From positions 1,302,001-1,366,000 of the forward strand of contig BIMP01000001.1 of assembly GCA_007996965.1 (NCBI GenBank): a stretch of 64,000 bases of DNA, given 5' to 3'. This document shows positions 1-64,000 of the stretch, piece by piece. Origin of the DNA: a cyanobiont of Ornithocercus magnificus. GTDB taxonomy: Bacteria > Cyanobacteriota > Cyanobacteriia > PCC-6307 > Cyanobiaceae. Position 1 is the stretch's first letter. Each line of letters starts with the position of its first letter. Position numbers and translations under genes: made by a program. Below the pieces are notes generated by a model, which saw only the letters and a program-made list of their open reading frames with translations, had not been told where the DNA came from and did not search any database.

Positions 1-53
1 CCGTAGAAACCGCGCAATAGACTCGTCCCCACCTTGACGACTCGGAGGGTCAT
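1..53 (-). CDS. proB: Glutamate 5-kinase, N-terminal fragment
   Basis: Only the first 17 codons lie in the window, starting at the ATG whose A is base 53 and running off the left edge. They read MTLRVVKVGTSLLRGFY, which matches the nucleotide-binding N-terminus (VVKVGTSLL) of glutamate 5-kinase, the enzyme that phosphorylates glutamate in the first step of proline synthesis. The start overlaps the stop of the upstream YqeG gene (TAATG), so the two are probably co-transcribed and translationally coupled. The identification rests on a short but characteristic motif. Confidence 0.7.
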   Translation of the reverse strand, partial: MTLRVVKVGTSLLRGFY

Positions 54-565
54 TAGCATCCAGCTCCCATCAAACGGGCGATATAACGTTCAAATCGTTG
101 TATACGATCATGCGTATAAACTTCGCCGTCATCGCGAAGTGGACAAACTAAGACAGTATATAGGCCGAGCCGGTTGCCAGCAAGTATATCGGTAAACAGA
201 CGGTCGCCTACCATACCTGTCTGCTCTGCTCGAAACCCCAACTCCCTCAGGACTCGTCTAAGGGCGCCACTCCGAGGCTTGGCAGCTGCACAAGTGAAAC
301 TGAGTCCGAGCTGCTCAGCAACAGCACCAATACGTTGTTGAGAAGGATTGTTACTAAGCAAGTGTAGCTTCAGCTCTGTTTCAGCTTTAGCCTGTTTGAT
401 CCAGTCCTGAACAGGAGTAGGCAGACTTACGTCCCGCCCTGGCACAAGGGTCCGGTCGACATCAATTATGAGAGCTCGCATATCACGGCTAAGCAAATGC
501 TCCAGTGGCAGATGAGAAATAGTCACACCTGGATCCCAGTCAGGTCTGAGCCAGTGACTGTGCAT
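53..565 (-). CDS. YqeG family HAD IIIA-type phosphatase
   Basis: This 170-residue protein is a haloacid-dehalogenase-superfamily phosphatase of the YqeG type. The nucleophile motif DVDRTLV is near residue 36, the Ser/Thr motif LLSNNP near 69-74, and the late acidic motif MVGDRLFTDI near 118-127. Family members are soluble phosphatases of uncertain substrate; the plant relative is phosphatidylglycerophosphate phosphatase, so a role in phosphatidylglycerol synthesis is possible but not shown here. The gene starts directly at the stop of the DUF3727 gene and its stop overlaps the proB start, which implies a compact minus-strand operon ruvX-DUF3727-yqeG-proB. Confidence 0.85.
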   Translation of the reverse strand: MHSHWLRPDWDPGVTISHLPLEHLLSRDMRALIIDVDRTLVPGRDVSLPTPVQDWIKQAKAETELKLHLLSNNPSQQRIGAVAEQLGLSFTCAAAKPRSGALRRVLRELGFRAEQTGMVGDRLFTDILAGNRLGLYTVLVCPLRDDGEVYTHDRIQRFERYIARLMGAGC

Positions 566-1107
566 TAGTTACTCTGCTCCCATTGCTCTAACTTAGCTTC
601 GATGCGGGACTGAATTCCGTCATATTCCTCTCCTCCGACTAAAATTGCGCAATCGTTTTCTATGCGAGCAATGACGAAGAAAGGACTTAGCGGAATGCAA
701 AGGCCATATTCTTGCCCTTTAACTATGAAGCTAACTAGAAGTTCATAGGTCTCAAATTCATCATCTTTGCCTTCTCTCTCAAATTCCTTAACGTCTGGTT
801 CTTCGAGTTCTCCACTGACAGTAAGAGTAACTGCTGAGTGCACTAAGGTGAGGTTATGCTTTTGCAGTGTCGCAGCAGCCATAGACAAAATTAGCTCATT
901 GTTAGTTGTTGCGGTGAGCAACTCTAGATAGTTATTCTCAACGAGCCGGAATAATGAGACAGGAGTATCTACAGGAGTGAGTAGGGCATATTCACAGTCT
1001 TCAAGGCGGATAAGTTGCTCAAGAAAGCAGAGTAAATTGCGGCCTTCTTGGTCCCTTACCATCATAGTTGGCACGTTGCTGCCGTTATTGGAACTAGAGA
1101 CATACAC
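565..1107 (-). CDS. DUF3727 domain protein
   Basis: This is a conserved cyanobacterial protein of unknown function (DUF3727). The recognisable part begins at VPTMMVRDQEGRNLLCFLE and includes LLTPVDTPVSLFRL and a C-terminal half rich in hydrophobic beta-like segments. The longest open frame starts at 1179 and would overlap ruvX by about 60 bases. A GTG at 1107 lies just past the ruvX stop, gives 180 residues and keeps the whole conserved domain, so I prefer it. No catalytic motif is visible. Position between ruvX and yqeG is, as I recall, common in marine Synechococcus. Confidence 0.8.
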   Translation of the reverse strand: MYVSSSNNGSNVPTMMVRDQEGRNLLCFLEQLIRLEDCEYALLTPVDTPVSLFRLVENNYLELLTATTNNELILSMAAATLQKHNLTLVHSAVTLTVSGELEEPDVKEFEREGKDDEFETYELLVSFIVKGQEYGLCIPLSPFFVIARIENDCAILVGGEEYDGIQSRIEAKLEQWEQSN

Positions 1108-1117
1108 GGCGCTGACG

Positions 1118-1633
1118 CTACGATTGATAGCCAGCTCTGTGCTGGTTATTGTGGTCTCCTGCCTCCAAAAATTTTGCAAGCTTGCCTGACCGGATTAGCT
1201 CTAGCTCTGGTCCCTCCCTTAGCCACTGCTCAAGTATTAAGGCTGCAGCAGCGCTGTCAAGGCGACCGCTCCGATCGCCATAAAGTCCATGAAGCGCTGC
1301 AGCTTCAAGACTGCTTCCATGCTCATTAACCATTGCTAGTGGGATTCCAAGTGCTCTTGCTAGGCGGAGACCATACCTCTGACAGTGATAAGCTTGGCAG
1401 GTAATATTCCCGTTTTTATCAAGGGGGAGACCAATAACAAGCCCATGTATTATACGCTTGCTGCATACTTCGCCAATTCTTGCAAGGTCAAGATGGAATA
1501 AACTGCGTTGTAATGGCTGCAATGGTTTGACAGTAATTCCCAATGGATCACAGCCAGCTAAACCAATCCTGCGTTGTCCTATGTCTAGACTAAGAACAGA
1601 CCGCGGGATTGGTGGAGCATGTCTTGCTAGCAT
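1118..1633 (-). CDS. ruvX: RuvX/YqgF Holliday-junction resolvase-like nuclease
   Basis: RNase H-fold protein of the YqgF/RuvX family, acting on nucleic acids (proposed Holliday-junction resolvase; a role in pre-16S rRNA maturation is established in some bacteria). Motifs visible are LSLDIGQRRIGLAG at residues 14-27 with the first acidic residue, GLPLDKNGN in the middle, NEHGSSLEA in place of the usual DERLSTVEA (the glutamate is kept), and RLDSAAAALIL with the last aspartate. Length, 171 residues, is slightly above the usual 140-160. Its start overlaps the stop of the GNAT-like gene by seven bases (ATGCTAG). Confidence 0.88.
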   Translation of the reverse strand: MLARHAPPIPRSVLSLDIGQRRIGLAGCDPLGITVKPLQPLQRSLFHLDLARIGEVCSKRIIHGLVIGLPLDKNGNITCQAYHCQRYGLRLARALGIPLAMVNEHGSSLEAAALHGLYGDRSGRLDSAAAALILEQWLREGPELELIRSGKLAKFLEAGDHNNQHRAGYQS

Positions 1634-2673
1634 TCTTCCAAGCTGGGTGTGGGAAGTGGAGGATGCTGGGGCTGTAGGTGCCCCAGCATCGTCTCCAGAG
1701 GCAGAGCACCTACTTGTAAGCGTGTGTTGACTTGTCGCCGCCAGAGGTTTCTGCCTAGCAGCATTTCTTCACTATCATTTAGCCAACCTTGTTGAGTTAA
1801 AAGCTCTGCCATTGGCTCGTCCTCAGCTACAATACTTAATCGCAGGCTGGGAACCTGTCTACGCAAATTATTTAAAACCCCAGGAATCCCCCAGGCCAAC
1901 CGATTATCCCAAGCCTGACCGCGTAGAAGCTCCAGAATGGGTAGTGAATCACCCTCACACCGATGCAATACTCCTGCCAGTGGCACTGCTACTGTTGACT
2001 TCTGCTGCATAACTAGAATTCCGCTGTAAGAACTCTTCAGGGCAACTAAGTCACATACTTGACGGTCTAAAATCTGTCGAAGATGAGAAGAGCCAGCAGT
2101 TTGGGTTAGACGCCAGAGCGCAATTGCGCTTCCCTTATTCAGTGGTTGCCAGTGCATATCTTCAGGGATCTCTACTGTCTCCGGTGGTAGTGGAGCGAAA
2201 GTTGGCGGTCGCCAGAGCTGATAGGTCATTAGTGGCTGGAAGCCAGCTTGCCTGGCGAGTGCGAGTAGATCGCGATCACTATGTGGGCAACGCAGGATCC
2301 AGCCACAAGCATTCTCCCAGGAGAGTTTGAATGCGTGTTGTAGTAGTGGTAGTTGGATCTGTGCGTGGCTTAAATTAGCTGAGGGTGCTAGAAGCTCCGG
2401 CGGTTTGAGGAGCCAGCAACTGCCACGACGATTGAATGGTCGGGCCTGAATTAGCCCTAGAGGTACAGATTCTTGAATGGCTAGCAGACAGCGAGTGCTA
2501 CGCATTGGCAGGAGCTTTGGGAGCCGGGACTCTGCTATAGCCAACAGCTCCTGTAGTAGTAGTGACTGGAATTGGGCATAGCGATAGCTCTGGCCAACAC
2601 CTCTCAGGAGCGTGAGGTGAGTTGGACGTAGTGAATCGACCCGTAGCGAGGAGCTGTTGTCCGCCTGGTCCAT
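1627..2673 (-). CDS. Putative GNAT-like N-acetyltransferase, conserved in picocyanobacteria
   Basis: Protein of about 348 residues. No catalytic signature is certain, but two alpha/beta segments, an AGFQPLMTYQLW-type end of the first half and a LTQQGWLNDSEEMLLGRNLW end of the second, resemble the C-terminal beta-strand region of GNAT acetyltransferases, as if two GNAT folds were joined. Substrate is unknown. An in-frame TTG lies 15 bases upstream, but the ATG at 2673 (MDQADNSSSL) is the better start. It sits between the CofE-like gene and ruvX on the same strand with short gaps, so it is probably the second gene of a long operon. Confidence 0.6.
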   Translation of the reverse strand: MDQADNSSSLRVDSLRPTHLTLLRGVGQSYRYAQFQSLLLQELLAIAESRLPKLLPMRSTRCLLAIQESVPLGLIQARPFNRRGSCWLLKPPELLAPSANLSHAQIQLPLLQHAFKLSWENACGWILRCPHSDRDLLALARQAGFQPLMTYQLWRPPTFAPLPPETVEIPEDMHWQPLNKGSAIALWRLTQTAGSSHLRQILDRQVCDLVALKSSYSGILVMQQKSTVAVPLAGVLHRCEGDSLPILELLRGQAWDNRLAWGIPGVLNNLRRQVPSLRLSIVAEDEPMAELLTQQGWLNDSEEMLLGRNLWRRQVNTRLQVGALPLETMLGHLQPQHPPLPTPSLEEC

Positions 2674-2694
2674 GGCCCCTACCGACAACCTCCA

Positions 2695-3900
2695 TCATGA
2701 TTCTATCTTTGCTGCCTGGTCTGTTGCCTCAGGTCGAACTAGCACTAGCGGTGTTTGTTCATTGGCATTACCAGCTGGATTAGATTGAAGCGCTTGGCAA
2801 AGCAGGACTTTATCACAACCGCTACTAGTAGCCAAAAGCTTGACACTACCAAGCTCGTTGACATCTGCAACAGCGATATAAGCACCAAGCTCAGACGAAG
2901 CGCGCTGGCAAAATTCTTCTGTATTCCTGGGGCCTAAGACAATTGTCTGGTCGTAGGGAGGCACTGTTCCAGTGACATCATCAATTAGCTGGGCTTGCGA
3001 GCCTGCAAGGCGATAGAAACCTCCTCTGACTCCAGCCAGTCTTAGCAAAAATCCACCAACCCATGCTACCAAGATACGACTTGGTCCTTCAATATTAATT
3101 AGTGCTTGGAGACCACAAGCTGTAGCCAGGCTACTTGTGGGATGGAAGACGCGACACAGTAAACGAGCCTCACAACTTGGCTCAATCTCAGCTGGATGTT
3201 GATAGCGTCCTTGCATCACAGCAAGTGGAGTTTCTCCAATTATTAGAATGTCACCAGGTTGTATCAGATTTCCAGCGTAGTGCTTAAGTATACTTAGAGG
3301 GTTATCAAGCCTACCGAGGAGATGTGTGCGTATTGGTAATATCCTGCAGTTTGCAGCTTTACAGAACTTGGTCCCGATATTTGAGGGTGGATCAGGATAC
3401 CTAAGAGGGACTACAACACCATCTCGTTTAACTAGTCGTCCAAAGGGTCCATAGTTAACCCAATGTAAGTCAAACCATATACCATCAATGTCCTGGCAAG
3501 GATATTGATAGCTATCAGTCCAAAGCTGTATAAATACCTCTATCTCAGTAAACTGACCCCCTCTAACTATATAAGCTGGCCAATAACCATCATCGCGCGC
3601 AGGTTCATCTGGATGATTTGGCTTGATAGATGTACGCAACTTTACTCTATTAATGCGGCTGTCACTAAGTAGGGTTGGTTTAACCCATAGTTCCGGAATC
3701 ATCACCTCCATTCGGCGGTGGTGATTATGAATTGCAAATTTGACTGTCAGGTCTAGGTTCCGCTCACCTCTAACAACCTCTGCACTACGTGGACTGAGCA
3801 CCAAAGGTGAGTGTGGACGTAAACGATGCCGTAACTCAATCCAGAGCATAAGTAGCCCTAGAGAGAGCAGAATCACGAGCAGGGCTGACATTGACACCAA
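2695..3900 (-). CDS. CofE-like (F420-0:gamma-glutamyl ligase family) membrane-anchored protein
   Basis: Protein of 401 residues with one N-terminal membrane segment (about residues 4-20) followed by a cytosolic or lumenal domain. The segment around GDILIIGETPLAVMQGRY and the late DVNELGSVKLLATS resemble the CofE gamma-glutamyl ligase family, which in actinobacteria and archaea adds glutamate to coenzyme F420-0. Marine picocyanobacteria are not known to use F420 broadly, so the real substrate is uncertain. The first 170 residues are specific to the cyanobacterial group. It is probably co-transcribed with the downstream GNAT-like gene. Confidence 0.65.
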   Translation of the reverse strand: MVSMSALLVILLSLGLLMLWIELRHRLRPHSPLVLSPRSAEVVRGERNLDLTVKFAIHNHHRRMEVMIPELWVKPTLLSDSRINRVKLRTSIKPNHPDEPARDDGYWPAYIVRGGQFTEIEVFIQLWTDSYQYPCQDIDGIWFDLHWVNYGPFGRLVKRDGVVVPLRYPDPPSNIGTKFCKAANCRILPIRTHLLGRLDNPLSILKHYAGNLIQPGDILIIGETPLAVMQGRYQHPAEIEPSCEARLLCRVFHPTSSLATACGLQALINIEGPSRILVAWVGGFLLRLAGVRGGFYRLAGSQAQLIDDVTGTVPPYDQTIVLGPRNTEEFCQRASSELGAYIAVADVNELGSVKLLATSSGCDKVLLCQALQSNPAGNANEQTPLVLVRPEATDQAAKIES

Positions 3901-3951
3901 GACTCTTCTAACTACATATAAAGTAAATTTGCTAACTTTAGAGACTCTCGT

Positions 3952-4512
3952 TTAGTAAGATCTCACCTCAGTATTTACCTCATTGAAGCTAAGAATTTGC
4001 GTAGCTTCTAATGGTGCTGGTAAACCTGTGGCCTGGCTAACTGCTTCGTTGATTGTTTTTAGAGGGACGAATCCTTCTGCATCCAGCAAAATACAGCCTT
4101 TGCCATCGAGTACGACGACTTGTGGAATGCGACCGTGCCAGTAAGTAGCGGGATCAGTAACATCCAAAGGATTACGGCCTTGCAAAGGATCTGTACTAAG
4201 TGGCATCAGCTCGACTTCCTTACCCCAGAGACGTTGAAGCTCAGACACTACCGGTGCGTATATCTTACTGGTTGCACTATCGTCTAGATAATACACGAGG
4301 ATTGAAGTCTTGCTGGCTGCAAAAGCATCAGCAAGACTTGAGGCCGGAGGTACTAGCGAACCATTGCCTGCATAAAGGGCATAAATATTACCATCATAAC
4401 TGTCAGTTCCCAGTTCAGCTTGTACTGGCATAGCTAAAAGAATAGAGGCCATGAGGAAACTTGATAAGATATGGAGAGAGCAGGTCATTGATAGTCTTGG
4501 AAAAAAATTCAT
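3952..4512 (-). CDS. Putative thylakoid membrane photosystem I accumulation factor (thioredoxin-like fold)
   Basis: Protein of 186 residues with an N-terminal signal peptide or membrane segment (hydrophobic about 12-28, ending MPVQA-E), so it is exported or thylakoid-lumenal. The mature part begins DSYDGNIYALYAGNGSLVPP, which I recall as typical of the cyanobacterial family named thylakoid membrane photosystem I accumulation factor. It then shows a thioredoxin-like pattern (SILVYYLDDS, GRIPQVVVLDGKG) without a CxxC pair, so redox activity is unlikely. The name comes from remembered family similarity and is less sure than the fold. Confidence 0.62.
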   Translation of the reverse strand: MNFFPRLSMTCSLHILSSFLMASILLAMPVQAELGTDSYDGNIYALYAGNGSLVPPASSLADAFAASKTSILVYYLDDSATSKIYAPVVSELQRLWGKEVELMPLSTDPLQGRNPLDVTDPATYWHGRIPQVVVLDGKGCILLDAEGFVPLKTINEAVSQATGLPAPLEATQILSFNEVNTEVRSY

Positions 4513-4547
4513 TTTGTACTGTAGTCTTCAACCCATTGAATTTCTAC

Positions 4548-6158
4548 TCAGCCTCGCCCCATACCCCGTGCGATGCCGCGGCCGATCAGTCCGATTGCAC
4601 GCCCAATAACCTCAGTAAGCACTATTGCAAGCAAATTACCTATCTGGCGCACAAGAGACTGGAATTGTGGAGCTAGGGCATCACGTGCCTCCAGAAGTAG
4701 AGCCACCTGACTAGGCCACCAATCAAGCTTTTGCAGCTCTTCATCACGGGGCTCAGTTATGGATAAAGTCTCAATTCGGCCATCCCGCAGCCAATAGACC
4801 AGCCGGCGGCTTTCATAGAGCCGAATTGGCCGCTCGACTAGAGACTGCCAACGCTGTTGATTGTTGAGCCGGTTGCGCAGCCGTTCAAGCGAACGTGTAG
4901 AAATCAAGCGCTGATTGAGTAAATAAGGTCTTAGTTCAGGCCAGGCACCACATTGACTGAGTATCTCAGCGCTGATTAGCTCGGCTGATCTTACTAACCA
5001 ATTGCTAACCAAGGTTTCAAGCTGCAGGAGTGCACGCGGGTCATCAACTGGCAGTAATTGGCCATCTACTAATACTGGTTGCCCTTGAAGTAGAGGAAAC
5101 AACATCCGTTGTGCATCTGGCAATTCTTCGTCAGAAGTACTCATATTGGTTGTGGCTACCAAGGAATCAACTACAGAGGTTAGTTTTCCGCTCCTCGGTA
5201 ATTTTACATAGCTGCCGGCCATAGTACACATTGCCTGTCGCCGTAGTTCTGGCTGTAGAGTTGCCCAGCTCTTAACTTTGAGGAGCTGTTCTTGTGGGTT
5301 ATCGTAGCTGCGTAGCTGCTGCATTACAGCGTTAAGCTGATATAACAATGCCAGTAATAAGTCACGCTGACGCTCAGGATTAAGGCCTTCAATAGCAAGT
5401 AGTCTTCCAGTCCCATTGCTGAGGCCATCAGAAACTAGCATATCTAGACGACGCTTGATAGCTTGCCATACGCCCTCAGCATTACGTGATTGCAGAGTGA
5501 TCTCTGGCAAGAGAAGCTCGTCTGCCGCAGGTTGTCGAATGAGCTTCTCTTGCCAGAGATCACTCTGCAACGGGCCCCAAAGCCAGAGCAGCAAGTTTCT
5601 AGAACTATGCAACTCTCGAAGACGACCCTCTAGCAATAAACGCGTCAGAGAATTACAAGAGGGTAAAGATAGAGAACTCTCAATTATTTGTGAGTCATGG
5701 TCAATTTGCTGTAGACCACTAAGTAAGAGCCACTGGCTAAGACCCTGAATGGGTGTACCGAGATTATGGGTACTAACTGACTGGTTTAAGCGGATTATGC
5801 GTCCGCCACCTTCCAAAGTCATAACAGCTTGTCGGAGCGTTTCTAGATCTGGGTTTTGTACTAGCCCAGCACAGTCTAAGGTAAAAAGCTGCTTCGCTGT
5901 CAGGTGAAGACGTCCCGGAAGCAATAAGAGAACAGGAGCAGTGATCCAACGCTCCTGTAGTAGTAAAAGCTCTTGTCGTAGGCTGGCTAGAGATTTAGTA
6001 CTATTAATAGACCAGATAACAACAGATGGAGAGCAGCAAGCATCATCAGGATCAAGCAGGACCTCAAACCTAGGATCAATTGAGGTAAGACGTAGGGCAA
6101 GAGATTCAGCAAGAAGCTTAGGAGCTAGCAGCAAAATCAGTAACGATTGTTGATTCAA
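4548..6158 (-). CDS. DUF3685 domain protein (Ycf55-like)
   Basis: Protein of 536 residues. The first 120 resemble a receiver-like alpha/beta domain (LLILLLAPKLLAESLALRL, VVIWSINSTKSLASLRQELL), and the remainder matches the cyanobacterial/plastid DUF3685 family related to Ycf55. It ends in a hydrophobic, possibly membrane-associated helix and a Gly/Arg tail (GRAIGLIGRGIARGMGRG). Function is unknown. The apparent start is TTG at 6158. A perfect 30-bp inverted repeat lies inside the gene (5490-5519 with 5541-5570), encoding LQSDLWQEKL and ELLLPEITLQ. Confidence 0.72.
   Translation of the reverse strand: MNQQSLLILLLAPKLLAESLALRLTSIDPRFEVLLDPDDACCSPSVVIWSINSTKSLASLRQELLLLQERWITAPVLLLLPGRLHLTAKQLFTLDCAGLVQNPDLETLRQAVMTLEGGGRIIRLNQSVSTHNLGTPIQGLSQWLLLSGLQQIDHDSQIIESSLSLPSCNSLTRLLLEGRLRELHSSRNLLLWLWGPLQSDLWQEKLIRQPAADELLLPEITLQSRNAEGVWQAIKRRLDMLVSDGLSNGTGRLLAIEGLNPERQRDLLLALLYQLNAVMQQLRSYDNPQEQLLKVKSWATLQPELRRQAMCTMAGSYVKLPRSGKLTSVVDSLVATTNMSTSDEELPDAQRMLFPLLQGQPVLVDGQLLPVDDPRALLQLETLVSNWLVRSAELISAEILSQCGAWPELRPYLLNQRLISTRSLERLRNRLNNQQRWQSLVERPIRLYESRRLVYWLRDGRIETLSITEPRDEELQKLDWWPSQVALLLEARDALAPQFQSLVRQIGNLLAIVLTEVIGRAIGLIGRGIARGMGRG
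5490..5570. repeat. Perfect 30-bp inverted repeat with 21-nt spacer inside a gene
   Basis: Bases 5490-5519 (beginning TTGCAGAGTGATCTCTGGCA) are the exact reverse complement of 5541-5570, with a 21-base spacer at 5520-5540. I checked all 30 pairs by hand; pairing stops at both ends (5489/5571 and 5520/5540). It lies wholly within the DUF3685 coding sequence, where both arms are translated in frame. In RNA or single-stranded DNA it would form a very stable hairpin. Confidence 0.95.
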
Positions 6159-6574
6159 CCTTCGAACCTAACTTGGGCCTCAGTTATCAAGGTAACAGTG
6201 GTAGAAAGAAGGAGTGCTTACTAGCCCTGGTAACTTTGTTACTAATGCATAGTATTTGGAGTAGTCTACCCATCAGTATTAGGTGCAAGGTATTGAATCC
6301 TGGTGTAAAAATAGTTATTGCTCTAGTATCTCCTATGAGATACAAAGTAAATAGACCTCACCACTGACGCCGGTCTGAGGACTTTGCTAGAGTCTTACTA
6401 GACACCTCAAGCAGCTAATATCAGCATTACTATATTTGTATTGAGCACATAGACCTGGTCCCATAATACCAGTTTAACGTATCTATAGTAATTTGCAAAT
6501 TAGACACCGGCCATTATAAGTCTGCACTTTCGGTTATCTCACCTTTCAAGCATATGTTTGGACAACCCTAATCC
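6159..6574. other. Gene-free spacer between DUF3685 and hisA
   Basis: About 415 bases with no convincing gene in either strand. A 64-codon plus-strand frame starting at 6173 has no recognisable similarity and no good ribosome-binding site. Both flanking genes run leftward, so the DUF3685 promoter should lie here, but I do not see a clear consensus. Confidence 0.6.
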
Positions 6575-7342
6575 TTATGCAAGTGACGGATTTAGATTTA
6601 TTGCATCTTGAAGTCTACCATCACTGATATAGCGGATTGCTTCTGCAAGGTTAACTTGACCGCCATAAAGTGCTCTTCCTACAATGATACTGCTAACACC
6701 ATAGGGTTCAAGACTTGTAAGTGCCAACAAGTCTGCCATGCAGCCAACACCACCAGAAGCAATTAGAGGTACACTGCTGGCATTGGCCATAATACGTAGC
6801 GCACTAATATTTGGGCCTGCGAGTGTCCCATCAGTTGTGATATCAGTGCTAACGATTGCAGCAATGTTGTAGGAACTTATCTGGCGAGCTAAGTCTGCTG
6901 CTTCCACATTCGTCTGGTCAGACCAACCTCTTATTGCTACTAACCCATCTCTAGAATCAATCCCAACAATAATTTTGCCAGGATAGCGGGCTGCTAGATC
7001 AGCAACAAGTTCAGGCTGTTCAACAGCTATGGTTCCGAGGATAACCCGATCTAGACCGAGTCCAAGCAGTACTTCTACCCGCTCAGCACTGCGAATTCCA
7101 CCTCCTAATTGGACTGGAATGTCAAGAGCTCCAGCAATTGCCTGGACACAAGCATCATTTAGCGGCTCACCTGAACGCGCACCATCAAGATCAACAAGAT
7201 GCAGCCGTGTTGCACCCTGCTCTTGCCAAGATAAGGCCTGCTTAACCAGGTCCCCATTGAATTTTGTGACGCGCTCATAGTCACCTTGATACAGACGGAC
7301 GCAGCATCCGCCCAGTAGATCGATGGAAGGAATGATTTCCAT
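6575..7342 (-). CDS. hisA: HisA: 1-(5-phosphoribosyl)-5-[(5-phosphoribosylamino)methylideneamino]imidazole-4-carboxamide isomerase
   Basis: TIM-barrel isomerase of histidine synthesis that converts ProFAR to PRFAR (an Amadori rearrangement). At 255 residues it is the normal length. The start MEIIPSIDLLGGCCVRL carries the first catalytic aspartate (PSIDLLGG). LVDLDGA, QLGGGIRS and the second-half phosphate-binding motifs TDGTLAGPN and IASGGVGCMADL are all present. It stands alone here, with the rest of the his pathway elsewhere apart from hisZ at 47 kb. Start is ATG at 7342. Confidence 0.97.
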   Translation of the reverse strand: MEIIPSIDLLGGCCVRLYQGDYERVTKFNGDLVKQALSWQEQGATRLHLVDLDGARSGEPLNDACVQAIAGALDIPVQLGGGIRSAERVEVLLGLGLDRVILGTIAVEQPELVADLAARYPGKIIVGIDSRDGLVAIRGWSDQTNVEAADLARQISSYNIAAIVSTDITTDGTLAGPNISALRIMANASSVPLIASGGVGCMADLLALTSLEPYGVSSIIVGRALYGGQVNLAEAIRYISDGRLQDAINLNPSLA

Positions 7343-7433
7343 AAGCCTTTACGTCGTAAACCAATCCACTATCTCTACAACTCTGTAGTGGCAGGGCACG
7401 CTTCAATAGTTTTGTATCTGCGCTTGTATTCCT

Positions 7434-8315
7434 TTGGACATTCTAGTGATGGGAGGGACTCGCTTTGTTGGTCCTCCTCTCGTGTCACGCCTTCAATCGC
7501 AAGGGCACCAACTCACACTTTTCACTCGTGGACAGCGACCGTTACCGCCGAACGTTAATCACATCAGTGGTGATCGTGGTCAGGACAAGGACCTCTGTCT
7601 TCTTGAGAATCGGAGATTTGATGTGATTGTCGACATTTCCGGCCGCACTCTCGAGGACACGCAGCGTGTGCTGAGGTACTGTGGCTTTCCTAAACACCGT
7701 TTACTCTACGTTAGCTCAGCCGGCGTCTATGCTGCCTCTGACTCCTGGCCACTTGATGAAAACAGTGCCCTCGATCCCTCTAGTCGTCACTCTGGAAAAG
7801 CAGAAACCGAAGCTTGGCTTCGTGAGAAGGGAATACCTTTCACTAGCTTTCGTCCTACTTACATAGTTGGACCAGGAAATTACAACCCGATCGAGCGCTG
7901 GTTCTTCAGCCATATTCTGAATAATCACCCTATTCCCCTGCCAGGTGATGGCACCACGATCACTCAGATTGGTCATGTTGATGACCTTGCTGAGGCGATG
8001 GCTCGTTCCCTCGAAGTAGAACTTGCAGTTGACCGCATCTATAACTGCTCAAGCCGACGAGGCATCACTTTCCGTGGGCTAATTGAAGCAGCTGCACGTG
8101 CTTGTGACCATGACCCTGCAACACTACAATGGCACCCATTCGATTCATCTGACCTTGACCCGTTGAGCCGCAAAAAGTTTCCCCTGCGGCTAAGTCATTT
8201 TATTGTCGATATCAGCCGGGCTGAGCGCGAGCTTGCTTGGCAGCCGCGCTATGATGCACAAGCTTGCTTGTCCGATAGTTACCGGCGTGATATAGCTTTA
8301 TCTATGGCACAGTAA
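7434..8315 (+). CDS. NAD-dependent epimerase/dehydratase family protein, CSP41b-like
   Basis: Atypical short-chain dehydrogenase of 293 residues with a Rossmann motif at the N-terminus (VMGGTRFVGPPLVSRL, residues 5-20). It lacks the classical YxxxK pair, as is typical of the chloroplast CSP41b/cyanobacterial group, whose plant members bind chloroplast RNA and ribosomes. SSAGVYAASDSWPLDE and FRPTYIVGPGNYNPIERW match the family. Start is TTG at 7434 (MDILVMGG); no ATG suits the conserved N-terminus, and the ATG at 7449 would cut into the Rossmann motif. The last 18 bases overlap the convergent pgsA. Confidence 0.87.
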   Translation: MDILVMGGTRFVGPPLVSRLQSQGHQLTLFTRGQRPLPPNVNHISGDRGQDKDLCLLENRRFDVIVDISGRTLEDTQRVLRYCGFPKHRLLYVSSAGVYAASDSWPLDENSALDPSSRHSGKAETEAWLREKGIPFTSFRPTYIVGPGNYNPIERWFFSHILNNHPIPLPGDGTTITQIGHVDDLAEAMARSLEVELAVDRIYNCSSRRGITFRGLIEAAARACDHDPATLQWHPFDSSDLDPLSRKKFPLRLSHFIVDISRAERELAWQPRYDAQACLSDSYRRDIALSMAQ

Positions 8316-8867
8316 TTTTGGTGATTTCCTAAGATAGCTGATAGCAGAGATTAAAGATAGTAGTAAGGCAGGCCAGAACAAAAGCCAACCAAGACTATGG
8401 AGCCGACTTATACTACTGGGAAACCACCAGTGGCTGGGTAAGAGGAGAAGAAGCAAGCTAAGGAGCTGCAGCACTGTCTTACATTTACCCCAAGCCGACG
8501 CTGGAGCTCCAGAGTAATCAGAGCTTCGCCAACCCGAGATTAGTAGCTCCCGCGTAAGTAAGACCCAAATAGCCCAGAGTGGTAGTACTCCAGAGCTTCC
8601 AAGCCAAAGTAGTGGAGCCAGTATCAACAATTTATCGGCCAGAGGATCCATCCAGGCACCCCAGGCAGTGCCTCCCCCAGCCTGACGAGCGAACAATCCA
8701 TCTACCGCATCAGTAACACAGCCAGCTAATAAGGTCCACCAAGCTAGAGTAAATTCTCCGGCCTGGAGTGCCAAAATCAATGGTAAACCGGCAGTGGCAC
8801 GGATGACTGTTAGCGTATCCGCCAGCCGTCGCAACTGTGTCTGTTTGCTGGTGTTGAGGTGATTCAT
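8298..8867 (-). CDS. pgsA: CDP-diacylglycerol--glycerol-3-phosphate 3-phosphatidyltransferase
   Basis: CDP-alcohol phosphatidyltransferase of 189 residues, several membrane helices. The family signature D-x2-DG-x2-AR-x8-G-x3-D-x3-D is complete as DAVDGLFARQAGGGTAWGAWMDPLAD (written by key residues, about 53-78). It makes phosphatidylglycerophosphate, the precursor of phosphatidylglycerol, an essential thylakoid lipid. Its 3' end overlaps csp41b by 18 bases in convergent orientation. pgsA versus another CDP-alcohol transferase cannot be separated by motif alone, but length and cyanobacterial context favour pgsA. Confidence 0.87.
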   Translation of the reverse strand: MNHLNTSKQTQLRRLADTLTVIRATAGLPLILALQAGEFTLAWWTLLAGCVTDAVDGLFARQAGGGTAWGAWMDPLADKLLILAPLLWLGSSGVLPLWAIWVLLTRELLISGWRSSDYSGAPASAWGKCKTVLQLLSLLLLLLPSHWWFPSSISRLHSLGWLLFWPALLLSLISAISYLRKSPKLLCHR

Positions 8868-8897
8868 GCTCAGAATGCTTGCAGTCGCTTTCAGGCC

Positions 8898-9362
8898 ATG
8901 CTGCTCCAGCAGACAGTCGGGGAGATCATGTCGGCCCCTGTGCTGTCCGTCACTCCATCTACAACACTGCGAGAAGCTGTCCGGCTACTCAGTGAGCATC
9001 ACATCAGCGGCTTGCCTGTGGTAGACGATGGAGGCCAGTTGATTGGTGAACTTACAGAACAAGATTTGATGGTGCGCGAGAGCGGCTTCGATGCTGGTCC
9101 TTACATAATGTTCCTAGATAGTATAATCTATCTGCGGAATCCACTGCAATGGGATCGCCAGGTTCATCAGGTTCTCGGCAATACTGTTAGGGATCTTATG
9201 CACAGTGAGACCCATAAATGTTTGCCATCATTGCCACTTCCCCATGCTGCTTCTCAACTGCATGACCGCAGTACACAGCGACTGATTGTTGTTAATGGTG
9301 AGTACCCTGTCGGCATCATCACACGCGGTGATGTCGTGCGTGCCCTAGCCTCACAGGCTTGA
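8898..9362 (+). CDS. CBS-pair domain protein
   Basis: Small soluble protein of 154 residues made of two CBS motifs. The first is around VGEIMSAPVLSVTPSTTLREAV and ISGLPVVDDGGQLIGELTEQDL, the second around TVRDLMHSETHKCLPSLPL and RLIVVNGEYPVGIITRGDVVRAL. CBS pairs usually bind adenine nucleotides and act as regulators; the partner is not evident. A GTG at 8859 would extend the frame and overlap the divergent pgsA start. The ATG at 8898 (MLLQQTVGEIM) begins at the conserved edge and is preferred. Confidence 0.86.
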   Translation: MLLQQTVGEIMSAPVLSVTPSTTLREAVRLLSEHHISGLPVVDDGGQLIGELTEQDLMVRESGFDAGPYIMFLDSIIYLRNPLQWDRQVHQVLGNTVRDLMHSETHKCLPSLPLPHAASQLHDRSTQRLIVVNGEYPVGIITRGDVVRALASQA

Positions 9363-9659
9363 CCAGAAGAAGCTAGCGGTCCTATCAATGAGGTGATAGT
9401 TTTGGGCTTCCAGACTATGGTACGGCCGCATAAGCAAGGGTCAAACCACTTCTTCCTCAGCAAGCTAATATAGTACTAGAGCTACTAAGTAATCTTTGTT
9501 ATCAGAACTAAATGTTAACTATGTTAATAGTAGCGAAATAAATTAACAGAGCACATAACTTTCCGGACCTTAACACTGCCCTGCACATGATTACTACATG
9601 GCTGTGGCTAAAGCAGCAATTGTCTAGGCTATGTACTTACACCCTATAGCTTAGTATGC
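9363..9659. other. Gene-free spacer
   Basis: About 300 AT-rich bases between the convergent CBS gene and the unknown exported protein. I see no gene, tRNA or clear terminator here. Confidence 0.5.
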
Positions 9660-11174
9660 TTATGGCATAGGTGGCGGTAAAATTGGTGGTGGTGTGCCAA
9701 CAACTATGTTGAATATACCGGAGGACTCAGGCAAATTGGGAGTAACTAAACTTTCTAATGCCTGTTTATCGACGCTAGCAGACAGCTTGTCATCTTGTGT
9801 CAGAATTGTTGAGGAATCTGGTGATGAATCCCAGGGCTTTTTAAGACTGGCTACCGGCACATGCTTTTCAGGTTTATTATTGGCACTTGCAGTGTCTGGG
9901 GCTAGCTGACTAATCGAGGTAAGAGCATTAATTTTGATCAGATGTTTTGGTAGTGGAGAATAGCTGGGCCTCCTTATACTGGCAGTGTTGGAAGCCTCTT
10001 CGGCCTTATCAACTTTATCCGAGATCACTTGTTTAGACACATCAGATGCCCGAGTAGTCCGAGCTGTTGACCCTAGATTATTGTCAATAATTTTGTTTAC
10101 CCTAGTAACCACCTGGTTGCTAAAATGTGTAGCTACTAGACTAATGTGCCTACTTAGTTTCTTATAGTTCTCGCTAGCGTTAAGCCATAGCGCAAAGTTT
10201 GTAGAAGCTTCTCTACGAAGTGACGTACGGCGACTGCTGAGCCGCAGCATATAGGGTACGTGAGCAAAGCTGGTCGACTTTTCGCTAATCCAGTTGTTAT
10301 TTTCCTCAGCAAATCCCTTTATTCCAGGGATAATAAAGCGGCTTTTCGATGCATGGTCTGGCATGTAAGCCGCGAGATAGCTGCGGCGCTGTGCTAGGTC
10401 ACGTGTTTCCTCTAATGTAAGCCTATTTCGACTCATCATTATTTCGATTCTCCCATCTGCAAGAAGGCCAAAGATGATACGAATCTGCGAGGGATGGTAC
10501 CCAATTCTTTGACCTGTAATAGTATTGTGCGTACTTATGTAATTTGGTGGTAGAGCTTTAAGTTTATTGTAGACATTGTGTAAACCACCGATAAAAGTAT
10601 TATAGTGCTCCATCCTTTCTTGAGTTAGTTCACCATGACCAAACTCAACACTGCCATTATGGCGGATGCCGATAAAAGACTGCTGACGGGATCCTATGTG
10701 ATTATAGCTTCTCCAGACCCGTTGTCCTAACTTAAGTTCAGCAAGTGGAACAGCAATATACTGATTGCTATTATTAATACGCTTCTCATATCTTGGGCCG
10801 GATACATAAGCAAGAGCAGAAGTATCTCTATAAGCATCTTGCTCTCGACCCCAGCCTTCTAAAAGGTCAATACGAACATGGCGAGGATCAAAATCAAATG
10901 CATAGACTTCTTGATCGGGTGTATACTGAAACGGCTCTCTCGTAGCTCTACCTGATGCTGTTCTGAGTTCTCCCACAGCCTTTCTGCTGAAACTGGGTAT
11001 TTCCTGTACTCTTAACACGAACATGGCAATTCCTGCTAGAGCAGCTGTCGGTACAAGCAGAAGTAACTGACGACATCTTAGGCGACGTGAACTTCGTGCC
11101 AGCATTCTTTTCCGCTTCTGTGTTGAATTACACCAAACTCGATTGTGAAAGCCATTAGACTGGGTTGAACTCAT
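9660..11174 (-). CDS. Unrecognised exported or membrane-anchored protein with Pro-rich tail
   Basis: Protein of 504 residues. A basic N-terminus (KRKRMLARSSRRLRCRQ) precedes one hydrophobic segment at about 37-54, so it is anchored in or exported across a membrane. Residues about 85-310 form a compact domain with many aromatic residues (VYAFDFDPRHVRIDLLEGWG, FIGIRHNGSVEFGHGEL, IIFGLLADGRIEIMMSRNRL). This is faintly reminiscent of phosphodiester-glycosidase (DUF2233) domains but without a motif I can confirm. The last 190 residues look disordered, rich in Ser/Lys, ending PPPILPPPMP. Start is ATG at 11174. Confidence 0.7.
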   Translation of the reverse strand: MSSTQSNGFHNRVWCNSTQKRKRMLARSSRRLRCRQLLLLVPTAALAGIAMFVLRVQEIPSFSRKAVGELRTASGRATREPFQYTPDQEVYAFDFDPRHVRIDLLEGWGREQDAYRDTSALAYVSGPRYEKRINNSNQYIAVPLAELKLGQRVWRSYNHIGSRQQSFIGIRHNGSVEFGHGELTQERMEHYNTFIGGLHNVYNKLKALPPNYISTHNTITGQRIGYHPSQIRIIFGLLADGRIEIMMSRNRLTLEETRDLAQRRSYLAAYMPDHASKSRFIIPGIKGFAEENNNWISEKSTSFAHVPYMLRLSSRRTSLRREASTNFALWLNASENYKKLSRHISLVATHFSNQVVTRVNKIIDNNLGSTARTTRASDVSKQVISDKVDKAEEASNTASIRRPSYSPLPKHLIKINALTSISQLAPDTASANNKPEKHVPVASLKKPWDSSPDSSTILTQDDKLSASVDKQALESLVTPNLPESSGIFNIVVGTPPPILPPPMP

Positions 11175-11558
11175 TTCGCTAATCCAGCTTTCATTATTGG
11201 CAAACAGAACGGGAGTTACAAAGCATAAGCCAGTATTGATCTCTATTGCTAGTCGTTGACAGTAGCTCTTGAGTTGCTATAGCCATAGGGCTTATTAACT
11301 TGTAAGGCACAGCGATAGATTTAGGAGTAAAGGAGCTGAAGCGGTGTATTTATTTGTACCTGATGTGATAGCCAAAACTTTTCTGAGATAATATCATTAC
11401 TTTCCTACTATATCACTAATGTGGTAGCCGAGGTTTAGAACTATTGTGTTCGTCTCACACCAAATACTAGATCTTGAAAGAGGATGCCCTAATAATGAAT
11501 GTCTGGTACTCTCAACTTTGCTGAGGGCTAACAGCCCTGTCTTTTGCCTAATGTCATC

Positions 11559-11642
11559 ATGACACTCGCTCTTCTTATCGCCCTAGTGGGATCTTTGTTA
11601 ACCATGGCTATTATCATCCAGCGTCTGGACAAACATCCGTAA
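11559..11642 (+). CDS. Possible 27-residue single-helix membrane peptide
   Basis: ATG at 11559 opens MTLALLIALVGSLLTMAIII followed by QRLDKHP and a stop: one continuous transmembrane helix with a short charged C-terminus, the layout of small photosynthetic-complex subunits. It does not match PsbX, PsbT, PsbM, Psb30, PetL, PetG, PetN or PsaM as I remember them. No strong ribosome-binding site is visible; a small hairpin (11524-11538) lies just upstream. Whether it is translated is uncertain. Confidence 0.35.
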   Translation: MTLALLIALVGSLLTMAIIIQRLDKHP

Positions 11643-11930
11643 GCATGGTATACAGGAAGTCTCTTGCTAGTTAAAATTATCTGAACACACTGCGTTGGCT
11701 CAAACTAACTAGTGGTGGTAAGTTAAGGACTCGTACCAGCAGCTGTAAATCTAGCTCTCTAGAAATACTTGCTACTATGTTAAACTACTTATAACTTTTT
11801 AAGGCATTTTTTATCCTCCCGACATACTCTCGACTATATGCAAGTACTGCACAGTACTCTAACTATGACATTGGAAACAGATGAGGCAGTTATTATTGAC
11901 TTTAACTCAAAGTCTTAAGGGGAGGAGGAT

Positions 11931-12014
11931 ATGTGCATACTAGCTTATTACAACCTTATTTATTCACTAGTAGAATATTTGGCCTCCATTATCTCCGAGA
12001 TAACCTACAAGTAA
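11931..12014 (+). CDS. Possible 27-residue peptide with a strong ribosome-binding site
   Basis: ATG at 11931 follows AAGGGGAGGAGGAT, one of the most purine-rich Shine-Dalgarno-like sequences in the window, at short spacing. The peptide begins MCILAYYNLIYSLVEYLASI and is moderately hydrophobic. I do not recognise it. The purine run alone could be chance. Confidence 0.3.
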   Translation: MCILAYYNLIYSLVEYLASIISEITYK

Positions 12015-12335
12015 AATCGAGCGTCCCATTCCGATCATAAATCTAGGCCTAATTGTGGCGAGTGGAGATTAAGTCTTTGCATTTACACCCCTACTCTCTA
12101 TAGAAGTTTTTCTATTTCCTGGCAGACTAATCTCTGTATCTCTAGATATTAATCTCCTGCCATAGTACATCATAATCTTCTCATCCGTCCCTCCTTAAAG
12201 CATCAAAGTATCATCGAAATTCCATCGAGTAGGGAACTACAACTAGGCCAAACATTTACAAGGTATTGGCAGGTGAGGGTTGAGTAATAGTGGAGCAATC
12301 ACTTAACATTACATTCTTCATCATTGGATGCCCTG

Positions 12336-12959
12336 ATGCGCTCGTTGCCTCTGAAGCTTGTCCCGGGCAGTGATTTGCGACTATCCCTTCAGGAAATATG
12401 TCGTGAGAGAGAGATCTCTGGCTTTGTTCTAGGTGTGGTAGGCAATCTTTCGCGCGCTGCACTCCGTTGCCCTGGCCAGCAAAAGCCTACGATCCTTGAG
12501 GGCGAGCTCGAGATTATTACTCTCAATGGCACAGTTGCACCAGATAAAGTCCATCTGCATCTAAGCTTGTCCGATAGCACCTGCCAAGTCTGGGGCGGTC
12601 ATCTTGAGCTCGGGACTGAAGTTCTCAAGGGTGCTGATCTCCTCCTGGGTTTACTGGATCAGCCTCTCCCTCAGGTAGAAGGTCACCATACTACTCCTGC
12701 AGTACAGTCGCGGATCGAGGTTGCAGTATTGCCTGGTTGTCCCTGGTCTGCTCGTGCTTTGCGACTATTACGCACGCTAGGTTTGCCTCACGAGGTCACT
12801 GTTGTCAGCAGTGATGAAATATTTCAGTTAATGCGACAGCGTAGCAACATGAATACTTTCCCTCAAATTTTTATCAACGGTAAGGTTATTGGTGGCTATG
12901 ATACTCTTGTAGAATTACATGGCAGTGGTAAGTTGCGAGATTTAGCCCTTGCTAGCTAG
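12336..12959 (+). CDS. PPC/DUF296 domain fused to a glutaredoxin-like domain
   Basis: About 207 residues with two domains. Residues 1-115 match the PPC (DUF296) fold, known from plant AT-hook proteins and bacterial PD1-like proteins (GSDLRLSLQEICREREISGF, HLHLSLSD, GGHLELGTEVLKGADLLL). Residues 125-205 are a glutaredoxin: VLPGCPWSARALRLLRTLGL, NTFPQIFINGKVIGGYDTLVEL with the cis-proline and GG motifs. The active site is CPWS, so only one cysteine remains, implying a monothiol mechanism. Start is taken as ATG at 12336; a TTG lies 12 bases upstream. Role is unknown; redox-regulated binding is inference. Confidence 0.82.
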   Translation: MRSLPLKLVPGSDLRLSLQEICREREISGFVLGVVGNLSRAALRCPGQQKPTILEGELEIITLNGTVAPDKVHLHLSLSDSTCQVWGGHLELGTEVLKGADLLLGLLDQPLPQVEGHHTTPAVQSRIEVAVLPGCPWSARALRLLRTLGLPHEVTVVSSDEIFQLMRQRSNMNTFPQIFINGKVIGGYDTLVELHGSGKLRDLALAS

Positions 12960-13434
12960 ATTTCTGTCGAGACTATTACACCGGTTATTGCTAGTTAAGA
13001 GCTAAACCTAACAACCGTTACTTACCACTTACACACCTACAACAAACTTTGAAACTTTATTATGATAATAAATGGTAAGCCGCCGCTGCATAGGATAAGC
13101 TATTAAAAATAAAATTACTGTCTTACCAGCTGTCAACTTTACCTGGCCTCGACCAGGTCTATCTCCAGCTCTTCAGCTACCTACCTGAGGGAATGAGTTA
13201 AGCTTATATGCTTAAAATACTGACCTATGGTAATCTACATTGATTAAGTAGTTGAGAACTCAGCCCTAAGGCTGCAGACTTATGAATAATGCCATCGATT
13301 GCACTCCCACCAAGAGTTAGAGGTAATTTGCCTAGTTTAGTTCCTGATGTGACGCCTTGCAAATCAAATGACTCTCCGTGGTTGCCTGATCTTGAAGTGC
13401 AGTTAAGGTCCGCCCCTAGTCCCGACACCGATGC
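12960..13434. other. Gene-free spacer
   Basis: About 475 bases with no supported gene. A minus-strand 67-codon frame (13225-13428) and a plus-strand frame (from about 13290) exist but match nothing I know and lack start signals. Confidence 0.45.
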
Positions 13435-14019
13435 ATGCAGGTGCCAGTGCCGACTCTGAGTTCATCTGCTGCACGCATGTACAGAGTCCGTTGCAGTGGT
13501 CTGCAAGACATACCCCTAACGCGCTCTAGCGTGATTGTTCTGCGTGTTCCTTACTCCCGCCTTGTCTATATGTTTAGGTGCTTATCACCACGGTCTAAAA
13601 TTGTCAGTATAGACACGCTCTCTTCACTTCCAGCAAAGATTTCTGCAGCTACTCCATCAGCTATTACTGAAAATCCACTAGCTACTGAAGATACTGAAGA
13701 TGTAGACACGCTCTCTTCACTTCCAGCAAAGATTTCTGCAGCTACTCCATCAGCTATTACTGAAAATCCACTAGCTACTGAAGATACTGAAGATGTAGAC
13801 ACGCTCTCTTCACTTCCAGCAAAGATTTCTGCAGCTACTCCATCACGTGGCAGGCTCGTGCAGCTTTACCCCAAAACTACTGAGGGTCTAGCCAGTCTTG
13901 AGGCAGATATAGCCAAGTATGGATCTATGGCAGCTCTATCTCGCCATCTTGTTTGCTCCCCCTCTACCTTAAGCCGTCATCGAGGCTCAATCCGTTCCGC
14001 ACTTCGCAAAGTAATCTAA
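13435..14019 (+). CDS. CpcD-like linker domain, 31-residue tandem repeats and C-terminal HTH-like domain
   Basis: Protein of 194 residues with three parts. Residues about 12-57 (AARMYRVRCSGLQD, VIVLRVPYSRLVYMFRCLS, KIVSI) resemble the CpcD domain found at the ends of phycobilisome linkers and at the N-terminus of cyanobacterial ferredoxin-NADP reductase. Residues about 59-137 are a 31-residue unit (VDTLSSLPAKISAATPS...) repeated 2.5 times. Residues 140-194 contain YGSMAALSRHLVCSPSTLSR, a helix-turn-helix-like pattern with a basic end. CpcD domains dock to phycobilisome rods; pairing with an HTH suggests a regulatory or tethering role, which is inference. Start ATG at 13435. Confidence 0.6.
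   Translation: MQVPVPTLSSSAARMYRVRCSGLQDIPLTRSSVIVLRVPYSRLVYMFRCLSPRSKIVSIDTLSSLPAKISAATPSAITENPLATEDTEDVDTLSSLPAKISAATPSAITENPLATEDTEDVDTLSSLPAKISAATPSRGRLVQLYPKTTEGLASLEADIAKYGSMAALSRHLVCSPSTLSRHRGSIRSALRKVI
13610..13845 (+). repeat. Tandem 93-bp repeat, 2.5 identical copies
   Basis: Units start at 13610, 13703 and 13796 (each beginning TAGACACGCTCTCTTCACTT), the third stopping after 50 bases. By direct reading the copies are identical at every base, including silent positions. The unit is 31 codons, so copy-number change keeps the frame of the host gene. Confidence 0.97.
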
Positions 14020-14622
14020 ACATAACATAGCGATATACAAAAGCCTTATCTAGCTTTTCAGACTCGACCCTTATCGCTAATCTATCTGGTATTTACTAAG
14101 ACCCAAAGATGCACAGCCAGTTTTGCAGCTAAGTGCTTACAGACATAAAAAATTGTTGTCTACTAGCTGAGGGTGGTGGTCCTAAGCCTAATCTATAGCC
14201 TTGACTGTTCAAAGCTCTGGCCCAGCATCCTGACAATAAACATCTGATGTGTTACCTAACCTGTAGATATATTGTATGTTATATCTATATATAACAAGTA
14301 AGAGTAAAAGCTAATCATTTTAGTAGGTTTCACACCACTATTTGTTTACATCTCTTCCTAGTATACTTAATATTTGTTACTAACTGAAGCTGTGCTAGTA
14401 GCATTTAATACCTTCCGTCAAGTGTTCAAAGACTGATACCTGAGTTTCTCGTAGTTACTACGGCTAACAAACCAAACATTACTTCATCTACCCAGCATGA
14501 AAACTGCCCATACCTAAATGGTGAAGGGATAGACCTCACGTCACCAATATCTGGAGCTTTGTGTGCAATTCTGAAAGTCATCATGTTGTCATTCTTAAGC
14601 TGACTTTATCCATGATTAAGTC
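14020..14622. other. Gene-poor AT-rich spacer
   Basis: About 600 bases without a supported gene. It includes an AT-rich hairpin at 14278-14295 (GTTATAT, CTAT, ATATAAC) with no T-tract typical of a terminator. Confidence 0.5.
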
Positions 14623-14826
14623 ATGACTAATCACTGCCCCCACTGCGGCAGTCTTAGACTGAGGGCTGACCGCTCCCTTAGTGGACGAATTATCTGCACC
14701 TATTGTGGGCGCTCAGTTAACCAAAGCTACCGTGCAATACCATGGCTACAACGTCCTCAAAGTCTTCTTATAGGATTTGTGATGCTTGCTCTAATTACCT
14801 TCATTTTCACACTGCTGTTAGGATAA
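14623..14826 (+). CDS. Small zinc-ribbon membrane protein
   Basis: Peptide of 67 residues. The N-terminal half is a zinc ribbon with two CxxC knuckles (CPHCGS at 5-10 and CTYCGR at 25-30), and the C-terminal half is a single transmembrane helix (about 48-66). Start is ATG at 14623. No function is known to me for this architecture; similar small zinc-ribbon membrane proteins occur in picocyanobacteria. It lies alone, upstream of the Hli gene on the same strand. Confidence 0.7.
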   Translation: MTNHCPHCGSLRLRADRSLSGRIICTYCGRSVNQSYRAIPWLQRPQSLLIGFVMLALITFIFTLLLG

Positions 14827-14953
14827 ATCCAGTCTGACTTTTTGAAAAGGTGCTATGCATTGCTCTCCTCACTAGACTTAAGTGACTGTAGGCAACTAGA
14901 GATCACAGCGAGGTAGTGTTATCTCATAGCTTAATTAGAGTCAATGCTTTACA

Positions 14954-15184
14954 GTGACCTTACCAAATTACCGCTACGAGCAGCTGGAAACATTTGGAAG
15001 CAGCTTTACTGGCGCGAGGCGCTGGAACTATAGCTCGCTTCAGTTTGTTGAACGTCTCAACGGTAGAGCAGCAATGCTAGGTTTTACCGTTGGTGTCGTT
15101 ATTGAGTATATCACCGGGCTCAGCATTACTGGTCAGCTAAGAAGCGTGCTCAGCTGGTATCTTAGTCTTGGCATAGAGACATAG
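14954..15184 (+). CDS. hli: High light-inducible protein (Hli/SCP family)
   Basis: Protein of 76 residues with one chlorophyll a/b-binding-type helix: FVERLNGRAAMLGFTVGVVI carries the ExxNGRxAMxGF motif, in which Glu, Asn and Arg coordinate chlorophyll and the interhelical salt bridge. Hli proteins pair in thylakoids and protect photosystem II assembly intermediates and pigments under light stress. The start is GTG at 14954; an ATG at 14944 is in another frame. The longer N-terminus (about 30 residues before the motif) fits the marine picocyanobacterial type. Confidence 0.92.
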   Translation: MTLPNYRYEQLETFGSSFTGARRWNYSSLQFVERLNGRAAMLGFTVGVVIEYITGLSITGQLRSVLSWYLSLGIET

Positions 15185-15506
15185 ACTCAGCAAGCTCAAT
15201 AGTGTGGAAGGTGATAAGCTCAGCGTACTTTGATTACTTCTGAAAGATGACTAGCCTATAATTGATCATGCCCGGAGTTTATGCCTTCATACTCCTAAGC
15301 TCCTGTAAGGTTTACCTGAATACTCGAATAATTTGACCCTATAGCAAGAGGATAAGTCTCTTGGTGGATTTATTATGGTTAATTACCACTAGTAGGTTGT
15401 GCCATTACCTAGAGCAACATCATTTGTAAAGTTTTCCAAGGTGCTATACTTTTAGAGCCACAATAGCCAGGGTGGCTATGATCCTACTTTTTTCCGCCCA
15501 ATCTTA
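15185..15506. other. Convergent spacer between hli and nadA with weak hairpin
   Basis: About 320 bases with no gene. A 7-bp perfect stem (ATAGCCA, GGG, TGGCTAT) sits at 15463-15479 with a T-run eight bases downstream on the plus strand, so it may act as a weak terminator for the plus-strand gene. Confidence 0.4.
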
Positions 15507-16478
15507 TTAAAAGCTCATCTGTAACATTCGTCTGATTGGTATCAGGGCTCTTCGCTGCAGCTGTTCATCCATCTCAATAGCTGGTTTCAGGGCAATTAAG
15601 CAGTCTCTTAGTTTTTCGAGGGTATTAAGACGCATGTGTGGACAGGCATTGCAGCTACAACCATCAATTCCTGGGGCACCAATAAAAGTCTTACCTTGGA
15701 TCTGCAGACGCATTTGGTGCAAGATTCCAGGTTCGGTAAGAACAATAAAACTGCGGGCATTGCTGCTTTGGCTATGGTGCAGAAGTTTACTTGTCGACCC
15801 AATGAAGTCTGCATGATCGAGTAAATGCTCCTGGCACTCGGGGTGGGCAATCACCTCAGCCTCAGGATGCGCAAGCTTTAACTTTAAAACTGCTTCTTCG
15901 CTAAAAGTCTCGTGAACTATACAATGGCCAGGCCACAGAGTCAGTGACCGCCCACTCTGGCGCTCTACCCAGCGTCCAAGATTCTGATCAGGGGCAAACA
16001 ATATCGGGCGATCTACCGGCAATTGACGCACTAAGTCCACTGCATTGCTGCTAGTACAAATAAAGTCACTTTGTGCTTTAACTGCAGCGGTGCAGTTAAT
16101 ATAGCTCACCACGATATGATCGGGATGGCAGGCACGGAAAGCCGCAAATTCGTCGGCAGGACAATCATCTGCAAGTGAGCAACCGGCATTTATGTCTGGC
16201 AGAAGCACTGTTTTTCCAGGGTTCAAGATTTTGGCTGTCTCAGCCATAAAATGAACCCCGCAGAAGACAATTGTGTCTGCATCAGTGTCAGCTGCCCAAC
16301 GGGAGAGCTCAAGGGAGTCACCTATAAAGTCGGCAATGTCCTGAACTTCAGGTTCTTGATAATAGTGGGCAAGAATAACGGCGTTGTGCTGTTTGCGAAG
16401 TTCGTCGATCCCCGCCGCAGGATCACGGGATCTTAGCGGTGACGCGATTTCCAGCTCAGCCGTGGAGGCAGAGACCAT
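15507..16478 (-). CDS. nadA: Quinolinate synthase NadA
   Basis: Enzyme of NAD synthesis that condenses iminoaspartate with dihydroxyacetone phosphate to quinolinate, using an oxygen-sensitive [4Fe-4S] cluster. At 323 residues it has the usual length. Motifs seen are [21 protein letters not shown] near residue 35, [31 protein letters not shown], the HETFSEE segment, HPECQ, and the C-terminal [17 protein letters not shown] containing the last cluster cysteine. It is divergent from the TIGR04168 gene with under 50 bases between them, so both promoters must overlap or lie inside the neighbouring genes. Confidence 0.97.
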
Positions 16479-16522
16479 TCGGAGCCGTTTCGGTCAGTAT
16501 ACTCTCAGCCTAGAGATGCTCC

Positions 16523-17365
16523 CTGCCGGTTCACCGTCTCGCCATCGCTGGGGACCTGCACGGCGCTTGGGGAGTGCGTGATGAGCTGTTGCTTGAACAA
16601 CTGCGCCCTGATGCATTGTTGCTTGTAGGAGATCTCGGCGATGGTGACCTGCGCCTAGTGAAACGAATCTGCAGACTTGATCTTCCGGTCGCTGTAATCC
16701 TTGGCAATCATGACCAGGGTCGTGACCCAAGTGGTGAGATATTTCAGCGACAACTCATGTTGTTAGGCGAACGCCACTGCGGCTGGAGACTGCGAAGCTG
16801 GTCCTTCCCGCCTTTAGCAGTAGTTGGTGGCCGTCCTGGTACTTCTGGCGGTGGCTATTACCTCTCCCGTGCTGTTGAGGCAGTCTATGGACCTATAGAT
16901 CTTGAAGAGTCCGCCAGAAAAATCAGTGCTGCTGCGCTATCGGCACCTTCTGGATGGCCGCTCATCTTGCTGGCCCACTCTGGCCCAACAGGTCTTGGTT
17001 CAGATGTGCACAGCCCTTGCGGGAGAGACTGGAAATCACCTCCCACAGATTGGGGAGATCAGGATCTTGCGCTAGCGCTCGACCAAATTTGCTCCGTCCG
17101 CTCTCCTGACCTGGTAGTTTTTGGGCATATGCACCACATCCTCAAGCGAGGTAAAGGCATGCGCCGTACCTTTCATCAAGATAGGGGCATTGCCTATCTA
17201 AATGCCGCTTGGGTTCCGCGACATGGCAGCGATGATAAGGGTCGAGACCTTTGCCATTTCTCCTGGGCTGAATTTGATCAAGAGAGATTGATTCATCTGA
17301 GTCACCGCTGGTTCAATCAGGACGGAGCCATCTGCTACCAGCAATCTCTGCTCCAAAGCAACTAG
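16523..17365 (+). CDS. TIGR04168 family metallophosphoesterase
   Basis: Calcineurin-like phosphoesterase of the cyanobacterial/plant TIGR04168 family; substrate unknown. Metal-binding motifs are GDLHGAW (motif I), VGDLGDGD, ILGNHDQGRD, LLAHSGPTGLGSD and VFGHMHHILKRG. Motif I is encoded at 16550-16567, upstream of the first canonical start codon (GTG 16574). The frame is open back to a TAG at 16511 and contains only a CTG at 16523 as a plausible start, which I used. Either a rare CTG start, a small indel near the 5' end, or loss of motif I in the product must be true. Confidence 0.85.
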   Translation: MPVHRLAIAGDLHGAWGVRDELLLEQLRPDALLLVGDLGDGDLRLVKRICRLDLPVAVILGNHDQGRDPSGEIFQRQLMLLGERHCGWRLRSWSFPPLAVVGGRPGTSGGGYYLSRAVEAVYGPIDLEESARKISAAALSAPSGWPLILLAHSGPTGLGSDVHSPCGRDWKSPPTDWGDQDLALALDQICSVRSPDLVVFGHMHHILKRGKGMRRTFHQDRGIAYLNAAWVPRHGSDDKGRDLCHFSWAEFDQERLIHLSHRWFNQDGAICYQQSLLQSN

Positions 17366-17575
17366 CTCAACCCATGTTGCATCATCATTGATATGAGCTA
17401 TAACCATGACTCTACGCTATTGCAACACAGTTCTAATGTGGTCTCCTATCATGGGACTCAAGATCGTTAGTATTTTGACCCAGCATAAAACTTGTAAACT
17501 AGCAGCATGAAATAATTTTCGCTTAATCGTCAGCTAATACTTAATTTGTACTACTATAGCGTCTGTGCTTCCAGC

Positions 17576-18394
17576 CTATTCTGTCCTATTTTCTAAGCGG
17601 CGACCAACTGTTGCCTGGGCAATGAGATATGCCAAGATAGCAGCTCCAATAAATGCTAACCCATTCCTAATCAATGGCAAGACTTCTTCTGTGCGTGTCA
17701 CAACTGGGGCAATGCCAAAAACACCGAACAACATTATCCAGAGTGGAGAGAGTAACAGTAGCCAAGACCAAGAGATCACAGACTTTTCTTGGCGCCGTGG
17801 ATACGCTGCAAAGCCTGCAATCAATCCTCCAAGCAGTGATGTTGCTAGAGTCCAGACCCACTGCTCCGTTGGCAGCCCTGGGACCACCTGACACCCGCCA
17901 CGATCTAGGCAAAACTCGACAGCATCAAGTGCTCCCAGAATGGCTCCGTCTTCACCATGGTCTCGAACATAATATTGGTTGCCAAAGCGAGTTTGTAGCT
18001 CAACCCAGTAGGTCCTTGGCATTAAGGCAAAAAAGGCATCTCCGACATTGAAGTTCAGTAGGTTGCCGCCACGAGGATCAGCAACAACTAACAAGCTACG
18101 TTCATCTAAGCCCCAATACGACTTGACTGCAAGACCGGGTGTGCGTTCATACTGAGTAAGAACTCGCAATTTCCAGCCTGTGCGTTCTTCAAAGGCTTTT
18201 AGCGCTGACTCCAAGGAGTCTCGCTGGCTGTTGCTGAAAGCCCTAGCAAGATCAATTACCGGAGTCATCTGGTCTGGCAGTAGCTCTGGTCTGTCGTAAG
18301 CAGCTACTTGCGGAACAATGCCAAAGTAACTGATCGCCAGAGTCAGCGAGACGGCAAGCTGAACAACCCAGCTGTGACGGCGCTGTGCTCCCAT
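17576..18394 (-). CDS. TPM domain protein, Psb32-like photosystem II repair factor
   Basis: Protein of 272 residues with a signal peptide (hydrophobic about 10-30, ending PQVAA-YD), a lumenal TPM domain (VIDLARAFSNSQRDSLESALKAFEERTGWKLRVLTQYE, summarised by position 46-83) and two C-terminal membrane helices (about 187-205 and 210-230). The layout matches Psb32/TLP18.3, which assists photosystem II repair in cyanobacteria and plants. Start ATG at 18394. It is divergent from the MidA-type methyltransferase gene, with a short 31-base gap. Confidence 0.8.
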   Translation of the reverse strand: MGAQRRHSWVVQLAVSLTLAISYFGIVPQVAAYDRPELLPDQMTPVIDLARAFSNSQRDSLESALKAFEERTGWKLRVLTQYERTPGLAVKSYWGLDERSLLVVADPRGGNLLNFNVGDAFFALMPRTYWVELQTRFGNQYYVRDHGEDGAILGALDAVEFCLDRGGCQVVPGLPTEQWVWTLATSLLGGLIAGFAAYPRRQEKSVISWSWLLLLSPLWIMLFGVFGIAPVVTRTEEVLPLIRNGLAFIGAAILAYLIAQATVGRRLENRTE

Positions 18395-18425
18395 GAACCT
18401 GTCGCAGTGATGAGCATTCTCTCCA

Positions 18426-19658
18426 ATGGATCATGCTTCTGTGCCAGTACCGGAATGGTTAGTAAGGCGACTGCGCCAACAGGGTGCTGTATCTTTTAGA
18501 CGATACATGGACTGGGTGCTGAATGATCGTGAATATGGTGCTTATGGGACTGGTCGTCTGCGAGTTGGCCTCCATGGTGATTTTGTCACGTCATCCTCGC
18601 TAGGTTCCTCGTTTGCTTCTCTGCTTGCTCTCCAGATTCAACAATGGTTGCAGAGTCTTAGTACTAGAAGCAAAGTAGACCGCCTAAGTTTAATAGATGT
18701 TGGTCCTGGTGAAGGTGATCTAGCTGCAAACTTAGTATCAACGCTGCTTGACTATGATCCAGGCCTAGCTGAATACGTAGAACTAATCCTAGTTGAGCGC
18801 AATCCTGGAATGGTGTGTCGGCAACGGCAACGCCTTAAAGGTCTCATGGAAATTCTGCCTGTGCGTTGGAGCTCCTTAAAAAAGCTTGCTGGTTCAGCAA
18901 TAGAAGGAATCATAATTGCGCACGAGTTGATTGATGCACTTCCAGTAGAACGGTTAGTACTTAGGCAGGTGGGCAAACGACTGCATCGCCAGACTGTCAT
19001 GCTGTCAGATACCTCAAAACCTTTCCTGCGCTTTGGATCTTCGGCTTTGCCGAACACAATAGCCAGAGAGATTGCGTCAGCATGCCATCGCCTTGGGATC
19101 TGTTTACCACCTTCAGAAGCACCAGCAGGTTGGACAACTGAGTGGCCCGCTACTCAGGGAGATTGGCTTGCCGAAGCATCAGCAGTATTGCATCGGGGTA
19201 TTCTTCTTATAATCGACTATGCGCTAGAGGCCAAGCGATTTTTTCAAGTTCACCGTGCTGAAGGGACACTTGTGGGCTACCGCCGCCAGAGAATGGAGAC
19301 CTGCATTCTTGACTACCCAGGCGAGATGGATCTCACTGCACACCTCTGCTGCGAATTAGTGGTTGATCAGAGCCGGCAACAAGGATGGACTATGCTAGGG
19401 CAATGTCGTCAAGGTGAGGCGCTTCTCGCTCTCGGTTTAGCGCAGCGTCTGCATAAATTGCAAAGTCTGCCACCGTCACAGCTTGCTAAAGCTTTAGAAG
19501 AACGTGAGGCACTGCTGCGCCTAGTCGATCCCACAGCACTTGGTGACTTCCGCTGGTTTGCACTGCAGAAGCAACCAAGAGGAATAGCTCCAGACTCTCC
19601 TTTCCCCTGTTACTTCATGATGCAACCTTTCAGCGAAACGTCTGTAGGCAAGTCATGA
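18426..19658 (+). CDS. SAM-dependent methyltransferase of the DUF185/MidA (NDUFAF7) family
   Basis: Protein of 410 residues. The SAM-binding motif [16 protein letters not shown] lies near residue 87, the acidic loop LVERNPGM follows, and [16 protein letters not shown] is the family's conserved ELxDAxP-type motif. Eukaryotic members methylate a complex I subunit; the bacterial substrate is unknown. In this group a link to NDH-1 would be inference. The gene overlaps the convergent aroB by 29 bases at the 3' end. Start ATG at 18426. Confidence 0.87.
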
Positions 19659-20751
19659 TGTCTAGACAGCTGATATCTGATCGCATCTCTACGTGCCCGA
19701 TAGTTCGTGGAATGACAAATCTAACTATTCCATTATGTACCTTTTTGTCACTTTGAAGTGTGCTCAGAACAATCTCTGGGTCAAGGTTAGGCCAATCGGT
19801 CGGAAGTCCTGCTCGTTTGATCAAGAGCTTTTGCCGATCTGCATTTTCACGACTCCAGTAGCCGCGCTGGGCTGATAACTCTCCTATTGCCGCCATGCCA
19901 ATAGCTACAGCTTCTCCATGCAGCCAGTGGCCATAGCCACAGAGCATCTCAACTGCATGCCCAAATGTATGGCCGTAGTTAAGTATCGCTCGCAATCCCC
20001 TTTCACGCTCATCTGCCATTACGATGTGAGTCTTGGCCACTACAGAGCGAGCAAGAATATCATCAAGCAGCTGCATCGGTATAGCAACTAGCTTAGAGAG
20101 ATCATCTGCTTGCTCGAGCATCTTGAATAGATTGGGATCTCCAATCACACTATACTTGATTACTTCTGCCATCCCAGCACGGAACTCGCGGTCTGGCAAT
20201 GTGCTAAGTGTCTCCGGGTCAATTAGCACTAGTTGTGGTTGATGAAATGCCCCGATGAGGTTTTTGCCTCCAGGATGATTGACACCTGTTTTTCCACCGA
20301 CCGCAGCATCTACCATCGCTAGAAGCGTGGTTGGTACTTGTACAACAGCAATGCCTCGTAGCCAGCTTGATGCTGCGAATCCTGTTATGTCCCCGATCAC
20401 TCCACCACCGAGAGCTACCATCAGAGAGTTTCTTTCAAGTTTGGCACTCCAGGCTGCATCATGGATTTGTGACACAGTTGCTAGTGTCTTTTTATCTTCT
20501 CCAGCATCGATAACAAGCAACTTTGGCTCAAATCCTGACCTCCGCAAGCTAGCTAAGCAACAATCTGCATAAGCAGCAGCTACAGTAGGGTTGGTAACAA
20601 TCAGAGCACGACTACCGAGCAGGGGCCGTGCCGCCCTCAATTCTTCACCAAGGTACTCTAGGCCTCCACGACTAATCAGTACATCATAGGGGTTACACTC
20701 CAGAGCTACAGGGATACGGCATAGTGGATGCTCAAAGATCCTTTTCTTCAT
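19630..20751 (-). CDS. aroB: 3-dehydroquinate synthase
   Basis: Second enzyme of the shikimate pathway, turning DAHP into 3-dehydroquinate with NAD and a divalent metal. Length of 373 residues is normal. Motifs visible are the NAD-binding [21 protein letters not shown] (about 115-135), [20 protein letters not shown], and metal ligands in [17 protein letters not shown] and HGEAVAIGM. The last 29 bases overlap the convergent methyltransferase gene. Start ATG at 20751. Confidence 0.97.
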
Positions 20752-20861
20752 AAGATGCTCTGGTTGTTCCTGCTCATTTTGCCATGCTAAAATATACTAG
20801 TTGTGGTTTCCTAAAAGAGATTTTGCCTGTATGTTAGCCTAGAACTAAAGCTTAAATGATC

Positions 20862-21113
20862 CTATCTTGACCTTGTCACCAATTTCCGTGTTTGACCTAC
20901 GGCTCTACTGCTTGTGGTATCTTTGTAACTTTTCAGATAAGTCAGGCTTAGAAGATCAACGATATAGGACTGGGACAGCGAGTGTGTCGAGTGTGATTTA
21001 AGAACCAGGCCCTCACAAATGTTCTGCCATTGTCTTGTAGTTAGGCTAGAATCATGTAGGTGATTATACTTCAAATTTTGATCTACCATTATTGCATCAA
21101 TTATCTTTTGCAT
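20862..21113 (-). CDS. Doubtful 83-residue hypothetical protein
   Basis: Open frame of 83 codons with amphipathic helix-like sequence (LTTRQWQNICEGLVLKSHST, SYIVDLLSLTYLKSY) and a basic end. I do not recognise it. It lies alone next to the 46-bp palindrome, with no clear ribosome-binding site. It could be a genuine small protein or a chance frame in an AT-rich spacer. Confidence 0.3.
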   Translation of the reverse strand: MQKIIDAIMVDQNLKYNHLHDSSLTTRQWQNICEGLVLKSHSTHSLSQSYIVDLLSLTYLKSYKDTTSSRAVGQTRKLVTRSR

Positions 21114-21144
21114 ACTTTATGCTCAGACTAGACTAGTCGATAGC

Positions 21145-21190
21145 TGCAGATAGAACAGCTTTAGCCTAGGCTAAAGCTGTTCTATCTGCA
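21145..21190. repeat. Perfect 46-bp palindrome
   Basis: Left half begins TGCAGATAGAACAGCTTTAG at 21145; the right half is its exact reverse complement ending at 21190, with the centre at CCTAGG between 21167 and 21168. All 23 pairs were checked by hand, and symmetry breaks at 21144/21191. There is no T-run immediately after it on either strand, so it is not a standard intrinsic terminator, though it could fold as a hairpin or cruciform. Confidence 0.97.
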
Positions 21191-21309
21191 TAAGCATATT
21201 ATTAATCTGATACTTATATTGCCTTTGGCTATATTGTCACTTTCAAGGATAGAGCCTAGGCTATTTTGTAAACCAATTGTATCCTTGTCCTCTTCATACC
21301 TAGGCATAA

Positions 21310-22518
21310 GTGACCGAAGTAGATGGCAAGCTTCCGTCTAGAAATCTGGCTGAGCCGATGATAGGAGTCATCGGAGGTGGGCAATTAGCCCAAATGCTGA
21401 TAAACGCAGCACAAAGGCGTGGGATTCCTGTTGCTGTTCAGACAGGCTCGACGCAGGATCCTGCTGCTAGTGAGGCTGAACGGATCGTGATTGCTGATCC
21501 CAAAGATGCTTTAGCTACCCGCCACCTAATTTCAGACTGTGATGGTGTCACTTTTGAGAATGAATGGATTAATATTGATGCGCTTCTGCCACTTGAGCAC
21601 CAAGGATTTCGCTTCACACCCTCTCTTGGTGCTTTGTCTCGCTTGGTAGATAAGCGATCTCAGAGATGTCTTCTTAGTGAACTTAGTATTCCCTGTCCAG
21701 AATGGATTCCCCTTACAAAGATTTCAGCTGAATCGCCGTCTCTGCCTCCTAGTTGGAGGTTTCCTGTGGTGGCCAAGGCTTGTCGTGGAGGATATGATGG
21801 CAAGGGCACATACGTAGTGCATTCTACCAAAGATCTGTTCCACCTCATGGGCTTTGTGTGTGCTGATGAATGGATTCTTGAAACCTGGGTTCCTTTTGAG
21901 CAGGAGTTGGCGCTTGTAGCTAGCCGCGACTCTAGCTATTGTATTCGCTCGCTACCACTTTGCGAGACTTACCAAACCAAGCAAATCTGCGACTGGGTTT
22001 TAGCTCCCGCAGCTGTCAGTCAGAGTGTTCAGGCTTTTGCATATAACATTGCAGCATCTCTTCTGACACATCTAGACTATGTTGGTGTTTTAGCCTTGGA
22101 ATTTTTTTATGGTCCTGGTGGCCTTCAAGTGAATGAGATTGCGCCAAGAGTACATAATTCCGGGCACTTCTCGATCGAAGCCTGTAGTAGCAGCCAATTT
22201 GATCAACAGGTATGTATTACTGCTGGTCTCTCTGTGCCAGAACCAAAACTTTTAGTACCTGGGGCTGTTATGGTCAATTTGCTTGGGCTCAATCCTAAGA
22301 TATCTGGGTCACTTCAAGAACGTCTCCAACGAATACACCAAATTAAAGGTATTAATGTGCACTGGTATGGTAAGTCAGGTGAAACTGAAGGTCGTAAGCT
22401 TGGTCATGTTACAGCAATTTTAAATGAGTCAAGTACTCTCTCGCGACGAAGGCAAGCAATCCGCTTAAGGAACACAATTCGAGCTATCTGGCCTCTTCCA
22501 ACATGTACTAGCTCTTGA
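21310..22518 (+). CDS. purK: 5-(carboxyamino)imidazole ribonucleotide synthase
   Basis: ATP-grasp enzyme of purine synthesis making N5-CAIR from AIR, bicarbonate and ATP. Length 402 residues. The N-terminal GVIGGGQLAQMLINAAQRRG (about 18-37), VTFENEW, the ATP-grasp lysine region PVVAKACRGGYDGKGTYVV and VNEIAPRVHNSGHFSIEAC are all characteristic. Start is GTG at 21310; the ATG at 21358 sits right at MIGVIGGGQL and could be the true start, which would shorten it by 16 residues. Confidence 0.96.
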   Translation: MTEVDGKLPSRNLAEPMIGVIGGGQLAQMLINAAQRRGIPVAVQTGSTQDPAASEAERIVIADPKDALATRHLISDCDGVTFENEWINIDALLPLEHQGFRFTPSLGALSRLVDKRSQRCLLSELSIPCPEWIPLTKISAESPSLPPSWRFPVVAKACRGGYDGKGTYVVHSTKDLFHLMGFVCADEWILETWVPFEQELALVASRDSSYCIRSLPLCETYQTKQICDWVLAPAAVSQSVQAFAYNIAASLLTHLDYVGVLALEFFYGPGGLQVNEIAPRVHNSGHFSIEACSSSQFDQQVCITAGLSVPEPKLLVPGAVMVNLLGLNPKISGSLQERLQRIHQIKGINVHWYGKSGETEGRKLGHVTAILNESSTLSRRRQAIRLRNTIRAIWPLPTCTSS

Positions 22519-22710
22519 AAGCCTCCTATAGCTAAAATAGCAATTATTTGCCTTAAAAGTTTTTTATTTGATTACCGCCAGAATATATGTTGATACTGCC
22601 ATAGCCGAGCATGAATGTTAGGATTAGAGACCACCTAGAATATGCTCTCCTAGTCATTTCAAGTTAGTAAAGGTGTAATCAAAGTGTGCTCCCCATGTTG
22701 AAGGAAGCTC

Positions 22711-22989
22711 TTAGCCAGGTCGGCATTGGTCTAAGATTGATTGCAGAGCATCACGTCCCAGTTGCGTAACAACAAATACTTCTTGAGCGCTCGTGCCACG
22801 TCGGGCCATAAGCTTAAATCCTCCATGGATTGGGACTGAGACACGCAGGCGCAAACCATCACTACGTCCCCGAACTCGAGCAATAGCGGCTGGGGTCACC
22901 GTTTGAACAGCGTTATGGGAAGCTACAGCTCGCAGCCATGGAATCAAGCCCTCAATATAGGTACTGTGGGTGATTACAACTCGTCCCAC
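22711..22989 (-). CDS. DUF2103 domain protein
   Basis: Conserved cyanobacterial protein of 92 residues, annotated elsewhere as a predicted metal-binding family. The start GRVVITHSTYIEGLIPWLRA, the middle TPAAIARVRGR and LRLRVSVPIHGGFKLMARRG are the family hallmarks; EVFVVT follows. Start is GTG at 22989. It is soluble and basic; role unknown. It stands between purK and clpS and is convergent with purK. Confidence 0.85.
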   Translation of the reverse strand: MGRVVITHSTYIEGLIPWLRAVASHNAVQTVTPAAIARVRGRSDGLRLRVSVPIHGGFKLMARRGTSAQEVFVVTQLGRDALQSILDQCRPG

Positions 22990-23286
22990 GCGCTGAACCC
23001 CTAAATCTGGCCGAAGCTAGCTGGCGCGGCTTCGATAAGCCAGATTGACGATAAGGACTCATACTCGCTGTCAAGCACTCTCGATTGAATAGATGCTTCT
23101 GCTCGCTGTTACTCTAATTTGTTGAAAGAGCCTAGAAGAAACTTAGCAACTTAACTAGAATAAGTCCTGTATTACTTGCTAAGCTTTTAGCTGATAGTTT
23201 TCTATGCAGTCGTGGATCTTAACCTAGCCTAGTAGGGCTTGACAAACTATCTGACCAGCAATAACTATTTACGAACTGCTCTAGTG

Positions 23287-23598
23287 TTAACACTGTTCCA
23301 ATGGTGCCATTGTAAGTCCTTCAGTAGCTAACTGATGGTGATATAGCTCAGCTTGTTCAAGTGGACCGCACCAGACTTCGGCCGAGCCCTCCCTATCAAC
23401 ACGGTGGGCTAGATTTCGCGCTTTCTCCTCGCTCATGCCAGGAATAATCCGCTGCAGACATTCGACCACGTGCTGAAAAGTGTTTACATTGTCGTCAAGA
23501 ACTATCACACGCGCCTCCGGATAGCGTCTGGTCTGTTGTGATCGATCCAGCACAGGTGCCTTAGCAGGCATCGTTGTCATTGTCATGGCACATTTCAT
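23287..23598 (-). CDS. clpS: ATP-dependent Clp protease adaptor ClpS
   Basis: Adaptor that delivers N-degron substrates to ClpC/ClpAP. The core [20 protein letters not shown] (about 31-50) with the conserved DDxxNTFxxVVxxL, followed by [22 protein letters not shown], matches ClpS. Residues 1-25 are a variable arm; the start may be one of the internal methionines (MTTMPAKAP). It is divergent from petN with about 60 bases between. Confidence 0.93.
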
Positions 23599-23661
23599 CG
23601 CCGAGCTCTCCTTACGGGCAAGAGCCTAGGTAGTGTGTTGGAGAGAATGCACTTCGCTTTC

Positions 23662-23763
23662 ATGCTCTTTACTCTAGCCTGGGCATCCCTTGCCGCAACC
23701 TTCAGCTTTTCTATCGCTATGGTAATTTGGGGACGCAACGGAGATGGCACACTAAATTTCTAA
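23662..23763 (+). CDS. petN: Cytochrome b6f complex subunit PetN
   Basis: Single-helix subunit of the cytochrome b6f complex in the thylakoid membrane, 33 residues, starting [20 protein letters not shown] and continuing [13 protein letters not shown]. The end VxWGRNGDG is diagnostic for PetN. An in-frame ATG at 23647 close behind a GGAGAG would add five residues (MHFAF), but known PetN proteins begin at MLFTLAW. It is divergent from clpS and followed by a small membrane protein gene. Confidence 0.93.
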
Positions 23764-23775
23764 AATACCGGAGAT

Positions 23776-23910
23776 TTGGACGTTTCTAACCCGCCTCTCA
23801 TTACCCAAGTACTGGCAGCTGTGGCAGCATCGCTGCTAATTCTTGTCAGCATTGGTGTTACCTACCTTTCTGCCATCGACTGGAGGGACCGACAGCGGCG
23901 GCAAAAATAG
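23776..23910 (+). CDS. Small single-helix membrane protein downstream of petN
   Basis: Forty-four codons from TTG at 23776, preceded by GGAG at good spacing. The peptide has an N-terminal VSNPPLITQVL, one membrane helix (about 10-32), then the basic tail SAIDWRDRQRRQK. It begins 12 bases after petN on the same strand, so it is very likely co-transcribed with it. I do not know a name; membership in a thylakoid complex is a guess from size and context. Confidence 0.6.
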   Translation: MDVSNPPLITQVLAAVAASLLILVSIGVTYLSAIDWRDRQRRQK

Positions 23911-24396
23911 CACTGATTCATAAAATCTTAATCTACGTTTGAAAACTTTGTCTATGAAGAGACCAAGTAGTATGCCTATCTACTATGGTCTCTCGTAAAT
24001 TCAGATATCCTAGTAAATAGCAGACCATACCTATAAGCCTGTTGCAATAACAATTTGGTGGACTTTACACGCTTTATACTTTTCCATTTGCTGGATGTAA
24101 GAATTATAACCACTAGCTAATCGCTGCATACAACTTCACAGTGTTTTAGTAATAAGGTACCGCCATAATATGCTCTCAATCTAGATTATGTACTGCTTAG
24201 CCCCCCACGTCGCCCGAACGAGCTAACTCTTAATGTATATAGTGCTAGGTTAATACTACTCTCGATCTATTCAACAAAAGTTATCAAAAAGACCTAGCTC
24301 TGCACTTAACCTAATATCTGTAACCAGTTTTCCTTAAATCTTTCGAATAGAGTCGTAATATGGCTGTACTAACAATTTGTTTCTTTTAATAAGGTA
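23911..24396. other. Convergent gene-free spacer
   Basis: About 490 bases between the small petN-linked gene and thf1. No ORF or RNA was recognised. A repeat-like stretch around 23960-24000 (AAGAGACCAAGTAG ... CTATGGTCTCTCG) has a short inverted match, GAGACCA/TGGTCTC, that could be part of a terminator. Confidence 0.4.
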
Positions 24397-25137
24397 TTAG
24401 CTATTACTCACTACCTCATTAGATGCTTGATCCTGACATTCTCCTCGCTTCCGCCGCTCAGTAGCAATAGCTTCTTCCATCAGTTCAACTGCTTGAGCCA
24501 TCTTCTCAATATTTGCCGTGTAAAGACTGAGGTCTTTTTCCACTCGTGAACGCGAGAAGCCAAGGGATTCTGCAAGGTCGTGAGCAATCTGTCGCAGATT
24601 ATCAGGCTCGCTGCAATCCTCACCTTGAGCTTCCCCAAGCAAAGTGAGTAAACCAACGGCCATTAGCCGAGAGTAATAAAATTCGCTATGTTCAGCCCGA
24701 TGAAAGAGACTGGCGAGAGGCTCAGGTGCATCCTCACCAACCTTTTGTAGCCAGCGTTGCACGTCACTGAGGTTTTTTCCTCTCACGGCCTGTAGCAATG
24801 GCTCGCTCAGTGATTTCAGCTCAGCAGGGTCAAAGCCGTTGCTTGTACACAAGGCATCGAAGAGGGGATCAAGGTGTTCGGCAGGTCTATAGCCACGAGT
24901 GAAGGCATCAAAGACCTGCCGTAATCCTACCGCAAACAGTCCATCGACCCGGAAATCACTTTGATGGCTCAGTAGATGCAGCTCGACAAGTAGTTCATCA
25001 CTAGTACGTCGGTAGAGCGAGGGAATGACATGGGTGAAGGCCTTATGAAAGGCATGTTTGCTATCGGAGATAGTCTGAAACGTGCTCAACGGACGCTCCG
25101 TTCCGGGGGACGTCGACCTTAGCGCCGTTGGCGTCAC
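24397..25137 (-). CDS. thf1: Photosystem II biogenesis protein Psp29 (Thf1)
   Basis: Psb29/THYLAKOID FORMATION 1 family. Conserved segments are TISDSKHAFHKAFTHVIPSL (about 23-42), RTSDELLVELHLLSHQSDF, VDGLFAVGLRQVFDAFTRGY and a C-terminal coiled coil (SRSRVEKDLSLYTANIEKM). In cyanobacteria it stabilises FtsH complexes needed for photosystem II repair, which fits ftsH and clpP nearby. Start is GTG at 25137, giving some 20 residues before the conserved region; the true start could be slightly inside. It is divergent from clpP with only about 31 bases between the two starts. Confidence 0.9.
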   Translation of the reverse strand: MTPTALRSTSPGTERPLSTFQTISDSKHAFHKAFTHVIPSLYRRTSDELLVELHLLSHQSDFRVDGLFAVGLRQVFDAFTRGYRPAEHLDPLFDALCTSNGFDPAELKSLSEPLLQAVRGKNLSDVQRWLQKVGEDAPEPLASLFHRAEHSEFYYSRLMAVGLLTLLGEAQGEDCSEPDNLRQIAHDLAESLGFSRSRVEKDLSLYTANIEKMAQAVELMEEAIATERRKRGECQDQASNEVVSNS

Positions 25138-25168
25138 CGTTTAAGATCAGTCTAGTTAGGTGTGCGGC

Positions 25169-25762
25169 ATGATTCCGATCGTGATCGAGGAGTCTGCTCG
25201 GGGTGAAAGAGCTTTTGACATCTATTCACGTCTACTCCGGGAACGAATTATTTTTCTCGGAGAGCCTGTCACAAATGAATCTGCCAATAGGATCGTAGCA
25301 CAGATGTTATTCCTAGAAGCGGAGGATCCTGGCAGAGATATTTATTTATACATAAACTCGCCGGGAGGATCTGTCTATGACGGGCTCGGTATATTTGACA
25401 CGATGCAACACGTTAAACCTGATGTGCACACAGTCTGTATCGGTCTTGCAGCGAGTATGGGTGCATTCCTCTTGTGTGCTGGAGCTTCAGACAAACGCAG
25501 TAGCCTCCGGCATTCCCGGATAATGATTCACCAGCCTCTTGGTGGAGCTCGAGGTCAGGCCAGTGACATACAAATCCAGGCTGATGAAATTCTATTTTTA
25601 AAGGACAGGTTAAACCGTGAGTTAGCTGACCGTACTGGACAGCCACTCGAGAAAATTCAGCAAGATACTGATCGTGATTTCTTTATGTCACCTGATGAGG
25701 CCATTGACTACGGACTTATCGACAGCATAATCGATAAACATTCTACTTACCCTATTGAATGA
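25169..25762 (+). CDS. clpP: ATP-dependent Clp protease proteolytic subunit
   Basis: Serine peptidase ClpP, 197 residues from the ATG at 25169 (MIPIVIEE); the frame extends three codons upstream to a GTG that is unlikely. The catalytic serine lies in [15 protein letters not shown], the histidine in [17 protein letters not shown], and the aspartate in the [12 protein letters not shown] region. [15 protein letters not shown] forms the oxyanion-hole region. Cyanobacteria have several ClpP paralogs; which one this is cannot be said. Its stop overlaps the start of the DUF2256 gene. Confidence 0.95.
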
Positions 25763-25896
25763 AGTCTGGTCGGCCAACTAAAATCTGCCCAGTTTGTGGC
25801 CGTCCATTTCAATGGCGCAAAGCCTGGGCACGTTATTGGCATGAGGTCCGTTATTGCTCGAATCGTTGTCGGCGGCGCCGATATAAAGTGTCCTGA
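25759..25896 (+). CDS. DUF2256 zinc-ribbon-like small protein
   Basis: Forty-five residues starting ATG at 25759 and overlapping the clpP stop (ATGA). The sequence [20 protein letters not shown], then [13 protein letters not shown], shows the CxxC...CxxxC arrangement and WRKxW motif of DUF2256. The family is small, basic and probably zinc-binding; function unknown. The overlap implies translational coupling with clpP. Confidence 0.85.
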
Positions 25897-25951
25897 AAAT
25901 TTTACTGGAAGGTATTGTGCTTTTGGCTGTTGGCTAGGTGATTTTGTCTGT

Positions 25952-25983
25952 ACGTACTGTATACAGGACGTACTGTATACAGG
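25952..25983. repeat. Two tandem 16-bp units with CTGTATACAG palindromes
   Basis: ACGTACTGTATACAGG at 25952-25967 is repeated without gap at 25968-25983. Each unit holds the perfect 10-bp palindrome CTGTATACAG. The spacing of 16 bases is about one and a half helical turns. It lies in the convergent gap between DUF2256 and ftsH, so an operator role is not obvious. Confidence 0.9.
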
Positions 25984-26019
25984 CCATGATACGGAGAGGC
26001 AATCTTAGGATTATAGAAT

Positions 26020-27942
26020 TTAATCGCTGACTTTAAGGATAGGAGTAAATCTTTCCTTCTCGGGGATAACAGTGAACTCTGCTACAAGACTACGGAACTC
26101 GTCGCCATCTAGAGTTTCACGTTCTATTAGTACTTCCACAAGTCGATCTATGCATACGCGGTGCTGAGAAACAAGCGAAACTGTCTCCTCATAGCAACTC
26201 TGCGCAATTGACCGGACAGCCTCATCGATTCGGCGTGACATTGAGTCTGAAGCATCTCTTCGGTTCATCAGATCTCGCCCAAGAAAAACTTCCTGATTAC
26301 CAGCCTCAAGTGAAAACTGGCCAATATCACTCATGCCAAAACGGGTAACCATTTGACGGGCGATCGACGCAACCTGCTGAATATCACCGCCCGCACCAGT
26401 AGTTACTTCTGCACGACCAAAAACAACATCTTCAGCAGCTCGACCTCCCAAGGCACCCATAATTCTCGCTCGCAGCTGGGAACGACTGACAAGCATCTGA
26501 TCCTCATCAGGCGAGAACCAGGTCAAGCCTTGTGCCTGACCACGGGGGATAAGAGTAACTTTCTGCACAGGGTCATGATCTTTGACCAGGGTGCCGACGA
26601 GTGCGTGACCAACTTCGTGATATGCGATAAGTCGCTTGCTGCGACCATCTGTAAGGGGCTGGCGTTCCATTCCCGCAATTATGCGGTCAACAGCGTCATC
26701 AATTTCGACAAGACCTATTGACTCTTTACGGCGCCGCGCTGTAAGTATGGCAGCCTCGTTAAGTAGATTAGCAAGGTCCGCTCCAGTAAATCCTGGCGTG
26801 CGGCGGGCAATGTTCTCTAGTGAAAGCGTGCTGTCAAGCTTTTTGTTGCGACAGTGAACTTTGAGAATTGCAAGTCTTCCCTGAATGTCAGGGGCATCGA
26901 CAGTTACCTGTCGATCGAAGCGGCCCGGCCTCATCAGGGCAGAGTCAAGTACATCTGGACGGTTAGTAGCAGCAATAATAATGATACCGCTATTACCCTC
27001 AAAACCATCCATCTCAGTCAATAATTGATTAAGAGTCTGTTCGCGCTCATCATTACCGCCACCAATGCCAGCGCCACGCTGACGGCCAACAGCATCAATC
27101 TCATCAATAAAGATTAGACAGGGGCTGTTTTCCTTAGCACGCTTAAACAAGTCGCGAACGCGGCTAGCACCTACACCGACAAACATTTCTACGAATTCGG
27201 AGCCTGAGAGGGAGAAAAACGGTACGCCAGCCTCCCCAGCAATGGCCTTGGCCAACATTGTTTTGCCCGTTCCAGGAGGTCCAACTAGTAGTACTCCCTT
27301 AGGAATTTGTGCACCGACAGAGGTGAAGCGTTCCGGTTGCTTCAGAAAAGTGACCACTTCCTGGAGATCTTGTTTAGCCTCTGCTACCCCAGCAACATCA
27401 TCAAACATCACGCCAGTTTCTGCTTCCATCGCAAACCGTGCCTTGGTCTTACCAAACTGCATTGCTTGACCAGGACCACCTGGCATACCGCTTGATCGAC
27501 GCGCTAGAAGAATAAGGGCCCCAATGAGTAGCAACGGAAACAGCAAGTTGCCTAGTAAACCGAGAACTGGCGGCGAGGTCCGAGGTGGATGAACGTCGAA
27601 GCTAATCCCCTCTACTTTAAGAGTGTTTATTAACTCTGGTGCTAAACCCGGCAGATCGACACGAAGACGCTGCACACGGTTATCGAGATCAGGGTCCACG
27701 GCCTCAACCACAGCGTTGCGGCCACCGTCATAGATATCTACGGCAGTCACGCGCCCAGCATCGATATAGTCCAGAAAGCGCCCGTAGCTCATTCGAGCAA
27801 CGGCAGCATTGCGTGGAGCGACGGTGGGACCATTCGGACGCAGGCTGCTAGCGCCCCTGCTGCCGATCAATTGCCAAGCTAGGAACACAACAACAGCAAT
27901 TGGGAGCAGCCAGAGGGCAATGAGACGCCAACGCTGATTCAT
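26020..27942 (-). CDS. ftsH: ATP-dependent zinc metalloprotease FtsH
   Basis: Membrane-anchored AAA+ protease of 640 residues. Two membrane helices (about 7-26 and 126-147) flank a lumenal domain; the AAA module has Walker A GPPGTGKT (221-228), Walker [12 protein letters not shown] (277-287) and the second region of homology [18 protein letters not shown]. The peptidase zinc site HEVGH is at 442-446. Thylakoid FtsH complexes degrade damaged D1 during photosystem II repair. Length and sequence look like the FtsH2-type, but the paralog is not assigned. It is the last of three minus-strand genes after pyk and the permease. Confidence 0.97.
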
Positions 27943-28021
27943 AGACCGTCGGAAAGTTCACCAACTGTAGACGGAGCAGAGCGACAGCGTCGGTTGCCGG
28001 ATGTCATGGTCTTGGCAATGA

Positions 28022-29251
28022 TCACAGGCTTCTTAAAGCAAGGATTGGATCGAGGCGAGCAGCTCGCTGCGCCGGTACAACTCCAAAAATCAGCCCGATC
28101 GACCCCGACAAAGCCACAGTGAAGATGACAGTACCAGTACTGACAGATGCAGGCAATATTGTGATAGCTGCTACAGCCGCCACGGCTGCTATACCCGCTG
28201 TAGAGCCAATCAAGCCACCTAGAGAGGCAAGAGCTAACGATTCTACTAGGAATTGATTAAGTACGTCGCTGCTTCGAGCACCGAGAGCTTTGCGTAGGCC
28301 AATTTCCTCGGTTCTCTCACTTACTGAGACGAGCATAATATTCATGATTCCTATGCCCCCTACCAACAATGAAACACCGCCAATTGCTCCCAACATCAGT
28401 GTTAGCCCTCCAGTGATGCTACTTACAATTGTACGAGCATCTTCTTGAGAACGAACTGCAAAGTCATCATCCCGCAGGATACGATGTCGGCGTCTAAGCA
28501 GATTTGTAATCTGGAATTTCGCTGCACTAGTGCTTGCCTCATCCAACGCTTTCACACTTATAAAACTCAGACTGATACCATAAGTAGGGTCACGTCCTGT
28601 TAATCTACTTACCATCGTAGTAATTGGGATGTAGGCGCTCTCGTCTTGATTGCTGCCGAACACAGCACCTTTAGCGGCCGTAACACCAACTACTTGGAAA
28701 GCCTGATTACGGATCCTTATGGTCTTCCCTACTGCTTCTCCAGCAGGGAAGAGTTTGTCACGTAGGTCCGGACCAATTACTACTACTGTTCTAGCAGACT
28801 TCATATCTCTCGAGCTAATAAAGCTACCTTGGGCAATCTCGAAACTGCGGACAGTTAAAAACTCTGGTGTAACGCCCGATATCGAGCTAATAGTGGTACG
28901 TGATCCTGCCTGAGTTACCTCGCTAGTGGTAATTTGAGGCGCTACCTGGTGAATGCTCGGAACTTGCTGAGCGATAGCCTCTGCATCCTCAAAAACAAGA
29001 GTACGTGGGAGAGTTGCGCCGCCGCGTCGCGCGTCGTTATTACCCGGCACAACAAAGAGAACATTAGCACCCAGGCTACTTAATTGGCTCTCAGCTAGAT
29101 TTTGGGCCCCACGGCCAACGCCAACGAGAGTTATAACTGAGGCATTACCAATGACAATACCTAGCATCGTGAGGATGCTGCGTAAGCGATTTGCACGTAG
29201 GGCTACCATCGCCATGGCAATGGTAGTCGAAAGTCGGAGCTTGCTAGACAT
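28022..29251 (-). CDS. MacB-like ABC transporter permease
   Basis: Permease of 409 residues with an FtsX/MacB topology: one helix near the N-terminus (NRLRSILTMLGIVIGNASVI, about 20-40), a large periplasmic domain (45-275), then three helices with the conserved GGIGIMNIMLVSVSERTEEIGLRKALGA motif (summarised, about 300-330). MacB-type systems export macrolides, toxins or lipoproteins or act as mechanotransmitters; the cargo is unknown. No ATPase gene is adjacent. It lies 36 bases downstream of pyk and before ftsH on the same strand. Confidence 0.9.
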   Translation of the reverse strand: MSSKLRLSTTIAMAMVALRANRLRSILTMLGIVIGNASVITLVGVGRGAQNLAESQLSSLGANVLFVVPGNNDARRGGATLPRTLVFEDAEAIAQQVPSIHQVAPQITTSEVTQAGSRTTISSISGVTPEFLTVRSFEIAQGSFISSRDMKSARTVVVIGPDLRDKLFPAGEAVGKTIRIRNQAFQVVGVTAAKGAVFGSNQDESAYIPITTMVSRLTGRDPTYGISLSFISVKALDEASTSAAKFQITNLLRRRHRILRDDDFAVRSQEDARTIVSSITGGLTLMLGAIGGVSLLVGGIGIMNIMLVSVSERTEEIGLRKALGARSSDVLNQFLVESLALASLGGLIGSTAGIAAVAAVAAITILPASVSTGTVIFTVALSGSIGLIFGVVPAQRAARLDPILALRSL

Positions 29252-29287
29252 TAGATTGTTAATGAATGTCCCAGAGGCTCTCCAGCT

Positions 29288-31048
29288 CTAAGATATGTTG
29301 GACCCTGTGCCTCGGTGTACAGTTCCCTCGCGCAAATGTAGAGTTACCACCTCACCTTCACGGAGGTCACGTGTTGCATGACTGACGCCAGCAATGATAG
29401 GAATCCCAAGACGCTTAGCAATGACCACTGCATGTGCATCTTCTCCCTGCTCGGCAATAACTCCACCCGCATCGCGCAAGGCATCGAGGTAATCTACAGA
29501 GGTGTCGTGGACTACAAGTATTTCGCCAGGCTCAAGCCGTGCCGCATCCTCTGAGCCAAGAGCAAGTCGTACACGTCCGCATACAGTGCCGTTGCCAATA
29601 CCGTATCCCCGCCCAAGAACTGCGCTAACAATCCCAACTTTCACCAGATCAGTTGAACCGCTAACACCGGCTAGAGTTCCTGCAGTCTGTACCGCCAAGT
29701 CTCCCTCCTTAAGAAGTCCGAGTTCTTGGGCAATTCCCATAGCCATGCTAAAAGTACTAGATGTGCTGTTCTGTGTAGGAATCAACAGTGGTGTTACGCC
29801 CCAGACAAGCTGCAACTTGCGGGCTACACGAACCTCTGGTGTGATAGCTAGAATCGGAGTGGAGGGGCGGAATTTACTTACATTATGCGCTGTTGCACCT
29901 GTCTTGGTGAGTGGGAGAATTGCAGAGGCACTTAGTTGGTTAGCAATGTGGCTAACAGCAGCACTGATGGCGTTAGGGATAGTGCTGGGCAGGTGACTCT
30001 CAATCGACCGTTGCGGATAGTCACGCTCAATGCGACGGGCAATCGTCGCCATTGTCTCTACTGCCTCAACTGGATAGTCGCCTACTGCAGTCTCGTTAGA
30101 AAGCATTACAGCATCTGTACCATCCAGAATAGCGTTGGCTACATCGCTGACTTCTGCTCGTGTTGGTCGAGGGCTGGAAGCCATCGAATCAAGCATCTGG
30201 GTAGCTGTGATAATTGGAATACCTAAGCTGTTGGCCTTACAAATCAAGTCTTTCTGCAGCAAGGGAACTTCTTCAGCAGGCATTTCGACTCCTAGGTCAC
30301 CCCGAGCCACCATTACGCCATCACATAGTGGAAGGATAGCATCAATTTGGTCGATTGCCTCGAACTTCTCGATCTTGGCGATTACTGGAGTAGAGTGGCC
30401 GTGTTGGCGTATTAGCTCACGAATCTCCTGCATGTCAGAAGGATTTCGCACAAAGCTCAGCGCAACCCAGTCTACACCTTGCTTCAGGCCAAAAGCTAGA
30501 TCTTGTCTATCCTTTGGAGTCAGAGCGCGAACAGATAGCTGAACATCTGGAAAGTTAACGCCCTTGTTATTAGAGAGAATACCACCAACAGTTACAGTGC
30601 AGTGTAGAGTGTGCTCATCACTATCAACTCGCTCCACTCTCATCTCGACTCGCCCATCATCAAGGAGAATTCGACTGCCAGCTACAACTTCATCTGCAAG
30701 CTTATCATAAGTGACGGTTGCTACAGTCCTATTACACTTCACATTACGCGAGGTCAGGGCAAAAGAATCACCTCTACAAACATCAACAGGACCTTCTTCA
30801 AAGTGCCCTAAACGTATCTTTGGACCCTGCAGGTCTTGAAGAATTCCGATATGTACGCCTAGTTCATGGGCAACCTGACGGATGATATTAATGCGGTTTG
30901 CATGCTCGCTGTGGTCGCCGTGGGAAAAGTTGAGTCGAAAAGTGGTAGCTCCAGCCTGAATCAAGTTCTTGATCTGACCGGCATTACTTGTGGCAGGGCC
31001 GACGGTGGCAACGATCTTAGTGCGCCGCGTCAGATCGATCTGGGCCAT
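29288..31048 (-). CDS. pyk: Pyruvate kinase
   Basis: Glycolytic enzyme converting PEP and ADP to pyruvate and ATP. At 586 residues it is the long form, with a barrel (TKIVATVGPATSNAGQIKNL, FRLNFSHGDH, VIAKIEKFEAI, MVARGDLGVE, ITATQMLDSM) and an extra C-terminal PEP-utilising mobile domain of about 95 residues (GRVRLAL ... EDAHAVVIAKRLGIP). This extension is common in cyanobacteria and Bacillus. Start ATG at 31048. The following MacB-like gene is close enough to be co-transcribed. Confidence 0.97.
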   Translation of the reverse strand: MAQIDLTRRTKIVATVGPATSNAGQIKNLIQAGATTFRLNFSHGDHSEHANRINIIRQVAHELGVHIGILQDLQGPKIRLGHFEEGPVDVCRGDSFALTSRNVKCNRTVATVTYDKLADEVVAGSRILLDDGRVEMRVERVDSDEHTLHCTVTVGGILSNNKGVNFPDVQLSVRALTPKDRQDLAFGLKQGVDWVALSFVRNPSDMQEIRELIRQHGHSTPVIAKIEKFEAIDQIDAILPLCDGVMVARGDLGVEMPAEEVPLLQKDLICKANSLGIPIITATQMLDSMASSPRPTRAEVSDVANAILDGTDAVMLSNETAVGDYPVEAVETMATIARRIERDYPQRSIESHLPSTIPNAISAAVSHIANQLSASAILPLTKTGATAHNVSKFRPSTPILAITPEVRVARKLQLVWGVTPLLIPTQNSTSSTFSMAMGIAQELGLLKEGDLAVQTAGTLAGVSGSTDLVKVGIVSAVLGRGYGIGNGTVCGRVRLALGSEDAARLEPGEILVVHDTSVDYLDALRDAGGVIAEQGEDAHAVVIAKRLGIPIIAGVSHATRDLREGEVVTLHLREGTVHRGTGSNIS

Positions 31049-31207
31049 TATTAGCCTTAGGGTCCACGCAAGCTACCATCCAATCCCCACTTAAAAACAG
31101 ACTTTCCTTCCAATCCAGCTGGAAAGGCTATATCGACTTGGAATACTGATAGGCCAAGCCCAGTTCAGGGATAATACGTGTGGTGTACAAGTGACAAAGC
31201 TGGCCTA

Positions 31208-31681
31208 ATGAAAATCCCAAAGTTTTTTGTTGTTTCTGCCATAGTGCTTTGTACACTGGTCTCTTTTCCAGTATGGGCAGCCCAGCTCAGCCTTTCAGAT
31301 CTCGAGTTATACCCTTGCCCCATAAATGATGCTGGTGCTCAGCCAGAACTATCCCGGCCAGTTGGAGCCAGCTGTTTTATATTGTCTGGGATTGTGAATA
31401 ATCCCGGCCGCAGGACAATTGCTGACACTGATGTGTTTGCAAAGGTCCTAGATGCCGGCGATGAGCCTGTTCTACAGAACAGGACACGAGTTGGGTCCAT
31501 CGGAGATGTTAGACCTGGTAGTAGAGCTTTTGCTCTCCGCCTTGCTATTCCTGCTGGAACCCCAGAACCATTCCGTGTCATAGGAGCTAGCGCACGTGGA
31601 TTCAGTGGACCAGTCCGATCTCGCCTTACTGAGGGAGACGATTTACTGCCGTTGGAACGCCAGGTGGCTGGCAATAGTTAA
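31208..31681 (+). CDS. Conserved exported hypothetical protein
   Basis: About 157 residues from the ATG at 31208 (MKIPKFFVVSAIVLCTLVSF), preferred over a GTG 30 bases upstream because it begins exactly at the signal peptide, which ends FPVWA-A. The mature part has a beta-rich pattern (ASCFILSGIVNNPGRRTIAD, VFAKVLDAGDEPVLQNRTRV, RLAIPAGTPEPFRVIGASAR) that resembles the FxLYD-type immunoglobulin-like secreted domains. Two cysteines (CP and SC) could form a disulphide. Function unknown. It ends convergent with YggT, overlapping by four bases. Confidence 0.72.
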   Translation: MKIPKFFVVSAIVLCTLVSFPVWAAQLSLSDLELYPCPINDAGAQPELSRPVGASCFILSGIVNNPGRRTIADTDVFAKVLDAGDEPVLQNRTRVGSIGDVRPGSRAFALRLAIPAGTPEPFRVIGASARGFSGPVRSRLTEGDDLLPLERQVAGNS

Positions 31682-31980
31682 GTGTAGTAGCCAGCACCAC
31701 TGCTCAGCATGGTAAGACCAGCACTGCTCAGTAGGAGCTGTTGCATCAAGCTGAGGGCTATGAAGGCTAGGATTGATGAAAGGTCAATACCACCAATGGG
31801 AGGAATGAGTCCTCGAAAGGCGTTGAGGTAGGGGTCGGTGATTGAGCTCACAGTGCTAAGCACCGGGTTGCCCCAATCTAGGTTCGGGAACCAGCTTAGT
31901 AGCACTCTAACGATCAGAACTAGTGAATAGATCTGCAGCGTCTTAGCAAGCACTTGGAGAATCGTGGCCAAGATGTCCAT
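31678..31980 (-). CDS. YggT family membrane protein
   Basis: Integral membrane protein of 100 residues from ATG at 31980 (MDILATILQVLAKTLQIYSL) with two helical regions separated by LLSWFPNLDWGNPVLSTVSSITDPYLNAFRGLIPP (about 26-60, the conserved YggT loop). The family, YlmG/Ycf19 in plastids, is linked to thylakoid or nucleoid organisation and cell division. A longer frame to 32022 lacks family similarity. The degraded scpB lies just upstream. Confidence 0.88.
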   Translation of the reverse strand: MDILATILQVLAKTLQIYSLVLIVRVLLSWFPNLDWGNPVLSTVSSITDPYLNAFRGLIPPIGGIDLSSILAFIALSLMQQLLLSSAGLTMLSSGAGYYT

Positions 31981-32042
31981 GTTGTTGAAACAAATCTCTC
32001 GACTAACTCTATGCATCCACACAACCTCACAATACTGTAGTG

Positions 32043-32368
32043 CCTAGAGGAAACAGGGCTTGGCAACAGGTAACAGCGGGGCTTCGGATGGAGAACATTG
32101 GTCAATGCAAGGGATCTTCACCCAACCGCTGGGTTTTACTCGGCTCTGGGCTAGTAGTTATTTGAGTTTGATGATAGAGCTTCGGCCCTTTAGAGGTTGG
32201 CCAGCCTTGAGCCAAAGGCTTCTTCAGCTTAGAGTAATCATCGTGCATGGAGTCACTATCAAGAGATTGACTGGAAGTGGCTTTTGTATCAAAGCTGCCC
32301 AACGACTAACATTTCAGTCATATAGTCTGCGATTGTTAGTCAAGTTAATAGTTGCAACTGAGCGATGG
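32043..32368 (-). pseudogene. scpB: Decayed scpB (segregation and condensation protein B)
   Basis: Between ilvA and yggT, the minus strand carries pieces of an ScpB-like protein in different frames. Frame one gives RWAALIQKPLPVNLLIVTPC then TMITLS and a stop, matching the LVQxLLPVDLxxxTLRTLATIAL region. The next frame continues LKKPLAQGWPTSKGPKLYHQ, matching LKxPLxQSxLxxxRGxxAYxHI. The third ends RSLALTNVLH, like GRSYWLTLTxKFH. At least three stops and two frameshifts are needed. ScpB works with ScpA and SMC in chromosome condensation. As I recall, ilvA-scpB-yggT is the usual picocyanobacterial order. Confidence 0.6.
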
Positions 32369-32587
32369 CAAGAAAATATTAAGATGTTAGTGTTGCAAAT
32401 CTACCCAGTCTCTACTTAAATCCGCTGGTTAATCTCTGAAGTATGGTGCAAATATATATGCATATCTAAAGTCTGTATGCCTTTACCAAATTGTGTTCAG
32501 GCTCGATAAGTTTCCAATTTTGGGAGCCTGGGTTCAGCCTAGGATCTGATCCTTGATTCACTACTACGCTAACCGGAACAATTGGCA

Positions 32588-34135
32588 TTAATCCAAGGCT
32601 GCTGTTCCAAGAAAAAGGCTGTAAGCTGGATTTTCTGTTTCCTCCCAGCTTGGGTAACGCAAGCTCTGGAGTAACTTGTTCCAGCGGCCCAGGTCTCTTC
32701 TGGCGACTAATACGCCCACTACAACTCGTCCAATATCGGCACCGTAATTTCTGTAGTGAAAGATGCTAATCGACCAATCTGATTCTAAAGCACTAACAAA
32801 TGACATCAGAGCACCGGGACGCTCTGGAAACTCAAAGCGGTATAGAAGTTCACGATAGTCAACACCTTCAGTGCTAGAAGCTCTGGCGGGTGCTCGTCCT
32901 CCTACCATGTGACGAAGATGAACTTTAGCAAGCTCATTCTCGCTAAGGTCAAGGCAATGATATCCGCCGCCTTCCAACGAAGCAATCAGGCGGCAGCGAT
33001 CCTCGATACCTTCGATTTGCACACCCATGAAGATGTGAGCCTGGTTACCTTCAGCCATTCTATAGCTGAACTCAGTTAGAGAACGATCACCAAGGACAGT
33101 ACATAACTGGCGCAGGCTCCCTGGCTTCTCAGGGATTTCTACAGCCAGCATTGCTTCTCTTTCTTCTCCGAGCTCCGCTCGCTCAGCCACGAATCTCAGG
33201 CGATCGAAATTCATGTTGGCCCCACAGGCCACTGCCACTAGTCGTCGGCCATGAAGTTGTCGGCGCTGCACATCAGCTTTGAGACCTGCAATGGCAAGAG
33301 CGCCAGCAGGCTCAAGAATAGACCGGGTGTCCTCGAATACATCTTTAATTGCGGCACAAATCTCATCAGTACTCACTGTTACCATGGAGTCGACATGCTG
33401 CTGTGCCAGCTCAAAAGTGTGCCGACCAACCTGTCGGACAGCTACACCATCTGCAAATAGGCCTACTTGTGACAGTTTAACGCGCTCACCTGCCTCAAGA
33501 GATAGCGTCATCGCTGCAGAGTCATTAGGCTCAACCCCGATGACCTCGATAGCTGGCCATAGGCTTTTGACATAAGCTGCGATACCACTAATCAGTCCTC
33601 CTCCGCCAACTGCGACATATATCATGTCCGGAGGTTCGGCACACTGTCGGAGGATTTCGAAGGCTATAGTACCCTGTCCAGCAATTACCTCAGGGTCATC
33701 GAATGGATGAATAAATGTTAGTCCCTCAGCAATACTGCGGCGACAACCTTCTTGGTAGGCCTCATCATAAGTTTCACCATGGAGCACCACCTCACTGCCC
33801 AGCCGTCGGACTGCCTCAATTTTCATACGCGGAGTCGTGACTGGCATTACAATCACAGCTCGGCAGTTGAGCTCAACAGCACCAAGGGCTACTCCTTGGG
33901 CATGGTTCCCCGCGCTTGAGGTAATTACACCAAGTCGTAATTCCTCGTCGCTTAGCTGAGCCATCCTGTTGTAGGCCCCTCGCAACTTGAAAGAGAAGAC
34001 TGGCTGCAGGTCCTCACGTTTTAGTAGAACTTCATTATCGAGGCGTCGACTTAGATTGCGCGCAGGCTCGAGTGGGGTCTCATCAGCTACTTCATATACA
34101 CGGGCACGGAGAATGCGCTGTAGATAGTCGTCCAT
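32588..34135 (-). CDS. ilvA: Threonine ammonia-lyase, biosynthetic
   Basis: PLP enzyme deaminating threonine to 2-oxobutanoate, first step of isoleucine synthesis. From the ATG at 34135 it has 515 residues. The PLP lysine is in FSFKLRGAYNRM (about 48-59), with SSAGNHAQGVALGA and the glycine loop VAVGGGGLISGIA. Two C-terminal ACT-like regulatory domains (LAVEIPEKPGSLRQLC and YRFEFPERPGALMSF) mark the feedback-regulated biosynthetic form. A TTG three codons upstream is less likely. It is divergent from dxs. Confidence 0.96.
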   Translation of the reverse strand: MDDYLQRILRARVYEVADETPLEPARNLSRRLDNEVLLKREDLQPVFSFKLRGAYNRMAQLSDEELRLGVITSSAGNHAQGVALGAVELNCRAVIVMPVTTPRMKIEAVRRLGSEVVLHGETYDEAYQEGCRRSIAEGLTFIHPFDDPEVIAGQGTIAFEILRQCAEPPDMIYVAVGGGGLISGIAAYVKSLWPAIEVIGVEPNDSAAMTLSLEAGERVKLSQVGLFADGVAVRQVGRHTFELAQQHVDSMVTVSTDEICAAIKDVFEDTRSILEPAGALAIAGLKADVQRRQLHGRRLVAVACGANMNFDRLRFVAERAELGEEREAMLAVEIPEKPGSLRQLCTVLGDRSLTEFSYRMAEGNQAHIFMGVQIEGIEDRCRLIASLEGGGYHCLDLSENELAKVHLRHMVGGRAPARASSTEGVDYRELLYRFEFPERPGALMSFVSALESDWSISIFHYRNYGADIGRVVVGVLVARRDLGRWNKLLQSLRYPSWEETENPAYSLFLGTAALD

Positions 34136-34224
34136 ATCTATCAAGTCTCGTAACTGTCGCAGCTATGCATACTCCCGACCGCCCGACCGGACCCCGTAGA
34201 TTACCCTGATTAGACAGGGCGGGC

Positions 34225-36159
34225 ATGCAGCTAAGCGAATTGACCCATCCCAATCAGTTGCGCGGGCTCAGCACGGGTGAACTGGAGGATGTGGCTCGCC
34301 AGATCCGTGAGCGCCATTTAGAGGTTGTCTCTATCAGTGGCGGCCATCTTGGCCCAGGGCTTGGTGTCGTCGAGCTAACCCTCGCGCTTTATCAGACCCT
34401 CGATCTCGATCGGGATCGTATTGTCTGGGATGTTGGCCATCAGGCTTATCCGCACAAGCTAATCACTGGCCGATATGGCACCTTTGACACACTGCGGCAG
34501 CGAAATGGCATTGCTGGTTATCTCAAACGTTGCGAAAGTAGCTTTGACCACTTTGGTGCAGGCCACGCTAGTACCTCCATCTCTGCTGCGCTCGGCATGG
34601 CGATGGCTAGAGACCGCCGTGGTGAGAAGTTTAAGTGTGTTGCCATCATAGGTGATGGTGCACTGACAGGAGGTATGGCATTGGAAGCCATTAATCATGC
34701 TGGGCACCTACCTCAAACACCACTTTTAGTGGTACTTAATGATAACGACATGTCTATATCTCCCCCGGTAGGCGCATTATCTGGTTACCTGAACCGCATG
34801 CGGTTGAGTCCTCCTATGCAATTTTTATCTGGCAGTGTTGAGGAAAGCGTAAGGCACATTCCCTTCATGGGTGGTGAGCTCTCAGCCGAGCTAAATATGC
34901 TGAAGGGCAGCATGCGTCGTCTAGCAGTCCCCAAAGTTGGCGCTGTTTTTGAAGAGCTGGGCTTTACATACATGGGACCAATTGATGGACATGATATACC
35001 GACTATGGTTCATACTTTCCAGGCAGCACATAGAGTTGGTGGGCCAGTTATGGTTCATGTCGTAACTACAAAGGGTAAAGGATATCCTTATGCTGAGGCT
35101 GACCAAGTAGGCTATCATGCCCAGTCTGCTTTTGATCTCTCTACTGGTAAAGCCCTACCACCCAAAAAGCCCAATCCACCTAGCTACAGCAAGATTTTTG
35201 GCCAAACTCTAGTTCGTTTGTGTGAACAGAACCCACTCATTGTTGGTATCACAGCTGCCATGGCTACTGGTACTGGTCTCGACCTCCTACAAAAATCCAT
35301 CCCTGAGCAATATATTGATGTCGGTATTGCCGAGCAGCACGCAGTAACCCTAGCAGCTGGCATGGCTTGTGAGGGACTTCGCCCAGTTGTGGCTATATAT
35401 AGTACATTCCTGCAACGCGCATATGACCAGTTAATTCATGATGTTGGTATTCAGAACTTGCCAGTTACCTTCGTCTTGGATCGTGCTGGCATAGTAGGAG
35501 CTGATGGCCCAACACATCAAGGGCAGTACGACATTAGCTATATGCGCTGCGTGCCCAATCTGACTGTAATGGCACCGAAAGACGAAGCTGAACTGCAGAA
35601 GATGCTCGTTACCTGTCTACAGCAGAATGGCCCATGTGCTTTGCGCATCCCACGTGGCCCAGGAGAAGGCCGGCTGTTATCGGAAGAGGATTGGGAGCCT
35701 TTGCCAGTGGGTCGAGGCGAGGTAGTGCGAAAAGGAAATGATTTACTCATTATTGCCTATGGCTCAATGGTAGCTTCTGCTGTGGCGACAGCAGATCTAC
35801 TGTATGCCGATGCTGGTATGTCAGCTACTGTAATCAATGCACGTTTTTTAAGACCACTTGATAAAGCCCTAATTCATCCCTTGGCCAGACGCATTGGTAA
35901 GATAGTGACTATGGAAGAAGGAGCTCTTGCCGGAGGATTTGGAGCTGCCGTGCTGGAATCTCTCAGTGATCAGGGCATTATGGTACCGATGCTCCGGTTA
36001 GGTATCCCTGATATACTAGTCGATCATTCTAGCCCTCAAGAAAGTCGCAATATGCTTGGGTTAACACCTTCACAGATGGCACAACGTATAAGCGATAATT
36101 TTGCCCCGGCAAGTTCAGCACGCTTGACAGAGTCTAGGAAACCAGTAAAGTTGGCCTAA
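34225..36159 (+). CDS. dxs: 1-deoxy-D-xylulose-5-phosphate synthase
   Basis: Thiamine-diphosphate enzyme that condenses pyruvate and glyceraldehyde-3-phosphate, the entry step of the MEP isoprenoid pathway feeding chlorophyll, carotenoids and quinones. Length of 644 residues is typical. Motifs: [15 protein letters not shown] (about 69-83), [16 protein letters not shown], the ThDP motif [18 protein letters not shown] with later [12 protein letters not shown], and the transketolase-like half with [17 protein letters not shown] carrying the catalytic glutamate. ATG start at 34225. Confidence 0.98.
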
Positions 36160-36196
36160 AACTTGTCTGTAAGTGCCTGAATATCTTTAAAAGTTT

Positions 36197-36454
36197 TTAA
36201 AGAACCCCCCTAGATGCAAGGCCTTGAATTGCTCCGATACCAAAGATATGTCCCAGGCTGAGACAGCCAAGCATGGCACCATGGCTTAAATTTCCAAAAA
36301 ATTTCTGACTTGGAAGCTTAATTCCTTCATTAGGGTATTTGATTGTTAGTTTGCCAATGACAATAGCAATCACGTTGCACACTATCATTACTAGAGCAAC
36401 ACTTGGGGACCAAGACACTACGGTAGGAGTAACTGCGAGAGGGTAAATAATCAT
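36197..36454 (-). CDS. psaK: Photosystem I subunit PsaK
   Basis: Photosystem I peripheral subunit of 85 residues with two membrane helices (about 18-36 and 58-80) joined by GKLTIKYPNEGIKLPSQKFF. The second region SHGAMLGCLSLGHIFGIGAIQGL carries the conserved GHxxGxGxxxGL pattern of PsaK. It binds chlorophyll and lies at the monomer edge. It is convergent with dxs and followed upstream by DUF3593 and DUF2499 genes on the same strand. Confidence 0.93.
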   Translation of the reverse strand: MIIYPLAVTPTVVSWSPSVALVMIVCNVIAIVIGKLTIKYPNEGIKLPSQKFFGNLSHGAMLGCLSLGHIFGIGAIQGLASRGVL

Positions 36455-36515
36455 GTGGAAGCTTTGGATAGAGAACTGTATCTTCCATCACGACCTGAGC
36501 AGGAATTATGCTTTC

Positions 36516-36821
36516 TTAAGAGTTATTCATCTTAAATGCACGAATGCGCTGCGCAAAACCAAGTACCACGAGGGCGTTGCTTAGTGTTAGGAAAGCTTCG
36601 GCACCTCCATGTAACCAGTCCACATCAACAAGTTCCCCACCAGACAATCTCATAGCCAGAATTGCAGCTGCAACTGTAACTATTACAAACAGAAGAGTCA
36701 GGCGGAATCCCCACTTCGCTAGAGGTGGGACACTCTGGCAGCGGCCAACCCAGCGCAGGAATAAGAGATAGGGAAGCAGCGAAAGGGCAAATAGGGGTGA
36801 GGGATCGATTGCAGTCGTCAT
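36516..36821 (-). CDS. DUF3593 membrane protein
   Basis: About 101 residues from ATG at 36821 (MTTAIDPSPLFALSLLPYLL), with three hydrophobic segments, including FLRWVGRCQSVPPLAKWGFRLTLLFV (about 20-45) and a C-terminal HGGAEAFLTLSNALVVLGF. It matches DUF3593, conserved in cyanobacteria and plant plastids; function unknown. Its start overlaps the DUF2499 stop (ATGA), so the two are translationally coupled and probably act together. Confidence 0.86.
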   Translation of the reverse strand: MTTAIDPSPLFALSLLPYLLFLRWVGRCQSVPPLAKWGFRLTLLFVIVTVAAAILAMRLSGGELVDVDWLHGGAEAFLTLSNALVVLGFAQRIRAFKMNNS

Positions 36822-37144
36822 GGCTCGGGCCTCTGCTCTGATTGTAGAAGAAGCCATGCAGCAAGGGCCATGACTCCATTGCCAAGAAGAGTCATAGCGG
36901 CTTGCAGGCTAACAAGGCCTCTTAGCTGCTCGCTGTTGTCGTATAAGTGCCAGGTGCAAGCTGCCATAGCACTGATAAGGGCAGGAAGCAGGGCTAAAGC
37001 CAGACTATGTAGGCCTGGATTGTGCTCAAGTCTAGCCAGGCGCTCAATGAGTACTATAGCTAACATCCATTCTAGGACAGAAGTGATATGAATCCACCAG
37101 GTACCGAGCGAGAGAACGTGCACAGTTACAGCACCACTACTCAA
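36818..37144 (-). CDS. DUF2499 membrane protein
   Basis: Protein of 108 residues with three membrane helices. LSLGTWWIHITSVLEWMLAI (about 11-30) and ACTWHLYDNSEQLRGLVSLQ, with conserved His and Trp, fit DUF2499. The family is found in cyanobacteria and as a plastid protein in plants, paired with DUF3593 as here. Start is near 37144, possibly GTG/TTG-like; the conserved part begins within the first 12 residues. Function unknown. Confidence 0.86.
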   Translation of the reverse strand: MSSGAVTVHVLSLGTWWIHITSVLEWMLAIVLIERLARLEHNPGLHSLALALLPALISAMAACTWHLYDNSEQLRGLVSLQAAMTLLGNGVMALAAWLLLQSEQRPEP

Positions 37145-37193
37145 AGACTAGTAAGGCTAAGGGGTCAATACATGTCTGTACTGTAAAGAATCA

Positions 37194-38270
37194 ATGGCAT
37201 TATCACAATCTCCGCAAGCTACTGCTGTTCTCCTTTGCGGCTACTATGGTGAAGGCAATCTTGGTGACGATGCTTTACTTAACGTCTTACTAGCAGAACT
37301 TCCTGAAAGTTGCCAAATATGGGTTATGGCGCGCCATGTGAGTATTATTCAACCTCTGCCAGCTTCTGCCCAGGTAGTTAACCGTAGATCACTAATAGCT
37401 GTACTAAGCTCTTTAAGGCACATCCGGACCCTTATTCTTGGTGGTGGATCTCTAATTCAAGATAGTACTAGCTTTCAGAGCTTGATTTACTACTTGGTAA
37501 TGATTACTGTAGCTCGCTGTTACAATATCCAGGTTATCCTATGGGCCCAAGGTTTCGGACCCCTACGACAGCCTTTGAGTCGTTGGCTAGTAGCTCTTAT
37601 GCTTCCTCTAGTTTCGTCAGCAAGTTGGCGTGATAATACTTCTTTGAAGCTGGCTAGACAGATACTCCCAAATCATTCTATGTTCGTTGCACCTGACCCG
37701 GTTTGGTGCACTCCCTCAAGGCACTGGTCTGGCGGAGGGGATGTTGTTGTCTGCTGGCGACCAACAACACTACTTAACAGTGATGGCTGGGACTTACTAT
37801 TAGATGCACTGAATAGACTAGCTGTGTTTACCGGCAGCAACCTCCACTGGTTCGCTTTTCATACATACCAAGATGTAACGCTGCCCCTGTTCCTTCGCAA
37901 CCATCGTCCAGATCTTGTCGATCTCTGGGCACGTAGTCAGTATTCAAAAGCTACGAGTGTTGATAAGGCTATGGATAAATTTTCCAGCGCTCGGCTTGTA
38001 CTCTCTATGCGCTTGCATGCGTTGATCCTATCTCAGTTGTCTGGTAGTCCGTCTGCCGCTCTTAGCTGCGACCCAAAAATTAGTGCGGCAGCAAATATGG
38101 CATTAGTTCCTTGCACTAATTTGCAGTCTCTACCACCTGTTGGCAGAATAGTTGGCCAGTGGTTATCCCTCTTTGACGAAGCTGCAGACTCACAACGAGT
38201 TCAATTGATTAGCAGGCAATCCTCTCTTCACGGAGATTTTCTTCGGGAAGCTTTGAACCAGCAAATATAA
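37194..38270 (+). CDS. csaB: Polysaccharide pyruvyl transferase CsaB
   Basis: Glycosyltransferase-B-like enzyme of 358 residues that, in the CsaB family, adds pyruvyl ketals to cell-wall or S-layer polysaccharide. The N-terminal LLCGYYGEGNLGDDALLNVL (about 13-32) is the family signature, with LILGGGSLIQDSTSF in the middle and LVLSMRLHALILSQLSGSPS near the end. In cyanobacteria CsaB is widespread and the acceptor is not settled. Start ATG at 37194. It stands alone between the DUF2499 and ggt genes. Confidence 0.92.
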   Translation: MALSQSPQATAVLLCGYYGEGNLGDDALLNVLLAELPESCQIWVMARHVSIIQPLPASAQVVNRRSLIAVLSSLRHIRTLILGGGSLIQDSTSFQSLIYYLVMITVARCYNIQVILWAQGFGPLRQPLSRWLVALMLPLVSSASWRDNTSLKLARQILPNHSMFVAPDPVWCTPSRHWSGGGDVVVCWRPTTLLNSDGWDLLLDALNRLAVFTGSNLHWFAFHTYQDVTLPLFLRNHRPDLVDLWARSQYSKATSVDKAMDKFSSARLVLSMRLHALILSQLSGSPSAALSCDPKISAAANMALVPCTNLQSLPPVGRIVGQWLSLFDEAADSQRVQLISRQSSLHGDFLREALNQQI

Positions 38271-38386
38271 TTACTTCTCGGCAAATTAATCTACTCGCTT
38301 AGATTAGATGAGCTGTGCAGTTAATCCGGCTTAGTAAGCATCAAGCATAGTTAGGTTAGTTACTGGAAACTACAGTGATTCAAATG

Positions 38387-39361
38387 TTAAGGCAGCCGCT
38401 GGCCCTCAATAGGTTCAAAGTGGTGTTCGTCTTTAGATTTCCACTCTACATATAAGGTCTCCGGGACAGGGATGTGCCCATCACACACCAGACGCAGTGG
38501 GCCGCGGCTGCTCTCTAGATACCAGAGCTGGGAGGCGCCAAGCCATTCGCGCTGTATCAAGTGGCAGCGGAGCCCGCCACTATGGCACAGGCGAATATGC
38601 TCGGGGCGAATGCCTACAACAACTCCCCCGTTTGGCGGCAACAGGTTAATTTGAGGCCGTCCGATAAAACTAGCGACAAATGTGTTGAGCGGGTGGCAGT
38701 AGAGCTCAGACGGTGTGCCAAGTTGCTCGAGATATCCATGACGCATAACACCAATATGGCTTGCTATTGCCATCGCCTCGTGTTGATCGTGAGTGACGTA
38801 AACTGCAGGCCGGCGGCCTTCCCTGATCACTCGGCGTAGCCCAGGCCGGAGCTCGTCGCTTAGCTGGGTGTCGAGATTGCTCATAGGCTCATCCAGCAAA
38901 AAGACTTGAGGATCGCGAAGCAAGGCACGTGCAAGAGCAACTCGTTGGCGCTGACCCCCAGATAGTTGGGCAGGCCGGCGATTAGTCAAAGCTCCAAGCT
39001 GCATCAACTCAAGAACAGCTGAGATTCGTTCACGTCTTTCTGTATGACTAACTCCCCTGATTCGCAGGCCTATGTCAAGGTTACCTGCGACAGTTAGGTG
39101 TGGGAAAAGGGCATAGCTCTGGAACACCATACCGACGCGGCGGTCCGCTGCTGTTTGCCCTGTTACATCTTTGCCGTCAATCCAGATACGCCCCTCGTCT
39201 GGTTTGTCGAGGCCCGCAATCAGACGAAGCGTAGTGCTCTTTCCACATCCGCTAGGGCCGACTAGAGCTAGGCATTCTCCATCAGCAACTGAGAAGCTGA
39301 GCCTACGGACAAGCCAGCTGCTCCTGATGCAACGCCCTATATTGTTAAGCTGAAGTGTCAT
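38387..39361 (-). CDS. ggtA: Glucosylglycerol ABC transporter ATP-binding subunit GgtA
   Basis: MalK/UgpC-type ATPase of 324 residues. Walker A is GPSGCGKST (about 35-43), the signature LSGGQRQRVALARALL (about 133-148), Walker B VFLLDEPMSNLD, and the H-loop YVTHDQHEA. The C-terminal third has the TOBE-like regulatory fold. It energises uptake or recapture of glucosylglycerol, sucrose or trehalose-type solutes with GgtBCD. Its start overlaps the ggtD stop (ATGA), and it is the last gene of the five-gene operon starting with ggpS. Confidence 0.9.
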   Translation of the reverse strand: MTLQLNNIGRCIRSSWLVRRLSFSVADGECLALVGPSGCGKSTTLRLIAGLDKPDEGRIWIDGKDVTGQTAADRRVGMVFQSYALFPHLTVAGNLDIGLRIRGVSHTERRERISAVLELMQLGALTNRRPAQLSGGQRQRVALARALLRDPQVFLLDEPMSNLDTQLSDELRPGLRRVIREGRRPAVYVTHDQHEAMAIASHIGVMRHGYLEQLGTPSELYCHPLNTFVASFIGRPQINLLPPNGGVVVGIRPEHIRLCHSGGLRCHLIQREWLGASQLWYLESSRGPLRLVCDGHIPVPETLYVEWKSKDEHHFEPIEGQRLP

Positions 39362-40176
39362 TCCTTGACAGCTCCTCCAGTAAGACCAGAGACAAGCTGA
39401 CGCTGGAATACTAGTACAAGCACTATTAGAGGTGTTGAGCTTAGTACTGTGGATGCGGCATAGGCACCATAGGGGACAGTGTAGATTGATGATCCTGCAA
39501 TCCTCGCAATTGCGATTGGGACTGTCAGGAGATTATCTTGGCTTAGCCAGGTGAGTGCAATTGGATATTCATTCCACGCAAATAAAAAGACAAGGATTGC
39601 TGTGCTCCCTAATGCTGGCCGAATAAGTGGCAACAACACCCAGCGCAGCCGCTGCCAGAGTCCAAGTCCTTCTATTCGGGCAGCATCCTCGAGATCGATT
39701 GAAATGTCTCGGAAAGCTTCTGCCAGCAAAAGCACTGCCAGTGGCATTGATAACCCCGCATAAGGAAGACTCAAAGCCACTAGGCTATTTCCTAGTTGAA
39801 ATCTTCTTGCAATCTCGAGTAAGGCGAGGAACAAAAGTACATAGGGAAATAAGGTAATTCCTAGTAGTGACAAACGCGTAAAAGTCGCCAAGCTGCCGCG
39901 TACTCTAGCAAGTGCATAGCCGGCCGGAATGGCAATAATTAGTGTCAGCAAAGTCGATAGAACACCAACAATGCAGCTATTAAGCAAGTAATACCAGAAA
40001 GGAGGATCGGTAGTTAGGACCTGGCGGTAATTTGCTAGGGTCCAAGAAACCGATGTCTTGAGTGAGGAGTTAACAAGGTCACTAGTACTGGTGAAAGAAG
40101 TATACAGCTGCCATAGCAGTGGCCCTAAAGACCAAATTAACAGTAGAGTTATCCAAATCGACCGACTTCGCTTCAT
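39358..40176 (-). CDS. ggtD: Glucosylglycerol ABC transporter permease GgtD
   Basis: Inner-membrane permease of 272 residues, six predicted helices, MalG-type. The EAA loop DAARIEGLGLWQRLRWVLLP (about 181-200), with the EAxxxxG-like contact for the ATPase, identifies a binding-protein-dependent sugar permease. Pairing with GgtC and the adjacent ggpS supports glucosylglycerol as cargo. It begins eight bases after the ggtC stop and overlaps ggtA. Confidence 0.88.
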   Translation of the reverse strand: MKRSRSIWITLLLIWSLGPLLWQLYTSFTSTSDLVNSSLKTSVSWTLANYRQVLTTDPPFWYYLLNSCIVGVLSTLLTLIIAIPAGYALARVRGSLATFTRLSLLGITLFPYVLLFLALLEIARRFQLGNSLVALSLPYAGLSMPLAVLLLAEAFRDISIDLEDAARIEGLGLWQRLRWVLLPLIRPALGSTAILVFLFAWNEYPIALTWLSQDNLLTVPIAIARIAGSSIYTVPYGAYAASTVLSSTPLIVLVLVFQRQLVSGLTGGAVKE

Positions 40177-40183
40177 TGCGTTA

Positions 40184-41050
40184 CTAAGTCCTTTGAGATA
40201 AAGGTAGCTGACAGACAGTTAGCAACAGCCAACTAGCTAAACAGATAATTACTAGCATTATAAAAGTACCCATCATTATTGTAGCACCATAGCCAAAGTC
40301 GAGAAACCGCATGATATTCAGATAGGCATACAATGCTAGGCTCTCTGTACTGCCAGCAGGTCCGCCGCCTGTCATCACCTGAATTAAGTCAAAGACCCCA
40401 AAGGCTTGTGCCAGGCGAAAAAAAACAGCAAGCAGTATATAAGGTTGTAGTAGTGGAAGCGTAATATAGCGTAGAGAGGCTATTGTAGATCCTCCCTCAA
40501 GTTCAAAAGCCTCATAGAGATTTGTGGGGATCATCTGAAGACCTGCCAGAAGGATAAGCGCCAAAAAAGGTGTAGTCTTCCATATATCACCGATAACTGT
40601 AGCAATCCAGGCGACATGTGGATCAGCTAGAAGATTAAGTGGGGCTAATCTAAAAGTCTGAACAATACGCTCAAGAGGACCGTAGGGGGTATTGAAAATC
40701 CAACGCCATCCCAACGCCATCACAGTTGTAGGAAGTGCCCAGGGTAACAGAGTTAGGGTGCGCACTGCGCTTCTGCCACGCCAGTATTGGTTTAAAAGCA
40801 GAGCAATGGCAACAGCGAAGATAAGCTCGGTACCTACAGAGACACCAGCAAACCGTATTGTTTGGCCTGCATCTTGCCAGAAGCGTTCATCACTAATTAA
40901 CCGTTGCCAGTTTGCCCCCTGGTTGGGGATATCGACAAGACCAGTGATTACTGAGTTTGCATGGAAGCTCAACCAGCTATAGCGCAGTAACGGCCATCCA
41001 AAGACTAGTAGCACCAGCAGCATGGCTGGTAATAGTAGCAAGCCTGTCAT
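40184..41050 (-). CDS. ggtC: Glucosylglycerol ABC transporter permease GgtC
   Basis: Permease of 288 residues, MalF-type, with six helices and the EAA-loop ATPase contact at NLYEAFELEGGSTIASLRYI (about 177-196). It forms the transmembrane pore with GgtD. The gene overlaps the ggtB stop by four bases (ATGA) and is tightly linked to ggtD, as expected for a single transport operon. Confidence 0.88.
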   Translation of the reverse strand: MTGLLLLPAMLLVLLVFGWPLLRYSWLSFHANSVITGLVDIPNQGANWQRLISDERFWQDAGQTIRFAGVSVGTELIFAVAIALLLNQYWRGRSAVRTLTLLPWALPTTVMALGWRWIFNTPYGPLERIVQTFRLAPLNLLADPHVAWIATVIGDIWKTTPFLALILLAGLQMIPTNLYEAFELEGGSTIASLRYITLPLLQPYILLAVFFRLAQAFGVFDLIQVMTGGGPAGSTESLALYAYLNIMRFLDFGYGATIMMGTFIMLVIICLASWLLLTVCQLPLSQRT

Positions 41051-42321
41051 GTCCTTCCCCCTGCCGAGCGCAGAATTGTCATCGAGTTGCGCTCTACTTG
41101 CTCCATAGCGATATCTGGGTCTTGCTGACCTGTCAGAATCGAGCTCAGCCGCCGTTGTAACACATCACTCACCTGAGCATATAAAGCTGTTGTAGGTCTT
41201 AGTTGTGCTCTTGAGAGAGCAACATTCAGAATAGATAATATAGGAGATTGACGCAGCAGTTCAGGATCATTAAAAACCACCTGGCTAGTAGGTGTATAAC
41301 CGTGATCTAGGAACAGCTCCCTTTGACTGCTGACCGAGGTGAGGTATCGAATTAATTCTGCTGCCTGGTCCGCATGCTTTGTGCTGTTGAGCATCGCCAA
41401 TCCCCAGCTACCCTGCGTTGCTGTTGAGGGTTGTCCGGGTCTTGCTACCATCGTGGTAATTCCAACTTTTCCCTTCACTGGACTTTCCTCATCTTGCAAA
41501 CTTGCCCAGGCATAGGGCCAGTTGCGCATCATGGCGGCGTCACCATTGCGGAAGACTTGCAATACCTCGGATTCACCAAAATTAGTTATAGCTTGTGGGC
41601 TAACGCCAGTCACGATTAGGCTGCGTAGCCATGCAGCTGCATCCTTTGAGGCTAAACTATCAAGACCGACAGTTTCACGCGACTGAAACCAGGAACCTCC
41701 AAAGCCTTCAAGCACCTCAAGAAACACACAGCTCAGACCCTCATACTGACGCCCTTGTAGAACATAGCCGTGAGTAACCTTTCCCTCCTGCTGTAATTTT
41801 CTACCAACTGCAATTAATTCTTCTGGTGTAGCTGGTGGTTTCTCCATAAGATCAGTACGCCAATAAAGTAATCCCATATCTGCAACTAGTGGCCATCGAA
41901 GAAGCTGACCTTCCCATTCATTACCGACTCTAGCTCCAGTGGCGAGAGAGTCGACATCATCAGCGTCAAACCAGTTGTCAAGGGGTTGTAGCCAGCCAGC
42001 AGCAGCAAACTTTGGCAGCCACGTAACATCAATCAGCAGAATATCGAAGGGGCTATTTCCCAGTAACAGACTGCTGATTGCTAAATCTGCAACCGCCTCT
42101 GTATCTAGAGGACCTCGTGTAACATCGACCACAGTATGTCCTCGATGCTCTCTGTTGAACTTTCTTACCAGCTCTGCTGTAGAATTAGCGAATGGTGCAG
42201 GCATCAACACACTAATATGGACAATATCTTTGGCGCGGATGCTTCCAACCATGGCGAAGGTCAGCAAAGCTAGAGCTGATGCTAAAGCGTACCGAAACTT
42301 AACCGCTATAGTCCATCTCAC
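41047..42321 (-). CDS. ggtB: Glucosylglycerol ABC transporter substrate-binding protein GgtB
   Basis: Extracytoplasmic solute-binding protein (family 1) of 424 residues with a signal peptide (hydrophobic about 12-28, cleavage after SIRA). Family patterns include FANSTAELVRKFNREHRGHT, FDILLIDVTWLPKFAAAGWL, GDAAMMRNWPYAWASL and QGSWGLAMLNSTKHADQAAE. It captures the compatible solute in the periplasm for GgtCD. It follows ggpS with a five-base gap. Confidence 0.89.
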   Translation of the reverse strand: MRWTIAVKFRYALASALALLTFAMVGSIRAKDIVHISVLMPAPFANSTAELVRKFNREHRGHTVVDVTRGPLDTEAVADLAISSLLLGNSPFDILLIDVTWLPKFAAAGWLQPLDNWFDADDVDSLATGARVGNEWEGQLLRWPLVADMGLLYWRTDLMEKPPATPEELIAVGRKLQQEGKVTHGYVLQGRQYEGLSCVFLEVLEGFGGSWFQSRETVGLDSLASKDAAAWLRSLIVTGVSPQAITNFGESEVLQVFRNGDAAMMRNWPYAWASLQDEESPVKGKVGITTMVARPGQPSTATQGSWGLAMLNSTKHADQAAELIRYLTSVSSQRELFLDHGYTPTSQVVFNDPELLRQSPILSILNVALSRAQLRPTTALYAQVSDVLQRRLSSILTGQQDPDIAMEQVERNSMTILRSAGGRT

Positions 42322-42326
42322 CAGAA

Positions 42327-43838
42327 CTACCTCTGGGCGCTGAGGCTACTGGCAGCCCTGATCTGCTCGTTAGCCCAGTCAGTAACTGTAAAGGTCTCTA
42401 CAGCACGTGTCATAGAGGCCATGCGTCGGCGCTGTTCTTCACTAGGCATGGTGAGTGCTTTTTCAATGGCTTCGTCCATACGCCTCTGGGAGTAAGGATT
42501 GGTTAAAACAGCCTCGTCCAGGACAACAGACGCGCCGGTAAACTCTGATAGTACCAGTACACCGTCACGGTTTCTGCGAGCTGCTGCATACTCTTTAGCG
42601 ACAAGATTTAGTCCGTCACGCAGTGGCGTAATCCAGCATATGTCTGATTGGCTATACCAAGCCACCATTTCTTCATAAGGGATCCTACGTGTTGAGAAAC
42701 AGATCGGAGTCCAGTCAATACGGCTGAAGCGTCCGTTGATTCGCCCCGCCATTTCCTCAATTGACCTTTGTGTAACTTCATAGATTTGCATTCCGCTAGT
42801 CGCGGCAACACAAGCCAACATAAGCACCACTTCACCGTGCAAATCTTCTCGGCGTTCCAGAAGTCGTTCGAAGGCTAGCAGCATTTCTTCATTGCCCTTG
42901 GTATAATCAACACGGCTGGCCGAGAGAATTAGCTTGCGGCCCTTCTTGGTATCTGTAGCAATCTGCTCAGCACGGTTCTGAACGCTCAAATTGTCGAGAA
43001 GCCCATAAATAACATCTGGTGAGGTACCTACTGGAGATGAGACTAGCTTAACATTTCGATCTCCATGGTGCAATGATGGTGTTGCTGAGGGCTCGCTAAG
43101 GGCACTGCCCCTGGCTCGGAAACGCGCATTTACTGGTTGCTTAGGAGCTTTAGAAGCTCCTAGTAGACAACTAGCTGCGCGGGCAAAGTTTTCAGCATAG
43201 CGGGGTATGTGAAACCCAACTACATCACAGCAAAGCAAACTCTCGAGTATTTCAGTCCGCCAGGGAAGAATTGAGAAGACATCGCTGCCAGGAAAGGGTG
43301 TGTGGTGAAAGAAAGCTATACGCAAATCAGGACGCTGAGCTCGGATCATGCCAGGAGCTAGCCATAAATTGTAGTCATGAACCCAGACCAAAGCACCCGG
43401 GGCTGCTTCGCGGCAGGCTGTTGCAGCAAAACGACTATTCACCTCCCGGAAAATCGCCCAGTCAGCATTGTTAACATTGAAGTGGGTAGGGAAAGTATGA
43501 AGGATTGGCCAGAAAGATTCCTTTGAAGTGATGTGATAGAAACTGGAAATCTGTTCATTGACAAGTGGAACCCTGCATAGAAGAAATGGTGAGGGTTCAG
43601 TCATGGCAATCCGCTCATCCGAGCGGTCGCTTGGGTCCTCAACTTCACGCCAGGCAATCCAGGTTCCTGCCCGCCGACTACGAAATAGGTTTCGAAGAGT
43701 TGGTATAATCCCATTTGGGCTTTTCTGATCTACCCAACAACGTCCACCGCTCTCCGAGTAGGTCTCTTCAAATGGAGTGCGGTGATAGAGAAGGATAAAT
43801 GTGCTCTCCCCCGCAACTGTCATCGAAGCCTCTGTCAT
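42327..43838 (-). CDS. ggpS: Glucosylglycerol-phosphate synthase
   Basis: Retaining glycosyltransferase (GT20, trehalose-phosphate-synthase-like) of 503 residues that joins ADP-glucose to glycerol-3-phosphate, the key step of glucosylglycerol synthesis under salt stress. Seen are VWVHDYNLWLAPGMIRAQ, FFHHTPFPGSDVFSILPWR, the nucleotide-sugar loop ILSASRVDYTKGNEEMLLAF and TPLRDGLNLVAKEYAAARRN. Start may be 43838 or the internal ATG at 43823. A 9-bp hairpin (TAGGAGCTT, TAG, AAGCTCCTA) lies within the gene near 43140-43160. It heads the operon ggpS-ggtB-ggtC-ggtD-ggtA. Confidence 0.95.
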   Translation of the reverse strand: MTEASMTVAGESTFILLYHRTPFEETYSESGGRCWVDQKSPNGIIPTLRNLFRSRRAGTWIAWREVEDPSDRSDERIAMTEPSPFLLCRVPLVNEQISSFYHITSKESFWPILHTFPTHFNVNNADWAIFREVNSRFAATACREAAPGALVWVHDYNLWLAPGMIRAQRPDLRIAFFHHTPFPGSDVFSILPWRTEILESLLCCDVVGFHIPRYAENFARAASCLLGASKAPKQPVNARFRARGSALSEPSATPSLHHGDRNVKLVSSPVGTSPDVIYGLLDNLSVQNRAEQIATDTKKGRKLILSASRVDYTKGNEEMLLAFERLLERREDLHGEVVLMLACVAATSGMQIYEVTQRSIEEMAGRINGRFSRIDWTPICFSTRRIPYEEMVAWYSQSDICWITPLRDGLNLVAKEYAAARRNRDGVLVLSEFTGASVVLDEAVLTNPYSQRRMDEAIEKALTMPSEEQRRRMASMTRAVETFTVTDWANEQIRAASSLSAQR

Positions 43839-43907
43839 TCAGGGCAGCTTGATAAATCGCTGTCCCTTTTTCATCGCGATCCACCCTTTCTGATGCAGGC
43901 AGGTTTG

Positions 43908-44474
43908 TCAAATAGCTGTCATGCCCTGCAGTTGTGTTAATTTTGCTAGTACCTCCTCAGCATGGCCCGATGGGCGAACCGCTACCCAACTAGCTTGCAG
44001 CATACCATCAGGATCAATGAGGAAAGTATGGCGCATTGAAAATGGTGGCATCCACGAGCCATATAGTTTACTAACTACACCACCAGCGTCTGATAGTAGA
44101 GGAAAACTCAGGGATTCACTGCTGCAAAATGACTCATGATCATCGACACCATCAGCACTGATACCGACAACTTTACAGCCACGTGCAGCAAAAGCCTGGC
44201 GCTGATTCTCAAAACCCCTGGCCTCGATTGTACAACCGCCAGTAAAGTCTCGCGGGTAGAAATACAGTGCCAGCCATTGGCCACGAAAATCAGCAAGACG
44301 CCAGATATCACGGTTTGGGCTTTCAGAGCTGAATCCAGGCAACTGAAAGTCTGGGGCTGGTTCTTGCAAGGCAGGTGCATTACCGCCAAGGGCAAGTAGT
44401 GAACGTGGATACAGGCCCAGAGCAACTAAATAAATTAGGGGTAGTGTTAGAAATTTACGGCGGCGCAAGTGCAT
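43908..44474 (-). CDS. Peroxiredoxin (BCP/PrxQ-like), exported or membrane-anchored
   Basis: Thiol peroxidase of 188 residues reducing H2O2 and organic hydroperoxides. An N-terminal hydrophobic stretch (about 8-28) suggests a lumenal or periplasmic anchor. The peroxidatic motif is FTGGCTIEARGF (about 77-88) with the cysteine between Gly and Thr; CKVVGISADGVDDHESFC and SMRHTFLIDPDG complete the fold. The usual resolving cysteine five residues after the first is absent (CTIEA), so it is probably of the 1-Cys or atypical kind. It follows rpmB. Confidence 0.9.
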   Translation of the reverse strand: MHLRRRKFLTLPLIYLVALGLYPRSLLALGGNAPALQEPAPDFQLPGFSSESPNRDIWRLADFRGQWLALYFYPRDFTGGCTIEARGFENQRQAFAARGCKVVGISADGVDDHESFCSSESLSFPLLSDAGGVVSKLYGSWMPPFSMRHTFLIDPDGMLQASWVAVRPSGHAEEVLAKLTQLQGMTAI

Positions 44475-44579
44475 AGCAGCTAACAGTGATTGTTTTAAAA
44501 CAAGTCAGTACAGAGTCGGAGTCGTGCCGGGCTAACCTGATCGAGCTTCTAAGCCTAATAGATGCTGCCTATGTTTAGC

Positions 44580-44816
44580 TCAGAATCTAGAAAGGTCAAC
44601 ACCGAGGGATTTAGCATAAGCTCCAAGGCCTTTCCTTTGAATGGTTCTTAGCGCACGTGTCGTCAGCCGGACTTTAATCCATCGGTTTTCCTCAGCCCAC
44701 CATAGGCGTCTTTCCTGCAAGTTAACCTGCTGTAGTTTCTTGGTCCGGATGTGAGAGTGGCTAACAGCCATGCCATTATTCGCGCGCGCTCCGGTTAGCT
44801 GGCAAACACGTGACAT
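44580..44816 (-). CDS. rpmB: 50S ribosomal protein L28
   Basis: Ribosomal protein bL28, 78 residues, start [20 protein letters not shown] with the conserved CxLTG and NNxSHS-type motifs and the basic C-terminal [16 protein letters not shown]. It is part of the large subunit. It lies between htpG and the peroxiredoxin gene on the same strand. Confidence 0.97.
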
Positions 44817-44901
44817 CGATAACCTCTCTGGCTAGTTGGTTGAGTACAAGGACTTAGCTCTGTGTACTCAACACGCATGATAACGCGGTGCTAGACTATT
44901 G

Positions 44902-46794
44902 CTACAAAGCCCGCTCCATCAAGGTTCCTACCAAATTAGTCGATCGGTTCTGAAAGCCACAGAGCTCGTTCGGCTCAAGGCCTCCGACACTAAGGCGGGC
45001 CATGTCATATAAATATCGGGCTACATCTTTGGCTAAGGCTCTACTCGGGGAAGAGCCTTCTCCCACAATCACAGACCCTGATTGTAACCTCAGCAAACAA
45101 TTGACTAATTGATGCTTCTGGTTAATTAAAAGTACGTGGTGCTCAGGTAATCCGGGCAACCGTTGCTCCATGAGAGCACTAATGTCGTTCATCCGGCGCA
45201 TTTGCTCTGGAAGTAAAATCATTGCCGCTGGTGCCTGGTCACCTTTGAGTAGTTGTACCTGAACTGTTACACGATCATCGGCAATTGCTTCCTTCATTAA
45301 TGCTCTTACTACTTCACTGTCCGTACTACCGTCCTGGTTACTTAATTCAGGCGTCCCATCCCGGAGACTTGCATCCAGCTCAGCATCAACACGCTGGAAC
45401 TGAAGTTCGCTGTAGCGGCTTTCCAACCAAGGTATGAACTGGCTATCAATTACTGTCTCAGCTTTAATTACTTCTAGCCCCTGAGCTGTCCAAAGGCTAA
45501 GAGCATTAGCTTGTGAAACCTCATCAGTACAGTACAAGATACGCTGATTGTTATTGCCAAGACGTTGGCGGTAGCCCTCTAGTGTTGTATACGCTTTATT
45601 ATCAGTGGTAATTAGATCTTTACTATCTGTTTCAGCTATTGCTGTAGTTCCAAATAGTACTAAGTCAGTCACTTGGTCGGCAAACTTATCATCTTCCATC
45701 GCGCCAATTTTTATAAATGGAGCGATGGAGTGCCATGCCTCTGCATAAGCCTTGGAGCTATCTTCTTTAAGTGAACGCAGACGATCTGCTATCTTTTTGG
45801 CTATAAAGTTTCCGATAGAACGGACACGCCTATCAGCTTGTAACGCGCTGCGGCTTACATTTAACGGAATGTCGGGTGAGTCGATTACTCCACGCAGTGG
45901 CAGTAGGTAGCGTGGTACGATCTCTCTAATTGAGTCGCTCACATAGACCTGATTACAATACAGTCTAATTCCCTCTTTTTCCCAATCAACGCGTCCACTC
46001 AGACGTGGGAAGTAGACAATCCCTTGCAAGCTGTATGGATAGTCGGTATTCAGATGTACCCAGAGCAGTGGATCACCTTGAAATGGATGAAGATAGCGGT
46101 AAAATTCGATATAGTCTTGGTCGTTAAGCTCGCGTGGATTCCGACGCCAAGGTGCAACTCTTCGGTTGACTTTCTCTCCTTGTAGCTGGATTTCTACCGG
46201 CATGAAATCACAGTAAGTGGTGGTAAGTGCCCGAAGTCGGCTTGGCTCAAGGTATTCTAGTTCTTCCTCCATCAGGTGAAGGATTACATCCGTGCCTGGC
46301 TCTTTACGAGTATCTTCTACCAAGTTGAATGTTGGTGAGCCATCGCAACTCCACCTAATTGCTGTGGCATCTGGACGCGCTGATAAGGTAACTAATTCGA
46401 CCTTTCTAGCCACCATGAAACTGGAGTAGAAGCCAAGACCAAAGTGTCCAATGATGGCATCAGATTCTGTCTTATATTTATCTAGGAATTCTTCAGCACT
46501 TGAGAATGCCACCTGGTTAATATAGCGCTTAACTTCGCCAGCAGTCATGCCAATGCCATTATCTGAAATGGTGATAGTCTTTACCTCACGGTTGATCGTG
46601 ACACGAACTAAGCCTTCCGCACCTTCACTGCAGTCACCAGCAATTGCAGCCATGCGCCTCTTATTAATTGCGTCAGCAGCATTGCTAACCAGCTCTCGAA
46701 AGAATACTTCGTGGCTAGAGTAGACAGCCTTCTTGATAATTGGGAAAATGTTCTCAGTGTGAATCTGGATTTGGCCTTGCTCGCTTACTGTCAT
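44902..46794 (-). CDS. htpG: Molecular chaperone HtpG (Hsp90)
   Basis: Hsp90-family chaperone of about 630 residues from ATG at 46794 (MTVSEQGQIQIHTENIFPII). An upstream ATG at 46839 would add 15 unlike residues. The ATP-binding GHKL domain shows FFRELVSNAADAINKRR, ITISDNGIGMTAGEV and IGHFGLGFYSSFMVA; the middle domain has SLQGIVYFPR and VYVSDSIREIVPRYL. It acts in stress protection and in folding of phycobilisome and tetrapyrrole enzymes in cyanobacteria. The ferredoxin and hisZ genes precede it on the same strand. Confidence 0.96.
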   Translation of the reverse strand: MTVSEQGQIQIHTENIFPIIKKAVYSSHEVFFRELVSNAADAINKRRMAAIAGDCSEGAEGLVRVTINREVKTITISDNGIGMTAGEVKRYINQVAFSSAEEFLDKYKTESDAIIGHFGLGFYSSFMVARKVELVTLSARPDATAIRWSCDGSPTFNLVEDTRKEPGTDVILHLMEEELEYLEPSRLRALTTTYCDFMPVEIQLQGEKVNRRVAPWRRNPRELNDQDYIEFYRYLHPFQGDPLLWVHLNTDYPYSLQGIVYFPRLSGRVDWEKEGIRLYCNQVYVSDSIREIVPRYLLPLRGVIDSPDIPLNVSRSALQADRRVRSIGNFIAKKIADRLRSLKEDSSKAYAEAWHSIAPFIKIGAMEDDKFADQVTDLVLFGTTAIAETDSKDLITTDNKAYTTLEGYRQRLGNNNQRILYCTDEVSQANALSLWTAQGLEVIKAETVIDSQFIPWLESRYSELQFQRVDAELDASLRDGTPELSNQDGSTDSEVVRALMKEAIADDRVTVQVQLLKGDQAPAAMILLPEQMRRMNDISALMEQRLPGLPEHHVLLINQKHQLVNCLLRLQSGSVIVGEGSSPSRALAKDVARYLYDMARLSVGGLEPNELCGFQNRSTNLVGTLMERAL

Positions 46795-46884
46795 GATTTT
46801 AGTTAGGATTGTGGCGAAGCCAAATAACTTGCAGGGCACTTCCAGTCATCATGCAAGAGTGATCTGCAGCCTTCGGCTCTAGTT

Positions 46885-47109
46885 TTAGGGACGTCTTTGT
46901 AGGTCTGGGCGCTCCTCAGGCAAAATTGCACCACTGATAGGGCAAATCTGAAGACAGATGCCGCAGTCTATACAAGTGTCAGCATTTATCCATTGGAATG
47001 GCGTCCCCTTACGGTTTCGCCCCTGACCTGGCTGAATACAGGCAACAGGACAGGCATCAACGCAGTCGCTAACTCCCTCACAGACGTCAGAGACAATGGT
47101 GTGTGGCAC
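46885..47109 (-). CDS. 4Fe-4S (seven- or eight-iron) bacterial-type ferredoxin
   Basis: Soluble electron carrier of 74 residues from GTG at 47109 (VPHTIVSDVCEGVSDCVDAC). Two cluster motifs are seen: CEGVSDCVDACPVAC, with an extended first spacing as in seven-iron ferredoxins, and CIDCGICLQICP, the classic CxxCxxCxxxCP. The longer frame to 47250 overlaps hisZ by over 100 bases and is not supported. Partner enzymes are unknown. Confidence 0.88.
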   Translation of the reverse strand: MPHTIVSDVCEGVSDCVDACPVACIQPGQGRNRKGTPFQWINADTCIDCGICLQICPISGAILPEERPDLQRRP

Positions 47110-47146
47110 GAGCCTGTACTCTCCCCCTTTCTCAAATCCGAGCAGC

Positions 47147-48328
47147 TTAGACGCCAAGCCAGTCAAGTTCGCAGCAGTCGAGGTCTTTCTGTCGCCTGAT
47201 GGCAACATTGTGGTCTGCGCATGGACACAATTCGAGTATTGCTTGTTCACCGCGGAGATGCCAGTGGTGTTGCCGCTCGAGCGCTCGCTCTAACGATACG
47301 GATGATGCGTAAGCTATTAGTCTCCTCCTACTTTTACCACTTGCCGTGTTAGGGCTGCTGCTTATGAGCTCGCGAATCGTATCGAGGGCAAGGCTGAAGC
47401 CAACGCCAGCTGCATCCTCGCCAGAAGCTCCACAACGCTTCACTAATCCATCATAGCGGCCTCCGCGGGCTACAACTTCTAGCGCGGAAGTGCCCCGGCA
47501 TACCAGCTGAAACACAATCCCTGTGTACAAATCAAAGTGGGGCTGGAAGGTTGGATCTAGCTGAAGTGTTACGCCACACTCTCCAGCAAGCGGCTCAAGG
47601 TGGTGGAACAGACGGTGCAGGTCTTCGAGCACTGCCTGCTTGCCAAATCGCTCCGAGAGGATTTTTAAAACTGCCATTGGTTCTCCTCGGTAGTCTAGCA
47701 GTTCCAATAATCTTCGGCGCTCTTTGTCGCTAATATCCAACTGATCTAGACCAATTCTATCAAACTGGACCAACATGCGGCGTGCAGACAGTCGCACTAC
47801 ATTCTGGAAGGGAGCGAGGATTAAATTCATTAATTTTGTGTGTCCTACCAGGAGTTGAGGCTGTTGACTTGGTTGTAACTCCAAGGCTGTGACTGCTCCC
47901 ATCAAAAGTGAAAGCAACTCCATCTCGGCTCCGATGCTGCGAACTCCGAAAAGCTCGACACCACTCTGTAATGTCTCCTCGATGCGCTGACCACCTTCAT
48001 CAGCTACACGACTTCCAAAGACAGTGCCACTAGCCCAAAGCCGAAGAGGCCGGCTACGACCAGCAAAACGAGTACAAGCAGCCCTCGCGATCGAGGCAGT
48101 CATCTCTGGCCGTAGACCAAGTGGTTCATCCGCTACAAGACGGACAATGTCACTACTAGCTATGGCACCGCCTGCTTCTAGCGTATCTAGACGCTCTACC
48201 CGAGGGGGTGAGACCTCATCGTAGCCCCATAAACGATAGACTTCTGCTAGTCGCTCACGCAGGCGCGTGTTGCGCTCAACTTGCTGGGGATTGAGATCCC
48301 TAGCCCCAGAAGCTGGTTGCAGGGCCAT
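47147..48328 (-). CDS. hisZ: ATP phosphoribosyltransferase regulatory subunit HisZ
   Basis: Class II aminoacyl-tRNA-synthetase-like protein without charging activity, which with short-form HisG starts histidine synthesis. From ATG at 48328 ([14 protein letters not shown]) it has 393 residues. Motif 2-like [19 protein letters not shown] and the C-terminal half [29 protein letters not shown] fit HisS/HisZ. It lacks the HisRS anticodon-binding C-terminal domain, so HisZ is preferred to HisS. A longer frame to 48430 overlaps the inositol phosphatase gene. Confidence 0.9.
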
Positions 48329-48356
48329 GAACAGTGTTGAGTGAAGACGAATACGC

Positions 48357-49247
48357 CTAGGATCCCATGGAGTCCAACTCAGGTGCACCAAAAGTCTTAC
48401 CGGGAAGTGGTATGACCTGATGGAGCTCATTTAGTAGGCATCTATGTAGTGGTGCCGATCCAGCCACAATGCAACCTTCACCCAGGTCAAAGGTTGAGCC
48501 GTCAAGGCTAGTGATTGTGCCTCCTGCAATATCCACCAAGGCAACCCCAGCTGCCAAATCCCACGCTGATAGACCATGTTCCCAGTAGCCGTCAAGCCTG
48601 CCGGCAGCGACAAATGCCAAATCGACTGCAGCTGCACCACCACGGCGAACTCCACGCGTTCTGTGTGTCAGCCAGCAGAACTCAGCATAGTTATTCTCCA
48701 GGCGTGTATGGCGATCGTAGGCAAAGCCAGTAACCAATAGAGAATCCAGTAAAGAGGTACAGAAAGAGATCTGTATCGGCTGGTTGTTGCAAAAGGCACC
48801 CTCTCCCGGTGATGCCCAAAAAAGCTCTTTGAGAAACGGCACAGCTACTGCTCCTAGCACTGGTCTATTTTTCCAAGTCAGACCAACCGAGCAGGCGAAG
48901 AAAGGATAGCCGTGTGCGAAGTTGGTGGTACCATCCAGCGGATCGACACACCAACACAACTCAGTGTCACCCTGTTGCATGCCACTTTCCTCAGCAAGAA
49001 TCCCAATTTCTGGAGTTGCTGCGCTTAGTAACTCGAGCACGGCTCGCTCGGCTGCAAGATCAGCACTGGTTACTAGATCACCAGCTTGTCCCTTGTTATT
49101 GACCATCTCAAGCTGCCCATAATGCCGCATTAGCTCTTCACCGCCTGCAGATGCTGCTCGTCGAGCAACTGCGGAGAGCCTAGTCAACTCATTGGCTAGC
49201 AACCCTGCCTTGTTGGCATTTGCAACACATATATGCCTCTCTGTCAT
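48357..49247 (-). CDS. Inositol monophosphatase family protein
   Basis: Magnesium-dependent phosphatase of 296 residues. The metal sites are [20 protein letters not shown] (Glu), [18 protein letters not shown] (DPLDGTxN, about 92-109) and the late [20 protein letters not shown] (WDxAAG). Family members hydrolyse inositol-1-phosphate, fructose-1,6-bisphosphate, PAP or histidinol phosphate; a histidinol-phosphatase role would suit hisZ next door but is only a guess. It abuts the 2Fe-2S ferredoxin gene. Confidence 0.9.
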
Positions 49248-49616
49248 TTAGTCTTCCTCAAGCAAAAGTGCCGTGCGGACGGAACCCCGTCCAAAGTGCT
49301 GTCCAAACTGAAGGTTGTAGACTTCATCCTCGTCCTGAGTCTCTGCTTCAAGAGGTCCTACTGCACGTGCAACGCATAACAGTCCGTAACCAAGTCCGCG
49401 GAGCTCCTGCGATAATCCCATAGCCTCGTGCTGACTCAGCTTCCCAGATAAGATCCGCACTGCACACGTCGTGCAGCAGCCATTCCGACACGAGAATGGC
49501 AGTTGGTCCCCTTGTAGTTCAAAGCTGCGTAGTATGTAATCACCTTCGGTAACGTGGTGACTAACAGTTCGCTGCTCCTGTCGCCAGTGAATTGTGATTT
49601 TATGCTGAGGTCTCAC
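49248..49616 (-). CDS. Plant-type [2Fe-2S] ferredoxin
   Basis: Ferredoxin of 122 residues from GTG at 49616. The cluster ligands are in PFSCRNGCCTTCAVRILSGK (CxxxxCxxC, about 42-50) and LLCVA further on. A C-terminal extension (TQDEDEVYNLQFGQHFGRGS) makes it longer than PetF, so it is a distinct paralog with unknown partners. It directly precedes the phosphatase gene. Confidence 0.9.
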   Translation of the reverse strand: MRPQHKITIHWRQEQRTVSHHVTEGDYILRSFELQGDQLPFSCRNGCCTTCAVRILSGKLSQHEAMGLSQELRGLGYGLLCVARAVGPLEAETQDEDEVYNLQFGQHFGRGSVRTALLLEED

Positions 49617-49667
49617 AAAGAGGATACTGAATTTGCTGTTACATTCTCACCTTCCTGATGAGTCTCT

Positions 49668-49754
49668 GGAGAGGTGGCCGAGTGGTCGAAGGCGCAGCAC
49701 TGGAAATGCTGTATAGGGGCAACTCTATCGGGGGTTCGAATCCCTTCCTCTCCG
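49668..49754 (+). tRNA. tRNA-Ser(GGA)
   Basis: Acceptor GGAGAGG pairs with CCTCTCC, followed by the discriminator G at 49754. The anticodon stem CAGCA/TGCTG encloses CTGGAAA, giving anticodon GGA for serine codons UCC and UCU. A long variable arm (TATAGGGGCAACTCTATC) is typical for serine, and the T-arm GGGGGTTCGAATCCCTT is normal. 87 bases; CCA is not encoded. It is the only plus-strand gene in a minus-strand block. Confidence 0.97.
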
Positions 49755-49763
49755 TTCTAGATC

Positions 49764-49790
49764 GCCTGGCTTTATGCCAGGCTCTTAACT
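49764..49790 (+). terminator. Probable intrinsic terminator after tRNA-Ser
   Basis: Seven-base perfect stem GCCTGGC (49764-49770) and GCCAGGC (49776-49782) with loop TTTAT, followed by TCTTAACT. The poor T-run makes it imperfect, but position ten bases after the tRNA supports termination. Confidence 0.6.
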
Positions 49791-49853
49791 CAAAGCTGCA
49801 CATAGTCCCAGACTGTCAGGGTCTGGAATAAGTGGGAGGCGTTTCAGTGCTGA

Positions 49854-50675
49854 TTAGCCAAAACGACCTGAGACATAGTCCTGTGTGACCTGCTGTTGCG
49901 GTGAGTTGAAGATTTTCTCGGTCTCGTCAAACTCAACCAAGTAGCCGACCTTCCCTGACCCGTTCTCTTGTGCTTCGGCATTAAAAAATGCTGTCATATC
50001 GCTAACGCGGAGTGCTTGCTGCATATTGTGCGTCACGATCACAATTGTGAACCTCTTTTTAAGTTCACGCATAGTTTCCTCAATTTTCAGTGTCGAGATT
50101 GGGTCTAATGCAGAGCAAGGCTCATCCATTAAGATGACTTCTGGACGGATTGCAATAGTCCGTGCTATGCAGAGACGCTGCTGCTGACCGCCAGAAAGTG
50201 AGTAGCCACTTTCTTGAAGTTTATCCTTGCACTCATCCCAGACAGCAGCCTGTCTCAGAGACTGTTCTACTAGTTCATCCATATCACCTGAGTATCCGTT
50301 GATACGGGCACCAAAAGCAATATTTTCGTATATAGATTTAGGAAATGGATTGGGCTGCTGAAAAACCATACCGATTCGGCGACGCACCTCGACAGGATCA
50401 ACGTCTGAAGCATAAAGATCAGCACCATCAAACAGAACTCTACCCTTAAGTGAGCAACCCTCAATCAGATCATTCATACGATTTAGGCAACGCAGAACGC
50501 TTGACTTACCACAGCCAGATGGGCCTATAAATGCTGTCACTCTGCCACGGGGGATATCGCAATAAACATTGCGAACAGCATCACAGTTACCATAGCTAAT
50601 GGTGGCATTTTGGATAGAAATACAAGTCTTCTTCGATACCTGTGCTTGGTCAGTAGTGATGGATGAAGCAGTCAT
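49854..50675 (-). CDS. pstB: Phosphate ABC transporter ATP-binding protein PstB
   Basis: ATPase of the high-affinity phosphate importer, 273 residues from ATG at 50675 ([12 protein letters not shown]). Walker [22 protein letters not shown]-loop [16 protein letters not shown], signature [16 protein letters not shown] and Walker [14 protein letters not shown] are intact and of the PstB subtype (NRMND, NPFP). It is downstream of pstC and pstA on the same strand. No pstS is adjacent. Confidence 0.97.
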
Positions 50676-50757
50676 GGCCGAGTTGAGTAGCAAGGCAACA
50701 GCATTAGGGTTAATATAACTATTCAGAGAATAGACTTAGGATTCAGTGTATAGCTAA

Positions 50758-51651
50758 TCACTTCGAAGCAAATCGGACAAGCCACCGAGCAAGCAAGTTT
50801 AGGGAAAGAATAAGAACTACAAGAATAAATGATGCTGCCCATGCAAGTTCTTTCTGAGCTTCATAGGGCATAATCGCAAAGTTGTAGATTAACACTGACA
50901 ACGAAGCAACTGGACTAAAAATTCCATCTGGCCAAAAGGGAGAAAATAGTGCAGTAAAAATCAACGGTGCCGTCTCACCCACTGCACGCGCAACAGACAG
51001 CACCACTCCTGTAGCGATTGAAGCGAAGGCAGCGGGAAGGGTAATCTTTATAATAGTAGTAAACTTTGATGCACCTATACTAAGTGCCGCTCTCCTAAGA
51101 TCATTCGGGACTAACTTAAGTCCCTCATCAGTGGTCTTGATCACAGTTGGCAGCATTAGAATCGATAAAGCTATGCCACCAGCAAGAGCGCTGTAAGCAG
51201 TATCGAAAAAGATACGTGTTGAAACAACAACACTGTAAACAAATACGCCAGCTATAATTGAAGGAATGCCGGAAAGTACATTGGCACCAAAGCGAATAAA
51301 TTTGGCAAAACTACCACTCTGCGAATACTCAGCTAAAAATATGCCTCCGCCAACCCCGATAGGAATGGCAATTAAGAAGGCTAGAACAGTAACTATAAAA
51401 GTACCAAGAATGGCATTACCAATTCCACCACCGTCGAGTCCTGGAGGCGGAGGTAAATGAGAAAGTAAATTAACACTAATTCTCGAGCCACCCTTAAAGA
51501 GTATATAAACTAAGACGAGGATTAATGGGAGAACCGCAATAGCCGAAAAAATACCCGTCATGATGGTTAGTAGACGACTAACTAGATTGCGACTCAAGGA
51601 AGGTTTATAAGCTAGGTCTGGAGTGCTAACAGTGTTGATAGGAGAAGCCAT
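50758..51651 (-). CDS. pstA: Phosphate ABC transporter permease PstA
   Basis: Membrane permease of about 297 residues from ATG at 51651 (MASPINTVSTPD). Six helices; GIPSIIAGVFVYSVVV and RRAALSIGASKFTTIIKITLP (the EAA-like ATPase contact) fit PstA. Longer frame to 51687 overlaps pstC and is not preferred. It pairs with PstC to form the phosphate channel. Confidence 0.95.
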   Translation of the reverse strand: MASPINTVSTPDLAYKPSLSRNLVSRLLTIMTGIFSAIAVLPLILVLVYILFKGGSRISVNLLSHLPPPPGLDGGGIGNAILGTFIVTVLAFLIAIPIGVGGGIFLAEYSQSGSFAKFIRFGANVLSGIPSIIAGVFVYSVVVSTRIFFDTAYSALAGGIALSILMLPTVIKTTDEGLKLVPNDLRRAALSIGASKFTTIIKITLPAAFASIATGVVLSVARAVGETAPLIFTALFSPFWPDGIFSPVASLSVLIYNFAIMPYEAQKELAWAASFILVVLILSLNLLARWLVRFASK

Positions 51652-51653
51652 GA

Positions 51654-52604
51654 CTAGTACTTGAGGCTGAGGCGGTTGACAAGCCACTGAGCGAAAATAT
51701 TCACTCCTAGCGTCGAGAGAATTAAAACCAAAGCAGCATACATCAGGGATGAAACTTGGCTGCCATCAGCTTCACCAAATTGATTGGCTAACATTGAGGC
51801 AATAGTATTGCCGGGTGCTAGTAGCGAAAAGCTGAAATTGTTAGAATTTCCGATAATCATTGTTACCGCCATTGTCTCACCCATCGCCCGACCAAGTGCT
51901 AGCATTGCGCCACTAACTATGCCAGAAATCGCTGCTGGAAGCATTATATTAAAGATAGCACCCCAGCGTGTTGTGCCAATACTGTAGGCAGCCTGGCGCA
52001 GTTCCGCAGGAACCTGATTAAGAGAGTCTCGAGCGATAGCAGTAATTATCGGCAAAATCATCACCACTAGAATTAGTATAGCAGGAGCAATTCCTGGCCC
52101 TATTGGCCGTGTACTGAAGAAAGGAATCCAGCCAAAAATATCATGTACAAACGTTAGAAAGGGTCTAATAAAGGGCTCGAGAACAGAAATTGCCCAGAGG
52201 CCTAGAACTACTGAAGGTATAGCGGCTAGAAGTTCAATCATCACACCAAGTATACTCCGGACGTTCTTAGGGATAATGTTCTCGGTGATGAAAATTGCAG
52301 TGCCAATACCGAGTGGTATAGCAATTAATAAGGACAGAACAGAAGTGACAATTGTCCCGTAGATAGCTGTAAAAGCGCCATACTCGTCATCAACAGGATT
52401 CCAACCAGAGGTTACAAGAAATTTCCAACCGTAACGCCCTATTGACTCTAGTGCTCCTGAGAAAACGGCGACTAGGATTGCAAAAAGGACAACCGCAACC
52501 ATTGAAGCTAGAATGAGAGCAAGATTTCTAAACCCGGTATCTACTAATTTTTCGTGCGGCGGACGATGCTTCAGCAGATACTGATTATCAGGCTCAAACG
52601 TCAT
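51654..52604 (-). CDS. pstC: Phosphate ABC transporter permease PstC
   Basis: Membrane permease of 316 residues. ATG at 52604 (MTFEPDNQYLLKHRPPHEKL) is preceded by a strong AAGGAG six bases upstream, which fixes the start over the frame's earlier one at 52658. IELLAAIPSVVLGLWAISVL and RQAAYSIGTTRWGAIFNIML mark PstC. First gene of the pstCAB operon; divergent from dnaK. A Pho-box could be expected in the 150-base gap but I do not see a clear one. Confidence 0.95.
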   Translation of the reverse strand: MTFEPDNQYLLKHRPPHEKLVDTGFRNLALILASMVAVVLFAILVAVFSGALESIGRYGWKFLVTSGWNPVDDEYGAFTAIYGTIVTSVLSLLIAIPLGIGTAIFITENIIPKNVRSILGVMIELLAAIPSVVLGLWAISVLEPFIRPFLTFVHDIFGWIPFFSTRPIGPGIAPAILILVVMILPIITAIARDSLNQVPAELRQAAYSIGTTRWGAIFNIMLPAAISGIVSGAMLALGRAMGETMAVTMIIGNSNNFSFSLLAPGNTIASMLANQFGEADGSQVSSLMYAALVLILSTLGVNIFAQWLVNRLSLKY

Positions 52605-52756
52605 CAAAGTCTCCTTCAGGACAAACGAACCGTAATGGTCATTGGCCAAAGCCATCACTAAGGAGTCTTTAAGCTCTGTCCGTTAGTAGGTTAGGGACAC
52701 CTCGGGGTAGTGTTGCTTCGGCCGCTAGTTTGCTTGGGGCTTTACCTGCCTACGCC

Positions 52757-54760
52757 ATGGGACGAATCGTTGGAATTGATCTGGGAACTACCAATTCCGT
52801 CGTGACTGCTCTTGAGGGCGGTCGTCCACAGGTAATCGCTAGCTCTGAAGGCCAGCGCACTACACCGTCCGTTGTTGGTTACACGAAGGATAGGGAGCTT
52901 CTTATTGGGCAACCAGCACGTCGCCAGTTAGTACTCAACCCGCGTGACACGTTCGCTAACCTCAAACGGTTTATGGGCCGTCAGTGGAATGAGTTGGGGG
53001 ATAACAGCCTCAATGTGCCCTACACTGTGTGTGCCAATGATCAAGGCTGGGTCCGAGTAGTCTGTCCAGCCACTGAGCGCGAATACGCTCCTGAGGAGCT
53101 TGTGGCCAGCATCTTGCGTAAGCTGGTTGACGACGCCACTGTATATCTTGGCGAGGAGATAGAGTCTGCCGTCGTCACGGTGCCAGCTTACTTCGATGAC
53201 GCTCAGCGTCAAGCTACAAGGAATGCCGGGAGACTTGCTGGAATTAGCGTAGAACGCATTCTCAATGAGCCTACTGCTGCCGCACTTGCCTATGGATTTG
53301 ACCGCAGTGCTACACGCAAAGTGATGGTTTTCGATCTTGGTGGTGGTACATTTGATGTTTCGCTATTGCGCATAGCCAACGGTGTTTTCGATGTCAAAGC
53401 TACCGATGGCGATACGCAGCTAGGAGGTAATGATTTCGACAAAAGGATTGTTGACTGGATTGCCGAAGGGTTTCTGAAAGACCAGGGGATTGACCTCAGG
53501 CGTGATCGACAGGCTCTGCAACGTCTCATTGAAGCTGCTGAGAAAGCCAAGCAAGAGCTGTCAGGTGTTTCATCAAGTCTGATCTCGCTCCCCTTTATCA
53601 CTACGGGACCCAAGGGGGCACTTCATGTTGATGCCCGTCTCGATAGATCAACTTTTGAGGGTCTATGCACTGATCTTCTTGACAGGCTTCTGGTTCCTGT
53701 CCAAAGCGCACTGCATAGCTCTGGCTGGTCAGCTGAAAGGATTGACGATGTAGTACTTGTAGGCGGTGGTACCCGCATGCCGATGGTCCAGCAGCTGGTG
53801 CGAACACTAGTACCTTGTGAGCCTTGTCAGGCTGTCAACCCAGATGAAGCTATCGCTATTGGAGCAGCTATTCAAGCTGGGATTCTAACTGGCGAGCTGA
53901 GAGATCTAATGCTCAACGATGTTACTCCCTTATCACTTGGGCTCGAGACTGTTGGCGGACTGATGAAAGTACTAATCCCTAGAAACACTCCAATCCCTGT
54001 TCGCCAGTCAGATGTTTTTAGTACCTCTGAGCCTAATCAATCTTCTGTAGAAATCCATATCTGGCAGGGCGAGCGGCAGATGGCAACAGATAACAAGTCA
54101 CTTGGTCGATTTCGACTGTCGGGAATACCGCCAGCACCCCGTGGTGTTCCACAGATCCAGGTTGCTTTCGACATTGACGCTAACGGTATCTTACAGGTTA
54201 ACGCCACCGACCGCACAACAGGCCGTAAGCAATCGGTCACCATCCAAGGTGGCTCCAACCTCCCCGAGGAGGAGATGAAGGCCTTGATAGCCGAGGCAGA
54301 GGCCCGTGCTGATGAGGACCGGAGGCGACGGGCAACTGTGGAACGCCGCAATAAAGCCTTAACTCTTGTTGCCCAGGCAGAACGCCGCCTTCGCGATGCC
54401 GCACTTGAACTTGGTCCTTATGGGGCCGAGCGCCAGCAGCGCATGGCAGAGATGGCAATGCGTGACGTCCAAGACCTTCTCGATCAGGATGATGTTCAAG
54501 GGCTCGAACTAGCTGTAAGTGGTTTGCAAGAAGCTTTGCTTGGCCTTAACCGCTGTCTCATCAATGAACGTCGTGCTGATGCCAATCCTTTGCAAGGTCT
54601 ACGCAACACGCTTGGCTCCCTCAAGGACGAACTCTTCGCTGAGGACAATTGGGATGATGATCCGTGGAATACACCGCCATCACGTCCTGGCTTAAGACGC
54701 AGGACCAGCCGGGCTGAGACTGAAAAGAGGGGGATCTGGGATAGTGAAGGTTTCCGCTAA
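52757..54760 (+). CDS. dnaK: Molecular chaperone DnaK (DnaK1-like Hsp70)
   Basis: Hsp70 of 667 residues from ATG at 52757 (MGRIVGIDLGTTNSVV), the normal start of the ATPase domain. PTAAALAYGFDR, VFDLGGGTFDVSLLRI, VLVGGGTRMPMVQQLV and the substrate-binding-domain start NDVTPLSLGLETVGGLM are all present. The C-terminus ends in an Arg/Asp-rich tail without EEVD-like residues. The full sequence most resembles cyanobacterial DnaK1. It overlaps the downstream J-protein gene by 17 bases, so the two are a chaperone pair. Confidence 0.96.
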   Translation: MGRIVGIDLGTTNSVVTALEGGRPQVIASSEGQRTTPSVVGYTKDRELLIGQPARRQLVLNPRDTFANLKRFMGRQWNELGDNSLNVPYTVCANDQGWVRVVCPATEREYAPEELVASILRKLVDDATVYLGEEIESAVVTVPAYFDDAQRQATRNAGRLAGISVERILNEPTAAALAYGFDRSATRKVMVFDLGGGTFDVSLLRIANGVFDVKATDGDTQLGGNDFDKRIVDWIAEGFLKDQGIDLRRDRQALQRLIEAAEKAKQELSGVSSSLISLPFITTGPKGALHVDARLDRSTFEGLCTDLLDRLLVPVQSALHSSGWSAERIDDVVLVGGGTRMPMVQQLVRTLVPCEPCQAVNPDEAIAIGAAIQAGILTGELRDLMLNDVTPLSLGLETVGGLMKVLIPRNTPIPVRQSDVFSTSEPNQSSVEIHIWQGERQMATDNKSLGRFRLSGIPPAPRGVPQIQVAFDIDANGILQVNATDRTTGRKQSVTIQGGSNLPEEEMKALIAEAEARADEDRRRRATVERRNKALTLVAQAERRLRDAALELGPYGAERQQRMAEMAMRDVQDLLDQDDVQGLELAVSGLQEALLGLNRCLINERRADANPLQGLRNTLGSLKDELFAEDNWDDDPWNTPPSRPGLRRRTSRAETEKRGIWDSEGFR

Positions 54761-55616
54761 TCCTGACTATTGGTCAATTCTTGGCCTAGAAGCTGGTAGT
54801 GATCTCATTCAGCTCAAGCGAGCATTCCGTCGCGAGGCACGTCGCTGGCATCCAGATCTGAACGGTAACGATCCAGTTGCTGAGGAGCAGTTTAAACTTG
54901 TCAACGAGGCGTATGCAATATTGAGCGATTCCCGCCGACGAGCTTCTTGGGAATCATGCATCAAGCCATTAGATGAGAGTCTTGATCATTTCTCTGAGGG
55001 GTTTCCAGACTTTGAGTACTACATCCGTATTGTTCTGGGCATTGATAGCCCGTTAACATTAGAGAATGAACCAATTCACCCAGCAACGTGGCCCTGGTCG
55101 TCAGAACCCGTGCTAGCTAACGATAATTTGGAAACTGAGCTGATGCTAACGCCTGATCAAGCATTACGGGGTACGTCAGTAGAAATTGAACTGGGTGATG
55201 GAACTCTGGTTGAAGTCTCTACCCCTCAGCTTGCTGGAGATGGGTGGCGGCTACGGTTAGCAGCTGTTGATGCGGATGGTCGTGATCGCTTCATTCGCCT
55301 AAGGATACAAACCGATGAAGGACTCCGCATAGACGGATTACAGGTTCACTATCGGCTTGAACTAATGCCGCCTGATGCAGTCCTTGGATGCGCTGTTGAT
55401 ATACCAACACTAAAGGGTTGGGTAACATTGCAAGTACCTCCTCGATCTTCCAGCGGTCGCCTTCTGCGGCTTCGGGGTCGTGGTTTAGAACTTGGCGATC
55501 AATTGGGTGACCAATTAGTTGAAGTTGTCATCACTATACCAGCTGAGCTAAATGATGCTGAACATGCCCTCTACCAACGTCTCCAAGAGCTTGCCCTTGA
55601 GTCCTCGGATGGTTGA
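54744..55616 (+). CDS. J-domain co-chaperone (DnaJ family)
   Basis: Protein of 290 residues; J domain at the N-terminus with YWSILGLEAGSDLIQLKRAF and the HPD motif in RRWHPDLNG (about 33-36), then a DnaJ C-terminal substrate-binding region (LTPDQALRGTSVEIELGDGT, VHYRLELMPPDAVLGCAVDI, RLLRLRGRGLELGD). The zinc-finger and Gly/Phe region of full DnaJ are missing, as in CbpA-like proteins. GTG start at 54744 lies inside the end of dnaK, implying coupled translation. Confidence 0.92.
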   Translation: MKVSANPDYWSILGLEAGSDLIQLKRAFRREARRWHPDLNGNDPVAEEQFKLVNEAYAILSDSRRRASWESCIKPLDESLDHFSEGFPDFEYYIRIVLGIDSPLTLENEPIHPATWPWSSEPVLANDNLETELMLTPDQALRGTSVEIELGDGTLVEVSTPQLAGDGWRLRLAAVDADGRDRFIRLRIQTDEGLRIDGLQVHYRLELMPPDAVLGCAVDIPTLKGWVTLQVPPRSSSGRLLRLRGRGLELGDQLGDQLVEVVITIPAELNDAEHALYQRLQELALESSDG

Positions 55617-55671
55617 GTCTTGTGTAGAGCTGAAGATGACAAACTCTTCTAGTTGATCAGAGCTAGAGCCG

Positions 55672-56055
55672 ATGAGGGTTCACGTGCTGCTCTACGACGC
55701 CAACACACAGAGTGAGGGGATACACTCTCTTGAGCTCTCTGGCCGTACCGTGGTGCTCATGTTCGAGGATCGCGATGACGCAGACCGCTATGCTGGCCTT
55801 CTCGAAGCTCAGGACTTTCCAGTCCCTAGTGTTGAAACTCTCGAGCGTTCAGAGATCGAGGAATTCTGTATACAAGCTGGATATGAGCCTCAATTCGTCA
55901 GTGCAGGGTTTATGCCAAAGACTAATGAAGAGCTACTGCTAATTGCACCGCCGGAGTCCAACCGAGATGTAAGTGATTGGAGATCATCAGTCATTGATTC
56001 AGTAAAAATTGATACTCTTGAAGCCATTAGGCGTCATTTAGAGGGACTACTATGA
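55672..56055 (+). CDS. DUF3110 domain protein
   Basis: Small protein of 127 residues with the conserved N-terminal half RVHVLLYDANTQSEGIHSLE and VVLMFEDRDDADRYAGLLEA (about 26-50). Cyanobacterial and plastid conserved family of unknown role; ferredoxin-like alpha/beta fold is likely. It follows the J-protein by 55 bases on the same strand and could be part of the dnaK operon. ATG at 55672. Confidence 0.85.
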   Translation: MRVHVLLYDANTQSEGIHSLELSGRTVVLMFEDRDDADRYAGLLEAQDFPVPSVETLERSEIEEFCIQAGYEPQFVSAGFMPKTNEELLLIAPPESNRDVSDWRSSVIDSVKIDTLEAIRRHLEGLL

Positions 56056-56357
56056 GATCTAACTGGCATACTAAATATTTTAAGTAGTGAGAAATAGGGA
56101 TATGTCTGCAACGACCTAGGGCAAGAAATGCTGGATAGTTACTCTAGGGTTGAGTGCTCCAGTTACCAGTCCTACTCATGCTAATTTTCACAGAAGGCTT
56201 CTGCTGTGAGTCTTAAACTGGAGTGAACATACTTTTCACACCGCTTGCCCTAGCAACATTCTTTTAAGCTTGGTGGTATTGACAGAGATGATATTTCTTG
56301 GTTGAAAAGAGGACAGTAAGCAGTGTAGTGAAACTCCTTAGCTAGACAAGGCAACCT
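56056..56357. other. Convergent spacer after DUF3110
   Basis: About 300 bases without a supported gene. A short inverted match (CACAG ... CTGTG around 56190-56210) may act as a terminator, without clear T-run. Confidence 0.4.
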
Positions 56358-57281
56358 TCAATCGCCAGCCTGGGCTACCGGACCCCAGTATGGCGATGTC
56401 AGCAAATCGAGTCGAAGTCGTGTGGGGAGCGGCACACAATTAGGAGGTGTCACTATGGCGTTTCTCAAGGCATCGTGGGCTGATGATCGTGGACGCTCAA
56501 GATTCAGCGTTGCGACGAGGTCAGAAAAGATTGGTATAGCAGCCTCGACATTTGCATGTAGATTGCCAATCATCATCTCAACACTTACGACATCATGGTC
56601 AACATGCCAACAATCATAGTCAGTCACCATACTTAGTGATGCGTATGCTAGCTCAGCCTCGCGCGCAAGACTTGCCTCAGTATGGCTGGTCATGCCGATG
56701 ATATCGCAACCCCATTGTCTATAGAGCTCACTCTCGGCTCGTGTCGAAAAAGCAGGTCCTTCTATGCAAAGATAGGTCCCCCCCCGGTGTAGATGGTGAC
56801 CTATTGGCATAGCCCGCTCAGCTGCATCCGCTAACATTGCGCTCAAGCGAGGGCAAAAAGGTTCAGCAAGGCTAACGTGTGCCACGCAGCCTTCCCCGAA
56901 GAAAGATTGAGGGCGTCGGTTGGTGCGGTCAATAAGCTGATCAGGTACAACCATATCGCATGGCCGCAGGTGATCTCTCAATGATCCAACTGCCGATACA
57001 GAGATAAGCCAACGAACTCCGAGCGACCTCATAGCCCATATATTTGCTTTATATGGGACTTCTGAGGGCAGCAAGTGGTGATGGCGGCCATGACGGGCGA
57101 GGAATACAGTCTCCATGCCTTCCAGTAATCCGATTCGGAAGGAGTCCGATGGTGAACCGAAGCACGTTTCGATTACGCGCTCTTCAGAATCCGAGAATCC
57201 TGGCATCGTGTAGAGACCACTGCCTCCAATCACACCCAGTCGTGCCTCGCCAAGCTGGGGGTTAGGTCTGGATGAGGGCAT
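56358..57281 (-). CDS. mtnP: S-methyl-5'-thioadenosine phosphorylase
   Basis: Phosphorylase of methylthioadenosine salvage, 307 residues from ATG at 57281 (MPSSRPNPQLGEARLGVIGG). The purine-phosphorylase motifs LGVIGGSGLYTM (phosphate loop), VFLARHGRHHHLLPSEVPYKANIWA, and EGPAFSTRAESELYRQWGCDIIGMT are typical of the MTAP class. It is divergent from the cyclophilin gene. TTG upstream by two codons is unlikely. Confidence 0.95.
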   Translation of the reverse strand: MPSSRPNPQLGEARLGVIGGSGLYTMPGFSDSEERVIETCFGSPSDSFRIGLLEGMETVFLARHGRHHHLLPSEVPYKANIWAMRSLGVRWLISVSAVGSLRDHLRPCDMVVPDQLIDRTNRRPQSFFGEGCVAHVSLAEPFCPRLSAMLADAAERAMPIGHHLHRGGTYLCIEGPAFSTRAESELYRQWGCDIIGMTSHTEASLAREAELAYASLSMVTDYDCWHVDHDVVSVEMMIGNLHANVEAAIPIFSDLVATLNLERPRSSAHDALRNAIVTPPNCVPLPTRLRLDLLTSPYWGPVAQAGD

Positions 57282-57348
57282 GGGCAAAATTGTTGCTTAA
57301 CAGAGCATCCTCAGCCTTTTCCTAGTATTGCCCTTTGCTTAGGGTTAC

Positions 57349-57792
57349 GTGATTAAAGCTCTGATGGAAACCGACGCAGGTTCGATCGAACTCAAGTTAT
57401 TTGATGTGGACGCTCCTAACACCGTAGCCAATTTCGTCAAGTTAGCGAGGGAAGGCTTCTACGATGGTCTCACCTTCCATCGTGTAATCAACGGCTTTAT
57501 GGCACAGGGGGGATGTCCCAATACCCGCAAAGGGTCAAGCGGGACGCCTGGCACTGGTGGTCCTGGTTATACGATCGACTGCGAGATCAATAGTCGCAAG
57601 CACGGGGTCGGAACACTGGCGATGGCTCACGCTGGACCCAACACTGGCGGATCACAATTTTACATCTGCTACGAGGCTCAGCCTCATCTTGACGGAGTGC
57701 ACACAGTCTTTGGCCAAACTGAAGATATGGAAATTGTTTTAGCCCTGAAGAATGGCAGCCGCATCAACAAAATCTCTATCCAGGAAAGCTGA
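57349..57792 (+). CDS. Peptidyl-prolyl cis-trans isomerase, cyclophilin type
   Basis: Cytosolic cyclophilin of 147 residues. The catalytic arginine lies in [19 protein letters not shown] (about 37-55), followed by [31 protein letters not shown] and the [10 protein letters not shown] segment. It speeds proline isomerisation in folding. GTG at 57349 starts the frame; an ATG 15 bases later is possible. It nearly touches the convergent ribBA (five-base gap). Confidence 0.95.
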
Positions 57793-57797
57793 GGCGG

Positions 57798-59459
57798 TCA
57801 GCTCCACTCAGACAAGATCGGCTGACGGACCTGGGACTCCCAGTCCTGCAATTCACTTCTGCTTGGCTGTCTGAGCTCATCTAAAGAGCGATAATCCATC
57901 TCGAGGGATAAAGATGGATGAACTCCTTGCTCCATGCTTAATGTACATAATAGCCCGAGACGCTGTGTTTCAGGCCAGCTAGCCATCTCTTGCAGTAACG
58001 GCTTAGCATGCTTGACGTCCCCACCTCGAAGGCGCCAAACAAAAATAGGCCGTTGCCAGAGAGCAAGCACTCTCGGTGCACTCTCGGCCTCGAAGCTCAT
58101 GCTATTGCGTGCTGCAAGGTTCTCGAAACGTCCCTGTAAGTCGGGAAGATTAACTAACGAGCGATCTCCATCCCAGGCAAGGACTATGTAGGGACCAGTA
58201 TCATTTGCACTCAGATGTCCTAGCTTCTCTTGCTTAACTGCTAAATACCCAGCGTTGTAATCGCTAGGGGTAATTATGAGTGGGACCCGTTCGATCACTT
58301 CTAGCCCGTAACCACTAAGACCAGCAATCTTGCGCGGGTTATTTGTAAGTAGCCTCAAGCGGTGAATTCCAAGGTCACTTAAGATCTGGGCTCCAACACC
58401 ATAGTTACGTAGATCTGGTGGGAAGCCTAGACGCTCGTTAGCCTCAACAGTGTCAAGACCGCCATCTTGAAGGGAATATGCACGCAGTTTGTTAATTAGG
58501 CCAATCCCTCGGCCTTCTTGGCGAAGGTATACAACAACGCCTTCAGTCTCTGATTCTATCCTAGCAAGAGCAGCTTCTAACTGTGCTCTGCAATCACACC
58601 GGAGTGATCCAAATGCATCACCAGTAAGGCATTCAGAGTGCATCCGGACCAAAACTGGCTCGTGGAGCTTGTCAGGATCTCCCTTAACTAAGGCAACATG
58701 CTCACTGCTATCGAGGAGATTTCGGTAGCCAATGGCGCGAAAGTGACCGAAGCTGCTTGGCATCTCAGCGTCAGCTTGACGCTGCACAAACCGCTCATTT
58801 TCCAGTCGGTAGCGGATCAGATCAACAATGCTGATTAGCTTGAGACTCCAACGTTGCGCATAGCATTGGAGTTCTGGCAGCCGTGCCATAGATCCATCAG
58901 GGTTTTGTATCTCGCAGATCACTCCAGCTCCATCAAGACCAGCGAGCAAAGCTAGGTCGACAGCTGCCTCAGTATGACCAGTCCGTTTCAGTACTCCTCC
59001 GGGCCGCGCTCGAAGCGGAAAGATATGGCCTGGGCGACGCAAATCAGACGGACGGGTCTGGGGGTGTAGAGCAACGTGAATAGTCCTAGAGCGGTCTTCT
59101 GCCGAGATTCCGGTCCCAACGCCGTGCTCAGGTCCCGCGTCTATGCTCACAGTGAATGCAGTCTGGTTTGCATCAGTATTCCTATCCACCATCAGTGGTA
59201 GATCCAGCTGGTCGAGACGCTCACCCTGCATTGCCAGACAGATAAGTCCTCTGGCTTCGCAGGCCATAAAGTTGATTAACTCAGGGGTGGCGAACTGGGC
59301 AGCACAGATGAGATCCCCTTCATTCTCCCTGTGCTCATCATCGACCACGACTACGCATTCGCCATTCTGAATAGCATTTAAAGCCTCCGGAATGGGGTCA
59401 AAGCTTATCGGGTCACCGCAGTTGCTGTCAAGTTTAGTGTGGTGGATGAGGCGTTCCAG
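57798..59459 (-). CDS. ribBA: RibBA: DHBP synthase / GTP cyclohydrolase II
   Basis: Bifunctional riboflavin-pathway enzyme. The RibB half carries [17 protein letters not shown] and [16 protein letters not shown]-type motifs; the RibA half holds the zinc cysteines in [18 protein letters not shown] and the GTP-binding [20 protein letters not shown]. Homologs begin about 40 residues before DDEHREN, and this frame does continue upstream with [20 protein letters not shown], back to a TAA at 59480. It contains no ATG, GTG or TTG there; the CTG at 59459 is used as a putative start. The first canonical start (GTG 59348) would remove part of the RibB fold. Confidence 0.9.
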
Positions 59460-59520
59460 AAAGCCGGACCCTTGACGTTAAGGTCGCATTATCGGCGTCA
59501 GTACGATCCGAAGATGATGG

Positions 59521-60633
59521 ATGGAATACATGACCCTCCCTGTAATGACTGAGACAATGGCTACAGGGGGACAATGCCACCGTGTTGCGGTAATCGGAGC
59601 AACAGGTTATGGCGGTCTTCAGACTGTGCGGTTATTGCGTGATCATCCCGGTTTCTCGATCACTTTCCTAGGCGGAGACCGTAGTGCAGGTTACCGCTGG
59701 AGCGATCTTGTACCCTCATTGCCACTGCCGGGCAACCCAGTGGTGGACCAAATGGATGTGGATCGCATTGCTGAAAGCGCCGATTTTGCAGTTCTCGGCC
59801 TTCCAAGCGGCTTGGCATCACAAATCGTACCTGGACTGCTCAACCGAGGTGTACGTGTGGTGGATCTCTCTGCTGACTATCGCTATCGCTCGCTAGATGT
59901 CTGGCGACAGGTATACATACAAGAATCGCTTCAGCTAGAGCGCCAGGACTACGAACTATGCAGGGAAGCGGTCTATGGTTTGCCAGAGTGGCAAGGCCCA
60001 TCAGTATTCTCTGCTCGCCTTGTGGCAGCCCCTGGTTGTTTCCCGACAGCAAGCTTGTTGTCACTACTACCATTTCTTAAGCAGGGCCTAATTGAGACTG
60101 AAGGCCTAATCATTGATGCAAAAACTGGTACTTCAGGAGGTGGACGCTTCCCCAAGGAGCACCTGCTTTTAGCAGAGGCCTCAGAGTCAATTGCTCCTTA
60201 CGGAGTCATAGGACACCGCCATACCTCAGAGATTGAACAGATAGCATCTGAGGTAGCTGGTCACAGCATACAGATACAGTTTACGCCTCATCTAGTGCCA
60301 ATGGTTAGAGGTCTTTTGGCAACAGTTTACGCTCGCCTACGTGATCCCGGAATAACAGCAGAGGATTGCACTACAGTACTTCAAACCGTATACCAAAACT
60401 ATGACTGTATTGCCATTTTACCTGTGGGCACATACCCAGCAACTAAGTGGGTAAGGTACACCAACCGAGCCTTGCTGTCAGTTCAAGTCGATAACCGCAC
60501 AAGCCGGTTGATACTCATGAGTGCAGTTGATAATCTCGTCAAAGGTCAGGCAGGTCAGGGAGTTCAGTGCCTCAACTTGATGGCTGGATTTGATGCCACC
60601 ACTTCTCTGCCGCTCCAGCCTTTTTATCCTTGA
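59521..60633 (+). CDS. argC: N-acetyl-gamma-glutamyl-phosphate reductase
   Basis: NADPH-dependent third enzyme of arginine synthesis, 370 residues. VAVIGATGYGGLQTVRLL is the nucleotide-binding loop, and the catalytic cysteine sits in VAAPGCFPTASLLSLLPF (about 157-174). DAKTGTSGGGRFPKEH and RHTSEIEQI are also conserved. Several in-frame ATGs (59521, 59530, and those near MTETMATGG) make the exact start uncertain. Its stop overlaps purN (convergent) by ten bases. Confidence 0.95.
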   Translation: MEYMTLPVMTETMATGGQCHRVAVIGATGYGGLQTVRLLRDHPGFSITFLGGDRSAGYRWSDLVPSLPLPGNPVVDQMDVDRIAESADFAVLGLPSGLASQIVPGLLNRGVRVVDLSADYRYRSLDVWRQVYIQESLQLERQDYELCREAVYGLPEWQGPSVFSARLVAAPGCFPTASLLSLLPFLKQGLIETEGLIIDAKTGTSGGGRFPKEHLLLAEASESIAPYGVIGHRHTSEIEQIASEVAGHSIQIQFTPHLVPMVRGLLATVYARLRDPGITAEDCTTVLQTVYQNYDCIAILPVGTYPATKWVRYTNRALLSVQVDNRTSRLILMSAVDNLVKGQAGQGVQCLNLMAGFDATTSLPLQPFYP

Positions 60634-61262
60634 GCACGCCAACATTGACCTGCAAGTGCGACAGCCCAAGGTAAAAGACGGTGCTCTTGAGCCCGAATCC
60701 GAGTCTCTAGTCTTGCCCGGTTATCATCGGGAAAGACCCGAATAGCTGCTTGGGCAATAATGGCTCCAGCATCAACTTCCTCAGCTACAAAATGGACTGT
60801 ACAGCCAGTTAGAACTGAACCCGCCGCGAGAGCCTGTCCAACAGCATCTAGGCCCTGAAAGGATGGCAGTAAAGATGGATGAATATTAATGAGGCGCCTT
60901 GGAAATGCCTCAATCAGCAAGGGAGTTACAATACGTAACCAGCCAGCCATCACTACTGCCTCAACGTTATGGCTGCGGAAAGTTCGAATCAAGCATCTAT
61001 CAAGACTCTCGCGAGAGTAACCGCGATGATCTAGCACTCGGAAAGGAATTGCCAGCCGTTTTGCCCGTTCTAACGCTTTGCAGTTAGCTTTGTTGACCAC
61101 CAGCAAAGCTACTGTCAGCGCAGGCGCATTCTGCCGACCTGAGGTCACTAGAGCCTCAAAATTGCTGCCATTTCCAGAAGCCATCACGCCAATCCGCAAT
61201 GGCGGGTCAAACTTAGGCCATGAGTCCAGTTTCGGACTAACTAGAGTGTCACTAGATTCCAC
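60624..61262 (-). CDS. purN: Phosphoribosylglycinamide formyltransferase
   Basis: GAR transformylase of purine synthesis, 212 residues. RIGVMASGNGSNFEALVTSG is the folate/GAR-binding N-terminus; VMAGWLRIVTPLLIEAFPRR and NIHPSLLPSFQGLDAVGQAL carry the catalytic Asn and His, and HFVAEEVDAGAIIAQAAIRV the catalytic Asp. Start is GTG at 61262. It is divergent from the ycf35-like gene. Confidence 0.95.
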   Translation of the reverse strand: MESSDTLVSPKLDSWPKFDPPLRIGVMASGNGSNFEALVTSGRQNAPALTVALLVVNKANCKALERAKRLAIPFRVLDHRGYSRESLDRCLIRTFRSHNVEAVVMAGWLRIVTPLLIEAFPRRLINIHPSLLPSFQGLDAVGQALAAGSVLTGCTVHFVAEEVDAGAIIAQAAIRVFPDDNRARLETRIRAQEHRLLPWAVALAGQCWRAQG

Positions 61263-61310
61263 GTCTATCTTAGCTAAGGTTACTTGAAGAGGGCATCCGC
61301 CAGTTCATCC

Positions 61311-61667
61311 ATGTCCCATCTCTCCATACTGCCCACAGTTTTGAAGGACCTCGTTCTGCTACGCAGAGCACTGAGATCGGAGGGATACATTATCTCCAGT
61401 TCGGGCAAGGTTGCTACCATTGGCTCTGGGGAGATCGGCGTTGAGTTGGTAGCCTGTAGCGATGATGGTGCCGTACTCGGTTGGCGACGTGGTGAGGATG
61501 GCATCTTAGAGCTAGTGGGAGATCTTGTACGTCTTAGTAGTAGGCTTGCCATTAGCGAGCGCCTAAAGCGCATAAGCCGAGCATACGCACTGCAGCAGGC
61601 GCTACAAGAGGCAGAACAGCTTTGTGGCACCATGCTAGTGCACCATCAAGACGGTAACCATCCCTGA
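61311..61667 (+). CDS. DUF1257 / Ycf35-like protein
   Basis: About 118 residues from ATG at 61311 (MSHLSILPTVLKDLVLLRRA). This start aligns with the MSHF/LxTxxxDxxxLxxAL opening of the Ycf35/DUF1257 family. The middle GVELVACSDDGAVLGWRRGE and the end ERLKRISRAYALQQALQEAE continue it. The protein is plastid- and cyanobacteria-conserved; role unknown. Its stop overlaps the M61 peptidase start region (TGATGTG). Confidence 0.82.
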   Translation: MSHLSILPTVLKDLVLLRRALRSEGYIISSSGKVATIGSGEIGVELVACSDDGAVLGWRRGEDGILELVGDLVRLSSRLAISERLKRISRAYALQQALQEAEQLCGTMLVHHQDGNHP

Positions 61668-61668
61668 T

Positions 61669-63372
61669 GTGAATTCACCTGTAAGGATCAATCTTGATCT
61701 CTCGGATCCTTATTCGCAAATCATTATTGTCCGGATGGTTTGGATACCGTCTGAGCGTCGTCAATACTGGTCATTGCCCGTCTGGACACCTGGCTCCTAC
61801 ACTGTTCGCGACCATGCGCAGTATCTGCACTGTCTAAAGTTATCTCAGCTCTCCACTCCAGTCAATGTGAGACGTCGCAGTCCATCTAAATGGATAGCTG
61901 ATGTTGAGTCTCATACTCCAGTTGAACTTTATTACCGAGTTGAAGCACGGCAGCTGACAGTAAGAACCTGCTATCTCGATCCCGGACTTGCATCGCTTTG
62001 TCTATCTAGTTTAGCGATGCTTATTGACGGTCATCGCTGGGAGGTCCACTATCTAAGCTTGAAACTGCCGAGCCATTGGTCTGCTACTGTTCCTCTACCA
62101 CTTAGCGGAGACGATTACGTAGCATCAAGTTTTGACCAGTTGGTGGACTCCCCAGTTCATGCTGGCATACTTGACCTGCGTCCTTTCGAAGTTAAGGGGC
62201 ACCGTCATCTCCTGGTGCTCTATGGAGAACCACCTCGGGGCTGGCCAATATCCTTTCTGGATGACGTCGCTGCTATTTGCCAAGCGACTTGCTCACTCAT
62301 GAAAGACTCACCACCAGCGGGTAACGGTTACCAAATCGTTTTGCTACTTCTAGATAGTGGCTATGGGGGTCTCGAGCATGACAATTCTAGTGTATTACAC
62401 TTTTCTTGGCTAAGTCTAGGATCGGAGAAAGGATACCGTCAGCTATTGCAACTGATCGGCCACGAGTACCTACACCAGTGGAATGTACGACGCCTGCGCC
62501 CGCAGGAATTTCTACCCTATGATTATGATCGTGCAGTAGTTAGCGATGGACTTTGGTTTGCGGAAGGTATCACCAGCTACTTTGACTTATTCTTACCACT
62601 TATCACAGGACATTCTGACCAACTTACTGCATTGCGCGACCTCAGTACCGAGGTTTCATGGGTGCTAACAACACCAGGACGAAAAGTACAAAGTTTGGCC
62701 GATAGCTCACGCGAGGCATGGATTAAGCTTTATAAGGCAGTTCCACCCAGTGCAGATGTACAAATAAGTTACTACCGACTTGGTACAGCTCTGGCTTTCT
62801 GTCTTGATATCAAACTGCGATGTACAGGATCCAGTCTTGCAGAACTACTCCGTACTCTTTATGAAACCTATGGTCGTTGCCAGCGTGGTTTCTGCCGTAG
62901 AGATATTGAGCAGCAGCTATCTGCCTTGGGACACCAGAATATTGCTGAACAACTAGCTGATTGGTTGGACCAGCCTGATAATCTGCCACTGCAGGAGGCT
63001 GTTTCAGTAGTAGGTCTCCAACTTCATCCCGTATATGCGCCACGCCGTTGTAGTGGTCTTCAGCTTAAGCTGAATGATGGTATCATTACTGTTGTGCGAG
63101 TAGTTGCTGGTAGCGCAGCTCAAACTGCTGGTGTTATCGCTGGGGATGAACTGCTAGCAGTCGCTGGCTATAGAATACGCCGCCCAGAATTGTTACCCGA
63201 GCTAATCCCAGACTATGGGACTTGTGAACTGCATCTCTGCCGCCGTGGTCGCATACTAACCGTTAGTCTCAACCCTAATTCACCAAAAATAGATCGTTGG
63301 GAAATTAGTTACGACCCTAAAGCATCTTCCAAGGCAGTCGCCCTGCGGGAACAATGGTTCCAGATTATTTAG
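61669..63372 (+). CDS. M61 family metallopeptidase with C-terminal PDZ domain
   Basis: Glycyl-aminopeptidase-like protein of 567 residues. The zinc site HEYLH is at 265-269 (IGHEYLHQWNVRRLRPQEFL) with the third ligand in WFAEGITSYFDLF near 299. The first 170 residues form the M61 beta-sandwich, and residues about 465-535 a PDZ domain (VRVVAGSAAQTAGVIAGDELLAVAGY). Known members are soluble enzymes cleaving N-terminal Gly/Ala. GTG start at 61669 immediately after the ycf35-like gene indicates one operon. Confidence 0.92.
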   Translation: MNSPVRINLDLSDPYSQIIIVRMVWIPSERRQYWSLPVWTPGSYTVRDHAQYLHCLKLSQLSTPVNVRRRSPSKWIADVESHTPVELYYRVEARQLTVRTCYLDPGLASLCLSSLAMLIDGHRWEVHYLSLKLPSHWSATVPLPLSGDDYVASSFDQLVDSPVHAGILDLRPFEVKGHRHLLVLYGEPPRGWPISFLDDVAAICQATCSLMKDSPPAGNGYQIVLLLLDSGYGGLEHDNSSVLHFSWLSLGSEKGYRQLLQLIGHEYLHQWNVRRLRPQEFLPYDYDRAVVSDGLWFAEGITSYFDLFLPLITGHSDQLTALRDLSTEVSWVLTTPGRKVQSLADSSREAWIKLYKAVPPSADVQISYYRLGTALAFCLDIKLRCTGSSLAELLRTLYETYGRCQRGFCRRDIEQQLSALGHQNIAEQLADWLDQPDNLPLQEAVSVVGLQLHPVYAPRRCSGLQLKLNDGIITVVRVVAGSAAQTAGVIAGDELLAVAGYRIRRPELLPELIPDYGTCELHLCRRGRILTVSLNPNSPKIDRWEISYDPKASSKAVALREQWFQII

Positions 63373-63836
63373 CCCGCTAGGTAAGGCAACGATGTATCTC
63401 CAACTTTGTAATTGCCTTGAAGCTGAGGTTAGTGCTCTCTAACTTAGCCTATGGTTTTGTCCTTAAAACATTTTTATAAAGGCTATCTGAATTAGTAAGC
63501 TGAGCAGTTGCCTATATAGTTCGTGGGATCATTTTATAACAAGGTGAATAATTTGATAAACATTAGTCAGCCCAGTAGTCTCTAATTTGTGAAGAGATTT
63601 TGGTACTACCTGGATTAGCATAGGTATGCAAGGCTTTTACCAAACTTGAAATGACAAGTCCCATCAGGTAGACTTAATTAAGAACTACTATTTGGTTAAG
63701 CCGAAATCTATACAGTAGAATTTGACGAGGCATTGCAAGATTTTTACCTAGATTGATTCCGGATAGCATTATCTTGCGTGTGAATAGCTAGATACATCAT
63801 CAGAATCGCAAGTCAAAGCTAAAACCTTTTCTACAA
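63373..63836. other. Gene-free spacer after the M61 peptidase
   Basis: About 460 AT-rich bases with no gene I can support. A plus-strand ATG at 63982 (MSFPDF) and the minus-strand frame described separately lie just beyond. Confidence 0.45.
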
Positions 63837-64000
63837 CTATTGAAATACGAGGTTGTTGCCAAACTGTACGAGAGTTTGGCGGCTGTGAGGGACAGACAAC
63901 ACTAGCCAGGGTGTCGCAGTTGACGATGGGCAGTACGATAGATCGTGGATAGCTTCAGCACGGTGTAATCCTCTAATAACAATGAGCTTTCCAGATTTCA
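63837..64000 (-). CDS. Possible C-terminal fragment of a gene cut by the window edge
   Basis: A minus-strand frame is open from the right edge to a TAG at 63839-63837, about 54 codons, with peptide KSGKLIVIRGLHRAEAIHDL leading to VLSVPHSRQTLVQFGNNLVF. The GLHRAEAI stretch is faintly like ParB-type nuclease domains, but this is too short to claim. The competing plus-strand ATG at 63982 could instead start a gene to the right. Confidence 0.3.
   Translation of the reverse strand, partial: KSGKLIVIRGLHRAEAIHDLSYCPSSTATPWLVLSVPHSRQTLVQFGNNLVFQ

Follow-up and report, generated by a model that had tools for sequence, protein, structure and literature searches.

We asked how a perfect 46-bp palindrome came to lie between the divergent aroB and purK genes of a cyanobacterial genome, and whether it acts there as a regulatory element. 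The locus was found in a 64-kb stretch of DNA that was analyzed as a whole (the window). Within the family to which Synechococcus and Prochlorococcus belong, the genome stands apart: among the genomes compared its genus has one species, and no PurK found is more than 62% identical to its own.

The aroB-purK palindrome and its setting

The palindrome (21145–21190) consists of a 23-bp left arm (21145–21167, + strand) followed, with a spacer of 0, by a right arm (21168–21190, − strand) that is its exact reverse complement. There are no mismatches and the center is CCTAGG, exactly as the earlier note had described. The next-longest spacerless palindrome anywhere in the 64-kb window has arms of only 8 bp, and the number with arms of at least 23 bp expected by chance from base composition is 9e-10 per 64 kb. 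The same note's judgment that such a palindrome is rare by chance is therefore borne out (~1e-9 expected per window), and the palindrome is non-random. Its statement that such sequences are usually unstable is overstated at 46 bp; palindrome instability concerns much longer palindromes. As a single strand the sequence folds into one hairpin, with z-scores of −7.5 for DNA and −5.1 for RNA.

The palindrome sits 120 bp from the start of purK, in a 558-bp spacer (20752–21309; 38% GC) between aroB (3-dehydroquinate synthase; 19630–20751, − strand; Pfam PF01761 and PF24621) and purK (N5-carboxyaminoimidazole ribonucleotide synthase; 21310–22518, + strand; Pfam ATP-grasp and PurK_C). Relatives keep the divergent order of the two genes but not the intervening sequence: in several of them a gene resembling an ABC sugar permease (~300 aa) lies between aroB and purK, and in others the gap is just about 100–370 bp. 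A search of this genome's spacer for a remnant of the permease gene recovered nothing recognizable, and the spacer as a decayed permease gene was rejected. A phage origin of the spacer was likewise rejected, as it had no match in phages.

Two local echoes of the palindrome reported by the earlier note are both real. The first is an imperfect copy, TTAGCCTAGAACTAAAGCT (20834–20852, + strand), whose similarity score was reached in 5 of 2000 dinucleotide shuffles and in 5 of 1500 random genomic stretches. The second is a further copy of AGCCTAGGCTA (21253–21263, + strand). The self-complementary core of the palindrome, AGCCTAGGCT (21163–21172), occurs in two copies 90 bp apart and nowhere else in 864 kb of the genome. 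The echo is thus local, and the small repeat family at which that note hinted does not extend genome-wide.

Long inverted repeats across the genome

We sampled 864–909 kb of the 1.88-Mb genome (about half) and applied one scoring rule to all genomes. The perfect repeats recovered have arm/spacer lengths of 35/0, 31/13, 30/7, 29/10, 28/4, 23/0 (the aroB-purK palindrome), 21/11, 20/2, 18/8, 18/5 and 17/2. They are mutually unrelated in sequence, with arms of up to 35 bp, and apart from short matches for one coding case no 14-mer of an arm recurs elsewhere in the 864-kb sample. As expected of a template-switch product, the aroB-purK palindrome is a perfect, closely spaced inverted repeat of unique sequence. 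A second member lies in the window at 5490–5570 (32-bp arms, one mismatch, 17-nt spacer), within a 536-aa open reading frame (4548–6158, − strand).

Inverted repeats scoring at least 18 numbered 11 in 909 kb here versus 4 in 1666 kb of relatives (p = 0.0045), and the five closest closed genomes contributed 1 such repeat in 800 kb. With the window excluded, perfect repeats with arms of at least 18 bp numbered 9 here versus 1 in the five closest closed genomes (p = 0.02); the p values for the excess are modest, treat repeats as independent and draw on small samples for any single relative.

Three intergenic perfect hairpins in the sampled stretches (L045:3838–3897, L056:9685–9752 and L032:8110–8176) have terminator-like GC cores. 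Their arms of 28–30 bp (28/4, 29/10, 30/7) extend pairing far past a normal terminator stem. With such hairpins present in the genome, a single origin for every member of the class is not required.

Five perfect repeats fall in open reading frames, all in frame and without a stop, and each was aligned with about 19–24 family homologs. In four of the five (two in pyrF, one in argS and one in a gene that we take, from reading its sequence, to be LpxB-like, Pfam giving no match), one arm is closer to the family sequence; the other arm diverges from the family and equals the reverse complement of the better-kept arm, in register. Length and frame are intact in all four. The fifth repeat (L056), within a variable linker, is uninformative.

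The two pyrF repeats span 70 bp (L032:15708–15777) and 36 bp (L032:16148–16183). The longer is centered on the conserved VIGRPIT motif of OMP decarboxylase, whose codons are here themselves palindromic. Its upstream arm, AVAAGASQLVIGRP, matches relatives, and its downstream arm reads SCEAPAAT versus, for example, KAEDPSAA among relatives. At the second pyrF repeat, WH replaces the RR of most relatives. Consensus residues are matched at 2 of 7 positions in the upstream (recipient) arm of the argS repeat and at 6 of 7 in the downstream (donor) arm; the corresponding counts for the LpxB-like gene are 2/7 in one arm versus 5/8 in the other. As read from these alignments, the inequality of the arms in the four repeats is the signature of template switching, which would convert a quasi-palindrome into a perfect palindrome.

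When random overwriting of the same genes was simulated, 23–48% of trials introduced a stop and the damage was greater than that observed. The observed overwrites are thus milder than random (combined p about 2e-5), in part because the sites were already quasi-palindromic; the mildness is consistent with selection in living cells.

Origin of the palindrome

Taken together with its coding siblings, the aroB-purK palindrome probably arose by a template-switch mutation. During replication or repair, a nascent strand would fold back its 3' end at a self-complementary core as short as AGCCTAGGCT or shorter, copy its own arm and rejoin the template, leaving the other arm overwritten by an exact reverse complement. 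A core of this type is the likely seed of the fold-back, and the echo at 20834 is suggestive of a trace of the ancestral quasi-palindrome. The relatives available are too distant to reconstruct the ancestral spacer or to tell the donor arm from the recipient, and we infer the template-switch origin from the siblings. The palindrome itself presumably carries no selected function. The earlier note had offered several readings, among them an inverted duplication, which was right as a possibility; its list lacked both natural template-switch mutation and the genome-wide set of repeats.

A regulatory role, in which the palindrome would control the divergent aroB and purK genes as a cruciform or as the operator of a dimeric or tetrameric protein, is an unlikely alternative. 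The position between divergent genes and close to the purK start, the low GC content of the spacer, the nearby echoes of the core at 20834 and 21253, and a weak promoter-like match downstream of the palindrome (21207–21235) would all suit such an element, but promoter-like matches are no better than chance, and the spacer is unconserved although the divergence of the genes is conserved. The palindrome also occurs once in the genome, its 16-bp core having just two other genomic sites, each with 2 mismatches; it neither recurs upstream of other genes nor is conserved upstream of orthologs. Moreover, an operator would not need as many as 46 perfect base pairs, and similar palindromes of unrelated sequence occur within genes. 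With one copy, no regulon and an unconserved spacer, the protein-binding site proposed in the earlier note finds no support.

An artefact of assembly, amplification or library preparation, the consensus having taken up a fold-back chimera or the result of template switching in vitro, is less probable still. Nearly all of the repeats are perfect (17 of 19), with few decayed ones, which would suit an artefact. This scarcity of decay could also reflect recent origin, re-homogenization or rapid loss. The absence of a comparable excess from the contigs of relatives, which are mostly single-cell amplified genomes, speaks against an in-vitro effect. In addition, the palindrome lies within a contig spanning 1.58 Mb and has unrelated flanks on either side rather than marking a fold-back contig end, and the coding siblings keep frame within conserved genes, their changes falling mostly at tolerant positions. 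We therefore regard the artefact raised in the earlier note as unlikely.

A transcribed hairpin, either a terminator or an mRNA-stabilizing stem, is very improbable despite the stable predicted RNA fold and the terminator-like cores of other long hairpins in the genome. The palindrome lacks a T-run and hence is not a terminator; no terminator-like site was called there, it lies between divergent 5' ends, and an Rfam search gave only hairpin matches below the gathering threshold. The earlier note was correct that this is not an ordinary terminator.

A REP- or MITE-like mobile miniature repeat would fit a palindromic, intergenic sequence but can be set aside at the sensitivity used, because the palindrome is single-copy: with up to 3 mismatches allowed, its 23-bp arm does not recur in its own genome and its 34-bp center is absent from the 299 other genomes of the family that were compared, its exact 22-mer center is absent from both genome and viral contig collections, and the other palindromes of the genome are unrelated in sequence.

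The excess of long inverted repeats could have a cause in the complement of repair nucleases. In E. coli, template switching is held in check by exonucleases I and VII. Neither XseA (the ExoVII large subunit; TIGR00237) nor SbcD (TIGR00619) was found in this genome, the assembly of which is 95.6% complete, and xseA was also missing from the rRNA-operon neighborhood, its location in two relatives. XseA was found in 31 of 34 good-quality family genomes. SbcD went undetected in 12 of the 34, so its absence here is not specific. Loss of repair genes (xseA, sbcD) is suggestive as a cause of the repeat excess, and for xseA it is held at that level because another family genome without XseA (G017) shows no excess, with none of the long repeats in 340 kb. 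That the lineage is a natural template-switch mutator, in which nuclease loss lets long perfect repeats accumulate and rewrite blocks of ~6–11 residues in housekeeping proteins, is a speculative extension that we consider doubtful.

Significance and relation to known systems

In this context a single odd palindrome becomes legible as the trace of a mutational process. The pyrF, argS and LpxB-like palindromes show template switching at work in a wild bacterium, where it replaces whole stretches of residues in conserved proteins. Under simple substitution models such stretches would be mistaken for clustered or adaptive change. Should the rate truly be raised in this lineage, it would serve as a natural experiment on which nucleases hold fold-back replication in check.

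The mechanism, by which an imperfect inverted repeat is made perfect when one arm copies the other, is already known (PMC7202029; PMC8794818; PMC8604942); it is the length and frequency of the products that are unusual here. The E. coli thyA and lacZ QP reporters likewise convert an imperfect repeat to a perfect one by arm copying (PMC7202029; PMC6357072), but they record single mutations at short 18-bp repeats of a laboratory strain, whereas here arms of 17–35 bp recur throughout the genome of a wild bacterium. Template switching in yeast coding genes also substitutes neighboring amino acids through arm homogenization, affecting up to five neighboring residues in comparisons among strains (PMC8604942); the corresponding figure here is about 6–11 residues per overwritten arm, judged against distant homologs only. 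As in the origin of RNA hairpins by template switching, one event suffices for a perfect stem, but those stems are functional RNAs (PMC8794818) and the repeats described here give no indication of RNA function. In Nematomorpha mitochondria, too, protein-coding genes contain many perfect inverted repeats of great length, with conserved residues encoded by both arms (PMC6649704), whereas in this genome one of the two arms deviates from the family sequence. Finally, bacterial genomes show a general excess of palindromes in which the over-represented inverted repeats are mostly short (PMC4060949; PMC10434271); in this genome it is the long-arm tail that exceeds that of other family members.
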